From Lentisphaerae bacterium GWF2_45_14 (lineage in GTDB: Bacteria > Verrucomicrobiota > Lentisphaeria > Victivallales > GWF2-45-14): 64,000 nucleotides of DNA. The stretch's first letter is position 1. Each line of letters starts with the position of its first letter. Below the pieces are notes generated by a model. It worked only from the letters and a program-made list of their open reading frames with translations, did not search any database and was not told where the DNA came from. The stretch is from positions 1 to 64,000 of the forward strand of contig MHBG01000048.1 in the NCBI GenBank assembly GCA_001804785.1, in the 5' to 3' direction. Below, piece after piece: positions 1 through 64,000 of this stretch. A program made the position numbers and the translations under genes.

Positions 1-79
1 TATACTAAAGTCGGTTTGAATATCTACTATTTTTGAGTATAGTACGTCATGGATTTAAAAATTTTACAGAAAGGAATTC

Positions 80-697
80 ATGATGATAGAACTTACTTTT
101 ACGCCGGAAATAATCGAAGAACTGCACCATGAAAGATTCAATCATCCACATCCTCGGGTACAGTTAAAAATGGAAGCCATATATTTATGCGGAAAAGGTT
201 TTACGTGCAAAGAGGTTTGTGGCATCTGCAAAATATCAAAATGGACACTAATTAATTATACGAAAGATTTTGTGAGAGGCGGTGTCGAAGGCCTTAAGAA
301 ATTCGATTGTAGCGGGAGAAGTTCCAGTCTTGAAACACATGTCAAAACGCTTAAGGAAGAGTTCGGGAAAAGACCTCCGCATACCGCATCGGAAGCCGCT
401 GAAAGAATCGAAAAACTGACAGGCGTAAAACGCAAACTTACGCAAGTCAAGGCGTTCTTGAAACTGAACGGGTTCAAGTACCGGAAAGCCGGACATGTCC
501 CGGGCAAAGGATGCACCGAAGAGAAAAAGAAGGAACATGCTGATTTTCTCGAAAACGAACTCAAGCCGCGCCTCAAAGAAGTTAAAAAAGGAAAGCGCGA
601 CCTTTTTTTCTGGATGCCGCACACTACATCAATTCAGAGACGGTCTGTGAAATGCTCGACAAGCTTGCCCGCGTCTCAAAAAAGCCTAAAACGGTAG
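80..697 (+). CDS. IS630-family transposase, N-terminal part (HTH); orfA
   Basis: HTH region plus LTQVKAFLKLNGFKYRKAGHVPGKG; the first catalytic Asp (LDAAHY) is in the -1 frame near 613. Confidence 0.75.
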   Translation: MMIELTFTPEIIEELHHERFNHPHPRVQLKMEAIYLCGKGFTCKEVCGICKISKWTLINYTKDFVRGGVEGLKKFDCSGRSSSLETHVKTLKEEFGKRPPHTASEAAERIEKLTGVKRKLTQVKAFLKLNGFKYRKAGHVPGKGCTEEKKKEHADFLENELKPRLKEVKKGKRDLFFWMPHTTSIQRRSVKCSTSLPASQKSLKR

Positions 698-993
698 TAC
701 TCGACAATGCAAAATACCAGCGTTGCGACATGGTTCTGGAACATGCTGAAGAACTCGGCATAGAACTGCTTTTTCTTCCTTCGTATTCGCCGAATCTGAA
801 TCTCATAGAGCGCTTCTGGAAACTCGTGAAAAAGAGATGCCTCAACTGTCGATATTACAACTGCTTCGAGTGTTTCAATTCTGCAATTGCTGACTTCATT
901 AAGAATGCGGACACAAAGCATCATTCCGAAATGAAAACCCTTCTTTCTTGGAATTTCCAGAACTTTGATAAAGTAGATATATTAACCGACTAG
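652..993 (+). CDS. IS630-family transposase, C-terminal DDE part; orfB
   Basis: VVLDNAKYQRC...LLFLPSYSPNLNLIERFWKLVKK is the hallmark IS630 DDE C-terminus. Confidence 0.85.
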   Translation: MLDKLARVSKKPKTVVLDNAKYQRCDMVLEHAEELGIELLFLPSYSPNLNLIERFWKLVKKRCLNCRYYNCFECFNSAIADFIKNADTKHHSEMKTLLSWNFQNFDKVDILTD

Positions 994-1152
994 AGTATAA
1001 AAACAAAGAAATAGGTTCGTAGGCTACCAGCCATACAGGAGACTTAAAAAAATGTTCTATTTTTTTTCTTTTTGGCAGCTTTTTGAGGTATGTTGCAGCT
1101 TTTGCGGATAAACATTCCGGGAGGTTCATTTTGAGCTTAATTTGAGAGTGAA

Positions 1153-1202
1153 AAGCTGGGGTGGATGAGGGGACTCGAACCCCCGGCCTTCTGGGCCACA
1201 AC
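1153..1202. repeat. attL: Left prophage attachment site; 50-bp direct repeat of the tRNA-His 3' half
   Basis: aagctggggtggatgaggggactcgaacccccggccttctgggccacaac, identical to 54695-54744. Confidence 0.95.
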
Positions 1203-1312
1203 AATAAGGGCAAGGGCGTATAAGTGCTTGTTTTGAACTTATTTTCAGTATATTAAATCTTTCCTAATTTATATTGATTTATGCTAAATGAGGCTGTATT
1301 TTTATCAAATCA

Positions 1313-1332
1313 GTTACCCAATAGTTACCCAA
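1313..1332 (+). promoter_or_regulatory. Candidate integrase arm-type sites, left pair
   Basis: gttacccaa at 1313-1321 and 1324-1332 (11-bp period), mirrored by a pair near the right att site. Confidence 0.55.
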
Positions 1333-1356
1333 GCACTATAAAAAGGCATTGAAATC

Positions 1357-2514
1357 ATGGCGAAAAAGATGAAATTTACTCAGGCCGCAATCAATAAGCT
1401 TCCCTATTCCGATCCCCGAATTGATTATCAGGATACCGAGACAAAATATTTATATCTCCGTGCCGGGAAAATATCGAAAACTTACTTCTTCATGCGCCGC
1501 GCCAATGGGAAGCTGAACAAGAAAGGTATCGGCAATGCAAGCCAAGTATCGCTTTATGACGCTAGAAAGGCCGCAGACAATGCAAATGCCAGGATTGCCG
1601 TCAATGATGCACTGAAGCCTGTTATGGCATCAAAATTGACGCTTTGCGATGCCTATGAGTTCTATTGCGAAGCAAAAGGTGAATCAAAGGCTCAGGAAAG
1701 CTTATGGCGGCTTTATCTGTCCGCGTTAGGTTCTGTAAAGCTTGATGATTTATCACGCGATCAGATTCGTAGATTACTCAAAGAAATCGGAGACAAGGGA
1801 ATTAAAACCACAGCGAATAGAGTTGCGCAGTTAATTAGAGCCGTCATTACCTTTGCAATTCACAACGATAAATGGAGCGGCAATAATCCAGCAATGGGGC
1901 TGGTTTTGTACAAGGAACATGCTAGAAAACGCTATTTGTACCCCGATGAAATGACTCGTTTTTTTGATGAAATGATAAAGATCGAGAAGCATGTTATGGC
2001 GAAGCAATATCAACCTTCATGCGATGCAATCCGGCTTCTGCTTCTAACCGGACAACGGAAAGCAAACGTATTGGCCATGCGCTGGGATGAATTAGACTTG
2101 ACTCATGCGAAATGGACAATCCCCCCGGAAAAGTTTAAAAGCGATAATGAACAACGGGTTGCCTTGTCTGAGGTTGCAATGGAAATATTGAACCGCCGTA
2201 AAGCCGCGTTAGGTCATTCCCGTGAATGGGTATTTCCGGCACGTACCAAAGGTGCGAAAACTCGGCACTTGGCCGACATTAAAAAAACATTTGCCCGAAT
2301 CATTGAGAATGCAAAAATTGAAAATCTCACGATTCACGACTTGCGGCGAACGTTTGGAAGCTGGCTGGCCGCTGACGGCGTACCTCTTCACATCATCAGC
2401 AAAATGCTTGGTCATGCCGATACGCGGATAACCGAAAAAGTCTATGCCCATCTTGATTTATCACCGCTGAAAAATGCCGCTGAGATTTTCAGCAAAAGAT
2501 TGCCCGGCAAATAA
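1357..2514 (+). CDS. int: Tyrosine site-specific integrase
   Basis: TGQRKANVLAMRWDEL...LTIHDLRRTFGSWLAADGVPLHIISKMLGHADTRITEKVYAHL carries the R...HxLR..H...Y motifs; lies next to the att site. Confidence 0.95.
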   Translation: MAKKMKFTQAAINKLPYSDPRIDYQDTETKYLYLRAGKISKTYFFMRRANGKLNKKGIGNASQVSLYDARKAADNANARIAVNDALKPVMASKLTLCDAYEFYCEAKGESKAQESLWRLYLSALGSVKLDDLSRDQIRRLLKEIGDKGIKTTANRVAQLIRAVITFAIHNDKWSGNNPAMGLVLYKEHARKRYLYPDEMTRFFDEMIKIEKHVMAKQYQPSCDAIRLLLLTGQRKANVLAMRWDELDLTHAKWTIPPEKFKSDNEQRVALSEVAMEILNRRKAALGHSREWVFPARTKGAKTRHLADIKKTFARIIENAKIENLTIHDLRRTFGSWLAADGVPLHIISKMLGHADTRITEKVYAHLDLSPLKNAAEIFSKRLPGK

Positions 2515-2538
2515 AAATTCACAGAAAAATTAAAATTC

Positions 2539-2580
2539 AGGTTTTGTTTTTTTGATATTGATAGCACTCCTGTTTATAAT
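2539..2580 (+). promoter_or_regulatory. Candidate phage promoter, motif copy A
   Basis: AGGTTTTGTTTTTTT (2539-2553) then TTGATA (2552-2557), 17 bp, TATAAT (2575-2580). Confidence 0.65.
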
Positions 2581-2627
2581 CCAGTTAAAAGCCAGGATTA
2601 CACAAACATAAAACAGGAGTTGTTATC

Positions 2628-3185
2628 ATGTCAGAACTCGATGGAACTACAAGGGTTTTCAATCAGGATGTTGAAATTGCAGGGAAACTCAAGGGGAAAA
2701 ATGTTGAAATTACCAGTCTCAAAATCGGCGGTGTTCCTATGCCCGCCCCTGCATCAATTCAGCAGCTCGTCGAAAACCTTACCGCCCTCGGACAGATAGC
2801 CGACAATGTCGCAAATTTGAGACTGCTTCCCGTATCCGGCACAATCGCAATCGGTGAAGAAGCCGTCGGCGTAATCAATGCCGCAGTCGCGCTCAAAAAC
2901 AACGATGATACCGCTATCGCCGCCAAGTCCGGCATCAAATTCTATTTCTCCAGCGACTCCGCAGGTGCAACACCCGCAGCATCCGGAACTGTTCTCGCAG
3001 TCGGCACAAACGGCGTACTTCTCAAAGACGGCGGCGATTCGCTGACCGCCGGAACGCTTATTTCGAACGCAACCGGACTTGTAGACCTCAATATTACCGG
3101 CGTTGCGGAAAGTACAGTCTATCTGCATCTGATTATGCCGGACGGTAAAGTGGTATCAAGCGGAGCTATCACATTCGCGGCGTAA
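2628..3185 (+). CDS. Phage hypothetical protein, possibly structural
   Basis: 185-aa ORF between integrase and portal, preceded by promoter motif A and an RBS (caggagttgttatcatg). Confidence 0.7.
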   Translation: MSELDGTTRVFNQDVEIAGKLKGKNVEITSLKIGGVPMPAPASIQQLVENLTALGQIADNVANLRLLPVSGTIAIGEEAVGVINAAVALKNNDDTAIAAKSGIKFYFSSDSAGATPAASGTVLAVGTNGVLLKDGGDSLTAGTLISNATGLVDLNITGVAESTVYLHLIMPDGKVVSSGAITFAA

Positions 3186-3214
3186 TAGGCTCATCCTGAA
3201 GGGGGGACAGTCCC

Positions 3215-5134
3215 ATGAATGACGATATAACCGGTTTGGTGCAACACGTCAATAGGGTTTTCAAGGAATACTCTGAAGATCGCAAGGATATTGAGAAAAA
3301 ATGGCAGCGCAATATTGACGCATTTCACCGGATCAGTACCGGCAAATGGAAAAAGTGCGAAGGTGCAGAGAGCTGGCAGAGCCAGACTTTTATCGGTATC
3401 ACCAAGCAGAAAATTGTTGCTGCATATTCAATTCTGATTGACACATTGCTTCAGCAGGGGAAAATCCCGTTTACGCTCGAACTTTCTCCATTGTGCGGTC
3501 AATTGATAGAGGACTTGCCCCCCGAGGAACGCGCCGGCGTTGAACGTAAAATGGAACTCATGAGCGCCAGAATCAACGAGCAGTATGCTGATTGCAACGC
3601 TGATCGCCAACTTATGAAAAATGTACTTTCAGGCGCAATTTACGGCGAAACATACGCCCGGCAATCGGTCATTGACGTTGTCAAACAGGGATATCGCGTT
3701 GTCGATGGGACTCAGAGCGCAAGCGGTAAGTATGAACGCTGGGAAAAATTCAAAATTGTCAAAGAATCGCCATCCTGGGAGTATGTAGCTTGTTGGAATA
3801 TCTTCAGAGACATTGAAAGTTGTGATCTGCAAAAAAGCGAAGCCGTCATATATCGTGAATATATGTCTCCGAACGAACTCAGGAAACAAAGCGAAAAGCC
3901 GTTTTTTATCAAGGATGCAATCGAGTCCGCCATTTCCGAAAGCTATTCCAGGTCTGCCGATTCTGTTGATACCAGTGATCTTCCTCCAGATAAGCGCAAC
4001 ATCGTCAATCGCAAAAAAAATATAAAAGTTCTGGAATATTGGGGACGTGTTCCGCGTAAAGTTGCTGACGAATTCGAAAAAAGTCTTGATGAATTTCAGG
4101 ACTGGAGTTTGTCTGATGGCGATATTGACGACGGTGAAAATGAAGGCGATGATGTTGAAGTCATGTGCGTTGTCGCCTGTGATCGAGTAATTCGCTATGT
4201 TCGCATTGAAGAGGAAATGCAACGTCCCTTTTATCGCGCAGTTTTCGAGGACGATATTGACAGTACGACAGGAATAAGCCCAGCAGACAATCTCGAAGAT
4301 GTACAGGTTATTATGAACGGGGCTGTTCGATCATTCGAAGACAATAAAAAGCTGGCCTCAAATATTATTCTTGCACTCAAACGCCGTTTGCTTCATACTC
4401 AGCCCGGCGAACTTAAGCCCGGCATGATACTTGATGTCTCTGAAGAATGTGAAGATGTTCGCCAGGCCGTTCAGCAAGTCGTGATTCAGGACGTGGGGGA
4501 ATCCTTATTGAGCATGATTGAACTTGCTTCTCGATTTGCCGATGATGACAGCAATATCCCGAAAATTCAACAGGGGCAGAGTATCGGCGGTGAAACAGCT
4601 TACGAATTATCACAACGCCTTGAAAAATCAGGGAAATATCTTGGTTCGGTAATCCGTAATTATGATGAAGGCCTTATCGAACCTATCACAACTTCCTTCC
4701 TTGATTACAACATGGATGATCCCGAAGCCGAAGGAAAAGGAAACTTCACCGCCAAGGCCAAAGGATTTGCATCGTTCCAGGAAAAAGCAACTCAGCTGGC
4801 CGGAATAAGTAAACTTCTTGAACTGGTCATGAGCAACGAGGCGTTACAGCGAAAAGTCAAGTTTGAAGAAGTCTTCAGAAAGTTTGCCGCCATGCTTGAT
4901 GTTGATGCCGATACCTGGCTGAAGTCCGATGAGGAAGAAGCCGCTGAAGCTCAGTCCGAAGCCCAGGCACAGCAAGCCGAAATGCAAATGAATATGGCAA
5001 AAGCTCAGGCCGATACCGAATTGACACAGGCTAATGCTCAGTCAGTTATGGCAAAGACAAAGATTGAAGCCGAACGCTTGAAATTGGATCAATTGAACGC
5101 ATTAAAACCGGTTCCGCAAAAAGCTATTTCATAA
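3215..5134 (+). CDS. Phage portal protein
   Basis: 639 aa; podovirus-type portal architecture with a Gln/Ala-rich C-terminal helix; followed by scaffold and capsid genes. Confidence 0.8.
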   Translation: MNDDITGLVQHVNRVFKEYSEDRKDIEKKWQRNIDAFHRISTGKWKKCEGAESWQSQTFIGITKQKIVAAYSILIDTLLQQGKIPFTLELSPLCGQLIEDLPPEERAGVERKMELMSARINEQYADCNADRQLMKNVLSGAIYGETYARQSVIDVVKQGYRVVDGTQSASGKYERWEKFKIVKESPSWEYVACWNIFRDIESCDLQKSEAVIYREYMSPNELRKQSEKPFFIKDAIESAISESYSRSADSVDTSDLPPDKRNIVNRKKNIKVLEYWGRVPRKVADEFEKSLDEFQDWSLSDGDIDDGENEGDDVEVMCVVACDRVIRYVRIEEEMQRPFYRAVFEDDIDSTTGISPADNLEDVQVIMNGAVRSFEDNKKLASNIILALKRRLLHTQPGELKPGMILDVSEECEDVRQAVQQVVIQDVGESLLSMIELASRFADDDSNIPKIQQGQSIGGETAYELSQRLEKSGKYLGSVIRNYDEGLIEPITTSFLDYNMDDPEAEGKGNFTAKAKGFASFQEKATQLAGISKLLELVMSNEALQRKVKFEEVFRKFAAMLDVDADTWLKSDEEEAAEAQSEAQAQQAEMQMNMAKAQADTELTQANAQSVMAKTKIEAERLKLDQLNALKPVPQKAIS

Positions 5135-5148
5135 TTTCTGTAAAAAAG

Positions 5149-5190
5149 AGGTTTTGTTTTTTTGCCATTTGAAAAAGCCGTTTATAGATT
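5149..5190 (+). promoter_or_regulatory. Candidate phage promoter, motif copy B
   Basis: Exact AGGTTTTGTTTTTTT at 5149-5163, followed by TTGCCA and TTTATAGATT. Confidence 0.5.
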
Positions 5191-5208
5191 GAGAGCAAAG
5201 GAAAGATT

Positions 5209-5457
5209 ATGAATATAGTTGAATATCTATCAGGTAATCAGATTAATGCAATGACCCGAGCAGATGAAGCGGAAAGCGGAATGGTTATTTTGAAAGCCGT
5301 TAAGTCATTCAGAGACAAAGAATTAGATGTTGCATTAAAATTATCTGCAAAGTCCGGAAGCGAAGCTGAAGCAATTAAAAAATTACATACTGTAAACGTC
5401 CTGGATTGGGTGTTGTCATTACCCGAGCAGGCAAGAAAATACGTTAAAGGAGAATAA
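5209..5457 (+). CDS. Small phage protein
   Basis: 82-aa ORF with RBS between portal and scaffold. Confidence 0.6.
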   Translation: MNIVEYLSGNQINAMTRADEAESGMVILKAVKSFRDKELDVALKLSAKSGSEAEAIKKLHTVNVLDWVLSLPEQARKYVKGE

Positions 5458-5462
5458 CAATC

Positions 5463-6464
5463 ATGGCGAATGAATTCGACAAAGAACTTGATCTGGACGA
5501 AAACAAAGACCAGTTTAACGGAGACGGAGAAGAATTCGATGATGATTTTTCATCCGCGTTCGATGGCGATGACGACGATAACGATAACGCTGGCGAGAAA
5601 GCCAATAAAAAGAAAACAGACAAGAAAGAAAAAGACGAGCAGGACGCAGACGATTCAGGCAATGATGAAGATGGCGAAGATGATTCTGGCGGCAATGACG
5701 ACAAGGACGGTAAAGGCAAATCAGCCCTTGAACTTGCGGAGCAACGCGCCACGGAAAAAGACAATCAGCAGACTTCGGAAAAAAATCAGACACTAAAACC
5801 GGAAGACACACAGTCTCAGGCAAATCAAACCAAAGCGACGGCAGTGAGTCAGGACAAGCAGAAAAGCTCGTTCAATACTATCCTTGAGGGACTTTCCGAA
5901 GACCGTCGAAATAAAATAAATGGTGCGCTTGAAGTCATTCCCGAACTGCGCGACGTGCTTGACCTTATTTTAGAACAGTCAGGTTCAAATACAAAGCAGG
6001 AAAGCCCCGAGGAGCGCAGAACCAGAGAGGACGCAATTGCCAGAGAAGCAGTTGCCCGCGCAAAAGAAACAGAAGAAAAAGAACGTCTTCGTGAAGATTT
6101 GGCTGTTACAAATTTCTGGCTCAACCTGACTCGTAAAAAATCAAATGCAATGGAAATATCTGACAGCAAAGAATTTCAGGAATGGGTCAAGAAACAGTCT
6201 TCCGGAATCAATAAGCTTGCCATGTCCCTTGATCCCGAAGATGCAATTCTTGTCCTGAATGCTTATGAAGAAAATTGCGCAAAGGAAAAGTCAAAAGAAA
6301 TCGACAACGACACCGAAGCAAAACGCGATAAAAAGAAAAGCCTCCAGAAGACAGTTCTGAAGGGTGGAAATAAGAGCCATCATGACAATAAAGGCAAGAA
6401 TGCCGGTAATGAAGATGATGAATTTGCAAACGGGTTTGATGCCGACGATGATAACGAAGAATAA
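5463..6464 (+). CDS. Putative scaffolding protein
   Basis: Highly charged Asp/Glu/Lys-rich protein immediately upstream of the capsid gene. Confidence 0.6.
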   Translation: MANEFDKELDLDENKDQFNGDGEEFDDDFSSAFDGDDDDNDNAGEKANKKKTDKKEKDEQDADDSGNDEDGEDDSGGNDDKDGKGKSALELAEQRATEKDNQQTSEKNQTLKPEDTQSQANQTKATAVSQDKQKSSFNTILEGLSEDRRNKINGALEVIPELRDVLDLILEQSGSNTKQESPEERRTREDAIAREAVARAKETEEKERLREDLAVTNFWLNLTRKKSNAMEISDSKEFQEWVKKQSSGINKLAMSLDPEDAILVLNAYEENCAKEKSKEIDNDTEAKRDKKKSLQKTVLKGGNKSHHDNKGKNAGNEDDEFANGFDADDDNEE

Positions 6465-6618
6465 GAAAGGTCTTTTATCCGCTCCGGAAAGCTTTGAAAT
6501 TATTTTGAGATGTCCGGAATGCGGAAAGCTTCTTGGTCGAGGAAAACTCGTTGAAGGCAGTCATGTTGAACTTTACTGCCGGAGATGTAAAAAAGAAATT
6601 AAAATTCGCGCTATATAA
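6448..6618 (+). CDS. Com-like small zinc-ribbon protein
   Basis: LRCPECGKLLGRGKLVEGSHVELYCRRCKKEIKIRA: two CxxC knuckles as in Mu Com; ATG at 6448 overlaps the scaffold 3' end. Confidence 0.7.
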   Translation: MITKNKKGLLSAPESFEIILRCPECGKLLGRGKLVEGSHVELYCRRCKKEIKIRAI

Positions 6619-6725
6619 ATCGTTCATGGTGAACGGTTGATATAAAAAGCCAGAGCGCCTCCGAGTGCCAGTGCAAACAACAAACGCCGAACAAAAAAAC
6701 GGCGTGGCACAAAAGGAGGTTGCAA

Positions 6726-7739
6726 ATGGCAACAAACACGTATGGGGATATATCCCCGAAGGTTGCAGGGTCTTCCGCAAAGCGCTTGCTTAAGCGCGGA
6801 CAGAACTTGTTCGTGACCGAAAGATTCGGTCATTTCGATCCGCAGGGTAAAAACAAAACCCTGACTCGCAAATGGAGACGGTACAACTCACTGGCTCCAG
6901 CAACTACACCGCTTGCCGAAGGAGTAACTCCGGACGGTTCCGCAATCAGCTATACGGACTATACCGTAACGCTCGCTCAGTATGGCGACTGGGTTCAGAT
7001 CACTGATGTTATAAAAGACACTCATGACGATCCCGTTCTGCAGGAAATGATGGACGTTTGCGGTGAACAGCTGGCTGATACAGTCGAACTTCTCCGCATT
7101 GCAGTGCTGAAAGCTGGCACAAACGTTTTCTATGCTGGTGGCGTTGCCAGCCGTGCGGACGTAAACAGCGCTCCAACTCGTGGGGATTTCAGCAAAATCG
7201 TTCGTTCGCTTAAGCGCAACAAGGCGCGCACAATAAGCAGAATTATCAAGGCAAGTCCCAATATTGCCACCGAGCCAGTAGGCGCGGCATATTTTGCGAT
7301 GGGGCATACTGATTTGGAACCCGATATCAACAAGATGTCCGGATTCGTTCCCGTTGCAAAATACGCCAACAGCGACAAGGCGCTTCCGGGAGAAGTAGGG
7401 AAGATTGACAGTGTCCGAATCATCCTTACTTCGCTTTTCTCGCCGTGGGCGGCAGTCGGCGTATCTGGAACCACATTCCTTTCAGGAGGCGTAGAAGTTA
7501 CCGAGGCTGCTCAGTGTGATGTCTATCCCCTGATAATCGTTGCCAAGGACGCTTACGGGATAGTTCCTCTCCAGGGGGAAAACGCCGTCAAGCCGATGGT
7601 GAAAAATCCTGAACCGGTCAAAGGCGACCCGTTGGCACAGACGGGATTTGTTGCCTGGAAAATATACCAGGCAACGGTAATCCTAAACCAGCTCTGGATT
7701 GCAAGACTGGAATGCGCGGCAACCGCCGATCCTGAATAA
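6726..7739 (+). CDS. Major capsid protein, N4-gp56-like family
   Basis: NTYGDISPKVAGSSAKRLLKRGQNLFVTERFG...GVTPDGSAISYTDYTVTLAQYGDWVQITD; strong RBS aaaggaggt just before the ATG. Confidence 0.88.
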   Translation: MATNTYGDISPKVAGSSAKRLLKRGQNLFVTERFGHFDPQGKNKTLTRKWRRYNSLAPATTPLAEGVTPDGSAISYTDYTVTLAQYGDWVQITDVIKDTHDDPVLQEMMDVCGEQLADTVELLRIAVLKAGTNVFYAGGVASRADVNSAPTRGDFSKIVRSLKRNKARTISRIIKASPNIATEPVGAAYFAMGHTDLEPDINKMSGFVPVAKYANSDKALPGEVGKIDSVRIILTSLFSPWAAVGVSGTTFLSGGVEVTEAAQCDVYPLIIVAKDAYGIVPLQGENAVKPMVKNPEPVKGDPLAQTGFVAWKIYQATVILNQLWIARLECAATADPE

Positions 7740-7749
7740 TTCGTAACCC

Positions 7750-7789
7750 AAGGGGATTGAGAAGACAAGTACTTCTCGTCCCCTTTTTT
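7750..7789 (+). terminator. Rho-independent terminator after the capsid gene
   Basis: aggggattgagaag-acaagta-cttctcgtccccttttttg: long GC stem followed by a T-run. Confidence 0.85.
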
Positions 7790-7816
7790 GTATAAACAAA
7801 AACAAAAGGAAAAGTC

Positions 7817-8263
7817 ATGAGCGAAGAAGAAGCCAACAACAAGACAAATCAGGAAGAAGGAACCACTCGTGGACGCAGAGGAATAAAACAAGCGACTGAA
7901 GAAGTTGTCGAAAAAAAACGTAAAGAAAAATTTTATCGCGTCCAGTTTCAGGCCAAATCACACCCTAACGATGAGGATATGGTAACACTCAGCGTAAACG
8001 GCGAAATGCTTGTGATCCAGCGAGAGCACGAAGTGGTTGTTCCTGAACGTTTTCTCGAAGTTGCCAATCATGCAATTGCTCCTCAGTATCGTCAGCTTCC
8101 GGGGGTAACGCGTAAGGTTGTTGGCAAGATTCAGACATTTCCTTATACCATTCTCGGTGAGGCAACCGAATCTGAATTCGTCCGCCTGCGCAACGAAGGA
8201 AACAAAGCCACCAAGAAACTGATCGCAGAAAATAATCTCAAGGCCAATCAAAGCGAGGCTTAA
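7817..8263 (+). CDS. Phage hypothetical protein
   Basis: 148-aa ORF with RBS (aggaaaagtcatg) in the structural operon. Confidence 0.65.
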   Translation: MSEEEANNKTNQEEGTTRGRRGIKQATEEVVEKKRKEKFYRVQFQAKSHPNDEDMVTLSVNGEMLVIQREHEVVVPERFLEVANHAIAPQYRQLPGVTRKVVGKIQTFPYTILGEATESEFVRLRNEGNKATKKLIAENNLKANQSEA

Positions 8264-8266
8264 AAA

Positions 8267-8875
8267 ATGCCGAAGAGCTACAATTCTTTTGATGACGTTG
8301 TTTTCGATGTGCAGCTTGAAGTGCCGCAGGTATCGACCGAGGCGGCCTTGCGTGCCTTGCGTTTTGCCTTGCGTGAATTCTGCATTGATTCAGAGTCATG
8401 GGTTGAGGAAATTGACAAGACAATCGATGAAGATGTTTTATCATATGACTTGACCGAAACTTACGACGCTGATGTTCACAGGCTTAAGAGTGTAAAACTC
8501 AGGCAGTTGAGCAGTTCGGAAATCTTCGACAATATTTGTCCGCTTCGGACAGAGAAGTATTCATTGGTTGAAGACTATCAGCTCACTTTCAAAGAATCAA
8601 AAGATTTAACAGCGTATGATGGCGGCACGTTGCGGACAAAGGTTGTATTCCGTCCGCGTCTGAACTCAGGCAATGCACCAGTGCGGATTATCGAACGTTG
8701 TGCTCCCGGCGTGATTGCAAAAGCGGTTCAGGGTTTGTTCATGCAAGTCGGAAAGCCTTGGAGCAATCCGGAATTGGCAAGCTACTGGCTGCAAAAATAT
8801 AATTCTGAGATAACCGCCGCACTCGCAAACGTATCCATGAATTACACGGATGAAAACGAAGGATTCTCAGCATGA
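8267..8875 (+). CDS. Putative head-tail connector or adaptor protein
   Basis: 202 aa; position after the capsid gene and podovirus adaptor-like pattern. Confidence 0.5.
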   Translation: MPKSYNSFDDVVFDVQLEVPQVSTEAALRALRFALREFCIDSESWVEEIDKTIDEDVLSYDLTETYDADVHRLKSVKLRQLSSSEIFDNICPLRTEKYSLVEDYQLTFKESKDLTAYDGGTLRTKVVFRPRLNSGNAPVRIIERCAPGVIAKAVQGLFMQVGKPWSNPELASYWLQKYNSEITAALANVSMNYTDENEGFSA

Positions 8876-9216
8876 TTGCAAGTGATATCATAACAGCTGC
8901 CAGGCACGGACTTGCCGACAGCGTGGCGCCGTATCGATGGGAAGACTCCTTAATGCTTTTATATCTCAATGACAGCATAAGGGAAATACGCGAGAAGCGA
9001 GCAGATGCGCGAATGAATGACGAAGGAGATGAAGACGGCGGATTCACCGAGCTTACAGCAATCAGTGAAACAATCCCGATCCGGGATGAGTTCAAATCAC
9101 CGATGATAGACTTTCTGCTTTTTCGTTGTTTCGAAAACGACTCGGACGAAAAACGAGACGAAAATAAATCCGCGGGTTATGGAAAGAGATTTTACGATAA
9201 ACTCGGAGTTGCTTGA
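8872..9216 (+). CDS. Small phage structural-region protein
   Basis: ATGA overlap with the upstream CDS; 114 aa. Confidence 0.6.
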   Translation: MIASDIITAARHGLADSVAPYRWEDSLMLLYLNDSIREIREKRADARMNDEGDEDGGFTELTAISETIPIRDEFKSPMIDFLLFRCFENDSDEKRDENKSAGYGKRFYDKLGVA

Positions 9217-10469
9217 TGAGCGAAATCACAATCACCCTGAACACAACAACAAAGACCGGCCGGGCTTCGGGAATAGCTGTACTACTCGATACGGTCGAGC
9301 TTACGCTTTCAGAAATAGGGGATAATGAAGCGGCAAGTATTTATGCTTTTGTGCAGTTTCGCGGAGTAACATACGCCGGTTGCCAGTTTGCGGCGGTTGA
9401 TGGAGATTTGACAAAAGCAATCGGAACGATGTCGCTGAATACTGCTACTCTCAAAGCTGCGTTCTCCAATATTCATCCGGACGGCGTGAGGTGTTTTCCG
9501 TTGACAGTTATCAACACAGCAAGCGGAAACTCCACTGTTTGCGTTTGTGATTTCAATATTCGAAATAATCCGGCGACACCGCCGAGTACTGCGGACGAAA
9601 TAGAAGAAACTTGGCTCCATACTCATGGCAATCTTGCAATTCTAAGTGAAATTCTGGATGCCGGAAGCGGAAATATAATTACAGCTGAAGAACGAGCAAA
9701 TCTTGCCGCTCTCTTGACGCATGGACATACAGTAAGTGCGATTTCAGACTTTGATGATGAGGTTTCAAACAATACTGACGTGGCCGCAAATACAGATACA
9801 AGACATGGACATGTCAATTTTTCACTGCTAGAAACTTATGAGCAAACGGAGGCTAACCTGGCCGACGCGGTTACAAAAAAACACGAACACGTTAATTTTT
9901 CATTGTTGGAGACATACGAACAGACAGAAGCCAATCTTGCAGATGCAGTTTCTAAAAAACATGAACACACAAATTCAGCTCCATTGGATAAGATTACAGA
10001 AGATGCAGTAACCGGACTGCCGCTTTATGATGGCAATTCAATCGGAGGGACTGGTAATGTTCGCGCCCCGGTCGGTGCGGTGTCAGGTAATATTCCGATC
10101 TTTGACGATGAAACCGGGGAGCTGCTTGCGGATTCGGGATTCGGTAAGGTAGCTCAAGTAACAATTACAGATGACACCACGACAAGCATAAGCCTCGGAC
10201 TTGTCGCCACATACAGGGCATTCAAGCTTGAATACGTACTTGACGATGGAACAAATTATCGCAAAGGAGTGCTTGATATTATTCACGATGGAACAAGCGC
10301 AACTCTTGCGCCTGGAGCTTACGTGGACTCCGGCACAATAACTGGTATAAGTTTTGATGCGGATATTGATTCCGGAAATGTACGCTTACTCGCTATTGCT
10401 GCAAGTGTTGGGAGTAATTTTAAAATGGTTTATCGAATCGTCAATGTTTTACCAGTATCAACATCATAA
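9216..10469 (+). CDS. Phage tail fibre-like protein with HxH and tandem repeats
   Basis: Two tandem 26-aa repeats HVNFSLLETYEQTEANLADAVxKKHE plus several HxH motifs. Confidence 0.7.
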   Translation: MSEITITLNTTTKTGRASGIAVLLDTVELTLSEIGDNEAASIYAFVQFRGVTYAGCQFAAVDGDLTKAIGTMSLNTATLKAAFSNIHPDGVRCFPLTVINTASGNSTVCVCDFNIRNNPATPPSTADEIEETWLHTHGNLAILSEILDAGSGNIITAEERANLAALLTHGHTVSAISDFDDEVSNNTDVAANTDTRHGHVNFSLLETYEQTEANLADAVTKKHEHVNFSLLETYEQTEANLADAVSKKHEHTNSAPLDKITEDAVTGLPLYDGNSIGGTGNVRAPVGAVSGNIPIFDDETGELLADSGFGKVAQVTITDDTTTSISLGLVATYRAFKLEYVLDDGTNYRKGVLDIIHDGTSATLAPGAYVDSGTITGISFDADIDSGNVRLLAIAASVGSNFKMVYRIVNVLPVSTS

Positions 10470-10480
10470 AAGAGGAAAAT

Positions 10481-11335
10481 ATGAAGAATAGATTTTTAGC
10501 AGGAATTTTCATTGGACTTACAATTCTCGGTATAGCCGCAACCGTCCCTCTTGTATACGAAAATCTTGACATTAAAACCGTCCTGAGAGTCGATACAATC
10601 AGCAAATATCTGAATGCCAGTGGCGTCTATGTCGAGAGTGTTCAGATGCTCAACAATACAATTCGCGCAAGTGCGTTTTATAAGGGCGATATTGAAATTG
10701 GATCAGGCGCTGGCTCCGGCGACATGACTGCGGCAGTCTATGACCCTACGAGCAAGGCCGCAGATGCGTTCGATATGGATAACATGTCTGAGGGTTCAAC
10801 TAATCTGATTTTGACAGGTACAGAAAGGACGAATATATCCACAGCGACAAGCCATGCTTCCAGCACATCAAATCCTCATTCGGTTACGGCCTCGCAAGCG
10901 GGGGCTATTACTTCGCCAATATATATAAATATGCTGACGAAGGTTCCCGATGCAATCGGCGCTGGTACGTGGGATGTCGTCATACAAACTACTCACTTCT
11001 ATAATGGCTCCTTCCGAAATACGCTAGCGGCGGCAGACGGCGACAATTTTACAGTCAATTTTTCGTGTCCGGCAGGGACATATAGGTTTGATATTAACAT
11101 CATAAAAAACACGAATGCGGCTAAACTCGACATGTTTGTTGATGCCGCAAAAATCCTTGATGCTGGCGATTATTATGCAGCCGTAGCATCGGCGATAGAA
11201 ATTACGTCAATTACCGGCGTAGCGTTGACAGCAGGATCTCACACGTTAAAATTCGCGATAAATGGCAAAAACGCTTCCTCCAGTGCCTACATCATAAATA
11301 TGAGCGCAATCCAAATTACAAGAACGGGGGATTAA
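10481..11335 (+). CDS. Phage tail fibre or appendage protein with N-terminal hydrophobic segment
   Basis: SHASSTSNPHSVTASQAGAI is a recurrent tail-fibre pattern; hydrophobic N-terminus. Confidence 0.6.
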   Translation: MKNRFLAGIFIGLTILGIAATVPLVYENLDIKTVLRVDTISKYLNASGVYVESVQMLNNTIRASAFYKGDIEIGSGAGSGDMTAAVYDPTSKAADAFDMDNMSEGSTNLILTGTERTNISTATSHASSTSNPHSVTASQAGAITSPIYINMLTKVPDAIGAGTWDVVIQTTHFYNGSFRNTLAAADGDNFTVNFSCPAGTYRFDINIIKNTNAAKLDMFVDAAKILDAGDYYAAVASAIEITSITGVALTAGSHTLKFAINGKNASSSAYIINMSAIQITRTGD

Positions 11336-11337
11336 TT

Positions 11338-11607
11338 ATGAAAAAAACAGCGTATCAGTCTGACGGTAACGGCGGCGTTATAGCGGTTGAAATTGAGGTT
11401 GATGAAAAAACTTTCATATCAAAACTTGTTTTGACAGATCGTCTAATTGCGCTCGGCAAACTCTCTGATGCTTTGAACGCTCTCAACTCTGATACTGTTA
11501 AGAAAGCTCGGTGGGACGCGTCTACGGAAATAGCCATCGACGATGCGGACGTTATCGCAGTTTTGACCGCGATAGGAATAACAAATACATCAACGATTTT
11601 ATATTGA
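11338..11607 (+). CDS. Small phage protein
   Basis: 89-aa ORF packed tightly after the fibre gene. Confidence 0.55.
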   Translation: MKKTAYQSDGNGGVIAVEIEVDEKTFISKLVLTDRLIALGKLSDALNALNSDTVKKARWDASTEIAIDDADVIAVLTAIGITNTSTILY

Positions 11608-11617
11608 AGAGCAAGAA

Positions 11618-11833
11618 ATGAAAAACACAAGGATTATCGCAGGAGCGTTGATTGTCATAGTGATTGCAATGCTCCTTGCCGGGTGCATGAACAAGCATAT
11701 CGCGCAATGGAAGTACGATACTCAGACGATGCGAATAGCCGAGGCCTATTACCTTGACGATACGTCAATCAAAATATGGTCTGAAGGGACGGGCAAAACA
11801 ATTGAGATAAGCCCTACAGTCGTAGGGATGTAA
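11618..11833 (+). CDS. Small lipoprotein, spanin-like candidate
   Basis: Signal peptide with lipobox LLAGC; located in the lysis region. Confidence 0.6.
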   Translation: MKNTRIIAGALIVIVIAMLLAGCMNKHIAQWKYDTQTMRIAEAYYLDDTSIKIWSEGTGKTIEISPTVVGM

Positions 11834-11858
11834 TAAACAAAAAACAGAAAGGATTGGA

Positions 11859-12224
11859 ATGAGACTCGCAATGATCGTAATCGCAATGTTCGGCCTCCTG
11901 ATAGCCTCCGGCTGTCTGACTACCGAACAGCAGGCACAGGTAACTTCGACAATCGAATCAGTCGTTGACGCGGCTCTGCCCGTGGCGGCTCAGCTCGGCA
12001 CAGTGGCGGCACAGGCGTATGTGTCTCAGCAGGTATCCGAGGGGAATCTTACAACCGAACAGGCTCAGGCTATTAATTCTGCCATTGCCTCGGTCGCTTC
12101 GGGCATTACAGCGGCGGTTGTCGGAACCGCGACTGCTGAAACCGCGAAGGATGTAAAATCCCCGTGGCTTTCAACGTCGGTCAGGAACCGCGTTGTTAAT
12201 GACGCGCTTTCCCGATTGAAATAA
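11859..12224 (+). CDS. Lipoprotein, second spanin-like candidate
   Basis: Signal peptide with lipobox IASGC; Ala/Thr/Gln-rich mature part. Confidence 0.6.
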   Translation: MRLAMIVIAMFGLLIASGCLTTEQQAQVTSTIESVVDAALPVAAQLGTVAAQAYVSQQVSEGNLTTEQAQAINSAIASVASGITAAVVGTATAETAKDVKSPWLSTSVRNRVVNDALSRLK

Positions 12225-12231
12225 TATTCAT

Positions 12232-12260
12232 GCCCCGGCTCGGGTGGAGTCGGGGCTTTA
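12232..12260 (+). terminator. Possible intrinsic terminator
   Basis: gccccg...cggggctttat hairpin followed by a short T-run. Confidence 0.4.
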
Positions 12261-12305
12261 TCGAGAGGGTACAATGGTGAACTCCCGATAAGGAAAGGAT
12301 GAATT

Positions 12306-13070
12306 ATGAAAAGAATATTGCTGCTTGCCGGGACAAATTATACTGGAGAATCTCATAAACTTCGTGGATGTGTACAAGACACTTATAAGCTTTCTTCGAA
12401 GTTCGGGAAAATAGGTATTGACGATAGACAGATACTCCGTGAAGATGATATGAGTAAAAAGAACTGGCTTGATTTGCTTCTCAAAGCCGTTCTTGAAGCA
12501 CAGCCCGGAGATGAAATATATCACGGGCATTCACACCACGGCACATGGTATCCTGACCAGTCCGAAGAAGACGGGCGCGGTGAAGCATGGGTTCCGGATG
12601 ACTGGAACTATGATACCCAATCACTTATTACAGATGATGAAATGGATGAAGTTCTCGCACACCTTCACCCGGAAGCATTTTTTATAGACTGGCCGGATTG
12701 CTGTCATGCGTCAGGATCACTTCGTTCAATTGCGTTTGGAAACGAAATTCCGCGTTTTGTGGTTAACCCCGAACTCCCGGAAGATACGGGAATTGTTCGA
12801 ATCACAAAGACCGTTCTTCCTCTTTATCGCCACAATGTCGTACAATTGGCGGCTTGCCGCTCCGATCAGACCAGCGCGGACGCTTTTATCGAAGGGGAAT
12901 GGTGTGGAGCATTCACGCACTATGCGCTTAAGGCATGGGACGACGCAGGAAATATTTCGTTCGGCAATCTGATAGACAGAGCCGGAAAACTCCTTTCCAG
13001 ATTCGGATACAGCCAATGCCCGGAATATGTGGGTTCAGAGTCAAACATGGAAAGGTTTATGTTGTCATGA
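12306..13070 (+). CDS. Caspase-like protease (metacaspase, peptidase C14)
   Basis: LLAGTNYTGESHKLRGCVQDTYKL; catalytic His region GDEIYHGHSHHGT; EDGRGEAWVPDDW...ITDDEM; catalytic Cys region FIDWPDCCHASGS; VVQLAACRSDQTSADA...GAFTHYAL. Confidence 0.9.
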   Translation: MKRILLLAGTNYTGESHKLRGCVQDTYKLSSKFGKIGIDDRQILREDDMSKKNWLDLLLKAVLEAQPGDEIYHGHSHHGTWYPDQSEEDGRGEAWVPDDWNYDTQSLITDDEMDEVLAHLHPEAFFIDWPDCCHASGSLRSIAFGNEIPRFVVNPELPEDTGIVRITKTVLPLYRHNVVQLAACRSDQTSADAFIEGEWCGAFTHYALKAWDDAGNISFGNLIDRAGKLLSRFGYSQCPEYVGSESNMERFMLS

Positions 13071-14215
13071 TAACACGCGGAGACATTGAAGAGCGCAAGC
13101 CGTTTCTCCCGGAAATGACCGGGGCGAAAGTAACGAGCCATGAATTTTACGATGTAGCATTCGACTCTTTTCACAAAGTTCCATTCTGGACTCTTCACCG
13201 CGTTACGCCTGGACGAACAATGAAGAAATTTCATAGAGATGGAACACCAATCGAAATAGGGCGCGGCTGTGGAAACTTCTGTGCCGATCCGATGATTGTC
13301 GAATCACCAGCAGGGAGCGCGTACGCTCTTTCAGGTTACGATACCGGACACCTCGTCCCGGCAGAGGCCATGCAATTTGATAAACGGGCGCTTGCTGACA
13401 GCTTTTACACCAGCAATGCGTGTCCACAGACGGACGAGCTTAATTGTGGTCCGTGGCGCACTCTGGAGCATAACGCATTCAAGTCTGCAATGAAGGGTAG
13501 GGAGCTTGTCGTCATAGCCGGGGCAATCTTCACGGAAGGAAAGAGATATTTATCGTCCGGAGTTGCTATCCCTGATGAGTTTTTTAAAGTCGTTGTCTGC
13601 CAGAAAGAGGGAATATACGATTGCTGGATTATGACCAACTCAGAAAAGCCGATTGTCAAGTTCGTTACGCTGTCGGATATCGAATATCGTGCCGGACTGG
13701 TTTTCCCGTTCCGGGATTTCAGGCACGTCCCGGACTTTATGACCGCCGCGTCTTCACGTGAACTCCGCGCATTGAACGGAATCAAAATCGAGAATCTTCT
13801 CAATGGCGAATACACCATGCTTGAGGATTATATGTGGAATCCGCACGATGCAGAATATCCCGATGCAAGAATAAAAATACCGAAAGGATTCACTACCGAC
13901 TTCGGCAGCGTACCGGGAATCGTTCAGAATGTTTTTCCGCCTATAGGCACGTTCCGCGATCCGGATTTCTTGGGGCATGACTTGCTGTACGGAACGGAAT
14001 ATTTCGAATGGGAAGGGATTGCGTACAAGATAATCAAAGAACCTTCTAAAAATCGTGCCGAATGCGACTGGCGATTGCTTGAGTCTCTCAAGGCTGACGG
14101 CGATTCATGGTTCTCAAGAAATACTATCTGGAGTGCGGTGAAAGTCGGCGGCGGCTTCGTGTGGGCAAAACATAATCCGGAATCGATCGAGGCAAACAGG
14201 AAACTTTTAAAATAA
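13067..14215 (+). CDS. EndoG/NucA-like DNA/RNA non-specific endonuclease fused to a C-terminal DUF1353-like domain
   Basis: YALSGYDTGHLVPAEAM...FYTSNACPQTDELNCGPWRTLE (D-x-G-H and N..G.W..LE nuclease motifs); C-terminal IKIPKGFTTDFGSVPGIVQNVFPPIGTFRDPDFLGHDLLYG (DUF1353-like). ATG at 13067 overlaps the caspase stop (ATGA). Confidence 0.85.
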   Translation: MITRGDIEERKPFLPEMTGAKVTSHEFYDVAFDSFHKVPFWTLHRVTPGRTMKKFHRDGTPIEIGRGCGNFCADPMIVESPAGSAYALSGYDTGHLVPAEAMQFDKRALADSFYTSNACPQTDELNCGPWRTLEHNAFKSAMKGRELVVIAGAIFTEGKRYLSSGVAIPDEFFKVVVCQKEGIYDCWIMTNSEKPIVKFVTLSDIEYRAGLVFPFRDFRHVPDFMTAASSRELRALNGIKIENLLNGEYTMLEDYMWNPHDAEYPDARIKIPKGFTTDFGSVPGIVQNVFPPIGTFRDPDFLGHDLLYGTEYFEWEGIAYKIIKEPSKNRAECDWRLLESLKADGDSWFSRNTIWSAVKVGGGFVWAKHNPESIEANRKLLK

Positions 14216-14229
14216 AGGGAGTCGGGGAA

Positions 14230-14529
14230 GTGAAGGACATATTTCAAAAAGGAGTTGAATTGCTTCCAGTTGTATCGCTGGCGGTATTCGGAGGACTTAC
14301 GAGGACACTGGTCGGAAAGAACCTCAAAGAGCGTTACAACTGGCGCATTGGCATAACCGAAATGGTGATTGCCGGCTTCGCCGGAGTCGTCCTTCATCTG
14401 CTGATGTCAGAATACAATATTTCCGAGGGATATAAATCTGCGGCAATCGCCCTGTCCGGGTACTCTGCCCGTGAAGTTTTGGGACTACTGCGGACGGGAC
14501 TGCTTAAAAAGATTTCGGGAGGAAAGTAG
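14230..14529 (+). CDS. Holin-like membrane protein
   Basis: 99 aa with about three hydrophobic helices in a holin-type arrangement; GTG start. Confidence 0.6.
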   Translation: MKDIFQKGVELLPVVSLAVFGGLTRTLVGKNLKERYNWRIGITEMVIAGFAGVVLHLLMSEYNISEGYKSAAIALSGYSAREVLGLLRTGLLKKISGGK

Positions 14530-14783
14530 TGAAACTGGTACTGGTAGAGTGGGCTGACTCAAAAAGAATGTCTGACGGATGGATATATAATAATGAAGTG
14601 AAGCCGTCTGTCTGTGTAAATAAATCTGTTGGATGGATTCTTGAATCTACAAAAGACATTCTTGTCATAGCTCCTCACAGGGGAATAAACGAAGAGACAA
14701 ATTACGGTGCAATATCAATTCCGAAATGTGCCATAAAAAGAATTTTTAAGGTGGAAAAGAAGAAGGTCAAAAAGGTAAAATGA
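14529..14783 (+). CDS. Small phage protein
   Basis: 84 aa, GTG start, tightly packed. Confidence 0.55.
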   Translation: MKLVLVEWADSKRMSDGWIYNNEVKPSVCVNKSVGWILESTKDILVIAPHRGINEETNYGAISIPKCAIKRIFKVEKKKVKKVK

Positions 14784-15436
14784 AGCGTTCTGGAACAGTT
14801 TATTTTCTTGGAAAGGGCAAAGAATCCTGCGTTTCGTTCAGTCCGCATGCGCGGGTATGGGCATGTAATGATTGGTATGTTTCCTATCCGAGGGTAAAGC
14901 CGGAAAGAGTTTATCAGATTCATACAGAAGAAAAAGAATGGAGGCTCCCGGCCGGACGCTATGTAAGATGGAAAAAGAATTGTGAAAAAATCAAAGCTCA
15001 AATTGTTGTAAGAACTGACGTAGGAGTAAAAAACCAACGCTTCTTTGATAGCGCAAGCGCTCGTAAAGAAATGGGGGAAGATTTTTTTGGAGGGTCATTC
15101 AGCTTCATGTTCTATGACGCAATAAAAGAAGGTGTTGCAAAAATTATTCTCAAGGGTTTTTTGCTTCTTCAACACGGCGAATATGAATGGCAGACACCTG
15201 CAATACTGATGAATATCAAAATTGCAAGAGAACACGGAATAGACGTTCAATGGACATGGGAAAATGACCGTAAGTCTCAACTTGTTTCGGCGGTTAAAAT
15301 GTTTGGCAAAGTACGTGAGGTCAAAATGAACTATGGAGACGAGGACGAATGTGTCAAGAAGATAGATGTCGTTAAGTCCTGTGGACTTGAAAACCTTAAA
15401 TCAATAACGGAATTGAATAATGAAACTTCAAATTGA
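14780..15436 (+). CDS. Phage hypothetical protein
   Basis: 218 aa with ATGA overlap upstream. Confidence 0.6.
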   Translation: MKRSGTVYFLGKGKESCVSFSPHARVWACNDWYVSYPRVKPERVYQIHTEEKEWRLPAGRYVRWKKNCEKIKAQIVVRTDVGVKNQRFFDSASARKEMGEDFFGGSFSFMFYDAIKEGVAKIILKGFLLLQHGEYEWQTPAILMNIKIAREHGIDVQWTWENDRKSQLVSAVKMFGKVREVKMNYGDEDECVKKIDVVKSCGLENLKSITELNNETSN

Positions 15437-17867
15437 AAAATACGGCGGACTTATTCCAAGAACGGAAGCAAAACTTCTTCCCGATACCGCGGCGCAAACA
15501 GCGTTGAACTGTAATCTGACTGCCGGAAATCTCAGGGTATTCAAACAAACGAGCCTTGAAAGAACAATTGCAGCCGGAGTAAAAACAATCTACCGGAGAG
15601 GTTCAATAGGTCGTCCGGGCGCGGTTGTCAGTGGCGCGGGATATGCAATCTCTGGCGGCGATTATCTTGCAAAAACAAACGCATTTGACGGCGGAACTAC
15701 GACACAATGGGCTTCTTCTCAAACGACAACAGCGATTGACAATACCGCATATATCGGTCAGAATTTCGGGGCTGGTAACAGCAAGAAAATATGCAAAATG
15801 CGCTTACGGCTGGCAACGAGCGGCAACGCTCCGACAACCGCAATGATTCAGCGTTCGTTGAATGGTTCTACATGGACGGATGTATCCGAAATGGCGATTG
15901 ATCCGACAAATACGGGCAGCTATCAGGAATTTACATTCACGTCCACAACGGCGGCTCAGTACTGGCGGCTCCTGGCTACGTCCGACTGCCAGAATTCAGG
16001 TCGCTGGTATGTCGCGGAACTTCAAATGGTGGATTGGGTAGACGGTGAAGACGCTGCTGAATGGCTTGATTTTGTCACGCTCTGCAATATAGCTAAAGGA
16101 TGTATCAATGCGGATGAATATAATCGCATTTTGTGGACGGGAGATGCTGACGGAGAACTCAAAGTCCGAGGCGATTTCGGGACAGCCGGAGCCGCCGAGA
16201 CAAGAGATGCTACAATCGCCAAGCCTACTGCGCCGATTACCGCCACAGTAACTCCATTCTGGGCGGCAGACAAATCGTCATGGGCCATTATCGCTAATTT
16301 TGGACTTCAACCGGGGATTGATTGTCCTATTGATCCAGTCACCGGAATAACTGTTTCCGAAGACGGCGAGACGCTTACAATCAGAGCGCGTTATCCAGGG
16401 AGTTATACCGCGGCTTCAGGAGGCATATGGATTACAGATATCCGCGATATTGCAATTAATCTTGCCGGAATTGGGATTATGTCACCTGTAAGTAATTCGA
16501 TTATTGGCGTTGCACAAGAAATTCGTTATAAAAATGAAGCGTATTGTACCTTGGCGGGAGGGGGCGTTGCAAACGAAAATGAAGATACCACTTGGATACC
16601 GAGAGATTTCGGCTTTACTCCCGCTTATTACCATGCAAAAATGAATCCATTCGACTTGGTAATCACGCTTTCGCTTGTCTATGCCGTTTCACTTTCATCT
16701 CGTTACTACTGTCAGCGGTATGTAACTGATATTGTGGAAGAGGGCGATCCGGGACAATCTATTTCCACGATGGTTGAAGCGAGGACAGGCGATACCGTTA
16801 CACTCGCGCTTGGGGCCGCGCCCGGCGGAAATGTGGAGAATCGAAGAATTTACCGCAGCGCAGGAAGCATCCTTAATAATGGATTTTTATTTCTTGACGA
16901 AATAGCCGCGGCTACTGCAAATTATAGCGACACCAAGCAAGATACTGAACTTGCAGAGTCTATGCCAGCTTATGGCGATCCGCCGAATGAAATGTATGGC
17001 CTTATAAGAATGCCCGGCGGAATATTGGCTGCGGCTGGCTCAAATAAGCATGATATATATTTTAGTGAACCCTTTATTCCTTGCGCTTGGCCTGTGGAAT
17101 ATATGCAGACGGTTGAATATGAGATTGTTGGCTTCGGCGCTTACGGCAATACCCTTATCGTCTGCACAAATGGAAAGCCTGAGCTGATTATAGGAGATCA
17201 TCCGGAACTGTTCTGCGTCCGGCAGATACCAGTCAATCAGGCTTGTGTTTCAGCGCAGGGTATATGTTCATCCAGAGGAGCGGTATTTTATCCTTCACCA
17301 GACGGCCTTGTAATGGTATCAAACGGAACCGCGCAACTCGTTACTGAGAAATTTTTCACGCGTGAGCAATGGCAGGAACTTCAGCCGGACACAATGATCG
17401 CAGAGGTTCACGATAACAAGGTATTCATGTTCACCGATGTCGGGACATGGGTTTACGATCCTGCCGAAGAAGCGCTTGTTACCACGGACGAAGAGGCTTC
17501 CGCTCTCTTCTATGAAATAGAGGACGACTCGCTTTATCTTGCTCAAACAACTTCATGTGTCAAATGGGAAGGCGGAACAGAAAATAAAACCTCAATATGG
17601 AAAAGTAAGAAATTCTCTCTTAACCGGCCGGCAAACTTCTCATGCGCGAAGATAATCGCCGCGGATTACTCGATAACAACAGGGAATGTAATCCTTCGAC
17701 TGTATACGAATGATACGCTCGTATACACTGGTACAATTCCTGCCGCGCAAATAAATCTTTCGTTCCGGCTTCCCGTTATGCGCAAGGAGCGTGACTGGGA
17801 AATAGAAGTCGAGACAACAGTCAATATCGATAAACTCATTCTTACTCAGAGCATGGGGGAATTTTAA
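15420..17867 (+). CDS. Phage tail protein with an F5/8 type C-like (discoidin) insert
   Basis: YGGLIPRTEAKLLPDTAAQTALNCNLTAGNLRVFKQ is a podovirus tail-protein N-terminus; insert NAFDGGTTTQWASSQ...IGQNFG...QYWRLLATS...VAELQMVDW. Confidence 0.65.
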   Translation: MKLQIEKYGGLIPRTEAKLLPDTAAQTALNCNLTAGNLRVFKQTSLERTIAAGVKTIYRRGSIGRPGAVVSGAGYAISGGDYLAKTNAFDGGTTTQWASSQTTTAIDNTAYIGQNFGAGNSKKICKMRLRLATSGNAPTTAMIQRSLNGSTWTDVSEMAIDPTNTGSYQEFTFTSTTAAQYWRLLATSDCQNSGRWYVAELQMVDWVDGEDAAEWLDFVTLCNIAKGCINADEYNRILWTGDADGELKVRGDFGTAGAAETRDATIAKPTAPITATVTPFWAADKSSWAIIANFGLQPGIDCPIDPVTGITVSEDGETLTIRARYPGSYTAASGGIWITDIRDIAINLAGIGIMSPVSNSIIGVAQEIRYKNEAYCTLAGGGVANENEDTTWIPRDFGFTPAYYHAKMNPFDLVITLSLVYAVSLSSRYYCQRYVTDIVEEGDPGQSISTMVEARTGDTVTLALGAAPGGNVENRRIYRSAGSILNNGFLFLDEIAAATANYSDTKQDTELAESMPAYGDPPNEMYGLIRMPGGILAAAGSNKHDIYFSEPFIPCAWPVEYMQTVEYEIVGFGAYGNTLIVCTNGKPELIIGDHPELFCVRQIPVNQACVSAQGICSSRGAVFYPSPDGLVMVSNGTAQLVTEKFFTREQWQELQPDTMIAEVHDNKVFMFTDVGTWVYDPAEEALVTTDEEASALFYEIEDDSLYLAQTTSCVKWEGGTENKTSIWKSKKFSLNRPANFSCAKIIAADYSITTGNVILRLYTNDTLVYTGTIPAAQINLSFRLPVMRKERDWEIEVETTVNIDKLILTQSMGEF

Positions 17868-19069
17868 TGGCACTGAAAGACCTATCAGTCAAAACCATGA
17901 AGATTTTTAACATGGACGATGCCTATGAGAATCAGCAGGTAACAAACGGTGCTTCCGATTCTATCCGGATACTTAACGCCAAGCTCGAAATAGATTCGAG
18001 CCTTCCGGTGATTTTTAATCAAATGGATACTGATGAGAATCAGCAGGTAACCAATAAACTGGTAGACGCTGTAAAGGAGCTGGAGAAATCATTTGCAACA
18101 GCCAGCGGACTCAATGTAAACTTTTCAACGAAAGCTTATCCCATTATCAACAAAAACGACAATTACGAGAATATGGACGTTACAAATAGGCTTGTTGCGG
18201 TTATTGATGAGATTTCTGTGACTATTGAAAAGTATTTGGATGATATAGCAAGCAGACGCTCCGGCGAAGGGAAAGCAGTTGAAGCAGAAGACGAGCCGGG
18301 TTCTTCATCAATGTCCGACACTGATGCGCTATATGAATTTGGTGGATCGTCCGAGCATTGGGATATTGTAGGTCGTTGCATGTGTTCAGATCCGGAATGC
18401 CATTATGATTGCTCTTCTGGCGACATTATGGTTATTGCGTCTGGAACTTATTCAACTGCCTGTGATGAATCGGGAAACCATTTAATTAAACTCGCAGGGC
18501 CTTTTGAGTCATACGAGGCCGCGTATACTAATCTCTACGCTAATTATGCCGCATACGAAGAGATGCTTCTTGGAGACTGCGAATCACCTTGTGATGGACT
18601 CCGCATTCAAGGTTCATTAACAAAAAACTGCTCCGGAGAATGCTATTTTGATATATGTATCCCAGATGTTACTTCAGATTCTTATATCAGTACAACTATA
18701 CTCATGCCTGGTACTCACTACGATAATTGCGGCAATCCATTTAGTGTTTGGATGCACGTGGGGCACACTCCCGGAACCTCGCTTAGAATAAATACCAATG
18801 GGTTATATGGAACCGGCGGTAGTGTTGAAAATTGCTGTTGGGGCTATGCTGATGGCAGCGCACTTCAAAGCAATCCGGACGGCGAATTTGTTCCTTTGGC
18901 ATATCCAGCTGGAAGTGTTGGCAGGAATTGGGCGCGTTTTGGAAGTTTTTATAGATGGAGCGGGGGAACGTATGAATACGCAATTGCCGAAGATGGAAAT
19001 TGCAAGCAAGTAGATGAAAGCCCTGAAGGATCGTTTCCGTGGTCGGCAAGTTATAGATTTAGCGAATAA
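17867..19069 (+). CDS. Phage hypothetical protein with N-terminal repeats and Cys-rich C-terminus
   Basis: Three degenerate repeats (DAYENQQVTN, DTDENQQVTN, DNYENMDVTN). Confidence 0.6.
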   Translation: MALKDLSVKTMKIFNMDDAYENQQVTNGASDSIRILNAKLEIDSSLPVIFNQMDTDENQQVTNKLVDAVKELEKSFATASGLNVNFSTKAYPIINKNDNYENMDVTNRLVAVIDEISVTIEKYLDDIASRRSGEGKAVEAEDEPGSSSMSDTDALYEFGGSSEHWDIVGRCMCSDPECHYDCSSGDIMVIASGTYSTACDESGNHLIKLAGPFESYEAAYTNLYANYAAYEEMLLGDCESPCDGLRIQGSLTKNCSGECYFDICIPDVTSDSYISTTILMPGTHYDNCGNPFSVWMHVGHTPGTSLRINTNGLYGTGGSVENCCWGYADGSALQSNPDGEFVPLAYPAGSVGRNWARFGSFYRWSGGTYEYAIAEDGNCKQVDESPEGSFPWSASYRFSE

Positions 19070-19077
19070 GGAGAATC

Positions 19078-20010
19078 ATGATTTTTTTAAAACAGATTTT
19101 GGATTTTAAGGACGAGATTCTGAGCTATTGCGGCAACACAACAATGGATTCGGCAAGAGCAATTCATGTAGGAATACCAGAGGGCAATGTTCTACTTGCT
19201 ACCTTAATTGAATACTGCAAGGAACAGAAAAGCGTTCCGCCATTCATGGATAAGGTTCCGGATGAGCTTTATGATAGTATTGGAAGCAGCTTGATGGCGG
19301 CGCGTCCGCTGGATGTCGTTCTCGAAGAAGAAAAAGAAATCGTTCTTAAAATCGAACCTCAACTTATCGCAAGCTATAACAAAATGAATGCGCCCGGCTG
19401 TGTAGGCTGTAATAAAAGAAAACACGCTTTGGCGATAAAACAATTTCTTCTTCAAAAAGAATTATCGGGGCTTTCTGAGGAGTTGGTTTTTAAGCTGAAT
19501 TTTGCTCGAAGAACTAAGGCAGAGGCAAAGACAATGCCGATTAAGATCACGAGACGCGAAATAATTATCAATACTTTTGACTGTATCAATTGCACACTTA
19601 AACACGTGTCTAATGCAATCGTTCAAATGGGTGAACTGCGCAGGGGTTTTTGGGGCACTAATCACGAAACATTTTGTCGGGCAAATATAGATGAAGCATC
19701 TCAACAGATTGACGGATATTCAAATGAGATTTCAATGCAATTACGCGATATAAGAAAATCTGTTTTTGAGGAGAAATTTCTCATTGAAATATCAGATATT
19801 GAATCATTGCAATCCATATATTGGGCGGTTGTTCAATTAGGAATAGACTTGTTGGGACATCCGCCAGCCAGTGAGCGAAACGCCAAGCAACTTGAATTGT
19901 TGGGAAAAGGGGGAAATACCGAACAAAAGAGAAGCCCATACCATGCGAAAATCATAGAGAATGAAAGCGGGTTCAGCGGGAGCGGGGAAGGGCGGAAAAG
20001 TTTTGCTTAA
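19078..20010 (+). CDS. Phage hypothetical protein with CxxC motifs
   Basis: 310-aa ORF with RBS; CVGCNKRKHA and CINCTLKHV. Confidence 0.6.
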   Translation: MIFLKQILDFKDEILSYCGNTTMDSARAIHVGIPEGNVLLATLIEYCKEQKSVPPFMDKVPDELYDSIGSSLMAARPLDVVLEEEKEIVLKIEPQLIASYNKMNAPGCVGCNKRKHALAIKQFLLQKELSGLSEELVFKLNFARRTKAEAKTMPIKITRREIIINTFDCINCTLKHVSNAIVQMGELRRGFWGTNHETFCRANIDEASQQIDGYSNEISMQLRDIRKSVFEEKFLIEISDIESLQSIYWAVVQLGIDLLGHPPASERNAKQLELLGKGGNTEQKRSPYHAKIIENESGFSGSGEGRKSFA

Positions 20011-20035
20011 AAAATGAGCGTAAAACGGCGTTTTG

Positions 20036-20080
20036 AGGTTTTGTTTTTTTCACCATATATAAGAAGTTTATTTTATAAAA
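20036..20080 (+). promoter_or_regulatory. Candidate phage promoter, motif copy C
   Basis: Exact AGGTTTTGTTTTTTT at 20036-20050, then an AT-rich TTTATTTTATAA. Confidence 0.45.
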
Positions 20081-20094
20081 AAAGAGGTGTAATC

Positions 20095-20697
20095 ATGGGA
20101 CTCCTAACCAAGTACGGAATGAGCGAGCAGGATGCAGTCAATAAAGCCGCCGTTAATGCAAATCTAGCATATGGGAATGCGGCAGGAAGCCAGCAACGGC
20201 AACTTTCAAGAATGGGTGTAAATCCAAACTCGGGAAGATTTGCCGGGCTGGTTCAGAAACAACAATATGACCAAGCTGCCGGTACTGCCGGAGCAATGAA
20301 TGACGCCGCGTCCGACTGGCGGACGTATATGGCCAATCTGGCCGGGCAGGATGCTTCTATTGAACAAGGAAATAGAAGCCTTGACATGAGGCAGCAGTCG
20401 CTCGATAATGAGCAGAATTGGAGTCAATCCGCGTATAATGATCAAAGAGCTGAAGAAAGAGCAGCAGCGAGGGCGTATGCGAAAGAACAGAGAAATGGAA
20501 CTACCGGAACTCCTGGCGCTAATGGAACTACAACCGGAACAACGGGCGGTTTACTAAGTCCTTACAGTGGTTCTTCATCAACCAAGAAAACGGGATTAAT
20601 GTCATCATCGCTGTGGGGTGGGACTTCTTCTCTAGGTAATTCTAATCGAACAGTATATAGAAGTTATAAATCGAATTGGAAAGACAGAACTTATTAA
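20095..20697 (+). CDS. Putative internal virion (ejection) protein
   Basis: Ala/Gln/Asn-rich 200-aa protein (ATG at 20095 with RBS), upstream of the giant polyvalent protein. Confidence 0.5.
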   Translation: MGLLTKYGMSEQDAVNKAAVNANLAYGNAAGSQQRQLSRMGVNPNSGRFAGLVQKQQYDQAAGTAGAMNDAASDWRTYMANLAGQDASIEQGNRSLDMRQQSLDNEQNWSQSAYNDQRAEERAAARAYAKEQRNGTTGTPGANGTTTGTTGGLLSPYSGSSSTKKTGLMSSSLWGGTSSLGNSNRTVYRSYKSNWKDRTY

Positions 20698-20718
20698 TTT
20701 ATTATTGGAGATTTCATC

Positions 20719-21930
20719 ATGGGAAGATATGCAGGAAAACTAAAAGGACTACGCCTAGCCAAAGAGGATAATTTAAGAACAGCCCAGGACGCAAGACATG
20801 CTGAAGCGTATGCAAGGTCGGCAGACGAATATAATTACAACAAAGGCCGTCGGGGACTTCTCGCCGAACAAGATAATCTCAATCTTGATTACGCAAAAAA
20901 ACGCAATGCCGGGCTTGTTCAGAATCAGGAGTGGAGAGAACAGGACAGAACCCGTCAGGAAAAAATGTATGCGCAACAGGAACAGGAAAGGTCTGACGAG
21001 CTTGAAACCAACATGATGAACGAAGGTTATCTTGATATTGTTGCAAAAGGCAGTGCCGGCCTTCTGGATCAGTCCGATATTGATGCATTCAATTCAAAAG
21101 GCAAAATAAGGATTTCCGGGGCAAATCCCAAGTATGATTCAAATAATCGGTTTGCCGGGCTGGAAATTGCCCATGAGGACGGTTCAAAGAAGCTTATTAC
21201 TCCCGGAATGGCCAGATTTGCCATAAACAGGTATTCCAAGATCAAAAAAGCCGAAAACGATGCCAGTCTTGCAAATGAAGACCGAGAAATGAAAAAGCGC
21301 GAAACTGAATCGCGGATAGCAGTAAACGAAGCTAAGGCAACAGGGAAAGAAGCCAATCCTGAAAAAGAACAAATGCTCAGATTCAAAACAAGGCCGGGAG
21401 ACGGTCTTTTTGAATCGCTCCTTCCTAAATTCGGCATACAGGCAAATGAGATATATGACGATAAAGGTAAATATAATTCTACCGGCGCTCAATATCTGGA
21501 TACCGCTCAATACTATTATCAGCAAGGATATGATCCGGAAGAAGCTGCGCAAATGGCGGCAAAAAACATTCTGCAATCACAGCATGATTCAACGAGAAAC
21601 AGTTTTCAGGCGTTAAGTGCCAAGCAGAACCGCACTCCGGAAGAAAATGCGCAATTAGAACAATTGGCAGCCGAATACAGCCAAAGGGCAAAGTCGCTGA
21701 ATTATCTTAACCAGGGCAATGAGAGAGGCGCTCAGGGACGCGGATTGATGTCGAGAGTTCCCGGAAATACTCCACAAAATCAACCCATTACTGGCGGGAA
21801 TCAGGAAGATCAGGTTGTTTCCACATACATGAAAGCACTCGAATGGGCAAAACGGAATCTCAACGATCCCAGAAGCAAGGCAATTTTAGAAAAGCTTAAA
21901 AACATTAATACAGCCATGACGCAGAATTAA
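20719..21930 (+). CDS. Putative internal virion protein, coiled-coil rich
   Basis: 403 aa, Lys/Glu/Gln-rich. Confidence 0.5.
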   Translation: MGRYAGKLKGLRLAKEDNLRTAQDARHAEAYARSADEYNYNKGRRGLLAEQDNLNLDYAKKRNAGLVQNQEWREQDRTRQEKMYAQQEQERSDELETNMMNEGYLDIVAKGSAGLLDQSDIDAFNSKGKIRISGANPKYDSNNRFAGLEIAHEDGSKKLITPGMARFAINRYSKIKKAENDASLANEDREMKKRETESRIAVNEAKATGKEANPEKEQMLRFKTRPGDGLFESLLPKFGIQANEIYDDKGKYNSTGAQYLDTAQYYYQQGYDPEEAAQMAAKNILQSQHDSTRNSFQALSAKQNRTPEENAQLEQLAAEYSQRAKSLNYLNQGNERGAQGRGLMSRVPGNTPQNQPITGGNQEDQVVSTYMKALEWAKRNLNDPRSKAILEKLKNINTAMTQN

Positions 21931-21941
21931 AAAGGTGAAAC

Positions 21942-24900
21942 ATGAGTTTAAGGCACGTTCCTGTAGATATTTCAGACTTTAATCCGGATGAATTTCTTAA
22001 ATCAACCGCGTCAAATTCTTCTCAGTCTGCCATGACTGGAACAATAGATATTTCAGATTTTGATCCTGATTCATTCTTGGGAACAAAAAAAGAAGTATCC
22101 CAAGAAGAAATAAGGGCTGCATTTCCCGAGCCGTCCCGTGTCCGCAGTCCGGAAGAACGAGATTACAGGGAGTTTTTGACACTTCACGGAGTGAACCCTG
22201 CAACCGGAGGATACAACGTTGAAACGAAGCTTCCTGAAACAATGGCAAATAAGGCCGTCAAGTCGTTTGAATCCGGCACGTTGCAAGCTGGGGCTTCGCT
22301 GGCGGCAGTTCCGGGATTCGTGGGGGGAATAGACCGCGCACTTAGAGCCAGCGCTCTCGAAAAAAGAAAAGCTTTTGGCGATCCGATTGTTGATATAATT
22401 CCACAGGAATATAGGGACAGCCTTGAAAAGCGGACAGATGGTTCATTCAAGGGCAAGGGATTCTACGGCGAACTCAAGAGGCCGGACGGCGGAGTATCAA
22501 CGGAACTCAGTTTCGGGACTTCGGACGTTGAACCCGGCAAGGAAGTTGAAATTCCCGCTCTTGTTCCTGGACTCAGTCAGGAGCAGAAAGATTATCTTCT
22601 TTCCACAAAGCCGGAAGAGTCCAGCAAGAAAAATCCACAGATGTGGGATTCGATTGTCGGACAGGCTGTCAACTTTGCCAAAGAGCGCAAAGCCAAAGGG
22701 CTTCCGTATTTCGCAAGCAATACCGAACAGCCGATTGATAAACAGGACTGGATAGATGTTCTTGACGGAACCGCAAAGTTCATGAAAGACAAGGCCGCAA
22801 AAAGAATGCAGACCGTTTCCGGGGGACTTGATATTATCGATACCTTCAAGCAGAAAGGAACCGCGGCAGGGGTTGAACAAATCCTTTACGGGGTTGTCAA
22901 CCAGGTTCCCAATCTTGCGACACAGATAGCGGCTTTATCTCTCACTGGCGGTACGGGTTCACTGGCGTATATGGGGGTTACCTCCGCTGCGGACAAGCGC
23001 ATTGATATCAAGGATAATCCCAATATGTCGGAGTGGGGGAAGATAGCGAACGAACTTGGAACTGGCGGTTTTGAAATTTTTGGTGAACGGATCGGCGGAC
23101 TCCCGATACTGAAAAGAATCATGGGAGATGCGCCGAAGAAAGCCATTAAAAAGGGTGTAACTAATTTTCTGAAAACCATAGGCTTCGACATGTTTCAGGA
23201 AGGAGGTTCAGAAGTTGTAACGCAAATCGGGCAGAACCTTACGGATATGCTTACCGGAAATACGGACAAGCCGCTTTCCGAAATGACTATAAGGGAAAAA
23301 GCTCAAAAACTCGGACAAGGCGCTGTGGACGCCGGGATTATCGGTGGCGTAATGGGCGGCGGTATGGGTACAGTCGAGTATGCCGGCAAGCCAAAAATAT
23401 CAACGGACGAAAGAACAGACCTCCTGAACGATTCGAAAACTTCGACAAGTTCAAATGAGCTTGAGAATGTACCTGAATCTCAGGCAATTAATTTCCCGGC
23501 ATCGGGCGGCATTGATTTTGACTCAATGGGTAAAGACGAATTGTCCGCATATATTACGGATAAAACCGGGCAAGCGCCGTCTTCGCTTGCAAGGATTGAA
23601 GACCTCGCGGAAGACGCAAAAGCAATTCAGAATGCCGAAGCTATCGAGAATGCGAGTAATGCACAAGCCGCAAGTGAAGCTCAGATGATAGAGCCTCAGC
23701 AAGAAATTCAGCAGGAACAAATTTCAGAAGAAGAGCTGCCAGTTCCAGAAAGCGCGGCGCCGGAAGTAAATTCAGCAATGCAAGCCGGTGTAAAACCCGA
23801 AATTCTTCCAGCCGACAATGCAATGGCGCAACCACTATTAGGAATTGCCGAAGGCCCCGGCGATATTCCTGTTACATCTTTGAATATCGAAGAAGCTCTG
23901 CGGATCATGAAAGAATCAGAAGTTGATTATACTCTTGATGCTCCGCAAAGATTGCCAAGTCAGAATATTGAAACAACCGCTAAACTTGATTTGCTTGTTC
24001 CTGCACAGGAAAAGGGAAATGTCGCGTTTACACCGACTCCTGAATTGATTCCCAATATAGCCGAAGAGCAGAAACAGTCCGATGACAACAAATTACCAGA
24101 AGCTGACAATCGCCCTGTGAATATCGAAAGCGTCAAAACGCCTTCCGGCTGGACAAAAAACTTGTTGAAAGCGCAAGTATATGCCCGGCGTCTGGGACTG
24201 CCGGTTCGTCTCAATGATAAAACTCTTGGGCTTGATCAGCTTGTCAAGAATATAAAGGAGGTTTTGAAAGAGCAAAAAAGGTCAACTTCCCCAAAGGCAG
24301 AAACCTTTGATCAGTGGCAAGCGCAGTACGAAAAAGAACTCAGAGAAAAGTTCAATAACGAGGAAGATGTGAAAAAGAATCTTGACGCTGTCGAATGGGC
24401 GCGTCATAGATGGGGTCTCAAAGGTATAGCATCAAGGGCAAATTTACTTAAGAAAACAGTGCTGGCAAATGGTAAAAAAACAAAAAACAAAGCTCCAGAA
24501 CTAATGACTCCTGAAGAAAGATATCATAGCGAATGGGAATCTCCTGATTTTCCAGGAAAAGCCAACAAAGCTACTAAACCAAATTATGAAAAAATTAAAT
24601 TAGAAACTGGTTTAGATTTTGATGTTGTAGGATATCAGCTTATTCCTAAACAACCAAACAGGTTTCAAAAAAGGCAAATTTTTACATCCAGTGATGTCCA
24701 AAATATCCGAGCCGCATTACGAGAACAAGGACATAATAGTATAGTTAATGATTATTATATTTCCGATGCCGATTCAAAAATAAAAGTAGGCGATGGCCAG
24801 ATAATAAAATTAGATGGAGGATTGGGAAAAGATTACAGTCTTCCAACTGCTCCTATTCATTTTAGAGAAATTAAAGATGCGATAGCAAAGCATAATCCTG

Positions 24901-27900
24901 TTTCTGCTCTTGCTATAGAATCCTTTGAAATAAAACTTCCTGAAGACTATGTTCGCGATGGCAATAAGTATGTGTTTAATAAAAATCAACTTCAATCTAT
25001 TCCCACGACTCGGACAGAATCAAAAAAGCTCGGGTTTAACAAAAATACTCCAGTTCAAAAGATTGAAGACTTCGGTGAAAAAATAGGAGGAGCCAAGAAA
25101 GATTTGTGGAAAAGCAAATTTGCCGATGCTTTCAATAAAGATACCAGGCAAGTTCCGCTTTCCGAATCATTTCCCGAACCTGATTACAATGCTCTTCTTG
25201 AATCAGGTTTAAGCAAGAAAGCCGTGGCGTTTATTCATACCATAAGAGATACTATACCCTCCAAGCCCAGACGATGGGGACTCGATAAATATGCAAAAGG
25301 AGTCGAAGAGTCAAGGGAAACGGCAAGGCTTATAATAGAAGGTAAAATAAACGATGATTCTATAACTGAAACTCTGCATAAATTACATAAGAATTCTCAA
25401 GGGCTTTATGCGTTATATGAAGCAATGGGACATGATCGGTCTTTGAAAGACTATTCTATAGGCATGCATTATTATGAGCTTTATAATGGGATAAAGCAGA
25501 ACGTAAATAAATGGGCTATATCGGATACCAATACCCATAGAGATATTATACATGCCGACACCGCAGAAGACGCTATTGAGAAATTCAAGAAATATCTTGA
25601 CGGTCTTTCCGAATCAGGCAAGAACAAGAAAATTGAATTCGTTATTTATTCAAAAAGCAACGAAAAGGGGAAGTATTACATCAGCAAAAAAACAGGGTCA
25701 AATTACATCGATCTAAAGAGTTTTGATAATGTTGAAGATGCGAAAAAATATCGTATCGATAATTACAGTGACCTTGTAAATCTTCTCGAAAAAAGTAAAT
25801 ACATTCCTGAAACAAGAACGGATACAAACCGCGAACGAGTCGGCAAAGACTATCGGCAAGGGAAAGATGTTACTCCTGAAATGTTTACTTCCGCATTCGG
25901 TTTTCGTGGTATCGAATTCGGGAATTGGGTTGCAAAAACAGAAGAACGGCAGGCGTCTCTTAACCGGGCGTTTGATGCTCTTCATGATCTCGCTGATATC
26001 CTTGGAGTTGCGACACAAGCACTATCCCTCAATGGACAACTCGGGCTTGCATTTGGAGCGCGAGGAGCCGGAGGTCGGAATTCCGCAGCGGCTCATTACG
26101 AACTGGACAAAGTTGTAATTAACCTGACAAGAAAGAATGGCGCCGGATCGCTTGCTCATGAATGGTGGCATGCCTTGGATAATTATTTTCCCAGGATGAG
26201 GGACAAGCCGGCCGGACATCTTACTACGATGCCTTTCGCGTTACGAAATAAAGACGGCAGTGTCAATGATTCTGTTCGTTCTGAAATGATAAATGCTTTC
26301 GATGATGTCATGAAAGCCATATATCGCAGTGAAATGAAAACAAGATCAAAACGGCTTGATTCAACAAGGACAAAAGAATATTGGGCAAAAGATGTTGAAA
26401 TGTCTGCGAGGGCTTTCGAAAGCTATATTCTCAACAAAATAGAAGGAAAAGAATTCAGCAATGATTATCTTGTGAATATAGTCAATGAAGAAGCGTTTCA
26501 AAAAGATGCAGAAGAGCATGGCGGAAACTCTTCTTATCCGTATCCACTCAAGGCCGAACAGCAGGAAATAGATGCAGTTTTTGATAAATTCTTTGATACA
26601 ATCGAAGAAAAGGAAGAAAACGGCAAGCATGTTCTTTACCGCAGCTCTGAATACGGGAATATTCGCGGCGGCGACAAAATCAGGGCGCGGCGGATCATCC
26701 GGGAAATGACAGGTTCAATCGACAATGTCCGGTTTGCGGAAAAACTGTTCAGTAATGATGGTCAAGAGGTATTAGGCAAATACGAAGACGCCTATATCGA
26801 CATTGCAGAAAACAAAGGAAATATCGAGGACACGGCCAGGCATGAAGCCTTGCACTATGCCTATGATTTACTTTTAACCGAACGCGAAGCGCAAATATTC
26901 AATGAAGCCGCATCTGCCCAGGAACTTAATCACGAACAAGCGATCGAGGGCATCAATAAATTTGCTCATGATCATTCCGGACTCAGAGGCAAAGCCCGTT
27001 TGATTGCCGGGCGCATAATCAGACGCATACGGCAGCTTTTCGGAGCCGAGCGCATGATTGACCGGATCAATGAGATTTATGACCGGGCATTGTCCAGAAA
27101 ATATGCAGAGCGTGAACTGACCGGCAAAAGTAATTATGGCGGCGAAGTTCAGTACATGTCGCAGAACGAACGGAAAAACCTTACCGGACTGATAGAGCAG
27201 TTCAAAAAAGAACTTGACAATGTCGAAATGAATAAAGAGCAAAAGGGTATTTACGATGTTATAACCGGCAATAAACGAATTACTCAAATCAGAAAAAATG
27301 ATTTAGACAACCTGGCAGGATTTGTAAATCTTGAAAAAGGGTCGGGAGAATTTGGTGCAACTCATATCATGGCAAAACATTTTGACGGTACATCGGGAAA
27401 AGTAACAGCCAGAGAAATTATCAATATCGGTGAAGTTATCAGACATGGCAAGATAAGGGGGAATGGTGACAGGCATATTTATACATTATGGGAAAATAAT
27501 CAAAGATACCGAGCTATTGTTCTCACTGATGGAAAGAAGCAAAGTGTAATCACATTCTATTCAAATAAAACGGCATATTCACCCGGGGATCATACTGTCC
27601 CCGATGGCACTAAGACCAATGATGAATATGCCTTTAGCAACTCAGGCGGGAGTCATAATGCTCCGCTAGCACAAAAGGCCGTAACCCAAGCTCCTAAAAC
27701 TATTATACATGAAAATAATGAAAATGTCAAGGAATTGAATCAGAATGAAAAAAATGAGCCGGACGACAACTTTTATTCCAACCGCAAGGCAGAAACGCGG
27801 GGCAATATGGCCTCGCCGCGTGTTGAATCCGACTCAAAGGATTTTCCCCACACTCGAATATCCGAATCGGATAATCTAAGGTCAGACTCCACGCAGGAGC

Positions 27901-30900
27901 AAAAGACCGTGGCGGAGGAAATCCCAGACAGTATAAATGACAAAACCGATAAAAGCAAATACCGGACGCTCGAAGTCGCGGAAATGACTCATGAAAGCGA
28001 AATGAAACAGAATGCCCAGCATATAAGTTTTGCCCGTGAATGGCTCAATACTCTTTTTGAAAAGGATACGAATGCCAAAACGGACGTTCGCTTCCTGAGT
28101 CCGTTGCTTCAAACGATTTTCTACTACAGTAAGAAAGTTCCAGCGCTCGGACGGGTATTTGATTCTGCAATGCGTCTGCGCGACAATAAATATTTCTATG
28201 AAAACATGATTTTTAATGCCGATAGCGGCATGGGCGAATCGGAGCTTGAGCCGATAGTCAAATTCAGCAAGGCAAACAAAGCGGAGTGGACACGGCTTTC
28301 AAAAGATTATCTTTGGAAACGCGATATAGATGCAGTCGGATACAAAGTCAGGCAGAGCGATGATGGCACAGTTTTCCGGATATACACGCCTGAAAATATA
28401 CTCATAGATCAATTTTCCAATGAAAACGCCGCATGGGAAGCCGCGTGGCGTGCCGAAGTCCAAGACATGAAAAAAGCCGGGTGGAGTAACGGGGCTTGTG
28501 AAACCGTCCTCAAACTTCGCCGGATCATGGGGCGGCAATATGAAATTCTCAAAAACGGCGTTGAACAGCAGAAAAAGGCATTGAAAGAACTCGGCGCCGA
28601 AATGCCCGAAATCAGCGGCATTGACATTTTCGAAGAATTAAAAAAGATGGGCGACCGGAGGGGATATTATATGCCCAGAATGCGACACGGGAATCATATG
28701 CTATGGGCGCATAAAACCGGAGAGAATCCTCGACTCGAAATATTCGATACAAAACTCATGAGAGCCAAACGCGCATCGGAATTGCGGCGTAATGGTTATA
28801 CCGCGGAAATGTCGCAAAGCAATACTCCGTCCGAGGATGTTTTTGCCGGAAGCGATATTACCGCGATGAATGACCTTATCAATAATGCGATGGATCGGAT
28901 TCGCAAAAGCGATGAACTGACATTTGAACGGTTCGGGCTTACGGGAGAATGGATTGATTACCCATTGAAAAACAGCAAAACGGAGCGGCATTTCGTTATT
29001 TCCGGAGGCAATACCAGTATTCACCATAATCTATTCAAGGAATTCGGCGGCAATTATTACGGGGATATGTGGCATTTTAAGGATCGTAAAAAGAGCTTTG
29101 AAAAAACGATCCTGAAAGCGATTGCCCATGTTGAAGGCGCCGCTATTGTTCAGACTGACGCAATAGGCCGTGCGCTGGCTGAACAGATCGCTGCCATAAT
29201 TCATAGCCATGGTTCGAGATCGCACAAGATCAAACGCGATGATCGGACGGGAAAAGATGTTTATCTCGGCTTTGAAGAGGATATTATCCAAGCTGCGACA
29301 CTCACGGGCAGAGCTATTGCCGGGGGAAGCGCAAAACGAATTATGGCTAAAGAAATGCTGGAAGCTTTCACAGGTCATGACTTGAAATGGAAAGATTATA
29401 AAGCTGAACACATGCCGAAAGACGTTAAGCTTGGCTCTCCTGAATATTATCAGGCGATGGAAGATACCTGGAATGGTTATCAGGATACCGTCAGAGCGCG
29501 CGGTATAGAATCTTCCAAGCAGAAAATAGCTTACCGTGAAGGTAAGAGCTTCATGAATGATATGCTCCGCAATGAAGAACCTATGGAGCGCGTTTTCGGC
29601 ATTATCAAAGGAATAGCCGCATTTAAATTCCTTTCCGGAGTTTCTTCAGGGGTAATAAACCTTACCGCACTGGCAACCAGCGTTCCGGCCGCAATGAAAT
29701 CATTCGGAAATATCGGATTCGTACGCTCTGGTTTTCTTCTCATCGCGGCCTCAAACAGATATACCCGCTATATGATGCGGAAAAAATTTGGGATAGGAAA
29801 GACTATGTCCGATAATGAAGAATGGCTTTTTGGCGAAATTACACGCCGGGGCTGGGATGCCGACTTGCAGAATCAGGAATTGACCGGAGCAACTATGACA
29901 TGGGGCGATAAAACTTGGAGAAGTATTGTCGATTTGTCAATGATTGTTTTCAGTACGACTGAACGATTAAACCGCGCTTCAACCATTGCCGCAGCGTATA
30001 ACGGAATGGCTGAAAAATTTGACGGTGAACTACCCGAAAGGCAAAGGGACAATCTTCTGCTTAAAGCAAAAGAAATTTCCGATAAAGCGCATGGTGTATA
30101 TGGAAAAGAAAATTTGCCGTCCTGGGCGCGTGGAGCATCTGCCGGGGCTCATGTGGCGCGGTCATTTTACATGTACAAGACATTTACTCATAATTATCTT
30201 CAGTTAATGGGGGAAATGTTCAAGGGCAAGAAAGTCTCATCATTTGCCTGGATGACGATTGCGCCGGCAATAGTCGGAGGATATTCGGCAAATGCATTAG
30301 AACCCATATTGAAAGCGCTGGCGTCCCTGATTCCCGGACTCCCCGATGATCCGGAAGAAGCCCTTTATAAATGGCTCCAAAAAACATTTGGTAAAACGGC
30401 GGAACGTTTCGGGCGTTCAGGGCTGGCCGGACTTTTAGGATTGAACCTCAAGGGTTCTATGGCAATCGGTTCATTTGAACTTCCGACAACAATAGATGAA
30501 GTGCTTGGCGCTCCTTATGCAATGGGGACAAGCGTCTTCAATGGAGGGAAGAACATTCTACGTGGCGATTGGATTAAGGGAGCCGAAGAGCTTTCTCCGC
30601 GTTTTGCAACCGGCCCTATTAAAGCATATAGGGAATATACCGAAGGTGTTACCAGCAAGAGCAATCAGCCGCTTTACTGGGGCAATGAGCGTTTAAAAGC
30701 AGATTATTATGATGCCTTATTGCGCTTTGCCGGATTCAACCCGGCTGAGATATCGGAAAAAAGAGAAGCACAGTGGAGTGAAAAACAAGTTGAAGCAAAA
30801 TACGGCGAAGAGCGCAAGATTATCTATGTAAAAGTGCGCCGTTTCCTGCTCGATGGCGGCGCAACTGCGGAATGGACAGATATTCTCAGGGAAATAATGG

Positions 30901-31145
30901 AGTATAATGCCAGAGTCAGAAGCCGCGAGCTTCATAATGTACCCCTGATTACGTCCAGCTCATTAAGAATCCTTCAGCGGAAAATGAATACGCCTGAAAA
31001 ACGTGAACAATTAAGAGGCGCAGAACCGGAAGAAGACAGAAAGAGGGAAGATTTATCGACGTTCTCGTTTGAGGATGAACCTGATTCGGAAAACGCTGGA
31101 AGGTCAAGATCGAGGCGCGCAAACAGGCGACAGACGAGAAGGTAA
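21942..31145 (+). CDS. Giant polyvalent protein (3067 aa) with two zincin motifs and a PBECR-like nuclease-type segment
   Basis: KGKGFYGELKRPDGGVSTELSFG...IPALVPGL; AHEWWHALDNYF (26157-26171); ARHEALHYAYDLL (26841-26855); GATHIMAKHFDG...VIRHGKI...YRAIVLTDGKKQSVITFYSN. Confidence 0.85.
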   Translation: MSLRHVPVDISDFNPDEFLKSTASNSSQSAMTGTIDISDFDPDSFLGTKKEVSQEEIRAAFPEPSRVRSPEERDYREFLTLHGVNPATGGYNVETKLPETMANKAVKSFESGTLQAGASLAAVPGFVGGIDRALRASALEKRKAFGDPIVDIIPQEYRDSLEKRTDGSFKGKGFYGELKRPDGGVSTELSFGTSDVEPGKEVEIPALVPGLSQEQKDYLLSTKPEESSKKNPQMWDSIVGQAVNFAKERKAKGLPYFASNTEQPIDKQDWIDVLDGTAKFMKDKAAKRMQTVSGGLDIIDTFKQKGTAAGVEQILYGVVNQVPNLATQIAALSLTGGTGSLAYMGVTSAADKRIDIKDNPNMSEWGKIANELGTGGFEIFGERIGGLPILKRIMGDAPKKAIKKGVTNFLKTIGFDMFQEGGSEVVTQIGQNLTDMLTGNTDKPLSEMTIREKAQKLGQGAVDAGIIGGVMGGGMGTVEYAGKPKISTDERTDLLNDSKTSTSSNELENVPESQAINFPASGGIDFDSMGKDELSAYITDKTGQAPSSLARIEDLAEDAKAIQNAEAIENASNAQAASEAQMIEPQQEIQQEQISEEELPVPESAAPEVNSAMQAGVKPEILPADNAMAQPLLGIAEGPGDIPVTSLNIEEALRIMKESEVDYTLDAPQRLPSQNIETTAKLDLLVPAQEKGNVAFTPTPELIPNIAEEQKQSDDNKLPEADNRPVNIESVKTPSGWTKNLLKAQVYARRLGLPVRLNDKTLGLDQLVKNIKEVLKEQKRSTSPKAETFDQWQAQYEKELREKFNNEEDVKKNLDAVEWARHRWGLKGIASRANLLKKTVLANGKKTKNKAPELMTPEERYHSEWESPDFPGKANKATKPNYEKIKLETGLDFDVVGYQLIPKQPNRFQKRQIFTSSDVQNIRAALREQGHNSIVNDYYISDADSKIKVGDGQIIKLDGGLGKDYSLPTAPIHFREIKDAIAKHNPVSALAIESFEIKLPEDYVRDGNKYVFNKNQLQSIPTTRTESKKLGFNKNTPVQKIEDFGEKIGGAKKDLWKSKFADAFNKDTRQVPLSESFPEPDYNALLESGLSKKAVAFIHTIRDTIPSKPRRWGLDKYAKGVEESRETARLIIEGKINDDSITETLHKLHKNSQGLYALYEAMGHDRSLKDYSIGMHYYELYNGIKQNVNKWAISDTNTHRDIIHADTAEDAIEKFKKYLDGLSESGKNKKIEFVIYSKSNEKGKYYISKKTGSNYIDLKSFDNVEDAKKYRIDNYSDLVNLLEKSKYIPETRTDTNRERVGKDYRQGKDVTPEMFTSAFGFRGIEFGNWVAKTEERQASLNRAFDALHDLADILGVATQALSLNGQLGLAFGARGAGGRNSAAAHYELDKVVINLTRKNGAGSLAHEWWHALDNYFPRMRDKPAGHLTTMPFALRNKDGSVNDSVRSEMINAFDDVMKAIYRSEMKTRSKRLDSTRTKEYWAKDVEMSARAFESYILNKIEGKEFSNDYLVNIVNEEAFQKDAEEHGGNSSYPYPLKAEQQEIDAVFDKFFDTIEEKEENGKHVLYRSSEYGNIRGGDKIRARRIIREMTGSIDNVRFAEKLFSNDGQEVLGKYEDAYIDIAENKGNIEDTARHEALHYAYDLLLTEREAQIFNEAASAQELNHEQAIEGINKFAHDHSGLRGKARLIAGRIIRRIRQLFGAERMIDRINEIYDRALSRKYAERELTGKSNYGGEVQYMSQNERKNLTGLIEQFKKELDNVEMNKEQKGIYDVITGNKRITQIRKNDLDNLAGFVNLEKGSGEFGATHIMAKHFDGTSGKVTAREIINIGEVIRHGKIRGNGDRHIYTLWENNQRYRAIVLTDGKKQSVITFYSNKTAYSPGDHTVPDGTKTNDEYAFSNSGGSHNAPLAQKAVTQAPKTIIHENNENVKELNQNEKNEPDDNFYSNRKAETRGNMASPRVESDSKDFPHTRISESDNLRSDSTQEQKTVAEEIPDSINDKTDKSKYRTLEVAEMTHESEMKQNAQHISFAREWLNTLFEKDTNAKTDVRFLSPLLQTIFYYSKKVPALGRVFDSAMRLRDNKYFYENMIFNADSGMGESELEPIVKFSKANKAEWTRLSKDYLWKRDIDAVGYKVRQSDDGTVFRIYTPENILIDQFSNENAAWEAAWRAEVQDMKKAGWSNGACETVLKLRRIMGRQYEILKNGVEQQKKALKELGAEMPEISGIDIFEELKKMGDRRGYYMPRMRHGNHMLWAHKTGENPRLEIFDTKLMRAKRASELRRNGYTAEMSQSNTPSEDVFAGSDITAMNDLINNAMDRIRKSDELTFERFGLTGEWIDYPLKNSKTERHFVISGGNTSIHHNLFKEFGGNYYGDMWHFKDRKKSFEKTILKAIAHVEGAAIVQTDAIGRALAEQIAAIIHSHGSRSHKIKRDDRTGKDVYLGFEEDIIQAATLTGRAIAGGSAKRIMAKEMLEAFTGHDLKWKDYKAEHMPKDVKLGSPEYYQAMEDTWNGYQDTVRARGIESSKQKIAYREGKSFMNDMLRNEEPMERVFGIIKGIAAFKFLSGVSSGVINLTALATSVPAAMKSFGNIGFVRSGFLLIAASNRYTRYMMRKKFGIGKTMSDNEEWLFGEITRRGWDADLQNQELTGATMTWGDKTWRSIVDLSMIVFSTTERLNRASTIAAAYNGMAEKFDGELPERQRDNLLLKAKEISDKAHGVYGKENLPSWARGASAGAHVARSFYMYKTFTHNYLQLMGEMFKGKKVSSFAWMTIAPAIVGGYSANALEPILKALASLIPGLPDDPEEALYKWLQKTFGKTAERFGRSGLAGLLGLNLKGSMAIGSFELPTTIDEVLGAPYAMGTSVFNGGKNILRGDWIKGAEELSPRFATGPIKAYREYTEGVTSKSNQPLYWGNERLKADYYDALLRFAGFNPAEISEKREAQWSEKQVEAKYGEERKIIYVKVRRFLLDGGATAEWTDILREIMEYNARVRSRELHNVPLITSSSLRILQRKMNTPEKREQLRGAEPEEDRKREDLSTFSFEDEPDSENAGRSRSRRANRRQTRR

Positions 31146-31153
31146 AACTATGG

Positions 31154-31171
31154 GGGATATGATTATATCCC
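31154..31171. terminator. Hairpin at the convergent transcription junction
   Basis: gggatat-gatt-atatccc between convergent CDSs. Confidence 0.4.
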
Positions 31172-32092
31172 TCCTCTTTCTGTCCATACACGTTCACGCC
31201 AAGCAAATTTAGAATCTTCAACCATTTCAGATATAAACCCTGCTTTGGTTTTCTTTAGTTTTTCTCTGGCAACCTTGAACTCCCAAGCGGTTTTTTCCAT
31301 TCCTTTTAACTTATCTGACAGTTCGGCGGTCTGTTGTTGTAACTGTTGGATTTTAATATTGAGACCTTTTATTATAGCCCAAGCTCCAGTATTTCTTGTC
31401 TGTGAAGTTGTCGTAGCATGAGCATCTATATCTCCAGTAATTTTAGTAGTGGTAGTTGTGGTTTTTTCATTTAGTTTCATTTGTTCGAAAACCGTAGTCC
31501 GCTTTTGTTCTAATTGCGAAATCTCTTGAAGTTTTGAATCTATCAATGTTTTGCCATGTTGAATAACATCTTCTATTCTGCGAACTTCACAATTGGGGAT
31601 AATAAACTCACTAGAAAATAAATTATCATCACCCCCTAATCTAAGATATTTATCACCTTGAACCACAATAAGAGATAAATCACTTGAAAGGAAAAGCTCA
31701 CCAGTCATAAAAATATTCAACATGTCTTGTTTTTGTTTTATATTTTTTAAATGGTTTTGTTTTCGCTCAAGGTCTAATTTTTTCTCGTATTCTGCAATTT
31801 TTTCTTTATTCGCTTGCTCTTTTTTTGCAAGTTGTTGCTGTGCATCAAGCACCTCTTTTTGGTGAGCTAGTTCTTTTTTAAACGAATATCCCAATTGTTT
31901 TTGCGAATCCTCAGACATTTCAATGAACTTCAAGAAGGCAACGCCTTCGGCATGCTGAATATCAACACCGGACGGAGTTTTATTCAGTACTGTTACATCT
32001 TTGAATTCGCGGCCATCAAGCATTTTTATATCGACAGCTGAGAGCTGGCAAGTTATTCCAATGGCAAGCAGTAGCAAGAAAAGCTTTTTCAT
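31163..32092 (-). CDS. Secreted or periplasmic coiled-coil protein, candidate moron
   Basis: Signal peptide MKKLFLLLLAIGITCQLSAVD; own sigma70-like promoter. Confidence 0.75.
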   Translation of the reverse strand: MKKLFLLLLAIGITCQLSAVDIKMLDGREFKDVTVLNKTPSGVDIQHAEGVAFLKFIEMSEDSQKQLGYSFKKELAHQKEVLDAQQQLAKKEQANKEKIAEYEKKLDLERKQNHLKNIKQKQDMLNIFMTGELFLSSDLSLIVVQGDKYLRLGGDDNLFSSEFIIPNCEVRRIEDVIQHGKTLIDSKLQEISQLEQKRTTVFEQMKLNEKTTTTTTKITGDIDAHATTTSQTRNTGAWAIIKGLNIKIQQLQQQTAELSDKLKGMEKTAWEFKVAREKLKKTKAGFISEMVEDSKFAWRERVWTERGGI

Positions 32093-32128
32093 TATAAATC
32101 CCCCGTGTTATTATTGAATGCAAACACA

Positions 32129-32157
32129 ATAATATTACACAAGTTGGGAAAAGTCAA
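32129..32157 (-). promoter_or_regulatory. Sigma70-like promoter of the moron gene
   Basis: TTGACT (32157-32152), 17 bp, TATTAT (32134-32129) on the minus strand. Confidence 0.75.
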
Positions 32158-32166
32158 ATTTTACGC

Positions 32167-32802
32167 TCAATTCATTATCCTTGCAGGGTAACGGTCATAT
32201 CCGGAAAGGGCGCATTTCAGGGAATGAAGGGCGGGGTAAACACCGTCCTGATCGGCATTGTATTCCTGGAGCTGCTGATAGACTTTGCCGTCTTTACTGT
32301 ATTTGAGCTGCTGAAGAATATCTTTTTCAAATACCGTGTGCATAGCCTGATTGTCATCGCTCCATTTAATTTCGACAAAATGAGGTTTATTGGCAATCAT
32401 CGGAGACCGCACGACCTGAAGACGGTATTTCTGACACGTCTCATGATCCTGGTGAAAATAGAAAGTATCGGCATAGTAGCGAGTCCAGCAATCATTGAAC
32501 CAGGTAGAGAGACCCTTGAGCTTTATTCCTCCTTTTTCTCCATCGATCACATGGTCTATAGTGAAGAATTCCCGTTCTTCGAATACGTAAATTACATTGC
32601 TGACAAGATTGCGTCCGCACATAACCGCATATCCGGAAATACTGCCGTCAACCGGCACGGGAAAGCATATACCGCCGCGCATGTAATAATGGCCTTCAGG
32701 AATGGGCGATCCCTCGTTAAAGTAAAGCGCGGAAGTTTGCCTTTCGGTATTGAAGTGCGCTAGGAACGGTCTGTATAAACTGGTTTCTTCATTCGAATTC
32801 AT
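32167..32802 (-). CDS. Phage hypothetical protein downstream of terminase
   Basis: 212 aa from ATG at 32802, just after the TerL stop. Confidence 0.6.
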   Translation of the reverse strand: MNSNEETSLYRPFLAHFNTERQTSALYFNEGSPIPEGHYYMRGGICFPVPVDGSISGYAVMCGRNLVSNVIYVFEEREFFTIDHVIDGEKGGIKLKGLSTWFNDCWTRYYADTFYFHQDHETCQKYRLQVVRSPMIANKPHFVEIKWSDDNQAMHTVFEKDILQQLKYSKDGKVYQQLQEYNADQDGVYPALHSLKCALSGYDRYPARIMN

Positions 32803-32803
32803 A

Positions 32804-34261
32804 TTATATTGCTCCCTGTCCAAGTTGTCCGCCGCCGAGACGGCCAAGTTTATTATATCGTTCAATAGCCAGCTGGTAGCCGCCCGTTATTGCATCAACA
32901 ATGTCATCGTGAATTGCTGCCGGAAATTCTCCAAGCTGCTCCAGTGCCGCATTGTTCCAATAGGCTTTTCGCATATACACATGCCCGGCATCGAAAAGAG
33001 GCTCTACTTCTCCGGCGCGGACAACCTTATCAGAGTTGACCTTGCATTTATATACGATTGATTTTCCTTTGAGCAGCTTTTTCAGTGTCGTATATGCGTC
33101 CTTGTATCCTGCGACGGCTTCAACCCCCTGCCAGACTGCCTGCCCGTCAGATTCAGCGGCGGAAGTAATCAGCTTATCGCGTTCCGGGGCTTCGGACTGG
33201 CATACTCGAATATCGTCAATGAAAAGGTGATAGAGTCCATCAATATTGAGGACGCCGACTTTTGCTCCTGCAGTGTAATCCGGATCGTCTTTGGCACGTT
33301 CTTTTTCCGTGCTGGCCAAATCCCAGAAGCGCACCCATGCAATATTGTCCGGCATGGTATCCACTATTTTGACATTCTCGACGTTAAGCATATTGCCGCC
33401 GCGCAGTGTCGGTTCTCCCTGAAGCAGTGCGGACGCTCCGTAATCGCCCAGGGTAGCAAATTGCCGCCTATACCATGACTCATCAAAGCGTTCAGTGAAT
33501 AGATAAGAGCCATCATCTTGACGGGCTTTATAATGGAATTTTTTAAATATCGGGAATTCGGGATTATAATCGGCATGTTCAGGATTGTTTCGATTATGGA
33601 TATTCCCTGAAATATCATCGACATGCCAGCGGGTATTAAGAACGAGGCAGATATGAACCGGGGCAAGACGGCTGAAAAAGTCCTGTGAAAAGCTTTCCCA
33701 TCGAGTTTCGCGTATGGTTTTTGCTTCTGCCTCCTTGCGGTTCTTTAAAAAGTCGTCGATTATGAGGAGATTTGCTCCTTTGCCGGTTGCGCCGCCGTCT
33801 GCTCCGACTGCAAAATATTTACCGGTATGCCCCTTGATATGACGCTCGGCAGTGTTATTACTCTGCCCGTCCAATTCCGCGTCGAATATCTCCAGATAAG
33901 CATGAGACATCATAATTGTTTTGACATCTTTAGAAAATCCTTCTGAAAGAGTAGCTCCATAAGAAGCCTGGATTATTTCATCGTCCGGGAAATGGCCGAG
34001 GAAGTAGGCCGGAAGGTAGCGGCTGGAAATATCGCTTTTTCCATGTCTGAAGGGTACAACAATATCAAGATAGCTGCTGATCCCCTGCCTGTATAACTCA
34101 ATAGCTTCATCAATGGCCGCACATATTTCCGCAGTGTGTTTTCCGACAATCAAAGGACTTGACTTCCGCATCCAGCAGTGCCGCATGAATTCAAGGAGAC
34201 AATCTTTTGCCAGCGACGCCCGGCAAAGCTGTATCATTTCTGAGAATGAGATTTCAGCCAT
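32804..34261 (-). CDS. terL: Terminase large subunit
   Basis: Walker A-like VVPFRHGKS; LLIIDDFLKNRKEAEAKTIRE; nuclease-type RFWDLAST...HDDIVDAITGG. Confidence 0.9.
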   Translation of the reverse strand: MAEISFSEMIQLCRASLAKDCLLEFMRHCWMRKSSPLIVGKHTAEICAAIDEAIELYRQGISSYLDIVVPFRHGKSDISSRYLPAYFLGHFPDDEIIQASYGATLSEGFSKDVKTIMMSHAYLEIFDAELDGQSNNTAERHIKGHTGKYFAVGADGGATGKGANLLIIDDFLKNRKEAEAKTIRETRWESFSQDFFSRLAPVHICLVLNTRWHVDDISGNIHNRNNPEHADYNPEFPIFKKFHYKARQDDGSYLFTERFDESWYRRQFATLGDYGASALLQGEPTLRGGNMLNVENVKIVDTMPDNIAWVRFWDLASTEKERAKDDPDYTAGAKVGVLNIDGLYHLFIDDIRVCQSEAPERDKLITSAAESDGQAVWQGVEAVAGYKDAYTTLKKLLKGKSIVYKCKVNSDKVVRAGEVEPLFDAGHVYMRKAYWNNAALEQLGEFPAAIHDDIVDAITGGYQLAIERYNKLGRLGGGQLGQGAI

Positions 34262-34830
34262 TGTAATTTTTCCCCGGGGGTCATTGTTGCGAACAGCGCT
34301 TTGGCTTTTTCGAGTTCGGTCTTGTCAGTGATTTGAGTTTCTGTTTTGTCGATAAACATTCCAAGATGCTTGGCGATGCTGTCGAGCGCATGTATTTTGT
34401 CATGGAGTTCAACCTCGACTTTGTCAACCGGAATCGGTTTTCTATCTTCGCCAAGCTTCATGACCGTTGTAACCTTGAATTTTTTGATGCAGGCGCGTTG
34501 TTCCTGAGTAAGCTTTTCAAAATCCTTCAGCGACATTGTCCCCTTGCGAAAGTTTACTATTCCCGGCAGATTGGTAAATGCTATTTTTGCATATTCACAT
34601 AGAACTTTGTCAACCGTGATCCCTGTTCGCATCTGGGCTTTCCTGCTGTTCTGATCAATAAACTCAGCGACAAGCGGCGTATGAAGAACATCGTGCGCCC
34701 GGCGCCGGATTGTGGCGTTATTGGACTTGTTTACGCTGTAGGCGTAACGGTATGCATCTGCCGCATTTCCGCATTCGAGAAAGCGCAGCGCGAAATTTCT
34801 CTGTTTTTGTGTAAGTGATTTTTGACGCAT
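34234..34830 (-). CDS. terS: Terminase small subunit
   Basis: LTQKQRNFALRFLECGNAADAYRYAYS...; overlaps terL start. Confidence 0.8.
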   Translation of the reverse strand: MRQKSLTQKQRNFALRFLECGNAADAYRYAYSVNKSNNATIRRRAHDVLHTPLVAEFIDQNSRKAQMRTGITVDKVLCEYAKIAFTNLPGIVNFRKGTMSLKDFEKLTQEQRACIKKFKVTTVMKLGEDRKPIPVDKVEVELHDKIHALDSIAKHLGMFIDKTETQITDKTELEKAKALFATMTPGEKLQWLKSHSQK

Positions 34831-34850
34831 AATATATAAAACTCCTGAGT

Positions 34851-34894
34851 CTCAAATAAGCCCGAATGCAGCAAAAAGCAAAAAAACAAAACCT
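34851..34894 (-). promoter_or_regulatory. Candidate phage promoter, motif copy D, upstream of terS
   Basis: AGGTTTTGTTTTTTT on the minus strand at 34894-34880, then TTGCTT, 17 bp, TATTTG. Confidence 0.5.
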
Positions 34895-35296
34895 CTAAAT
34901 CAACTCTTGAAATTGAGAAGTATAAAGATTCATGCCGAAAATTTGTTTCAGCTCTCTTAATGCCGCAACTTGAGCATTAACGCGCCTTGACGCCGATTGC
35001 TCGCTTGAAGAAATAACTTGTCTGTCTTTCGATATGCTCCACTGCCACGAAAAACGCATGTCGTAGCTTACATTAATAGAGTAATCGCCCCTGCATTCGA
35101 GAGAACACGAACTTCCAAAATATTCCCACGGAAGCGCATCGGCACTTAATTGAATTTTATTCATTTTCCGGGGAATAGGGATTTTTGCTTTCTTCATTTC
35201 GGCCTTGCGTTGGCATCCGGGGCATAGTCCGTCTTCTTCGACTTTGGCATAGTTGATTCCGCAGTCTTTGCATTTGCAATAGAAAATTACTTGCAT
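34895..35296 (-). CDS. Zinc-ribbon phage protein
   Basis: CKCKDCGINYAKVEEDGLCPGCQRK. Confidence 0.6.
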   Translation of the reverse strand: MQVIFYCKCKDCGINYAKVEEDGLCPGCQRKAEMKKAKIPIPRKMNKIQLSADALPWEYFGSSCSLECRGDYSINVSYDMRFSWQWSISKDRQVISSSEQSASRRVNAQVAALRELKQIFGMNLYTSQFQELI

Positions 35297-35349
35297 GTAT
35301 TATAGCTCCTTAAAGTTCTTTTGTTGTAATTGTGAAATTTTTTCATAGT

Positions 35350-35631
35350 TCAAAGTCCATGTATTTCCGCGAATTCCACGCGGCCTTTCAGTATCTTTTC
35401 TTCAAGTATATTCGCGCTATCGCCATCGCAATCTTCATCGAGTCTGCGCTCTTCGAGGTCATTCGGCGTCGATTCCGCAAAATCATTGACAACATCGACT
35501 TTCATATTCAATTCTTCTCGGCAGAACTGACAAATCCAACCTTTTGAAGGAGCTTGTTCATATTCCCATTCAACACTGAATCCGCAGCGGGGGCAAGCAA
35601 CCTTCATTTTACCCCCTCCAGCCTTTAACAA
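35350..35631 (-). CDS. Small zinc-ribbon protein
   Basis: CPRCGFSVEW...WICQFCREEL. Confidence 0.6.
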   Translation of the reverse strand: MLKAGGGKMKVACPRCGFSVEWEYEQAPSKGWICQFCREELNMKVDVVNDFAESTPNDLEERRLDEDCDGDSANILEEKILKGRVEFAEIHGL

Positions 35632-35992
35632 CCAATACCCAGGTAATGAACATCGCTACAATTGCCCATATTGCGTGTATAAGCACCGCCGTGCCGCAAA
35701 CCCTTGCGAGTCCAAGGAAAACCTCCATCGGCAACGTTTTGAGAAATGGCATCTGTGTGCGGAGTTCCAGTTCTTTTATTTTGTTCTCTAAAGCATGAGC
35801 TTCTGCCTCTGCCCGTGTGGTATCGAGCTGGCTTTTGATTAATACTCCGTCTCCGATTCCGAGTTTTGCAAGTTCAAGTTCGTGTTCTCGTTTGCGTTCA
35901 GCTTGAACTGCCTCTTTGGCATGGTAATCGTCTGGCTTAAGCCCGTATTTCAAAATAAAATCAGCTTCCTGCTGTGGTGTAATCGTGGACAT
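35609..35992 (-). CDS. Small phage protein with C-terminal TM helix
   Basis: VLIHAIWAIVAMFITWVLVV; ATG at 35992. Confidence 0.6.
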   Translation of the reverse strand: MSTITPQQEADFILKYGLKPDDYHAKEAVQAERKREHELELAKLGIGDGVLIKSQLDTTRAEAEAHALENKIKELELRTQMPFLKTLPMEVFLGLARVCGTAVLIHAIWAIVAMFITWVLVVKGWRG

Positions 35993-36011
35993 TTTAAATC
36001 TCCTTTTTAAA

Positions 36012-36170
36012 TTATGCGATCTTTTGTTTAAGTGATTCTTTGGTAGGAACATTGTAATTTTTGCGGTCTCGGAACTCCTGTAATTTGCCCCGGTTCCAAT
36101 TCTCTAAAGGCCGAAAATATCCGCAAACACGACTGTAAACTTCCGTTTTTGCGCCGCACCTCTTAATCAT
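36012..36170 (-). CDS. Stand-alone NrdD C-terminal (glycyl-radical) mini-protein, 52 aa
   Basis: Not in the ORF track. Minus strand translates MIKRCGAKTEVYSRVCGYFRPLENWNRGKLQEFRDRKNYNVPTKESLKQKIA*, with RBS AAAGGAGG. Confidence 0.8.
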   Translation of the reverse strand: MIKRCGAKTEVYSRVCGYFRPLENWNRGKLQEFRDRKNYNVPTKESLKQKIA

Positions 36171-36381
36171 GATGAACCTCCTTTAATTCAAATTCAGGGT
36201 ATTTTGAAATGACTTTTCCCGTTTCCGAATCGGTTTTAATTATCTGAATCCCGTATTTTTTTTTACCGCAGTAATTATTCAGGGCATGGAGATTTTCCAA
36301 TGCTATTGTCCTTTGGTGATAAATTTCACTTACCGCATTACGGGTTTTCTTGCTATAAATCCGCCAATGTCTGCGCTTCAT
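36163..36381 (-). CDS. Small phage protein
   Basis: 72 aa; stop overlaps the start of the NrdD-tail gene. Confidence 0.55.
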   Translation of the reverse strand: MKRRHWRIYSKKTRNAVSEIYHQRTIALENLHALNNYCGKKKYGIQIIKTDSETGKVISKYPEFELKEVHHD

Positions 36382-36396
36382 AAAACCTCCTTATTT

Positions 36397-36678
36397 TTAT
36401 ATAGTTACATAACCTTTTGTGCTGTATATTCGCTCAACATACTTTTCTGGTGTTTCGCTCAGTTGCCGGCATAATCGCGGGGGCGCTGTTTTGCTCGGAC
36501 GGGACTGATAATGCCGAATTGCGTCTGACAGTTTTTTTGTCAGTTCCTCGACTTCGAAAGGGCGTTCCTCAATTTCCTCGAGATACGATTTACAGCAGTG
36601 ATCGAAATTAGAAAGATTACACGGCAAAACTTTCTGCCGCTCCCGCAAAATAACTTTTTTAATTTTTTCGATATTCAT
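36397..36678 (-). CDS. Small phage protein
   Basis: 93 aa; overlaps the primase-helicase stop. Confidence 0.5.
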   Translation of the reverse strand: MNIEKIKKVILRERQKVLPCNLSNFDHCCKSYLEEIEERPFEVEELTKKLSDAIRHYQSRPSKTAPPRLCRQLSETPEKYVERIYSTKGYVTI

Positions 36679-39059
36679 TTGATCAATACCTCTTTGACTT
36701 CGTTGTGAACGAAGCCGATTACTTTTATTCCGCCGTCAAGCTGAGGATTCAGAATAAATCCCCGCCGCGTATCATTCCTGCACGTAAAGCTTTTTCCGAA
36801 AATATTTGCAAACCCCTGCTTGATAAGGTTCTTTAAATAGCCGAGTTTATTTCCCCTGAACGTTGTAGGAACGGCCTTTTCAAGCCATACTTCCATAACC
36901 TCGGAGCGGATGAAATATTTTTCGTCCGTGCATAAGTTATGGGCAATTAGCTGCTGCTTGATATAATCCTGAATCCTAGCCGCCATTTCCGGATCAACAT
37001 TGGATTCCTCGCGGGCGACTGCCAGCTTTGCAAGTACATTCTGATAGTTCTCTTCCGTTTGGCAAAACGGCTGAAGAAGCTTTGTTTCAAACTCAGGAAA
37101 GCGCGTCTGCGGTTTGAGATTGAAGGCCTTCCAGTTTTGAACCGCGTCAAGAATTTCCGCAATGATTTTATAGCGGAACTCTTCGACATATTTGATAACT
37201 TCGGTTTTCCAGGACGCGGAATAACCGGATGCTGCCTTGACGTAGATAAAGTATGAACGCTGCGCCGTGTCGTTATCGATCGTGGCACTGTTGGCTGTAA
37301 TAATGAACGTAAGATTGTTCGGGCGCGTTTCCTCTCCTCTACCGTATGGTGGCCTTCCACTGATCGAACTTGATGTAACCATGTCGGCGAACTGCGAACA
37401 ATGAAAAAGCCCCGTAACGTTGTCCAGGAGCAGGATTTTCTTCTGCCGCCCCGTGACGGAGACAATGCGCTTCGTGATTTCGTCGAATTTGGTTTTTATC
37501 TGGTCAACGTTTGTCCGGATTTCTTTTCCTCCGTGAAGAATGGCGTTGACTTCGGCAAGCGTGGTTTTCCCGGTTCCGGCGCCATCCTCCGAGTCGATGA
37601 TCCAGCTGGGACGCGGAATTTCAGGCTCATAATAAAGCGGCGCGGCGAAAAACGAATAGAGCAGGATTTTGTATTCGGGACTTGCAGGATTGAAGAAATC
37701 AATCAGCTGGTGAAGATGGGGATGTCCTGAATCGGGATTGGGAAGAGCCGGAAACGCCGGATAAGCGTCTTTTCGTTCCGGCCAGCTTGGGGCATAGCTT
37801 ATTTCTTCATAGCGCAGAGCCGATTGTTCGATGGCGGCGAAAAATTCTTTTTTCGTCACGTAACCCGTTCCGGCTTTCCAGTTGACCAGCCGTTTGCTTT
37901 TGGATTGTATCCAGGAAAAGAATTCATTCTCGTTGCGGATGATATTTATGCGGTTCGTTTTTCTGTCATGGTCGAAGAGTGTTTCGCCGACTTTGCGAGG
38001 AAAACCCAGAAAGCGGATATGGACTTCATCGACAAGATCGTTTATCTGGCGCGGCTTCATGCTCTCTTCGCCGGATTCAGTCTTATATTTGATGTAGTTG
38101 CAAAAATCCGCACGATTGGCCTGTTTTGCCTCCTGAATCGCATGATAATCATCCTGAGGACGCTTTATATCGGATTTGTTGATAACGGGCTGCTTTTTGA
38201 TGTACTGAAGGAGCGCCTTTTCTCCATACTTGTTGAAATAGTCAGTAACGTCAAAGCCCGATACTTCATTATTGAAACGGACAACCTTTATCATGCCGAC
38301 GGTCTCGCGGAGTTCCCAGAGCAGAAATCCTTCACGCGCCCGGCCAGGTATATCATTATCGGTAAAAATAATGACGTCTTTTCCTTTGAGCGCGGTACTG
38401 TAGCTGACGTTCCATGTTCCGCAACCACTTGAATTCGTTGTTGCCAGAACCTTCATATTGCGTAAGGTATCCGCGTCTTTTTCCCCCTCGCAAATGCAGA
38501 CATTGTTCTGATCCTTCCACTCCGGCCAGCGGTAAAGGACTTTTTTAACGTGCTTCACGCTCTCATTGCCGAAAGCGTCGCATTGAACGAATTCTTTCTG
38601 CTTTTCCGTGTGTTCCCATCGTTGGACAACCATAATCAAGCTGCCGTCCTCGTCATGATACGGGTAATCCATTGTTTTTATATATCCGTGTTTCTTGAGG
38701 AATTCCGAGCGGCCTTGACGGGCTTCTTTCCGCGTAAATTCTTTTGCTTTCAAACTCAGGAGATCACCGAGGAACTGTTGGGCGTCCTGTTTTTTGTCGT
38801 AAATATCATCGGCAGCGCCGCCGAACTTCACGCGGCGGACGAGTTCTATAACGCCGCCTTTTTCCTGTGTTACGTGATCCGTCCATCCGCTTTCGTTCAT
38901 AGAAAGGGCGCCGGAATCCGAACCCGGTCTCCACGGGATATTGAAGCGGTCGCCTTGTCCGCCGACGGGTTCCAATCCAAGCTGAGACTTGGCGATTTCC
39001 AAGCAGTTTGCGTGCGCGTATATGTCTTTGTATTCGTAGAAACGTTCAATTGTTGACAT
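36675..39059 (-). CDS. Phage primase-helicase
   Basis: Primase-like N-terminus (NIPWRPGSDSGALSMNESGWTDHVTQEKGGVIELV), Toprim-like NVCICEGEKDADTLR...IIFTDNDIPGR, Walker A EDGAGTGKTTL. Confidence 0.85.
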   Translation of the reverse strand: MSTIERFYEYKDIYAHANCLEIAKSQLGLEPVGGQGDRFNIPWRPGSDSGALSMNESGWTDHVTQEKGGVIELVRRVKFGGAADDIYDKKQDAQQFLGDLLSLKAKEFTRKEARQGRSEFLKKHGYIKTMDYPYHDEDGSLIMVVQRWEHTEKQKEFVQCDAFGNESVKHVKKVLYRWPEWKDQNNVCICEGEKDADTLRNMKVLATTNSSGCGTWNVSYSTALKGKDVIIFTDNDIPGRAREGFLLWELRETVGMIKVVRFNNEVSGFDVTDYFNKYGEKALLQYIKKQPVINKSDIKRPQDDYHAIQEAKQANRADFCNYIKYKTESGEESMKPRQINDLVDEVHIRFLGFPRKVGETLFDHDRKTNRINIIRNENEFFSWIQSKSKRLVNWKAGTGYVTKKEFFAAIEQSALRYEEISYAPSWPERKDAYPAFPALPNPDSGHPHLHQLIDFFNPASPEYKILLYSFFAAPLYYEPEIPRPSWIIDSEDGAGTGKTTLAEVNAILHGGKEIRTNVDQIKTKFDEITKRIVSVTGRQKKILLLDNVTGLFHCSQFADMVTSSSISGRPPYGRGEETRPNNLTFIITANSATIDNDTAQRSYFIYVKAASGYSASWKTEVIKYVEEFRYKIIAEILDAVQNWKAFNLKPQTRFPEFETKLLQPFCQTEENYQNVLAKLAVAREESNVDPEMAARIQDYIKQQLIAHNLCTDEKYFIRSEVMEVWLEKAVPTTFRGNKLGYLKNLIKQGFANIFGKSFTCRNDTRRGFILNPQLDGGIKVIGFVHNEVKEVLIK

Positions 39060-39114
39060 GATTTTTTATTCCATTTCTCTGAGTTTAAAATCCTTCATTT
39101 TCTAACCATTCTTT

Positions 39115-39546
39115 TTATTCAAACGAAACATGATGTTTCACAAATTTATCCGCCCGTCTTTTAGTTACGCATTTATATTTTGGATAGGAATTGACCAAGC
39201 TATATTTTGCTTGCTCTTTAGTGAATATTTCAGCTTTGCAAATATCCAAAGTGTAGCCGCGTCCGTGTTTTGCGTAAAACAAAAGGCAATTTCCGACATA
39301 TCCAGTATAAAGGTAATATTTTAATTCATTGTCTTTTTGTTCGATGGGCAAGCTGTAGTTCGTGTATTCCTGTTCAAAAATGGCTTCATTTTCGAAAATT
39401 GCATCTCGAAGCACCAGTGCCGTATCTCCGATATAAGAACGAGAATCGAATTGACCCTGTTCTACCTTGTGCCACATATCAAAAAGAATGCGTTTGCAGG
39501 AAGCTAGTTTACTACTCAGAATGAGTGTTTCTTTTCGGAGATTCAT
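39115..39546 (-). CDS. Phage hypothetical protein
   Basis: 143 aa in the leftward operon. Confidence 0.55.
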   Translation of the reverse strand: MNLRKETLILSSKLASCKRILFDMWHKVEQGQFDSRSYIGDTALVLRDAIFENEAIFEQEYTNYSLPIEQKDNELKYYLYTGYVGNCLLFYAKHGRGYTLDICKAEIFTKEQAKYSLVNSYPKYKCVTKRRADKFVKHHVSFE

Positions 39547-39740
39547 AATTTTACCTCTTTAAACGTTTCTAAGCACTGTTTCAGCCTCTTTTGTAGCAAT
39601 TTTTGTCCGGGTAATAGATTCAGTCTGTGAGAACCATTTTGAAACAAGACGCACCAGCCGTCTTTTCCGGCATGATGACATCTTCCACAAAACTTTTTCT
39701 CAGCGTCAATTTCCAGTTGTATTGTTCCTGTGAGTTTCAT
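39543..39740 (-). CDS. Small Cys-containing phage protein
   Basis: EIDAEKKFCGRCHHAGKDGWCVLF. Confidence 0.55.
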   Translation of the reverse strand: MKLTGTIQLEIDAEKKFCGRCHHAGKDGWCVLFQNGSHRLNLLPGQKLLQKRLKQCLETFKEVKL

Positions 39741-39742
39741 CT

Positions 39743-40564
39743 TCAAATCCCTTCTTTTAAGCATTCCTGATTGATCCATATACATTCAGTCCGCGCTCCG
39801 GATTGATATGTATTGTTCCTGTAAGTTCTTGATTCCTTTTTCCAACCGGATTTTTCGAGTTCGGTGTAAATCGGATTATCATAGCTCGATATTATGACCA
39901 TGCCGCGAATTTGCTGAAGAAGGTCAATAAGAAGACGATGCTGTTCGTCCGTCAGCTCGTAAGCGTATTTATGTTTATTGGCCTGAGTTCTGGTATCATG
40001 CGGATACGGCGGATCAAGATACCAAAGTATGTTCGAATCATCCTTGTGCTTTTCAATTAGCGCGAATGCGTCCATATTTTCAATGATTACCCCGGCAAGG
40101 CGATCCGCGAATATGTCGATATATCCGGGATAAGATGCCCAGTTATGAGCAGGTAATGAATGCTTGCGCCTGAAGTCAGTCCTGAACCCGGATTTATAAT
40201 TTTTAGCAATTACACTGTCCGCATGATACCCCATTCCTGCGCGAATCAAGAAGCGGCGGGCATTCTCTATTTCGTCATCGGACGGAATGAACGCGTTATC
40301 ATATTCCATTCTCGCAAATGGCGTGAGGCTTAATTTCTCCTGAAGGTTTTTCTTTTTTACATCGTCTTGCAGGATACGAAAAAGATTCACAATCTCATGA
40401 TTCAAATCATTGAAAAGTTCCGCATAACTTTTGGGTTTCCTAAACAAAACACTTCCGGCGCCGCCGAATGGCTCGATGTAAATCCGGTGTTCCGGAAAGT
40501 GCGACACGATCCAGGGTGCAACACGCCATTTGCCGCCGTAGTAACGAAATAGTGAGCGGGTCAT
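39743..40564 (-). CDS. DNA adenine methyltransferase, D12 class
   Basis: FRYYGGKWRVAPWIVSHFP...YIEPFGGAGSVLF...ILWYLDPPYP. Confidence 0.93.
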   Translation of the reverse strand: MTRSLFRYYGGKWRVAPWIVSHFPEHRIYIEPFGGAGSVLFRKPKSYAELFNDLNHEIVNLFRILQDDVKKKNLQEKLSLTPFARMEYDNAFIPSDDEIENARRFLIRAGMGYHADSVIAKNYKSGFRTDFRRKHSLPAHNWASYPGYIDIFADRLAGVIIENMDAFALIEKHKDDSNILWYLDPPYPHDTRTQANKHKYAYELTDEQHRLLIDLLQQIRGMVIISSYDNPIYTELEKSGWKKESRTYRNNTYQSGARTECIWINQECLKEGI

Positions 40565-40579
40565 AGTAAAATTATCTCC

Positions 40580-42403
40580 TTATGCCACAATTGCGGCTTT
40601 TATTAATGCCTCTGCCAATACTGGCGGAACGGCATTGCCTATCTGCTTGACTTGATTCGATTTATTTCCGGCAAATTTATAGTTTTTGGGGAAGCTCATC
40701 GCGGCAGCAAGTTCGGATGGTTGGAACATTCTGAAAAGAATATCCAGTTTGAATATGCTTCCTTTCGCATCAATGAAACACCGTCCAGCACAAAGCCCGA
40801 ATCGTTCTTTGCATGTCACGGTGTCCAGGGGCTCGTTAATAGATTCAGCAGTACCGTTTCCATAGTATGTAGATATGAACGGTTCAATTTGAGAAATTGC
40901 TCCTTCCGTGGCAATAGTCGGAAGCGGATTGCTGACAGGTTTTACGCTTCCGCCTCCATGCTGAGGAATAAACATTGCCTCCACAATGGCAATATTGTTT
41001 CTGGTTGTAATCGTATTAACTGGATCGTTTGCACTTCTAATACGTCCCTTACTGTCGGCTGTATGAGTCATATCGACAACCATTGGAGAAACAAGGCAAT
41101 GCTCAGCTTTTGTTACAATTGTTGATATGGGGTCATTCATTCCCGATGCCCTATGTCCTCCAGACGTGTGCCCTGTCGCAAATACGCATGGTTCCACAAC
41201 TCCTATATGCGTCCCATTTGCTGTAACGGTTGGGCAAGGATCAGAGGACGGACGGCATGAACTGTTGATATTCGATTTATTTGTTCCCCTTAGTGTAACT
41301 ATGACAGGCTGAACAACCCCATAGCGATTCGAACAATCCTGCACCGGAACGGGATCAGCAATTTGGCTGTGTCTGTTATCGCCGCCATTGTATCGGCTAA
41401 CGAACGGTTCAATGATTGCAACATGATTTCGCGTACTGATCGCCGGAACAGCGTCCGAGATTGCCTTGCATGATGGAGTATCCTGTTTTGCGGCGGTTCC
41501 GCGCATTATTAGCATGAAAGGGGCTTCGATGCCTTGTGTTTTGAGTTTGGGTAAAGAATATAAATACATCAATGGACATTTACGGTGACACTGACAACTT
41601 CTGATAATCTCCTGTCTTACAAGTGGCGTATACAGATTTGCAGCAGCCCCCCAATATTTGACAATGCCGCTGTAAATTCTGCGTAAGGTATTCGGGACAA
41701 GTGGTTTTTTGCGGTCAAAGATTGATTTCCCCGGAATATCCCAATCGATAATATCACGGGCAGGAACCCAAGATTTATAAAGCCCTTCTAATAATCCTGG
41801 GTCTTTTACGTGAGTCGGTTCAGGCCAGCAGATTTTTTCTTTTCCTCGGGCGGCCTGAATAATGAGGCGTTTCCTGCATGTCGGAGCACCAAAATCAGCG
41901 GCATTGAGAATCCGATATTCTACACGGTACCCGAATGCTTTAATCATGCCGATAAATTTTTTAAAAATTTCGCCTTTCTTCGACTTTATGATATTTCCTT
42001 TATCATCGACCGGCCCCCATGCAAGAAATTCCTCAACATTCTCAATATAAACACGGTCAATAATAAGCTCCTGAATCCATTTCAATACATGCCATGCGGT
42101 TGACCTGCTCTGATCATCGCGGGGACGGCCTCCTTTTGCCCTTGAGTGGTTGGTGCATTCCGGGGATGCCCATAAAAAATTTAAACGTCCTCCCGGGACA
42201 AGATCGCGCGGCGATATATTTTCAACCGAGTCACGATAATACCGGGCTTTTTCATGATTAAGCTTATTTGTGTCAATGGCGATTTGCCAATGATTGACTC
42301 CAACCAATTCATATTCAATGCCCTGCTTCACAAAGGCGTTGATCATTCCGGTCGAAGTTCCCCCGCCGCCGCAAAACAAATCTGCCGCATAGAATGTTTT
42401 CAT
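40580..42403 (-). CDS. DNA cytosine-5 methyltransferase with extended repeat-containing region
   Basis: FYAADLFCGGGGTSTGMINAF; ASPECTNHS; YIENVEEFLAWGP; C-terminal QIGNAVPPVLAEALI; ATG at 42403 overlaps the upstream stop. Confidence 0.92.
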   Translation of the reverse strand: MKTFYAADLFCGGGGTSTGMINAFVKQGIEYELVGVNHWQIAIDTNKLNHEKARYYRDSVENISPRDLVPGGRLNFLWASPECTNHSRAKGGRPRDDQSRSTAWHVLKWIQELIIDRVYIENVEEFLAWGPVDDKGNIIKSKKGEIFKKFIGMIKAFGYRVEYRILNAADFGAPTCRKRLIIQAARGKEKICWPEPTHVKDPGLLEGLYKSWVPARDIIDWDIPGKSIFDRKKPLVPNTLRRIYSGIVKYWGAAANLYTPLVRQEIIRSCQCHRKCPLMYLYSLPKLKTQGIEAPFMLIMRGTAAKQDTPSCKAISDAVPAISTRNHVAIIEPFVSRYNGGDNRHSQIADPVPVQDCSNRYGVVQPVIVTLRGTNKSNINSSCRPSSDPCPTVTANGTHIGVVEPCVFATGHTSGGHRASGMNDPISTIVTKAEHCLVSPMVVDMTHTADSKGRIRSANDPVNTITTRNNIAIVEAMFIPQHGGGSVKPVSNPLPTIATEGAISQIEPFISTYYGNGTAESINEPLDTVTCKERFGLCAGRCFIDAKGSIFKLDILFRMFQPSELAAAMSFPKNYKFAGNKSNQVKQIGNAVPPVLAEALIKAAIVA

Positions 42404-42831
42404 TTTGTCACCTGGGTGATGTCCCCTTCTACAAAACTTTTGATTATATTTCCCTGCTTGTCGTAGTAAATGGTTTTCCAATAAGGATGGCAATTTTCGC
42501 TATAGGGATTTCCGTCAAAACAGACTGCCAAATTTAGGCCGCACGTACCACAGATTGTTCCCATTTTTCCACAGACTGAAACGCGCATGCCTTGATAAGC
42601 AAACTCAATGCCGCGTTGAGTAATCATATGTGTAAAACGTTCTGGATCGCCGAACAAATCCGCAACGCGGAATTTATGAAGGAGGTGAACAGAATCAACT
42701 CCATGTAGATAGTTTTGAAATGTGTCAACTACTTCGCGCAACTCGCAAAAATGACGATATTTTGCCTGTCCGGGACTCTTTGCGACAATTTGTTCTGGAT
42801 TACTTGCCCATATAATTTCGTATGTATTCAT
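42400..42831 (-). CDS. Phage hypothetical protein
   Basis: 143 aa; ATGA overlap with the C5 MTase. Confidence 0.55.
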   Translation of the reverse strand: MNTYEIIWASNPEQIVAKSPGQAKYRHFCELREVVDTFQNYLHGVDSVHLLHKFRVADLFGDPERFTHMITQRGIEFAYQGMRVSVCGKMGTICGTCGLNLAVCFDGNPYSENCHPYWKTIYYDKQGNIIKSFVEGDITQVTK

Positions 42832-42835
42832 GGCC

Positions 42836-43315
42836 TTAAAACTCCCTTGGAATAATCGGATGAGAGCTTGTTGATAATTTAGGAAATTCAGCTTCTTTCA
42901 ACGCTTCAATAACCTCATCCATCGAGCAGCAAATATGGTCAAACATTTTAACCATAAGCTCAGGCTCCATATGCTCAATCAAATAAAAGATAGTCAACTT
43001 TTTGTTTCCTGCCGCCCATCCCATTTCCATTGATGCGGATCGTCCGAACGGCATAACGCCGACAAAAGCGTCAGCCCATTGCATGGCGGCAAAATCTGAA
43101 TCATACCCGGCTTGGGCAATGTCATGATTGAGGGCGGCTTTGTATTGTTTGTTATTCCATTTCTGCCAATCAGGATCGATTTCAGACCATTTGAAGCCAT
43201 AATTCCCAAGAGCCGGATGTCGGAAGTCATAGACCTCGTGTCCGGCCTTGCGCAATGCACCTACAGCTATTGGCTGCAGTGCGTTTCTCCATGATGATGC
43301 GACGTATATTTTCAT
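42836..43315 (-). CDS. Nucleoside 2-deoxyribosyltransferase-like protein
   Basis: MKIYVASSWRN...ADAFVGVMPFGRSASMEMGWAAG. Confidence 0.65.
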   Translation of the reverse strand: MKIYVASSWRNALQPIAVGALRKAGHEVYDFRHPALGNYGFKWSEIDPDWQKWNNKQYKAALNHDIAQAGYDSDFAAMQWADAFVGVMPFGRSASMEMGWAAGNKKLTIFYLIEHMEPELMVKMFDHICCSMDEVIEALKEAEFPKLSTSSHPIIPREF

Positions 43316-43317
43316 GA

Positions 43318-43632
43318 TTAGTTTCCTTCCACTTTATTGATAAGTTTTAAAATAGCCTGTGCCTCTTTTGCGCAGATTGTAATTTCGAGAGGATAGTCCT
43401 CGCTAAGGCCGTCAAGGTTCTTTCCGTTATGCAATTCGGGATAATTGCGCCGGTTTAAAATTTCTTTTCCAATAGACACAAGAGCCTCAAGCATTTTTCT
43501 GTTTTCCTCGGAAATTTCGGCAATGAGTTCATCCCGTTTGTATAAATGCCGGAATGCGGCCTTTAGACTTCTCTCGTCTATATTGGGATTAAATGATGCA
43601 AGTTCTTCAAGACTGATTAATTTGCGCTCCAT
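43318..43632 (-). CDS. Phage hypothetical protein
   Basis: 104 aa in the operon. Confidence 0.5.
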   Translation of the reverse strand: MERKLISLEELASFNPNIDERSLKAAFRHLYKRDELIAEISEENRKMLEALVSIGKEILNRRNYPELHNGKNLDGLSEDYPLEITICAKEAQAILKLINKVEGN

Positions 43633-43729
43633 CTTATTTTTCTTCCGCTTTCATTTCTTGTTCATTTGCTGACATTTTGATTTTCCCCTTGTTTTAAAGC
43701 TGTTTTAGACTCAAATTTTCATTTGACGG

Positions 43730-44152
43730 CTATTTGATTATTTCATTGTACAGGGGGTCAATCCATTTCCCTTTAGCGGTCAAGGGATCACCTTTTATGA
43801 TTTCGCCTTCGGAAAGTATAAACATAAATGATTTAGGTTTTTCAGTTACCCTCAATCCTTCTAGAAAATACGCATTTGCAAGAATAAGGTTTGTGCAAGG
43901 AAGTCCCGAATCTTTATCAATGGCATTGAGATCAATTGTTCCATCATTACGTTGAAGATCATCATAGTGCCTTTTGAGAGCTGAGAAATACCGCTCTGGC
44001 GCATTCGGAACTGTTTGCCATGAGTGAGGCGCATACTTAGCGGCTCCGTGTTCCAAAGCCCGTACAAGCCCCGTTAAGAACCGTTGAATTACCAAGCTCC
44101 ATTTTGGTTTCCCTGCGTCAAACTTCATACCAAGCTTGTCATTATTATCCAT
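43730..44152 (-). CDS. dATP/dGTP diphosphohydrolase-like (DUF5664-type) protein
   Basis: KFDAGKPKWSLVI...ALEHGAAKYAPHSWQTVPNAPERYFSALKRHYDDL. Confidence 0.7.
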   Translation of the reverse strand: MDNNDKLGMKFDAGKPKWSLVIQRFLTGLVRALEHGAAKYAPHSWQTVPNAPERYFSALKRHYDDLQRNDGTIDLNAIDKDSGLPCTNLILANAYFLEGLRVTEKPKSFMFILSEGEIIKGDPLTAKGKWIDPLYNEIIK

Positions 44153-44684
44153 TCTGTTCACCGCCTTTTCCGTCTTTAAGCGCCATAAATTCAGAAGCAA
44201 GTATTTCCTGCGCAAATTGAGGCGGCGTCCACATAGGGCGTGTGTCGGTCAGGTATTGGTCAGGGAACTTGAATATGAGAGCTGTATCGTTGTCCACAAG
44301 CTTCCAGAAAAGGCCGTAAAGGTAACCCCGTTCACTGGCTATAAACGTGATTTTACGGATGCCGCTTTCAGGAAAATTCAGCATTTCCATAAGCTTATTA
44401 TGGGAAACCCTGGTGTCGTTGATTTTGTGCCAGTCTTCACGATTCCCGAACTTTGGAAGAGCAAGGCCGTCTTTGTTCTTTTTCCAGCCTTTGGGTGCGG
44501 CGTCTTTGAATTTGACCCCGGCAAAACCGAGAAGTTCGCCCCTGAAATCGATCCCCGGATAAGTGTGAACTTCGCCTTTGAGCTCTTTGCCAAGTTCATT
44601 CAATGCGGCGTGGCGGATTTTTACTTTTTCATTGATTGATTTTGCTTCATCGAGAACTGCTTTTTCCGTTACTTTGAAATACAT
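44145..44684 (-). CDS. Phage hypothetical protein
   Basis: 179 aa, overlaps its neighbour. Confidence 0.55.
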   Translation of the reverse strand: MYFKVTEKAVLDEAKSINEKVKIRHAALNELGKELKGEVHTYPGIDFRGELLGFAGVKFKDAAPKGWKKNKDGLALPKFGNREDWHKINDTRVSHNKLMEMLNFPESGIRKITFIASERGYLYGLFWKLVDNDTALIFKFPDQYLTDTRPMWTPPQFAQEILASEFMALKDGKGGEQNG

Positions 44685-44697
44685 TTTTGAAGGCTCC

Positions 44698-45219
44698 TTA
44701 TTTTATTTGTCTGTTAAATCGATCAATTGCACCAATGAGAAAATTGGCATATACATCGTCTGCCATTTCGCCCAGGTGCTGAACATTGTAGCATTCATAT
44801 TTTTCCAGCTCAGACGCTCTTTCCTGTCCGAGACTTTCAATTCTTGCCGCTTCCAGCCGCTCAAAATGAGTTTCTATTTCCTGGAGCTTTGTTTCTTTTT
44901 CGACAACGGCGAACTTGAGAATATTTGCCACTCCGTCAATGGCTTTCCCTGCTCGGAGATATTCCTCTTTCTGGGCGATACGAAGCTTTTCAGTAGCGAA
45001 CCTTACTTTTGCAATATCAAGCCTGAGTCTTTTTGCCCTTGCGCTGGTTTCCTTTGATGGTTCGAGCTGTGTTACTTCGTTGTATTGAGTTTCGAACTCT
45101 TCCAGCATATTAGCCATTGGAATAAAGATTGCTCTTATCTGCTCCGCTCTTGAAGGTTCGATGTTATATTCTTCGACTTTTAAAACTAATTCATTCATTT
45201 TCTCTATATCCCTTTTCAT
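44698..45219 (-). CDS. Coiled-coil phage protein
   Basis: 173 aa Glu/Lys-rich. Confidence 0.55.
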   Translation of the reverse strand: MKRDIEKMNELVLKVEEYNIEPSRAEQIRAIFIPMANMLEEFETQYNEVTQLEPSKETSARAKRLRLDIAKVRFATEKLRIAQKEEYLRAGKAIDGVANILKFAVVEKETKLQEIETHFERLEAARIESLGQERASELEKYECYNVQHLGEMADDVYANFLIGAIDRFNRQIK

Positions 45220-45255
45220 TTTTGACTTAAATTTTTCATTTCAGGCGGTTATTTT

Positions 45256-46440
45256 TCATTTTGAACTAATTTTCTGCCGTCTCGCAAGCTCCTGAAGCAC
45301 TGTCCATTTACTGGCGACTTTATTAATTCCATTCCTGAACGCCGCGATATTCCCGATTACATGGCATTCCTTCTTTGCGCGAGTAATCGCCGTGTAGACC
45401 AGAGCGCGATGAACAAAGGGACCGCCCTGAATCGCCGCGAAGAAAACCTTGCGATACTGGCTCCCTTGCGACTTATGAACAGTCAAAGAGTAGGCATGTT
45501 GAGATTCCTGAAGGATTGCTTTTCCCCAGACTGCTTCCTGAACATATTCGCCTTTTTCCGCATCCCAGAACGGGATATCACCTTTCACCCATGCGCGGCC
45601 TTGCGTATCGATTGCGGAGATGGTTCCAGTTGTACCATTCCAAATATCAGAAGAGGCAAAATTCTTCAGGCAGATAATCCGATCCCCGATTGCCCATTTC
45701 GCATCATCGGCAGTACGTCCGAACTTGGCGACCATCCGCTTGTTGATTTCCTGAACATGGTCATTTTTACAGCAGACAACAATATCTTTCTGAAAATCGA
45801 TTTCCCCGGCATCAATAAGAGTCTCGAGGTATTTCCAAGTTGCGTCCATGTCGCCAGTACCGCGCATTTCGAACCATTCGTTTTCCGACTGTGCGGTTTC
45901 TGGCTGAAGCCCCTCGCGGACTGCGGCTCCAGCTTTGTAGATTGCTTCCGAAGCTCGATAACAGATTGTGAGTTTTGCTGTCAGATCGGGACGAAGGTTG
46001 ACCATATCATGAAAAGGCTGACCGTTCCCAACCGGCGGCAGCTGCGCGGCGTCTCCGATCAACGTAAGCCGATCCGGATTCCTGCGAATGATTTCGGCCA
46101 TCAATGAGCTATCGACCATCGAGGCCTCGTCTATAATGAGATGGAGACCTGAAAGGGATTTTACGCTGAAACTTCTGCCATTATAGCCAAGAAGCCTGTG
46201 TATTGTCGATGTGTCGCGTTCAGTAGCTTCACGGAGCCGCGCAGCAGCTTTTCCAGTCGGACAACATAGTGCAAGCTGGCTTTTACCGTTTTTTGTCTGC
46301 TCGATAATCTCCTTGACGAGTGTCGTTTTTCCAGTTCCGGCGCCGCCTGTTACGATACTCAAAGATTTGTTGACGGAATAATCGACGGCCTTTGTCTGGT
46401 CAGGATTAAGCTTTATTTCCGTATTGCTTTCATTATTCAT
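45256..46440 (-). CDS. RecD2-like SF1 helicase, C-terminal helicase part
   Basis: LNPDQTKAVDYSVNKSLSIVTGGAGTGKTTLVKEI...HLIIDEASMVDSSL...AYSLTVHKSQGSQYRKVFF. Confidence 0.88.
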   Translation of the reverse strand: MNNESNTEIKLNPDQTKAVDYSVNKSLSIVTGGAGTGKTTLVKEIIEQTKNGKSQLALCCPTGKAAARLREATERDTSTIHRLLGYNGRSFSVKSLSGLHLIIDEASMVDSSLMAEIIRRNPDRLTLIGDAAQLPPVGNGQPFHDMVNLRPDLTAKLTICYRASEAIYKAGAAVREGLQPETAQSENEWFEMRGTGDMDATWKYLETLIDAGEIDFQKDIVVCCKNDHVQEINKRMVAKFGRTADDAKWAIGDRIICLKNFASSDIWNGTTGTISAIDTQGRAWVKGDIPFWDAEKGEYVQEAVWGKAILQESQHAYSLTVHKSQGSQYRKVFFAAIQGGPFVHRALVYTAITRAKKECHVIGNIAAFRNGINKVASKWTVLQELARRQKISSK

Positions 46441-47336
46441 GATGCAACCGCCGTTTCCGCCAATCCATCAGACGCAAAATCCCAAATAACTTTTTCAGCA
46501 TTATAATCAGAGGTCAAGGCCAGTACGTTTTTGTTTTCTACTGCAAAAAATATCAAGCGGTTATCACCAATCAGTCTAGTGATTATATCACAGACCAAGT
46601 CGGAATTACCTACACCTAAAAGCTGTACGGCCTTGCAGATTACCGGGGGAACGTCTATCAATGTACTACCGTCATCCTGCGCCTGGCGGACTGCGTATTC
46701 AACGCCGGCAAGCAGACGCCGCCGATCATCAACTGCGACATTGAATGCTTCCCGATGCCGGTCAACAGCGGCAAAGCCGTATCCATAAAGTTCTGTCATG
46801 CGGTAGGGATTTTCTTGAACGACTCCAAGCGTTTCAGTTTCCCACTTTTCCCATGCGGCTTCGGCCATTTTCTGGCTGCATCCTTTTCCGATCAGCCATG
46901 CAATAGCCTGATACTGCTCGTCATGGAGTTTGATTTCTGCATATTGCTTATGGAATTCAGCAACAATATCGTTATTCATTCGCGGAACGTCGCCGGGTTT
47001 GAGTTCCGTCCACTTTTCGCCGACCGTTTCCCAAATCTTCTCTTCCAGCTTCGGGCCGATGCCGGGAGTACGTGAGCAAACATAGTGGAGGAGTGTTTTC
47101 GCTTCCTGGGGAATATCGGGACGCGCATTTGTAAACTTGAACTGCTTTTCTCCCCGGTATTCGCTCCAAGTACCGGAAAGGATGAGTTTTTCACCGGGAA
47201 CAGGCTGCCATGACAGGACACCAGATAAATTGCCCTGATTTGACGCCAGAACATACCAGGCGGACTTGCCATCATCGTTAAGCTTCCGTCTCGCCACAAA
47301 GCGGACTTCCGCCGTTATCGTTGCTATTTCTTTCAT
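46437..47336 (-). CDS. RecD2-like N-terminal part (OB fold plus HhH), separate gene
   Basis: VLSWQPVPGEKLILSGTWSEYRGEKQFKF...YVCSRTPGIGPKLEEKIWE; ATGA overlap with the helicase ORF. Confidence 0.75.
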   Translation of the reverse strand: MKEIATITAEVRFVARRKLNDDGKSAWYVLASNQGNLSGVLSWQPVPGEKLILSGTWSEYRGEKQFKFTNARPDIPQEAKTLLHYVCSRTPGIGPKLEEKIWETVGEKWTELKPGDVPRMNNDIVAEFHKQYAEIKLHDEQYQAIAWLIGKGCSQKMAEAAWEKWETETLGVVQENPYRMTELYGYGFAAVDRHREAFNVAVDDRRRLLAGVEYAVRQAQDDGSTLIDVPPVICKAVQLLGVGNSDLVCDIITRLIGDNRLIFFAVENKNVLALTSDYNAEKVIWDFASDGLAETAVAS

Positions 47337-47814
47337 TTTGATTTATCGCCTTTTCAATTTCGAGTTGTCTTTGCCGATGTCGGAAGATCGTTATTGCCAT
47401 GCCGGACGCGAGAATGTGATTATTGGCAAACAAGACCGATACGCCGCGCAATGTCAGATCTGCTATTCTGGCCACTACGAACGAGGGTTTGATACCAGGG
47501 TGATTGTGTTGAGGACTGATTAATTTGCCATCTTTTTCCTGAAAACAGCATTCGATAAAATCAGCCTCGATAATCATTACTTTTGCGATATGCCCGGCTT
47601 CGTCCATCCTGTCAAGTTCGCGGTTAAAACGCTCCCATCCCGTGGAAATTGTGCCAAGAAAGTCATCAAGAGATTTGCGCTCGATTGCAAACTTGTCATC
47701 CCCAGCCAGCGCGTAATCACCGGCGGAGAGGGTTCCCCGGACAGCGGTAACTTCGTCATCCGGGAAACCCCAGGGGGTCTGTTCTCGCGTATCAATTATG
47801 ATTTGCAAGGGCAT
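47278..47814 (-). CDS. ERCC4-type nuclease
   Basis: IIIDTREQTPWGF...TLSAGDYAL...FAIERKSLDDFLGTI. Confidence 0.88.
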   Translation of the reverse strand: MPLQIIIDTREQTPWGFPDDEVTAVRGTLSAGDYALAGDDKFAIERKSLDDFLGTISTGWERFNRELDRMDEAGHIAKVMIIEADFIECCFQEKDGKLISPQHNHPGIKPSFVVARIADLTLRGVSVLFANNHILASGMAITIFRHRQRQLEIEKAINQNERNSNDNGGSPLCGETEA

Positions 47815-47816
47815 GT

Positions 47817-48335
47817 TCAGAACGGAATATCTTCGCCGTGGACATCATCGGCATCGTTATTCTGAAACAAATTCGTCGCGGCTGACTGCAATGGCGGTTG
47901 CGACTGCGGCATTGACGTTCCGCCGAGCAGAGCGGCAAGTCGCTGTTGGGCATCGTTGAGATTTACTTTTTTCTCGAAGCTGAAGCGATAGTAGACAATA
48001 TCTTTTTTGCCAGCTTTTTTACCGTAAATCTGGACATGCTTGCCCTTGAGTGTTCCGATTTTTGCAATTTCGGAGCCGATTCCGAGACTTTTAAGAGTGT
48101 CCAGAGACATGTCAATGCTTCTTTTTCCGGTGTCGCCGACATATTCCGTGGACATATCCAGATAAATATCGGCGATTTTATTGTCGGCAGTGAGAAGTTC
48201 AAATTTAATTTTCAACTTCGGCTCTTCTCCGGCTTTCGCGCCGAATTCCACGGGATATGCGTCTGTTATCACTGCGCCGAAATTTCCTTCATCTGTCAGT
48301 CTGACAACTTCGTTCTGGGTCGTAGCTTCTGTCAT
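47817..48335 (-). CDS. Putative ssDNA-binding protein
   Basis: Acidic C-terminal tail DDVHGEDIPF typical of SSB-like proteins; next to the recombination genes. Confidence 0.55.
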   Translation of the reverse strand: MTEATTQNEVVRLTDEGNFGAVITDAYPVEFGAKAGEEPKLKIKFELLTADNKIADIYLDMSTEYVGDTGKRSIDMSLDTLKSLGIGSEIAKIGTLKGKHVQIYGKKAGKKDIVYYRFSFEKKVNLNDAQQRLAALLGGTSMPQSQPPLQSAATNLFQNNDADDVHGEDIPF

Positions 48336-48366
48336 GATATAATTCCTTATTATTTATTGGATTGGA

Positions 48367-49329
48367 TTACTGGTTATTGGTTTCTGTATTATTTGCGGCG
48401 GCGGCTCTTTCATTCAATATTACCTGAATGACTTCACCGTGTTTCGGCGTCAATTCGGGATATTTTCCGGCCATGATTGCGGACATCGCGCTTTGCAATG
48501 TTTTGTCGTTGGCTTCAGACCACAATTTCCCCCGCAATTTTTCCGGGAGATTGAGAGAATCCGGGCAATGGTTATAGTCCGGTTCTGCGGCTGGCTGAAC
48601 CGCTGGCGGTTGAGTTGGCGGGGTAACCGGGGTATCCTGAGCTGGAACATCGGGAACAATCTCAGCATCCTTTATTTTCGGCTCAGGCTTGCCAGCCGCC
48701 TGATTCATGCGTTCCTGGGCGGCTGTAATATCGATTGCCGTTTCAACGGGCTTTTCCTGGCGCGGGGAGTCCGAAAAATCGGATATTTCTTCGGGCGTGT
48801 ATGTCCCTTTTACAACCTGGGGGCAGAATGCGCGAACTGAATCCGAAACAAGACGAGCCCAGAGCATCTGCATCCGGCGCCGGGGCGTACTCCAGTTGTT
48901 TTTGAGAGTTTTGCCATCCTTGCCATAGCAGTATTCTTCGTCCTGAGCCTCTTTCCACGTAAAAGCTGCTGAAAACTCTTTTCCTGCACAAATGAGTTTA
49001 ATTTCAACTCGTTCCGGAGTTCGTTCGATAATGTCATATTCACCATCGTATTTACTGCAAAAATCAGCGAGTATTGCGTCCGCCCTCATTGAAGGGCTTC
49101 CCTCTATAATGTGATAAGTTTTTTTGAATTCCAAAAAACTCATTTTCTCCTGAATGCATGTAGCGGCCAGAACTATTCCGGCGCCTTCGGTCTTTACTCC
49201 AAACATCCCTGATTGAGCTATTGCTAGTCCGAGGACTCTTAGATCATCCATTGACACAACCGGAAGATCGGCGGTTGCTACTCGTTTTGCCACTGCGGTT
49301 GTTGTTGAAGTTTTTGCTGTTGGAGGCAT
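48367..49329 (-). CDS. RecT-like single-strand annealing protein
   Basis: KNNWSTPRRRMQMLWARLVSDSVRAFCPQVVKGTYTPEEI pattern. Confidence 0.65.
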   Translation of the reverse strand: MPPTAKTSTTTAVAKRVATADLPVVSMDDLRVLGLAIAQSGMFGVKTEGAGIVLAATCIQEKMSFLEFKKTYHIIEGSPSMRADAILADFCSKYDGEYDIIERTPERVEIKLICAGKEFSAAFTWKEAQDEEYCYGKDGKTLKNNWSTPRRRMQMLWARLVSDSVRAFCPQVVKGTYTPEEISDFSDSPRQEKPVETAIDITAAQERMNQAAGKPEPKIKDAEIVPDVPAQDTPVTPPTQPPAVQPAAEPDYNHCPDSLNLPEKLRGKLWSEANDKTLQSAMSAIMAGKYPELTPKHGEVIQVILNERAAAANNTETNNQ

Positions 49330-49360
49330 AATGATTTTCCTTATATTATTGGTGTTGAAT

Positions 49361-50014
49361 TTATTCGAACAGAACGCCCTTGAAGCGTTTATATAATTCG
49401 AAAGTGAGCCGGACGTCCTTCTCGCAGTATTCGAGAAGCTTGATGCGGCCGGCTTCGGACTTGATAAGTTCAGGGAATTTGGTTACATCAATCTCTATTT
49501 TTTTGTTATCGAGAACGGCATCGGAAACATCATCGAGTTTTGCGTACTGCCCGTATCCTGCCCAGGACTGCATCAGATCGATATGATAGGTGTCATCATA
49601 ACGGGAAGTCATGAGCGAAAGAGGAAGTGTAATCTTTGAAGTCAATCCGAGCATAATCGCCCGCTTATATATAAACGGAAGGTCAAATTCCTTTCCGTTC
49701 CATGTTACAAGCTGAACGCCTTTTTCAATGATGTTGAAAACTTCCAGGATTATGCCTGCTTCGTCAAGGTCGGAATCGGAAACTATCACTTTTTTATTTG
49801 TGATGTTTTCGCCGATCAGGACAGCGGCGCAAATTCTTCCGTAAAGCGGACTCAACGCCATTTTGCTGATCTGCTCTGACTTTGCCTCGGTTTTTTTTGC
49901 GGCAATTTTTACCGGATCAACGAGATTTCCAAACTTGACTTCCGGTTCCGGGAGCCGGTCGATCATTTCGGAATTCGGCATTGTTTCAATATCGAAGGCA
50001 AGTACTGTACTCAT
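49361..50014 (-). CDS. 3'-5' exonuclease (DnaQ/PolB-like)
   Basis: VLAFDIETMPN...LVTWNGKEFDLPFIYKRA. Confidence 0.8.
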   Translation of the reverse strand: MSTVLAFDIETMPNSEMIDRLPEPEVKFGNLVDPVKIAAKKTEAKSEQISKMALSPLYGRICAAVLIGENITNKKVIVSDSDLDEAGIILEVFNIIEKGVQLVTWNGKEFDLPFIYKRAIMLGLTSKITLPLSLMTSRYDDTYHIDLMQSWAGYGQYAKLDDVSDAVLDNKKIEIDVTKFPELIKSEAGRIKLLEYCEKDVRLTFELYKRFKGVLFE

Positions 50015-50016
50015 GA

Positions 50017-50439
50017 TTATTTGATTCCTTTCGCGCAAAACTGTTTGAATCCTTCGATCATCTGGATTGCATCGCCCTTGCCGAGGTAAAGCGCATCCAT
50101 GATCCGGCGAATTTCAGAGAGAAATTTTTCTCTGATTACAGCAGTTCTTTTCTTTATGGCTTGGGTCGATTTTTCTGCGGTCGCAATTTTGGCTTGATAC
50201 TCAGGCATATTCAGCAATGCGGTTTCTATGGATGCCGAATCGTAGGAGCGTTTGCCTTCGGAGTATGCCTCCATTGCTTTCTGTGTGAAAATTGCTGGTT
50301 TTCTTTTTGCCTCTTTAATGGCATCTTCTATTTCAGGCTTGGGAATGGCGGTTGCTTCGATTTTTTTAAGACTTTCCACCATTATTTCAGCGAGGGAGCT
50401 TTCAACACGGTTCAGTTGCATTTTATCAAGTTTGCTCAT
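50017..50439 (-). CDS. Phage hypothetical protein
   Basis: 140 aa, helical. Confidence 0.55.
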   Translation of the reverse strand: MSKLDKMQLNRVESSLAEIMVESLKKIEATAIPKPEIEDAIKEAKRKPAIFTQKAMEAYSEGKRSYDSASIETALLNMPEYQAKIATAEKSTQAIKKRTAVIREKFLSEIRRIMDALYLGKGDAIQMIEGFKQFCAKGIK

Positions 50440-50441
50440 GA

Positions 50442-51488
50442 TTAAAACCTTACATCGTTATCGTCATTGTTTTTGTCGGCGGCGGGTGCGGCAGATTTTT
50501 TGCCGTTCTTCTTGGGGGATTTGGGGGGAGTGGGCGGTTTTGCGTCCGGAACTGACGGTGGGATTGGCGCAGAATTGGGATTTTCTTTGTCGCGGAAAAA
50601 CATCTGCCATGTTTTGTCCTTGAGGAACAATGTTATATATTTTTCGTTTTCGAAACAGTTCTCTTCTATAAAGTCTTTAACTTCATCTTTCCCATCTTGC
50701 CCCGTTGCTTCCGGAATTTTATCCCATCCCGTCGCGAGCAATTCTTCAATGCGGTCGTTGAATTCTCCTTCTATTCTGCAGTATTCGCAGTTTGTGAAAA
50801 TTACTCCGCTGTTCGTGAACATTATGCTTCCGTCTTCGGCGGTTTTGGAAGCCGGCTCTTTTTTCGGCGCCGCGTCCTTTTCTTTCTTCCCTGATTTTTT
50901 GACCGGGCGCTTGTAGATGCTGAACTTGCCGCCAGACTTGTACAGCTTGTAATCAAAGCTGTCAGTGAGCGTGTACGTGACCATATCTCGGTCATTGCCT
51001 TCGTAAGCCAGACTCCAGCCTTGGAACTCAGCTTCTTTTCTGTCTGTTTCCGAAATTGCTTCGTAGTTGATTGAGAGTTCTTTGCGATCGAGGAAAACGA
51101 ACATGTTATCCTGTTCGCCGAGGGCATTGATGAAAAGATTCTGTTTTTCATCTGTGGTCATGGCTTCAACCCTGATTGTTTCGCCAGTATCAAAGCGATA
51201 CGTAGTTTTGATACCGTCAGTCGGATTGTTATAGTGAAGCTCACATTCGACTTCGCGGTATTCCTTGCCCGTTTGTATTGCCAATGCCAACACTCCGATG
51301 CTGGAATCACAGGCATCTATTTTGGCCTTAAAATCTGAAGAAATTGCTTTCTTTTGTTCATCAATACTCTGTTTGCGCTGATTTGTTTCGGCCAGCTGCT
51401 GACCTTTTTTCTGTTTTTCCTCTGCGGAAAGAACGCATTCTAAACGCTCCTTAAACTTCTTTGATCTTTCATTTGTGGTTTCACTCAT
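50442..51488 (-). CDS. Phage hypothetical protein, charged C-terminus
   Basis: 348 aa in the leftward operon. Confidence 0.6.
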   Translation of the reverse strand: MSETTNERSKKFKERLECVLSAEEKQKKGQQLAETNQRKQSIDEQKKAISSDFKAKIDACDSSIGVLALAIQTGKEYREVECELHYNNPTDGIKTTYRFDTGETIRVEAMTTDEKQNLFINALGEQDNMFVFLDRKELSINYEAISETDRKEAEFQGWSLAYEGNDRDMVTYTLTDSFDYKLYKSGGKFSIYKRPVKKSGKKEKDAAPKKEPASKTAEDGSIMFTNSGVIFTNCEYCRIEGEFNDRIEELLATGWDKIPEATGQDGKDEVKDFIEENCFENEKYITLFLKDKTWQMFFRDKENPNSAPIPPSVPDAKPPTPPKSPKKNGKKSAAPAADKNNDDNDVRF

Positions 51489-51543
51489 TTGACATTTCCT
51501 TTGAATTGGTTTATTCTATAGACATTCATTCATTTTGATTTGT

Positions 51544-51580
51544 GGCTGGCCAGTGTTTCGGCATTGGTCAGCCGTTTTTA
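51544..51580 (+). terminator. Plus-strand hairpin with T-run, antisense to the leftward operon
   Basis: GGCTGGCCA-gtgtttcggcat-TGGTCAGCC then GTTTTTATT. Confidence 0.5.
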
Positions 51581-51612
51581 TTCCCGAATATTGTTTTCCC
51601 TCCTGTTGTTTT

Positions 51613-51705
51613 TTATTTCCCCATTATCTCGAACGCCGCCCAGACTGCCATGAGCGCGATTGCGATCCCGGAAACAAACCCCAATTCGAAGTACTGCTTT
51701 TTCAT
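51613..51705 (-). CDS. 30-aa membrane mini-protein
   Basis: MKKQYFELGFVSGIAIALMAVWAAFEIMGK; ATGA overlap with the upstream ORF. Confidence 0.5.
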   Translation of the reverse strand: MKKQYFELGFVSGIAIALMAVWAAFEIMGK

Positions 51706-51962
51706 TCTGTCACCTCTTTCGGCTGCTGAAATTCGGTTGCAAACCGTGCGTACCTTCGATTCCCCGGCTCCTTGTCGATAAATGCCGCAATGTCTTTGCG
51801 ATTGAAGCGGCCCCGGCAGACCATCCGGGGAAATCCAAATCGGCATCCGCTGGCCATACACTGAATAGTCGTTTTTTTTACCGTGAGGACTTTTTCGAGA
51901 TCGATATATCCCGGAAGCTCGGGACAACCCCATTCCATGAGTTTGCGCTCGGTAGTCGTCAT
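51702..51962 (-). CDS. Small phage protein
   Basis: 86 aa in the operon. Confidence 0.55.
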   Translation of the reverse strand: MTTTERKLMEWGCPELPGYIDLEKVLTVKKTTIQCMASGCRFGFPRMVCRGRFNRKDIAAFIDKEPGNRRYARFATEFQQPKEVTE

Positions 51963-52612
51963 GAATGCTTCTCCATCATGATTGGTTTTCCGTATCTGCG
52001 CTCTATTGCCGCTTTCCTGCGGACGTCCTGTTCTTTTGTCATCAGGACAGGCGGCGAAGGTTGGTAATCAGGATTATGGACAATGTGTGTATCGGTTTTG
52101 CGTGAAAATTCGCTGGCGATGTTAATCCACATGCCGCGTTCGGATTTGTACAAATCCACTCTTTCTTCGAATTCGAGTTCCGCGTCTCCGAGTTCATTGT
52201 CTTTTTTCTGAATCACAGCGTGGAGATCGGCGGCAAGGTTTGCGAGGTGTTCGTTTCGTTTGATTATAATCTGGCGAAGGGTTTCTTCGATGCGGTTAAA
52301 GGCGGTGATGTAAGTTTCTTTAAATTGCGCGGCAGTTTTCCCTTTGAATCCCATGGCAAGAAAAACAAAGCCATCTTTCGTTAGGTTGTACATCGACGAC
52401 TTTACTTCTTTGCCGAGATTGTTCTTCCACAAATATTCGGTCAGCTGAAAATTCAGCCAACCGAAATTTTGACTGCATTCCAGCTTTTCAATTGCCTGGA
52501 TTACATTCTTGTGTTGCTTCCCAAAAATCTCAGCAATTTTCAAGCTTGTTGTCATGGGCTTGCTGTCAATGACCGTTACGGCATCGGCGGGGATAATGGT
52601 GATTTCATTCAT
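51959..52612 (-). CDS. Rha-family phage regulatory protein
   Basis: TTSLKIAEIFGKQHKNVIQAIEKL...YNLTKDGFVFLAMGFKGKTAAQFKETYITAFNRIEE. Confidence 0.88.
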   Translation of the reverse strand: MNEITIIPADAVTVIDSKPMTTSLKIAEIFGKQHKNVIQAIEKLECSQNFGWLNFQLTEYLWKNNLGKEVKSSMYNLTKDGFVFLAMGFKGKTAAQFKETYITAFNRIEETLRQIIIKRNEHLANLAADLHAVIQKKDNELGDAELEFEERVDLYKSERGMWINIASEFSRKTDTHIVHNPDYQPSPPVLMTKEQDVRRKAAIERRYGKPIMMEKHS

Positions 52613-52632
52613 TTTTGATTTACCTTAATCTA

Positions 52633-52833
52633 TTATTTGCCTTGATTTTGTTGTGTATTTACACAATTGCGGGCAAAAAAATTGCCTGTTATTTCCTCCC
52701 CATCAAAAAACCAAGATTTTCCGCCTTTAAGCTTCTTACCCGGGAGTAGTCCTTTTCTACATTTATCCCTTACAGTAAAGGGAGTTATGCGCAAATATTC
52801 AGCTACATCATTAACTGTCCACATCTTGCTCAC
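52633..52833 (-). CDS. xis: Excisionase / MerR-type HTH protein
   Basis: WTVNDVAEYLRITPFTVRDKCRKGLLPGKKLKGGKSWFF. Confidence 0.75.
   Translation of the reverse strand: MSKMWTVNDVAEYLRITPFTVRDKCRKGLLPGKKLKGGKSWFFDGEEITGNFFARNCVNTQQNQGK
52652..52670. promoter_or_regulatory. Candidate operator copy 1
   Basis: tgtgtatttacacaattgc, identical to 52873-52891. Confidence 0.5.
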
Positions 52834-52864
52834 GTTATACCTCCTTTCTGCTTTATTTCTCTAT

Positions 52865-52894
52865 ATTATAGCTGTGTATTTACACAATTGCAAA
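52865..52894 (-). promoter_or_regulatory. Leftward early promoter with embedded operator copy 2
   Basis: Minus strand TTGCAA, 17-bp spacer containing TGTGTAAATACACA, then TATAAT. Confidence 0.7.
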
Positions 52895-52923
52895 CAAAAA
52901 ACAACAAATTCTTATGTTTTTTA

Positions 52924-52952
52924 TTGAAAACCTCTGTAAATCAACGTAATAT
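52924..52952 (+). promoter_or_regulatory. Candidate rightward repressor promoter
   Basis: TTGAAA, 17 bp, TAATAT. Confidence 0.45.
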
Positions 52953-52988
52953 ATCTATTATAGACCATTGGGGGATCGAAGGATTGTT

Positions 52989-53639
52989 ATGCAAATAGAT
53001 TCAAAAATTCGGAATGCGCTACAAAAAGCCGTTGATTCAACCGGAAGTATCTTGCAATTCAGCAAGAAAATTCGGGTTGCACACACAACCGTCAGGGATT
53101 GGCTACGTGGGAAAACACAAAAAATAACCCCAAACACATGGGTACAAGTCGAACCTTTCCTGCGTCCGTACCTGCAAGAAGCAAAGCAAGCTTTTCGCTA
53201 CGGCAAGGAAGATGAAAACAACGATCGTGAATTCAATAGGACTGAATATTGTGGGGCTGAGGTAAAAACTATTGATGACGAAATCAATCGCTTGCATTCA
53301 CAAATCAAGCGGGAATTCAAGGGAAAACATGTTGATTTGCAATACCTTGAAGAACAATTGTTTGATAAGCTTGTAGATCAATTCGACGCCCGTAAAAAAG
53401 CTTTCCTGCGCCGCCTTGCCGAACTAGAAACAGGCCAACCATCATCTTTTGTGGGGGCGGAGGGTACGGGGAAAGAGCCGAGGACGGCGGCAGAGGGGAT
53501 AGAGAACGATCCATCCCTCACTCCCAGAGAAAAGAAAGCAATGCTTTTGAGATTGAGAGAACTTGAGCTTGACCGTCAATTCGGAATAGACGGCGATTCG
53601 AACGAAAATAACCCCACGTCCGGGGCGGTTGCAGGATAA
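52989..53639 (+). CDS. HTH phage repressor-like regulator
   Basis: GSILQFSKKIRVAHTTVRDWLRGKTQKITPNTWVQVEPFL; divergent from xis and the early operon. Confidence 0.65.
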   Translation: MQIDSKIRNALQKAVDSTGSILQFSKKIRVAHTTVRDWLRGKTQKITPNTWVQVEPFLRPYLQEAKQAFRYGKEDENNDREFNRTEYCGAEVKTIDDEINRLHSQIKREFKGKHVDLQYLEEQLFDKLVDQFDARKKAFLRRLAELETGQPSSFVGAEGTGKEPRTAAEGIENDPSLTPREKKAMLLRLRELELDRQFGIDGDSNENNPTSGAVAG

Positions 53640-53641
53640 TT

Positions 53642-53731
53642 GTGTTTGAAAATCAGCAGGAATCCGAGCAATCCGAACAATTGGAACTCTTTGAATTCGA
53701 ATACGATAAGGATTTTTTTAGGCTCGTTTGA
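53642..53731 (+). CDS. Possible 29-aa acidic peptide
   Basis: GTG start: MFENQQESEQSEQLELFEFEYDKDFFRLV*, immediately downstream of the repressor. Confidence 0.3.
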   Translation: MFENQQESEQSEQLELFEFEYDKDFFRLV

Positions 53732-53783
53732 GCATAAGAAATATTAAAGATTAAGATGTAAAAAAGGCACACAGGAAAAAGGA

Positions 53784-53996
53784 ATGAGCAAAGAAGATGA
53801 TGAGAATAAAACAGTAGCTTTGGAAAATAACAGAGGATGCCGTGAGAAAATTATAGGAGCATTCGCTATCCTTTTCGTATTTTCAATTATTTATAACTGT
53901 CTCAAAAATTCTTCACACAATGATTTATTTATGGGGGCGTGGGTTATTATAGCAACATTTGCCGGCATTGTTTTGGTGCAGTATTTATTTAGATGA
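53784..53996 (+). CDS. Small two-TM membrane protein
   Basis: 70 aa with two hydrophobic segments and RBS (gaaaaaggaatg). Confidence 0.5.
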   Translation: MSKEDDENKTVALENNRGCREKIIGAFAILFVFSIIYNCLKNSSHNDLFMGAWVIIATFAGIVLVQYLFR

Positions 53997-54069
53997 ATCA
54001 CATTGTTTTTACCCCTTTAAAAATCATCTAAAAAAGACCATCAAAAACCTCTCTAAAAAACACTCTAAA

Positions 54070-54320
54070 TTGACCCGTCAACCCACCCGTCAACGCATTT
54101 TCCTCTTTTCTCCATTTTTCGACACTGTTTAAAAAATGTTCCCGGATTACATGTCAACGGTGTCAACGCTTTTTCCGGCAGGTGTCAACATATACGCCCT
54201 GTTAACGTCTTCTTAAAATCATAACTCCTTAATTATCAACCTTGTTGACATGTTAACATGTAATTACTATAAATTTATTTTATTTTATATTTTATATATT
54301 TATATATATTATATAGAGAG
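54070..54320. repeat. Cluster of GTYRAC hexamers followed by an AT-rich tract; origin-like non-coding region
   Basis: GTCAAC/GTTAAC/GTTGAC at 54077, 54089, 54153, 54162, 54184, 54201, 54244, 54252; AT tract ~54262-54314. Confidence 0.5.
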
Positions 54321-54626
54321 CAGACGTCTACGGCGTCTACAAGCTCAAAGTCGTTAAATATTTAACAAGTAGTGCCGGATAGTAAAATGACTCTTTTTGA
54401 GACCCTGTTTTTCATATCATTCCTGAACCATGAAAAACGATAAAATTTGCTCTTCTTTTTTGAGACGTAAAACCCGACCTGTTTTCAAAGCTTGTCTTTC
54501 ACTTTTTGCGATTCATGCAAGACAACGAACCTTGTCGATGTTTTTTGAAAATCAAATCCCGAAAACGATCCCGGCAGTCTTTAAACTCTTACCCTCGGCA
54601 TTATTTTTAAGTTTTTTCTGGATAAA

Positions 54627-54646
54627 GTTACTCAAAAGTTACCCAA
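54627..54646 (+). promoter_or_regulatory. Candidate integrase arm-type sites, right pair
   Basis: gttactcaa (54627-54635) and gttacccaa (54638-54646), 11-bp period. Confidence 0.55.
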
Positions 54647-54694
54647 TGCTATATTTTTAGGGTATCTTGAGTTATGCGTAAGTCGTTAATCATC

Positions 54695-54744
54695 AAGCTG
54701 GGGTGGATGAGGGGACTCGAACCCCCGGCCTTCTGGGCCACAAC
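54695..54744. repeat. attR: Right prophage attachment site inside tRNA-His
   Basis: 50 bp identical to 1153-1202. Confidence 0.95.
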
Positions 54745-54776
54745 CAGACGCTCTAACCAACTGAGCTACAACCACC
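54699..54776 (-). tRNA. tRNA-His (GUG)
   Basis: GGTGGTTGTAGCTCAGTTGGTTAGAGCGTCTGGTTGTGGCCCAGAAGGCCGGGGGTTCGAGTCCCCTCATCCACCCCA; cloverleaf with anticodon GTG and encoded CCA. Confidence 0.92.
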
Positions 54777-54867
54777 ATAAAAAGGAGCCAATAAACTAGC
54801 CTTGATTCGGAATATTTCAATCAGCAAATCGAAAAGCTTCTTAAAAAAGTTTTCAGCCTTGTTGTGA

Positions 54868-56781
54868 TTATCCTACGGAAGAGCCGCTGTCGATTTCGCC
54901 GTCTACGGTGATGAGTTTGAGTCCCTTGCCCTTTTTTGCGGCAAGAAGCATTCCCTGCGAGTCAATGCCGCGTATTTTTGCGGATTTCAGATTTGCCACG
55001 ACGACTATGGTCTTGCCTATTATCTCTTCCGGAGTGTAATACTGTGCCACGCCTGCGACTATCTGGCGTTTTTCGCCGCCGATGTCTATCTGGAGTTTTA
55101 GCAGTTTGTCGGCGCCATCTATTTTTTCAGCATGGACGACTTTTGCCGTTTTAAGCTGCGTTTTGAAGAAGTCGTCGATGCTTACAAGCCCGGCATCGGA
55201 ATCAGGTGTCTGCGCTTGACTCTGCGGAGCGGTCTCCGGCGCTTTTTCTGTTATGCATATCCTTTGGAAGAGGGAGCCGGAGTCATTCATCTTGGAGCCA
55301 GGGACGAGTCCGCCCCATTTTTCAAGTTCTTTCATATTTACCTCCGGAGTGTTTATCCCGAGTGCTTTCCTAAGTTCCGTCATTTTTGACGGCATAATCG
55401 GGTACAGGAGTACGGAAACAAATCTGAGTGCTTCTGCGGCGGTGTACATCACTGTTCCGAGTCGTTCGGTATCGCCTGATTTAGCGAGGGTCCAGGGTGC
55501 GGTTTTTTCGATGTAGCGGTTTCCTGCTCTTACCGCGTTCATGACTTCTTCTATTCCGCTGTTGAGTTTCATTCCCGGAACGGCCGACTTCATTACTTCT
55601 ACGGCCTTGATTGCGGCACTTTTCAATTCTTTATCGTCATCATTCTCTTCTGTGGGGGAGGGGATTATTCCGCCGAACTGTTTGACGGTCATTTTGACTA
55701 TGCGACTGAGGAGGTTGCCGAGGTCGTTGGCAAGATTGCTGTTGTATTTTTCGATGAATGCGTCTTCGGAAAACGAAGCGTCCTGTCCGAGTGACATTTC
55801 GGCGAGCAGGAAGAATCTGAACGCATCTACACCGTATCTTTCAGCCATTTCCATCGGATTGACGACATTGCCGAGGGACTTGCTCATCTTATTCTGTCCG
55901 GTCAGCCACCAGCCGTGGGCAAAAATAGACTCCGGCATTTCGACTCCGATAGCCTTGAGCATTGTGGGCCAGTAAACGGTGTGTGTGGTAAGTATGTCTT
56001 TGCCTATGAGATGAAATGAGGCGGGCCACCACTTTTTGAATTCTGCGTCGTTGCTGCCGTAGCCTGCCCCGGATATGTAGTTTACGAGCGCGTCGAACCA
56101 GACGTAGCACACGTAATCTTTATCGAATGGCAGTTCAATGCCCCAGGCGAGGCGTGATTTAGGTCTTGATATGCAGAGGTCGGCGAGAGGTTTTTTTAGG
56201 AAGCCCAGGGTTTCATTGGCTCTATAGTCGGGCAGTATGAATTTCGGGTGTTCCTTGATGTAGTCGATGAGCCATTGCTGGTACTGTCCCATTTTGAAGA
56301 AGTAGTTGGACTCCACTATTTCGTTTGTTGGTCGTCCGCATTCAGGGCATGTTTTTTCTTCATTGAGGTCTTTATCTGTAAAGAACCTTTCGCATGGCAC
56401 GCAATAGCAGCCTTTATATTCGGCCTTGTATATGAGGTCTCTGTCATAGAGATCCTGAAGGATTTTGCGGACAACGTTTTTGTGGCGAGCTTCGGTCGTT
56501 CTGATGAAGTCGTCGTTGCTTATGCCGAGTTTTTCCCAGAGTTCCTGAAAGCGGACGACGGTTGTATCGCACTGTTCCTGCTCGGTCATTCCGTGTTCGA
56601 CCGCGGCCTTCTGTACTTTCTGTCCATGCTCGTCTGTTCCGGTGAGGAAGAATGTTGCGTCGCCGTTCATCCTGTGGTATCTGGAGAGAACGTCGGCGAG
56701 TATTGTTGTATAGGCGTGGCCTATGTGTGGTTTATCGTTGACATAGTATATCGGAGTGGTTACGTAAAATTTTTCTGACAT
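54868..56781 (-). CDS. metG: Methionine-tRNA ligase
   Basis: YVTTPIYYVNDKPHIGHAYTTILADVLSRY; KMSKSLGNVV; C-terminal tRNA-binding EMAP-like domain. Confidence 0.97.
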   Translation of the reverse strand: MSEKFYVTTPIYYVNDKPHIGHAYTTILADVLSRYHRMNGDATFFLTGTDEHGQKVQKAAVEHGMTEQEQCDTTVVRFQELWEKLGISNDDFIRTTEARHKNVVRKILQDLYDRDLIYKAEYKGCYCVPCERFFTDKDLNEEKTCPECGRPTNEIVESNYFFKMGQYQQWLIDYIKEHPKFILPDYRANETLGFLKKPLADLCISRPKSRLAWGIELPFDKDYVCYVWFDALVNYISGAGYGSNDAEFKKWWPASFHLIGKDILTTHTVYWPTMLKAIGVEMPESIFAHGWWLTGQNKMSKSLGNVVNPMEMAERYGVDAFRFFLLAEMSLGQDASFSEDAFIEKYNSNLANDLGNLLSRIVKMTVKQFGGIIPSPTEENDDDKELKSAAIKAVEVMKSAVPGMKLNSGIEEVMNAVRAGNRYIEKTAPWTLAKSGDTERLGTVMYTAAEALRFVSVLLYPIMPSKMTELRKALGINTPEVNMKELEKWGGLVPGSKMNDSGSLFQRICITEKAPETAPQSQAQTPDSDAGLVSIDDFFKTQLKTAKVVHAEKIDGADKLLKLQIDIGGEKRQIVAGVAQYYTPEEIIGKTIVVVANLKSAKIRGIDSQGMLLAAKKGKGLKLITVDGEIDSGSSVG

Positions 56782-56841
56782 GAAGAATTCCTTTGTTCTG
56801 AATAAAAATACCTTTTTAAAGTAAACTCTTTCAGCGATAAA

Positions 56842-58044
56842 TCAATCGTATTTTCTGAGCTTTGGCGGTTTGATATATATCGAAAGTCCCGTCAGTACAA
56901 GTGTTACGGCGAGAGCCGTGACCAGGATGGTAAATGCGTCGGACGCCCTGACGTATTTGAGCAGCAGTCCGCCTATTGCCGCAGTGGCGGCGGCGCCTCC
57001 CATCTGCATGGTGCCAAGCATTGAGGAGGCGGCCCCTGATATGTGTCTGAACTGGTCGAGCCCTATTTTGGTTGAGATTGGGATTGACAGTCCGAACGCA
57101 AAGCTGAAGATTGCCGCGGCTGCAAGTATGGTTGCGGCATTGTTCGTTCCACAGATGATTCGGGTTCCTATCAGCAGAGTGCCTGCCGTGGCTGATATCA
57201 GTGTTATGATCAGCACCGTGTTTTTTCTGCTGCTTATCCTATAAATAGGGCTTGATACTGCCCGTCCGGCTATAAGTGTGGATACTAGCGGTATATACGT
57301 CAGTCCGAACTCAACAGGGCTGTAATTGAACTCCCCCATAAATATAAAGGGACCTAGTGTGAGATAAATGCCCTGTATTCCAAAAAATATCATATTAGGG
57401 ATGGCTGCCGACATAAAGGTCCTGTCAAGGAGCATCTTAAAATAATTTTTGATGGTCTGCGCTATTTCCAGTGAGTATCTTTTTTCGGGGGGATTTGTTT
57501 CTTTGAGCCTTAAATACGCGTAAAAGAAGGAGACGATACAGCAGGCGGACGATATTATGAATGTAATTTTCCAGTTAAAATACTGGGTTATTAGTCCGCC
57601 TGCAAAAGGTGCGGCAATCGGGACAAGTGCGGAGATTATTCCCGTGATTCCGAGGATTGACACAATTTTGTCTTCAGGGTAGGCATCTCTTATCACTGCG
57701 CGGCTCGTAACGGGGATGGTGCTTGTGCCTATTGCCTGGACAATTCTGCCTGCGATGAGTATGGAAATCCCGTTCGCAAACATGCATATTGTCGAACCTG
57801 CGGCCACTGTTATCAGTCCGGCGAGTATCAGCGGGCGCCTCCCGAAACTGTCAGAAAGAGGCCCCATGAAAATATTGGAGATGGCGAGGCCCAGGAAGTA
57901 TACGGTCATTGTTGCGCTTATAGCGGCCTCCGACGCTCCGAAGTCCGCAGCGATTGCGGGCATTGCGGGCTGATATAGACTACCCGCCAGTCTTACAGCC
58001 GATGTTGCAAGGATTAGTGCTATTGTGAGATATCTGAGTTCCAA
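56842..58044 (-). CDS. MFS transporter, Bcr/CflA type
   Basis: 12-TM pattern; QPAMPAIAADFGASEAAISATMTVYFLGLAISNIFMGPLSDSFGRRP. Confidence 0.88.
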   Translation of the reverse strand: MELRYLTIALILATSAVRLAGSLYQPAMPAIAADFGASEAAISATMTVYFLGLAISNIFMGPLSDSFGRRPLILAGLITVAAGSTICMFANGISILIAGRIVQAIGTSTIPVTSRAVIRDAYPEDKIVSILGITGIISALVPIAAPFAGGLITQYFNWKITFIISSACCIVSFFYAYLRLKETNPPEKRYSLEIAQTIKNYFKMLLDRTFMSAAIPNMIFFGIQGIYLTLGPFIFMGEFNYSPVEFGLTYIPLVSTLIAGRAVSSPIYRISSRKNTVLIITLISATAGTLLIGTRIICGTNNAATILAAAAIFSFAFGLSIPISTKIGLDQFRHISGAASSMLGTMQMGGAAATAAIGGLLLKYVRASDAFTILVTALAVTLVLTGLSIYIKPPKLRKYD

Positions 58045-58046
58045 AA

Positions 58047-58946
58047 TTATCGGGCTTTCTTTTCTCTTACGAGTATTACCGCCAGCTTGAATATTTCGGC
58101 GGAGACATTTACAGGACAGCAGCTTTCAATTCCTGCAAAGCCTGGGGAGGCGTTTATTTCGCAGATGGTAAAACCCTTTGCAGTGAAAAGGAGATCGACC
58201 CCGGCAACCCTGAGACCGAGCGCCTCGGCGGCTTTTATCCCGAGCGTTTTTATCTCTTCCGTCATGGGATAGTCCTCTACCGAGCCTCCCAGCGAAAAGT
58301 TTGCTCTGAAATCGCTGCTGTGGGCCTTTCTGCACATACACGCGATAGCCTTGCCGTCAACGACAATCACGCGCAGGTCTTTCCCACTGCTTTCCTTTAT
58401 GAATTCCTGTGCTATCATGTTAGTTCCCGGAGCCGTTGCATGCAGGAGCTGAAGAATGCTGCGGCATTCCTCTTCCGTTTTTACCATTATAACGCCGGAG
58501 CCTTTGGCCCCTGTCAGGATTTTAAGTACGGCCGGGAAGCCGATGGTATCTTTTATTGCGGGGATGGATTCTTCGCCGTTGACAAGGATTGTCTTGGGAA
58601 AGGGCAGTTTGGCCCGTGACAGTATCTGACAGGAGAGAAATTTATCATTTGCGGCAAGAACTGCGTTTTGCGGATTTACGCATGGGATATTGAGCTTTTC
58701 CATTTCCAACATGAGGGCCAGGGCATTGTAGTGATGATCCTTCATTATGCTAAGGTAGAGGAAATCCGGAAAGGCTGCTTTTGAGCCATCGTAATATATT
58801 GAGCTTGTTCTACTGTCATCCACGCATATTTCCGTCAGTGCCGGGTCAATCATCTTAAGTTCTATTCCGGCAGCGGCGGCATTTTGCTGTCCTCGTTCCC
58901 ATTCCAATGGTACTTTTCCGCTGTAAATAACCCACCCGGTCAACAT
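58047..58946 (-). CDS. RimK-like ATP-grasp ligase
   Basis: FPAVLKILTGAKGSGVIMVKTEEE...AGVDLLFTAKGFTICEINASPGFAGIE. Confidence 0.9.
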   Translation of the reverse strand: MLTGWVIYSGKVPLEWERGQQNAAAAGIELKMIDPALTEICVDDSRTSSIYYDGSKAAFPDFLYLSIMKDHHYNALALMLEMEKLNIPCVNPQNAVLAANDKFLSCQILSRAKLPFPKTILVNGEESIPAIKDTIGFPAVLKILTGAKGSGVIMVKTEEECRSILQLLHATAPGTNMIAQEFIKESSGKDLRVIVVDGKAIACMCRKAHSSDFRANFSLGGSVEDYPMTEEIKTLGIKAAEALGLRVAGVDLLFTAKGFTICEINASPGFAGIESCCPVNVSAEIFKLAVILVREKKAR

Positions 58947-58965
58947 TTTCTACCCGTCCTTGTCT

Positions 58966-60432
58966 TTAATATGGGATTACCATGTCATTGCATTTTTTTA
59001 CATAATCTCTAAGCTCTATGGCCGAGGTGCTGTCGAGCATAATTTTATCATATTCTATTATTTTCGGAGTTACGTAGGTGTAGGCGGCATACCAGCGGCT
59101 CTGGCTGTGTGGGTAAATCCCTGAAAAGAAGAAGCCTTGGTCTGCGAGTCCCTCCGCGGTATCTGCGAATGCCGCATCCCACAAAGGTAAATAGAGATAG
59201 AACGACTGTATTCCGCGGGCGGCAAGATCGAAGCGTTCTTTTTTTATGTTGGCATAAAAGTTTCTGCCCTTACGTTGGACTCTGATAAAAACAACCTTGT
59301 AGAGGTCATTGCACGAGGATGTCATTTCTGTTTCCTGTATCAATTGCGGGATAGAGGATGGCTGTTTCTCTTCGATGTCGTATCCGGCTGCCGACAGGAT
59401 TTTTAATATGATTTCGCTGTGTTCGGGCGGGGGGAATATTTCGGTCTGGATTTTTTCTTTGAAACTTACGCAGGAGATCAGAAGGCTTTCGCGTTCACGT
59501 GCCGCGACGTTCATTGAACTGAATGCGGCTTGGTCATGGTAGGCGAGTTGAAGAGCTGTGGGGGTTACTTTAAACAGTTCTCCGATTTTCTGTGACTGCG
59601 TATGCGCCGTCACAAACTTGAATATGTAAAGATTCTCTTTGTTTTTATCGGCATATTTGCGTGCCGCTCTTAACAGCTTCAGCAGGCAGAGACTCTGTCT
59701 GTAGCGCGGGTCTATCATTACGACCCCGAACTCTATTACGCCCGGATCGTCTTTTTCCGTCAGCGCACCAACGTGCCCTACGAGTTCTTCGTTATGATTG
59801 AATGCACCGATGGAGGTCATTTTCCCTGACTGGATGTAGTTTTCCACGGCATCGGGATAATAAAAATCGTCTTTGGAATAGGTGTACCTGTAAGTTCTGT
59901 ACGACAGTTGGACTATCTGGTAGGCCTCCTCCGGCTCCAGTTGTCGTACAGTGAAAGAAGGATGGCTCTTTGACGTATCGTCATGCTTTTCTTCATTTTG
60001 CAGGCTGAAGTCATTAGGGTTAACAGGACTTGAAAGCTTTTTGAAGAGGATTGTTTCCCATCCGCCGGAACCTTTATTTTTGAATTCAAAACGGTCGGAG
60101 AGTTTCCTCATAAGGTAGAGTCTGAGGCCGAATATGGACTCCTCCGGATGTTCCGTGTCATAATCGGGGAGCTTTTTGAGATCAATTGGCATTCCTTTGT
60201 CCTGCAGGGTTATTTCGATGCCATTGTCACTGAACGCGCAGCTTATTTCAATGAACCCTCCGGCATCGAAGCCGGAAAATCTTTCTATGGTGCCTGCCGC
60301 CGCTTCTTCTACGGCCAGCATCATTTCCTGGGATTCTTTCTCATTGGCTCCGTAGTATTGCATCGTATTTTTTACGAATGGCAGCAATATCTCAAGTACG
60401 CTCAGGTTGCATGGTATACTAATTGTAATCAT
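58966..60432 (-). CDS. Protein with RsbW-like HATPase and GNAT-like acetyltransferase domains
   Basis: ESQEMMLAVEEAAAGTIERF...GIEITLQDKGMPID; then FTVRQLEPEEAYQIVQLSYRTYRYTY...VGHVGALTEKDDPGVIEFGVVMIDPRYRQ. Confidence 0.75.
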   Translation of the reverse strand: MITISIPCNLSVLEILLPFVKNTMQYYGANEKESQEMMLAVEEAAAGTIERFSGFDAGGFIEISCAFSDNGIEITLQDKGMPIDLKKLPDYDTEHPEESIFGLRLYLMRKLSDRFEFKNKGSGGWETILFKKLSSPVNPNDFSLQNEEKHDDTSKSHPSFTVRQLEPEEAYQIVQLSYRTYRYTYSKDDFYYPDAVENYIQSGKMTSIGAFNHNEELVGHVGALTEKDDPGVIEFGVVMIDPRYRQSLCLLKLLRAARKYADKNKENLYIFKFVTAHTQSQKIGELFKVTPTALQLAYHDQAAFSSMNVAARERESLLISCVSFKEKIQTEIFPPPEHSEIILKILSAAGYDIEEKQPSSIPQLIQETEMTSSCNDLYKVVFIRVQRKGRNFYANIKKERFDLAARGIQSFYLYLPLWDAAFADTAEGLADQGFFFSGIYPHSQSRWYAAYTYVTPKIIEYDKIMLDSTSAIELRDYVKKCNDMVIPY

Positions 60433-60846
60433 AAAGACCTTATATTCTTTGAATTTGTGTAAGCTATGAAAATAGTCAGGGTTTAACTTCGTTCAAGTCT
60501 CTCTTTAAAAAATGATTCATTGATGGCTTTTAAAATATTTATTCTCATAAGGTTTTAATTTTTTTATGGTATTTGCTTTTTATTTTAAATAACACTCGGC
60601 TCTGGGTATGCTTTTCTTGCTTTAAGAATGATTCAAAAAATCAATAGAGCAATGTCCATTTTCTTAAGCGAATCCAAATCTACTTTGGAATTGAGGACAA
60701 GGCAACAGCGTAAAGTTATCAGGATGAATAACAAAGCTTCGTCTATAATTTTACGACATTTTACTACACTTCTTTACATGTTCGGCAAGGTACACTAGAA
60801 TATCCGCATATATAATAGGGGATGAATTTTATTCGGGGGAGTTCTA

Positions 60847-62109
60847 ATGAAAGGATTTGACTGGCAGAATCTTGTCGGCAAAATTCTTGAAGATTTTCTT
60901 CTGTCGCAGAGCGAACTTGCTGAACTCTGCCGTGTTTCTCAACAGGCCGTTTCCAGCTGGAAAAATGGCAGACGCGTACCCGGTATTTATGCGAGAAGAA
61001 AACTCCTTGAGATTATAAAGGATTCGGCCGGGAAATCCATCGAAAGTCATCGAGAACGCCCAAGTGATGACAGAATAGCGGATTGCGAGGAGAGGAATAA
61101 AGCCCTTATTTCCGCGCTTCCCGACCTTCTTTTTATCCATACAGCGGATGGAATATTCCTTGATTTTGTGATGAACAGTCCGAATGCTTTTCCTATAGAC
61201 CCTTCATACTACATAGGCAGAAGCATGAAGGCCTACCTGCCGCCTCAGATCTTCGAGGAGCTTCTTTCCGCTTTCCGCAGAATACTCTCAAGCGGCGAGA
61301 TGGAGGTCCGTGAATATTCTCTTTCCCTGGGTGGCTCCAAATATTGCTTCGAGGCCAGAATGGTCAAGTACGGTCATGGCAAAGTCCTCACCGTGGCACG
61401 GGACATTACCGAGAAAAAAAATATAGAAGACATCAAAAATGACCTTAATATGATAATGCATCATGACCTTAAGGCTCCCCTTTGCTCGATTGTCGGGATT
61501 CCCGGCATTCTTGAACAGGAGCTTTCGCATCTGATGGACTCACGCCATTTGGGGCTTCTTCACAGTATCCGGGAGGCAGGCAGCCATATGGCGGACACGG
61601 TGAATAATGCCATTAATATATTCCGTATGGAACAAGGTGTTTTCGAGTTAGTTCCAGAGAATATAAATGTGATTCCTGTCATAAAGCGCATCAATGAGCA
61701 CCTCTCTTTACTCCTTAAAATACATAAGACGGGCATAGTCCTTGCCATTGACGGCGAGATTGTTCCATTCAGTTCATCATTTATTGTTCGGACTGAGGAA
61801 TTGCTTTTCTACTCGCTTGCTTCAAATCTTATTAAAAATGCTGTTGAGAATTCCACGCAGGGTTGTGATGTTGTGATAGCCTTTTCACGTACAGACAGGG
61901 GCATTGTTATGGAGGTCATTAACAGAGGCCTTGTTTCTGAAAAGATTAAGGACCGTTTTTTTGAGAAATTCGTCTCTTCCAGAGGGAAAAAAGGCTCGGG
62001 AATAGGTACTTACAGTGCTAAGCTTATCGCCGAGGCGCATGGTGGTTCCATTTCAATGGAAAGTACCGAAAAGGACGGAACGGTCCTTCGAATCATCCTT
62101 CCAGCCTGA
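60847..62109 (+). CDS. Histidine kinase with N-terminal XRE-type HTH and PAS domain
   Basis: LSQSELAELCRVSQQAVSSWKNGRRVPGIYAR; PAS-like; MIMHHDLKAPLCSIVG H-box; SNLIKNAVENS; GSGIGTYSAKLIAEAHGGSI. Confidence 0.88.
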   Translation: MKGFDWQNLVGKILEDFLLSQSELAELCRVSQQAVSSWKNGRRVPGIYARRKLLEIIKDSAGKSIESHRERPSDDRIADCEERNKALISALPDLLFIHTADGIFLDFVMNSPNAFPIDPSYYIGRSMKAYLPPQIFEELLSAFRRILSSGEMEVREYSLSLGGSKYCFEARMVKYGHGKVLTVARDITEKKNIEDIKNDLNMIMHHDLKAPLCSIVGIPGILEQELSHLMDSRHLGLLHSIREAGSHMADTVNNAINIFRMEQGVFELVPENINVIPVIKRINEHLSLLLKIHKTGIVLAIDGEIVPFSSSFIVRTEELLFYSLASNLIKNAVENSTQGCDVVIAFSRTDRGIVMEVINRGLVSEKIKDRFFEKFVSSRGKKGSGIGTYSAKLIAEAHGGSISMESTEKDGTVLRIILPA

Positions 62110-62195
62110 GTTTTTTTTAACCGCCCATTGACAAAAGGTGGAATCTATATTATGTTATATGTAATGTTGCATATGTATTTTTTGAGGATTCATTT

Positions 62196-63197
62196 ATGGT
62201 AAAGCTTAAGGAAATAGCGGAAAGGCTGGAATTGGGTGTTTCGACCGTTTCGGCTGTACTGAACGGCAAGGACTACTGCTATGTTTCCGCGTTGAAAAAG
62301 AAGCTTATAAGGGATACCGCCGAGGAAATGGGCTATATTCCCAACCGCATGTCCAGAGGGATGAAGGGGCTTCCTACGCAGACCATCGGAATAATAGCTT
62401 CACTTTTTACTGTTCCAATTCAAGGCCGCCTAATCTATTCCCTTAATATGGAGCTTGCCAAGGCGGGTTATTCGGCATTGCTCGGTGACTCAAAATCGCA
62501 AATGAAAGATGAGAAGGCTATAATCGGCGAGTTTCTTTCCAGGGGTATTGACGGGATTTTAATCCAGACGACTTATTCCAGGACTGAACTCGAAGCTCTT
62601 TTTCACGACCATATTCCATATGTGGTAATAAACAGGGAATTCGATGGTACTTCGGTTACCGTCGACAGAGCGCAAGGGGTTTTTATGGCTGTTGAACATC
62701 TTGCGACCGTCCATAAGCGCCGGAAGATTGGTTTTGTGTCCGACGGTTCACTGACAAATCAGCGGAAAACCGAGGGCTACAGGTCCGCCGTCAAAAAAAT
62801 TGGCATGCAATATGGCGGCGATTATATCATAGAGATTCCTGACTATATTGAAAATGCCCGCGGGATGGCTGAAAGAGTGGCGGAACTTGGACTTGATGCT
62901 GTTTCTGCCTCAAATGATGTAGTTGCGGGGCTTCTAATCAAAAATCTCCGGCGTATGGGCAAGCGTATTCCTGAGGACGTGGCGGTAATCGGCTTTGACG
63001 GTATTGATTATCTTTGCGAAATGACTGAACCTTCTCTTACCTCGGTGAGGCAGCCGATGGAGCAGGTGGCTGAAAAGGCTGTCGAACTATTGTTGGCCCA
63101 GATAAAGGGAGAGAAAGTCCCGGAAAAAATGTCCTGTATAAAACCAGTTCTTAAAATAGGCGAATCATGCGGATGCGGAAAAGGAGCCACGAAATGA
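62196..63197 (+). CDS. LacI-family transcriptional regulator
   Basis: [26 protein letters not shown]...; periplasmic-binding-protein-like core. Confidence 0.95.
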
Positions 63198-63934
63198 GGG
63201 AAAAGGCCGATTTTACACTTTTGGAACTCTTGATAGTTATAGCCATAATAGCGATGCTTGCGGCAATGCTTCTGCCCGCGCTCTCAAGAGCCAAGGAAGC
63301 ATCCAGAGCGACTGCCTGCCAGGGAAGTTTGAGGCAATTTGCATACGGCGCAATCCAATATTCAGGCGACTACAACGATTATACTTTGACTTATACAAAT
63401 TCCACAAGCACGTCTTCTTCTGATAATTATTCGTGGTATCATTCAATCGGCCTTTACCTGGGACTTGGAAATAACTTTGCCGAAGTCAATAAAAAATTTA
63501 CCACGCACAACACTCTTTATGTATGTCCCAGCCATCGCTGGCGTGAAGGATCTTATCCTAACGTACGGGGATACTATGGACGCGGATATGGAATCAACTA
63601 TCACTTTGCTTCTACGTGTATAACCGATTACTTTTTGGACGGGGGGATGCTTCCAAAAACATCAATGGTTAAATATCCGTCTGAGCTGATTTATTTCCTC
63701 GAATCAGACAATCCTTCGGTATTAAATTCCCATCAGTACAAAATCTATGGGGATACCGCTACGACCTGGAAAATGAATGACGATGGCTATTACATTGAAA
63801 AAGCCTGGCACAACGGTTATCCTAACCAGCTCTATTTTGACGGTCATATAGCTAAAGCCAAATGGTACTCGATTCCCGGGTCAATAGAAGGCGGTTTGAG
63901 AATATGGTATCTTGACGGAGTCGGCGGACGTTGA
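63194..63934 (+). CDS. Pseudopilin / prepilin-type N-terminal methylation protein (DUF1559-like)
   Basis: [45 protein letters not shown] overlaps the LacI stop region. Confidence 0.88.
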
Positions 63935-63968
63935 ATTTAAAAATAAAAAACCAGAGAAAGGAAATAAT

Positions 63969-64000
63969 ATGCGGTTAACGATGAGCGGATCCACTGGCCT
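63969..64000 (+). CDS. Start of a truncated ORF at the window edge
   Basis: agaaaggaaataatATGcggttaacg: RBS then ATG; only ~10 codons visible. Confidence 0.3.
   Translation, partial: MRLTMSGSTG

Follow-up and report, generated by a model that had tools for sequence, protein, structure and literature searches.

A metacaspase gene overlaps the gene for a nuclease–DUF1353 fusion enzyme beside the holin gene of a Lentisphaerae prophage

Metacaspases are usually viewed as cellular proteases of stress or cell death, and the occurrence of one in a phage, encoded by a gene that overlaps the gene for an EndoG-like nuclease, raises a question: is this an apoptosis-like pair, or do the two enzymes serve the phage in some other way? 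The locus lies in the window, the 64,000-nt stretch of DNA that was analysed, which is part of a MAG of 3.77 Mb and holds a complete prophage. (The genes of the cassette and its neighbours, with their domains and codons, and the integrase gene are on the plus strand.) The prophage is bounded by 50-bp att repeats: the left repeat (1153..1202) is identical to the right repeat (54695..54744), which overlaps the 3' part of tRNA-His (54699-54775, minus strand). A tyrosine integrase gene (1357..2514) adjoins the left repeat, and portal, major head, terminase, internal-virion and RecD2-like genes are also encoded. The same phage is present in IMG/VR as a 49.7-kb contig. The prophage is complete, temperate and podovirus-like; the prophage setting proposed in the initial annotation is thus borne out by integrase, att repeats, tRNA-His and virion genes. 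Its virion region also includes, at 21942-31145, the gene for a 3067-aa protein with LPD5 and LPD1 domains (a large polyvalent protein).

The first gene of the pair (12306..13070) encodes a metacaspase (Peptidase C14) of 254 aa, as indicated by Pfam, by an AlphaFold2 model and by fold matches. The Pfam Peptidase_C14 match covers residues 4-243 with E=6e-11, above the curated cut-off; the model, made from 44 phage C14s, has a mean pLDDT of 83.9, and its best fold matches in the PDB are metacaspases (AtMCA9, 9n3e, E=6e-19; MCA4; GSU0716; TbMCA2; Yca1). The catalytic residues His78 (codon 12537-12539) and Cys133 (codon 12702-12704) are intact and, together with Asp131 and Cys184, invariant in 44/44 phage C14s, which upholds the earlier reading of this gene as a caspase-fold protease with a His/Cys dyad. 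Metacaspases cleave after Arg or Lys (PMC9622860); of the candidate acidic S1-pocket residues that would go with this specificity, D131 is invariant and D69 is found in 40/44 phage C14s. Neither a signal peptide nor a transmembrane segment or other membrane anchor was detected in the window metacaspase. The protease lacks two of the three calcium-site Asp residues of the type I enzyme CgMCA-I (Asp198 corresponds to Gly92 and Asp245 to Arg140, while Asp214 is kept as Asp110), so there is no support for holin-gated entry of Ca2+ as its trigger.

The stop codon of the metacaspase gene overlaps the start codon of the second gene as ATGA (13067..13070), exactly as claimed at the outset, and GGAAAGG stands upstream of this start. 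The second gene (13067..14215) encodes 382 aa. Residues 18-213 (13118..13705) form a DNA/RNA non-specific endonuclease domain (Endonuclease_NS, E=8e-30), which among solved proteins is closest in sequence to mitochondrial EndoG (E=3.5e-12, residues 20-213). All the expected elements of the active site are there: the general base within the DxGH motif (D-T-G-H, residues 92-95, 13340-13351), the metal-binding Asn and the downstream Glu, with N117, N126 and E134 intact. D92, G94, H95, N117, Q121, N126, W130 and E134 are invariant across 80/80 phage nuclease homologues, and the identification as an EndoG-like nuclease accordingly stands. No signal peptide was found on the fusion protein, whereas most phage homologues of the nuclease, judged by eye, seem to have one.

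What the earlier note lacked is the second half of this protein. Residues 266-358 (13862..14140) match DUF1353 (Pfam PF07087, E=3.8e-10), so that the gene product is a two-domain enzyme, an EndoG-like nuclease fused to a probable phospholipase A2 (PLA2). Suspicion of a PLA2 was first raised by an HDxxY motif in DUF1353. Searched against the PDB, the DUF1353 profile gave three matches up to E=10, all of them PLA2s with HD...D aligned, and all weak (E=0.016, 0.16 and 0.7). A studied member of the family is TtaP, for which a 2024 paper (PMC11525133) gives a measured PLA2 activity that is lost in D85A, and the catalytic residues H70/D71/D85. These correspond to His304 (codon 13976-13978), Asp305 (13979-13981) and Asp334 (14066-14068) of the window domain, which are invariant in 55/55 DUF1353 sequences. 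The structural model of the fusion protein, which covers the DUF1353 domain alone, has a pLDDT of 86 and gave no PLA2 match in Foldseek; this is consistent with the statement, in the same paper, that only a three-helix core is common to DUF1353 and other PLA2s (PMC11525133). On sequence grounds the domain is probably a phospholipase A2. Databases label it otherwise: in Pfam it is a domain of unknown function, and in PHROGs a tail assembly chaperone, a label we judged a weak annotation against the biochemistry of TtaP. Fusion to a nuclease may not be new as such, because endonuclease domains, with lysozyme and protease domains, are listed among the fusion partners of DUF1353 (PMC11525133).

Metacaspase, fusion enzyme and holin are encoded in one tight same-strand run. 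The holin-like gene noticed downstream (14230..14529, GTG start) proved to be of the LydA type (superfamily III), matching Phage_holin_3_3 (PF16083, E=8.7e-14) above the Pfam cut-off. Just ahead of the metacaspase gene are two lipoprotein-like genes: a small one (11618..11833, ...LLAGC), the product of which is a possible outer-membrane spanin, and a second (11859..12224, lipobox ...LIASGC) with a weak PHROG match to holins. Pfam and PHROG recognised no endolysin among the window genes scanned; the earlier placement in a lysis region nevertheless holds.

Is the pair itself a conserved unit? The flanks scanned were 4-6 kb, with many contigs ending sooner, and within them a nuclease gene was found near C14 at 0/53 other viral C14 loci (set 1), 0/48 further viral loci (set 2) and 0/80 genomic C14 loci. 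Reciprocal scans gave C14 or DUF1353 near the nuclease at 0/79 other viral nuclease loci, and C14 or the nuclease near DUF1353 at 0/82 viral DUF1353 loci. Among the loci examined the adjacency of C14 and nuclease is confined to the lineage of the window prophage, and on these counts we reject a conserved pair. Conserved linkage in related phages had been set beforehand as the refutation test of the initial annotation; it was absent within the 4-6 kb flanks, and a two-component protease–nuclease module that is conserved finds no support. From the idea of an apoptosis-like pair there remain the caspase fold, the nuclease site, the coupling of the genes, the lysis neighbourhood and the prophage; the conserved death module does not.

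A prophage of a same-family host (L368) points to how the arrangement may have come about. It carries a lipoprotein gene, a DUF1353 gene, a 92-aa gene and a homologue of the 218-aa protein encoded at 14780..15436 of the window, with neither C14 nor nuclease; its homology to the window prophage is partial. C14 and nuclease thus appear to have been added beside an older lipoprotein–DUF1353 core, rather than to be a conserved, co-evolved pair. The 217-218-aa protein common to the two prophages (L368:5575-6228; 29% identity) matched no family. A second lipoprotein–DUF1353 pair, again without C14 or nuclease, is found elsewhere in the same MAG (L364, contig C92, 157-1170) and probably comes from another prophage.

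If the nuclease is not the regular companion of phage metacaspases, the genes that do accompany them should be informative. Endolysins occur within two genes of C14 at five phage loci (GH108, L029; Phage_lysozyme, L058; Amidase_2, L061; Amidase_3, L066; TIGR02594, L072), and a seed search added matches at L379 and L436. When the sets are combined, endolysins make up 7/272 of the genes at most two away from C14 against 1/695 of the more distant ones (p=8e-4; set 2 alone, p=0.08), a comparison in which the seeds were drawn partly from set 1 and so favour finds near C14. By crude transmembrane and lipobox rules, small membrane proteins are also enriched near C14, both in set 1 (25/158 vs 29/405 distant, p=0.002) and in set 2 (20/114 vs 25/290, p=0.010), the latter being biased because its query (A12) included two members of lysis cassettes. 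Lipoproteins are enriched in set 1 (12/158 vs 6/405, p=6e-4), a result not repeated in set 2 (4/114 vs 8/290), and neither enrichment is seen around genomic (chromosomal) C14s. The association with lysis genes is partly post hoc, having been noticed in set 1 before it was tested, and the loci are phylogenetically non-independent; at 22/47 set-1 loci, no gene within two of C14 encodes a small membrane protein or a lipoprotein. At L379 (1471-3329) a lysozyme gene overlaps C14, which in turn overlaps a lipoprotein gene, all in one run, and this is a clean candidate for a caspase-containing lysis cassette.

Probable phospholipases are found in the same company. DUF1353 adjoins or lies near C14 in the window and at L020, L407 and L413; at L025, which has the C14 closest to that of the window (49%), a patatin phospholipase gene is two genes away; and phage DUF1353 genes sit by holins, endolysins and lipoproteins. 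Operons of this kind are not wholly new, phage-related ones with metacaspases having been recorded for Clostridium in a 2012 survey (PMC3501461). Our search found no publication on metacaspases of phage lysis regions, which is weak evidence, subscription literature lying mostly outside the search; Baltic Sea literature on metacaspases and phage contained no phage metacaspase.

The reading we prefer is that the locus is an accessory late, lysis-region cassette, the protease, nuclease and probable phospholipase of which help to dismantle the cell; we put its chances at about even. On the identity of the enzymes and the order of their genes the locus is direct. As to timing, both proteins would be made late and, to judge from the absence of signal peptides, would accumulate in the cytoplasm until the holin opens the membrane. 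They would then act jointly on the remains of the cell: as to substrates, the phospholipase would attack membrane lipids and the nuclease leftover DNA and RNA, while the protease would cut proteins after Lys or Arg. Such cooperation would speed collapse of the envelope and release of virions. An untargeted cytoplasmic nuclease together with a holin also fits breakdown at the end of infection, with no call for apoptosis-like signalling. A broader proposal, which we advance only tentatively, is that one class of phage metacaspases is a genuine but so far overlooked component of lysis cassettes, accompanied by varied endolysins, holins and phospholipases, and that the window holds a three-enzyme demolition set with a nuclease–PLA2 fusion that the protease possibly releases or activates at lysis.

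Four other readings have to be weighed against the lysis-region cassette. The pair might be a moron, that is, a lysogenic-conversion or defence module placed in the late region and directed against superinfecting phages rather than serving lysis. C14 is accessory and lies in a prophage; PADLOC, run on the two proteins only, gave a weak 'caspase' match (E=4e-6), and some phage C14s score below the cut-off against the model of EACC1-associated caspases. However, a scan of the neighbouring genes revealed no EACC1, STAND/NTPase, sensor, TIR or gasdermin partner near C14, the holin gene follows directly on the same strand, and relatives of the metacaspase adjoin endolysins in large phage contigs. 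We consider a defence role unlikely.

Alternatively, the metacaspase could activate the nuclease by cleavage, for example in the segment between the two domains, and the two together form a device for cell death or host takeover. The gene overlap suggests co-production; the interdomain segment (about residues 214-265, ...SSRELRALNGIK...) contains Arg and Lys, after which metacaspases cut (PMC9622860); and caspase-like and NucA/EndoG domains are common effectors of prokaryotic conflict systems (PMC8195603). Against this, the two genes adjoin nowhere else among the loci examined, the domain order resembles that of an enzyme already complete and active, in which no segment stands out as inhibitory, and neither between the two genes nor around them did an immunity gene turn up. 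Activation by cleavage seems to us quite unlikely.

It is very unlikely, too, that the enzymes are packaged in the virion and, once injected along with the phage genome, break down the DNA and membranes of the host early in infection. The cassette does sit between tail and internal-virion genes, and one homologue of the nuclease, that of Yersinia phage YerA41, bears an annotation as associated with the phage particle; most phage homologues, however, start like signal peptides and share no common virion neighbourhood (both by eye), and relatives of C14 and DUF1353 favour lysis genes. Least probable of all is a metacaspase that serves turnover of phage or host proteins and has nothing to do with the adjoining nuclease–phospholipase, as might be suggested by another phage group with tail-anchored C14s beside Hsp20, ClpS or ClpX, since no such genes lie near the window C14 and it has no membrane anchor.

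That other group (L402, L403, L404, L420, L422 and L423), in most members of which C14 ends in a C-terminal membrane anchor, is a possible phage proteostasis cluster; the identities of ClpS, Hsp20 and ClpX were checked for L402 and L404 only, L404 having a full ClpX. With this group in view, phage metacaspases fall into more than one functional class. A guess that the gene 5' of C14 in L402 is YkuD-like found no PDB match and was dropped. Elsewhere, a 160-kb contig of possibly giant-virus origin (L075, 5785-8330) has a metacaspase with an apparent DNase II gene nearby (3.7e-67; assigned by elimination and inspection of the sequence), and at L444, L446 and L447 small proteins starting KRVFISFDYDHD..., by eye similar to defence proteins of the ThsB/TIR-like kind, are encoded just before divergent caspase genes.

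If a class of phages does use metacaspases at lysis, they would offer a testable setting in which to seek the substrates of bacterial metacaspases, and perhaps a path by which caspase-like enzymes meet EndoG-like ones in prokaryotes. The fusion of nuclease and probable phospholipase in a lysis region suggests, moreover, that active digestion by some phages extends beyond the cell wall to DNA and membranes.

How, finally, does the locus compare with known systems? With metacaspases (PF00656; AtMCA9, AtMCA4, GSU0716, TbMCA2, Yca1) the window protein shares the fold, the His/Cys dyad, the QTSAD region, the Asp two residues before Cys and a single-domain build of 254 aa, but it is phage-encoded, lacks two of the three type I calcium-site Asp residues and departs from them in the residues that follow the catalytic Cys-His (DCCHASGS). 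The nuclease has the DxGH motif, metal-binding Asn and N..W..E motif of EndoG/NucA nucleases (PF01223), yet differs from them in its fusion to DUF1353 and in having no signal or mitochondrial targeting peptide. The DUF1353 half, like TtaP-class PLA2s (PF07087; PMC11525133), matches the Pfam family and keeps each of the three catalytic residues, but is the C-terminal half of a nuclease fusion. Prokaryotic conflict systems with caspases and effectors (EACC1, NucA-trypsin, bacterial gasdermin) likewise place a protease of the caspase fold close to an enzyme that could be toxic, although they do so with the EAD, sensor, NTPase or gasdermin partners that were not found at the window locus. For the phage-related metacaspase operons of Clostridium, the accessible part of the survey reports no link to a lysis cassette (PMC3501461). 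Compared with the holin–endolysin–spanin cassettes of phages, the window has a protease, a nuclease and a probable phospholipase and no recognised endolysin, but it shares with them the holin, the lipoproteins and the compact array of late genes.
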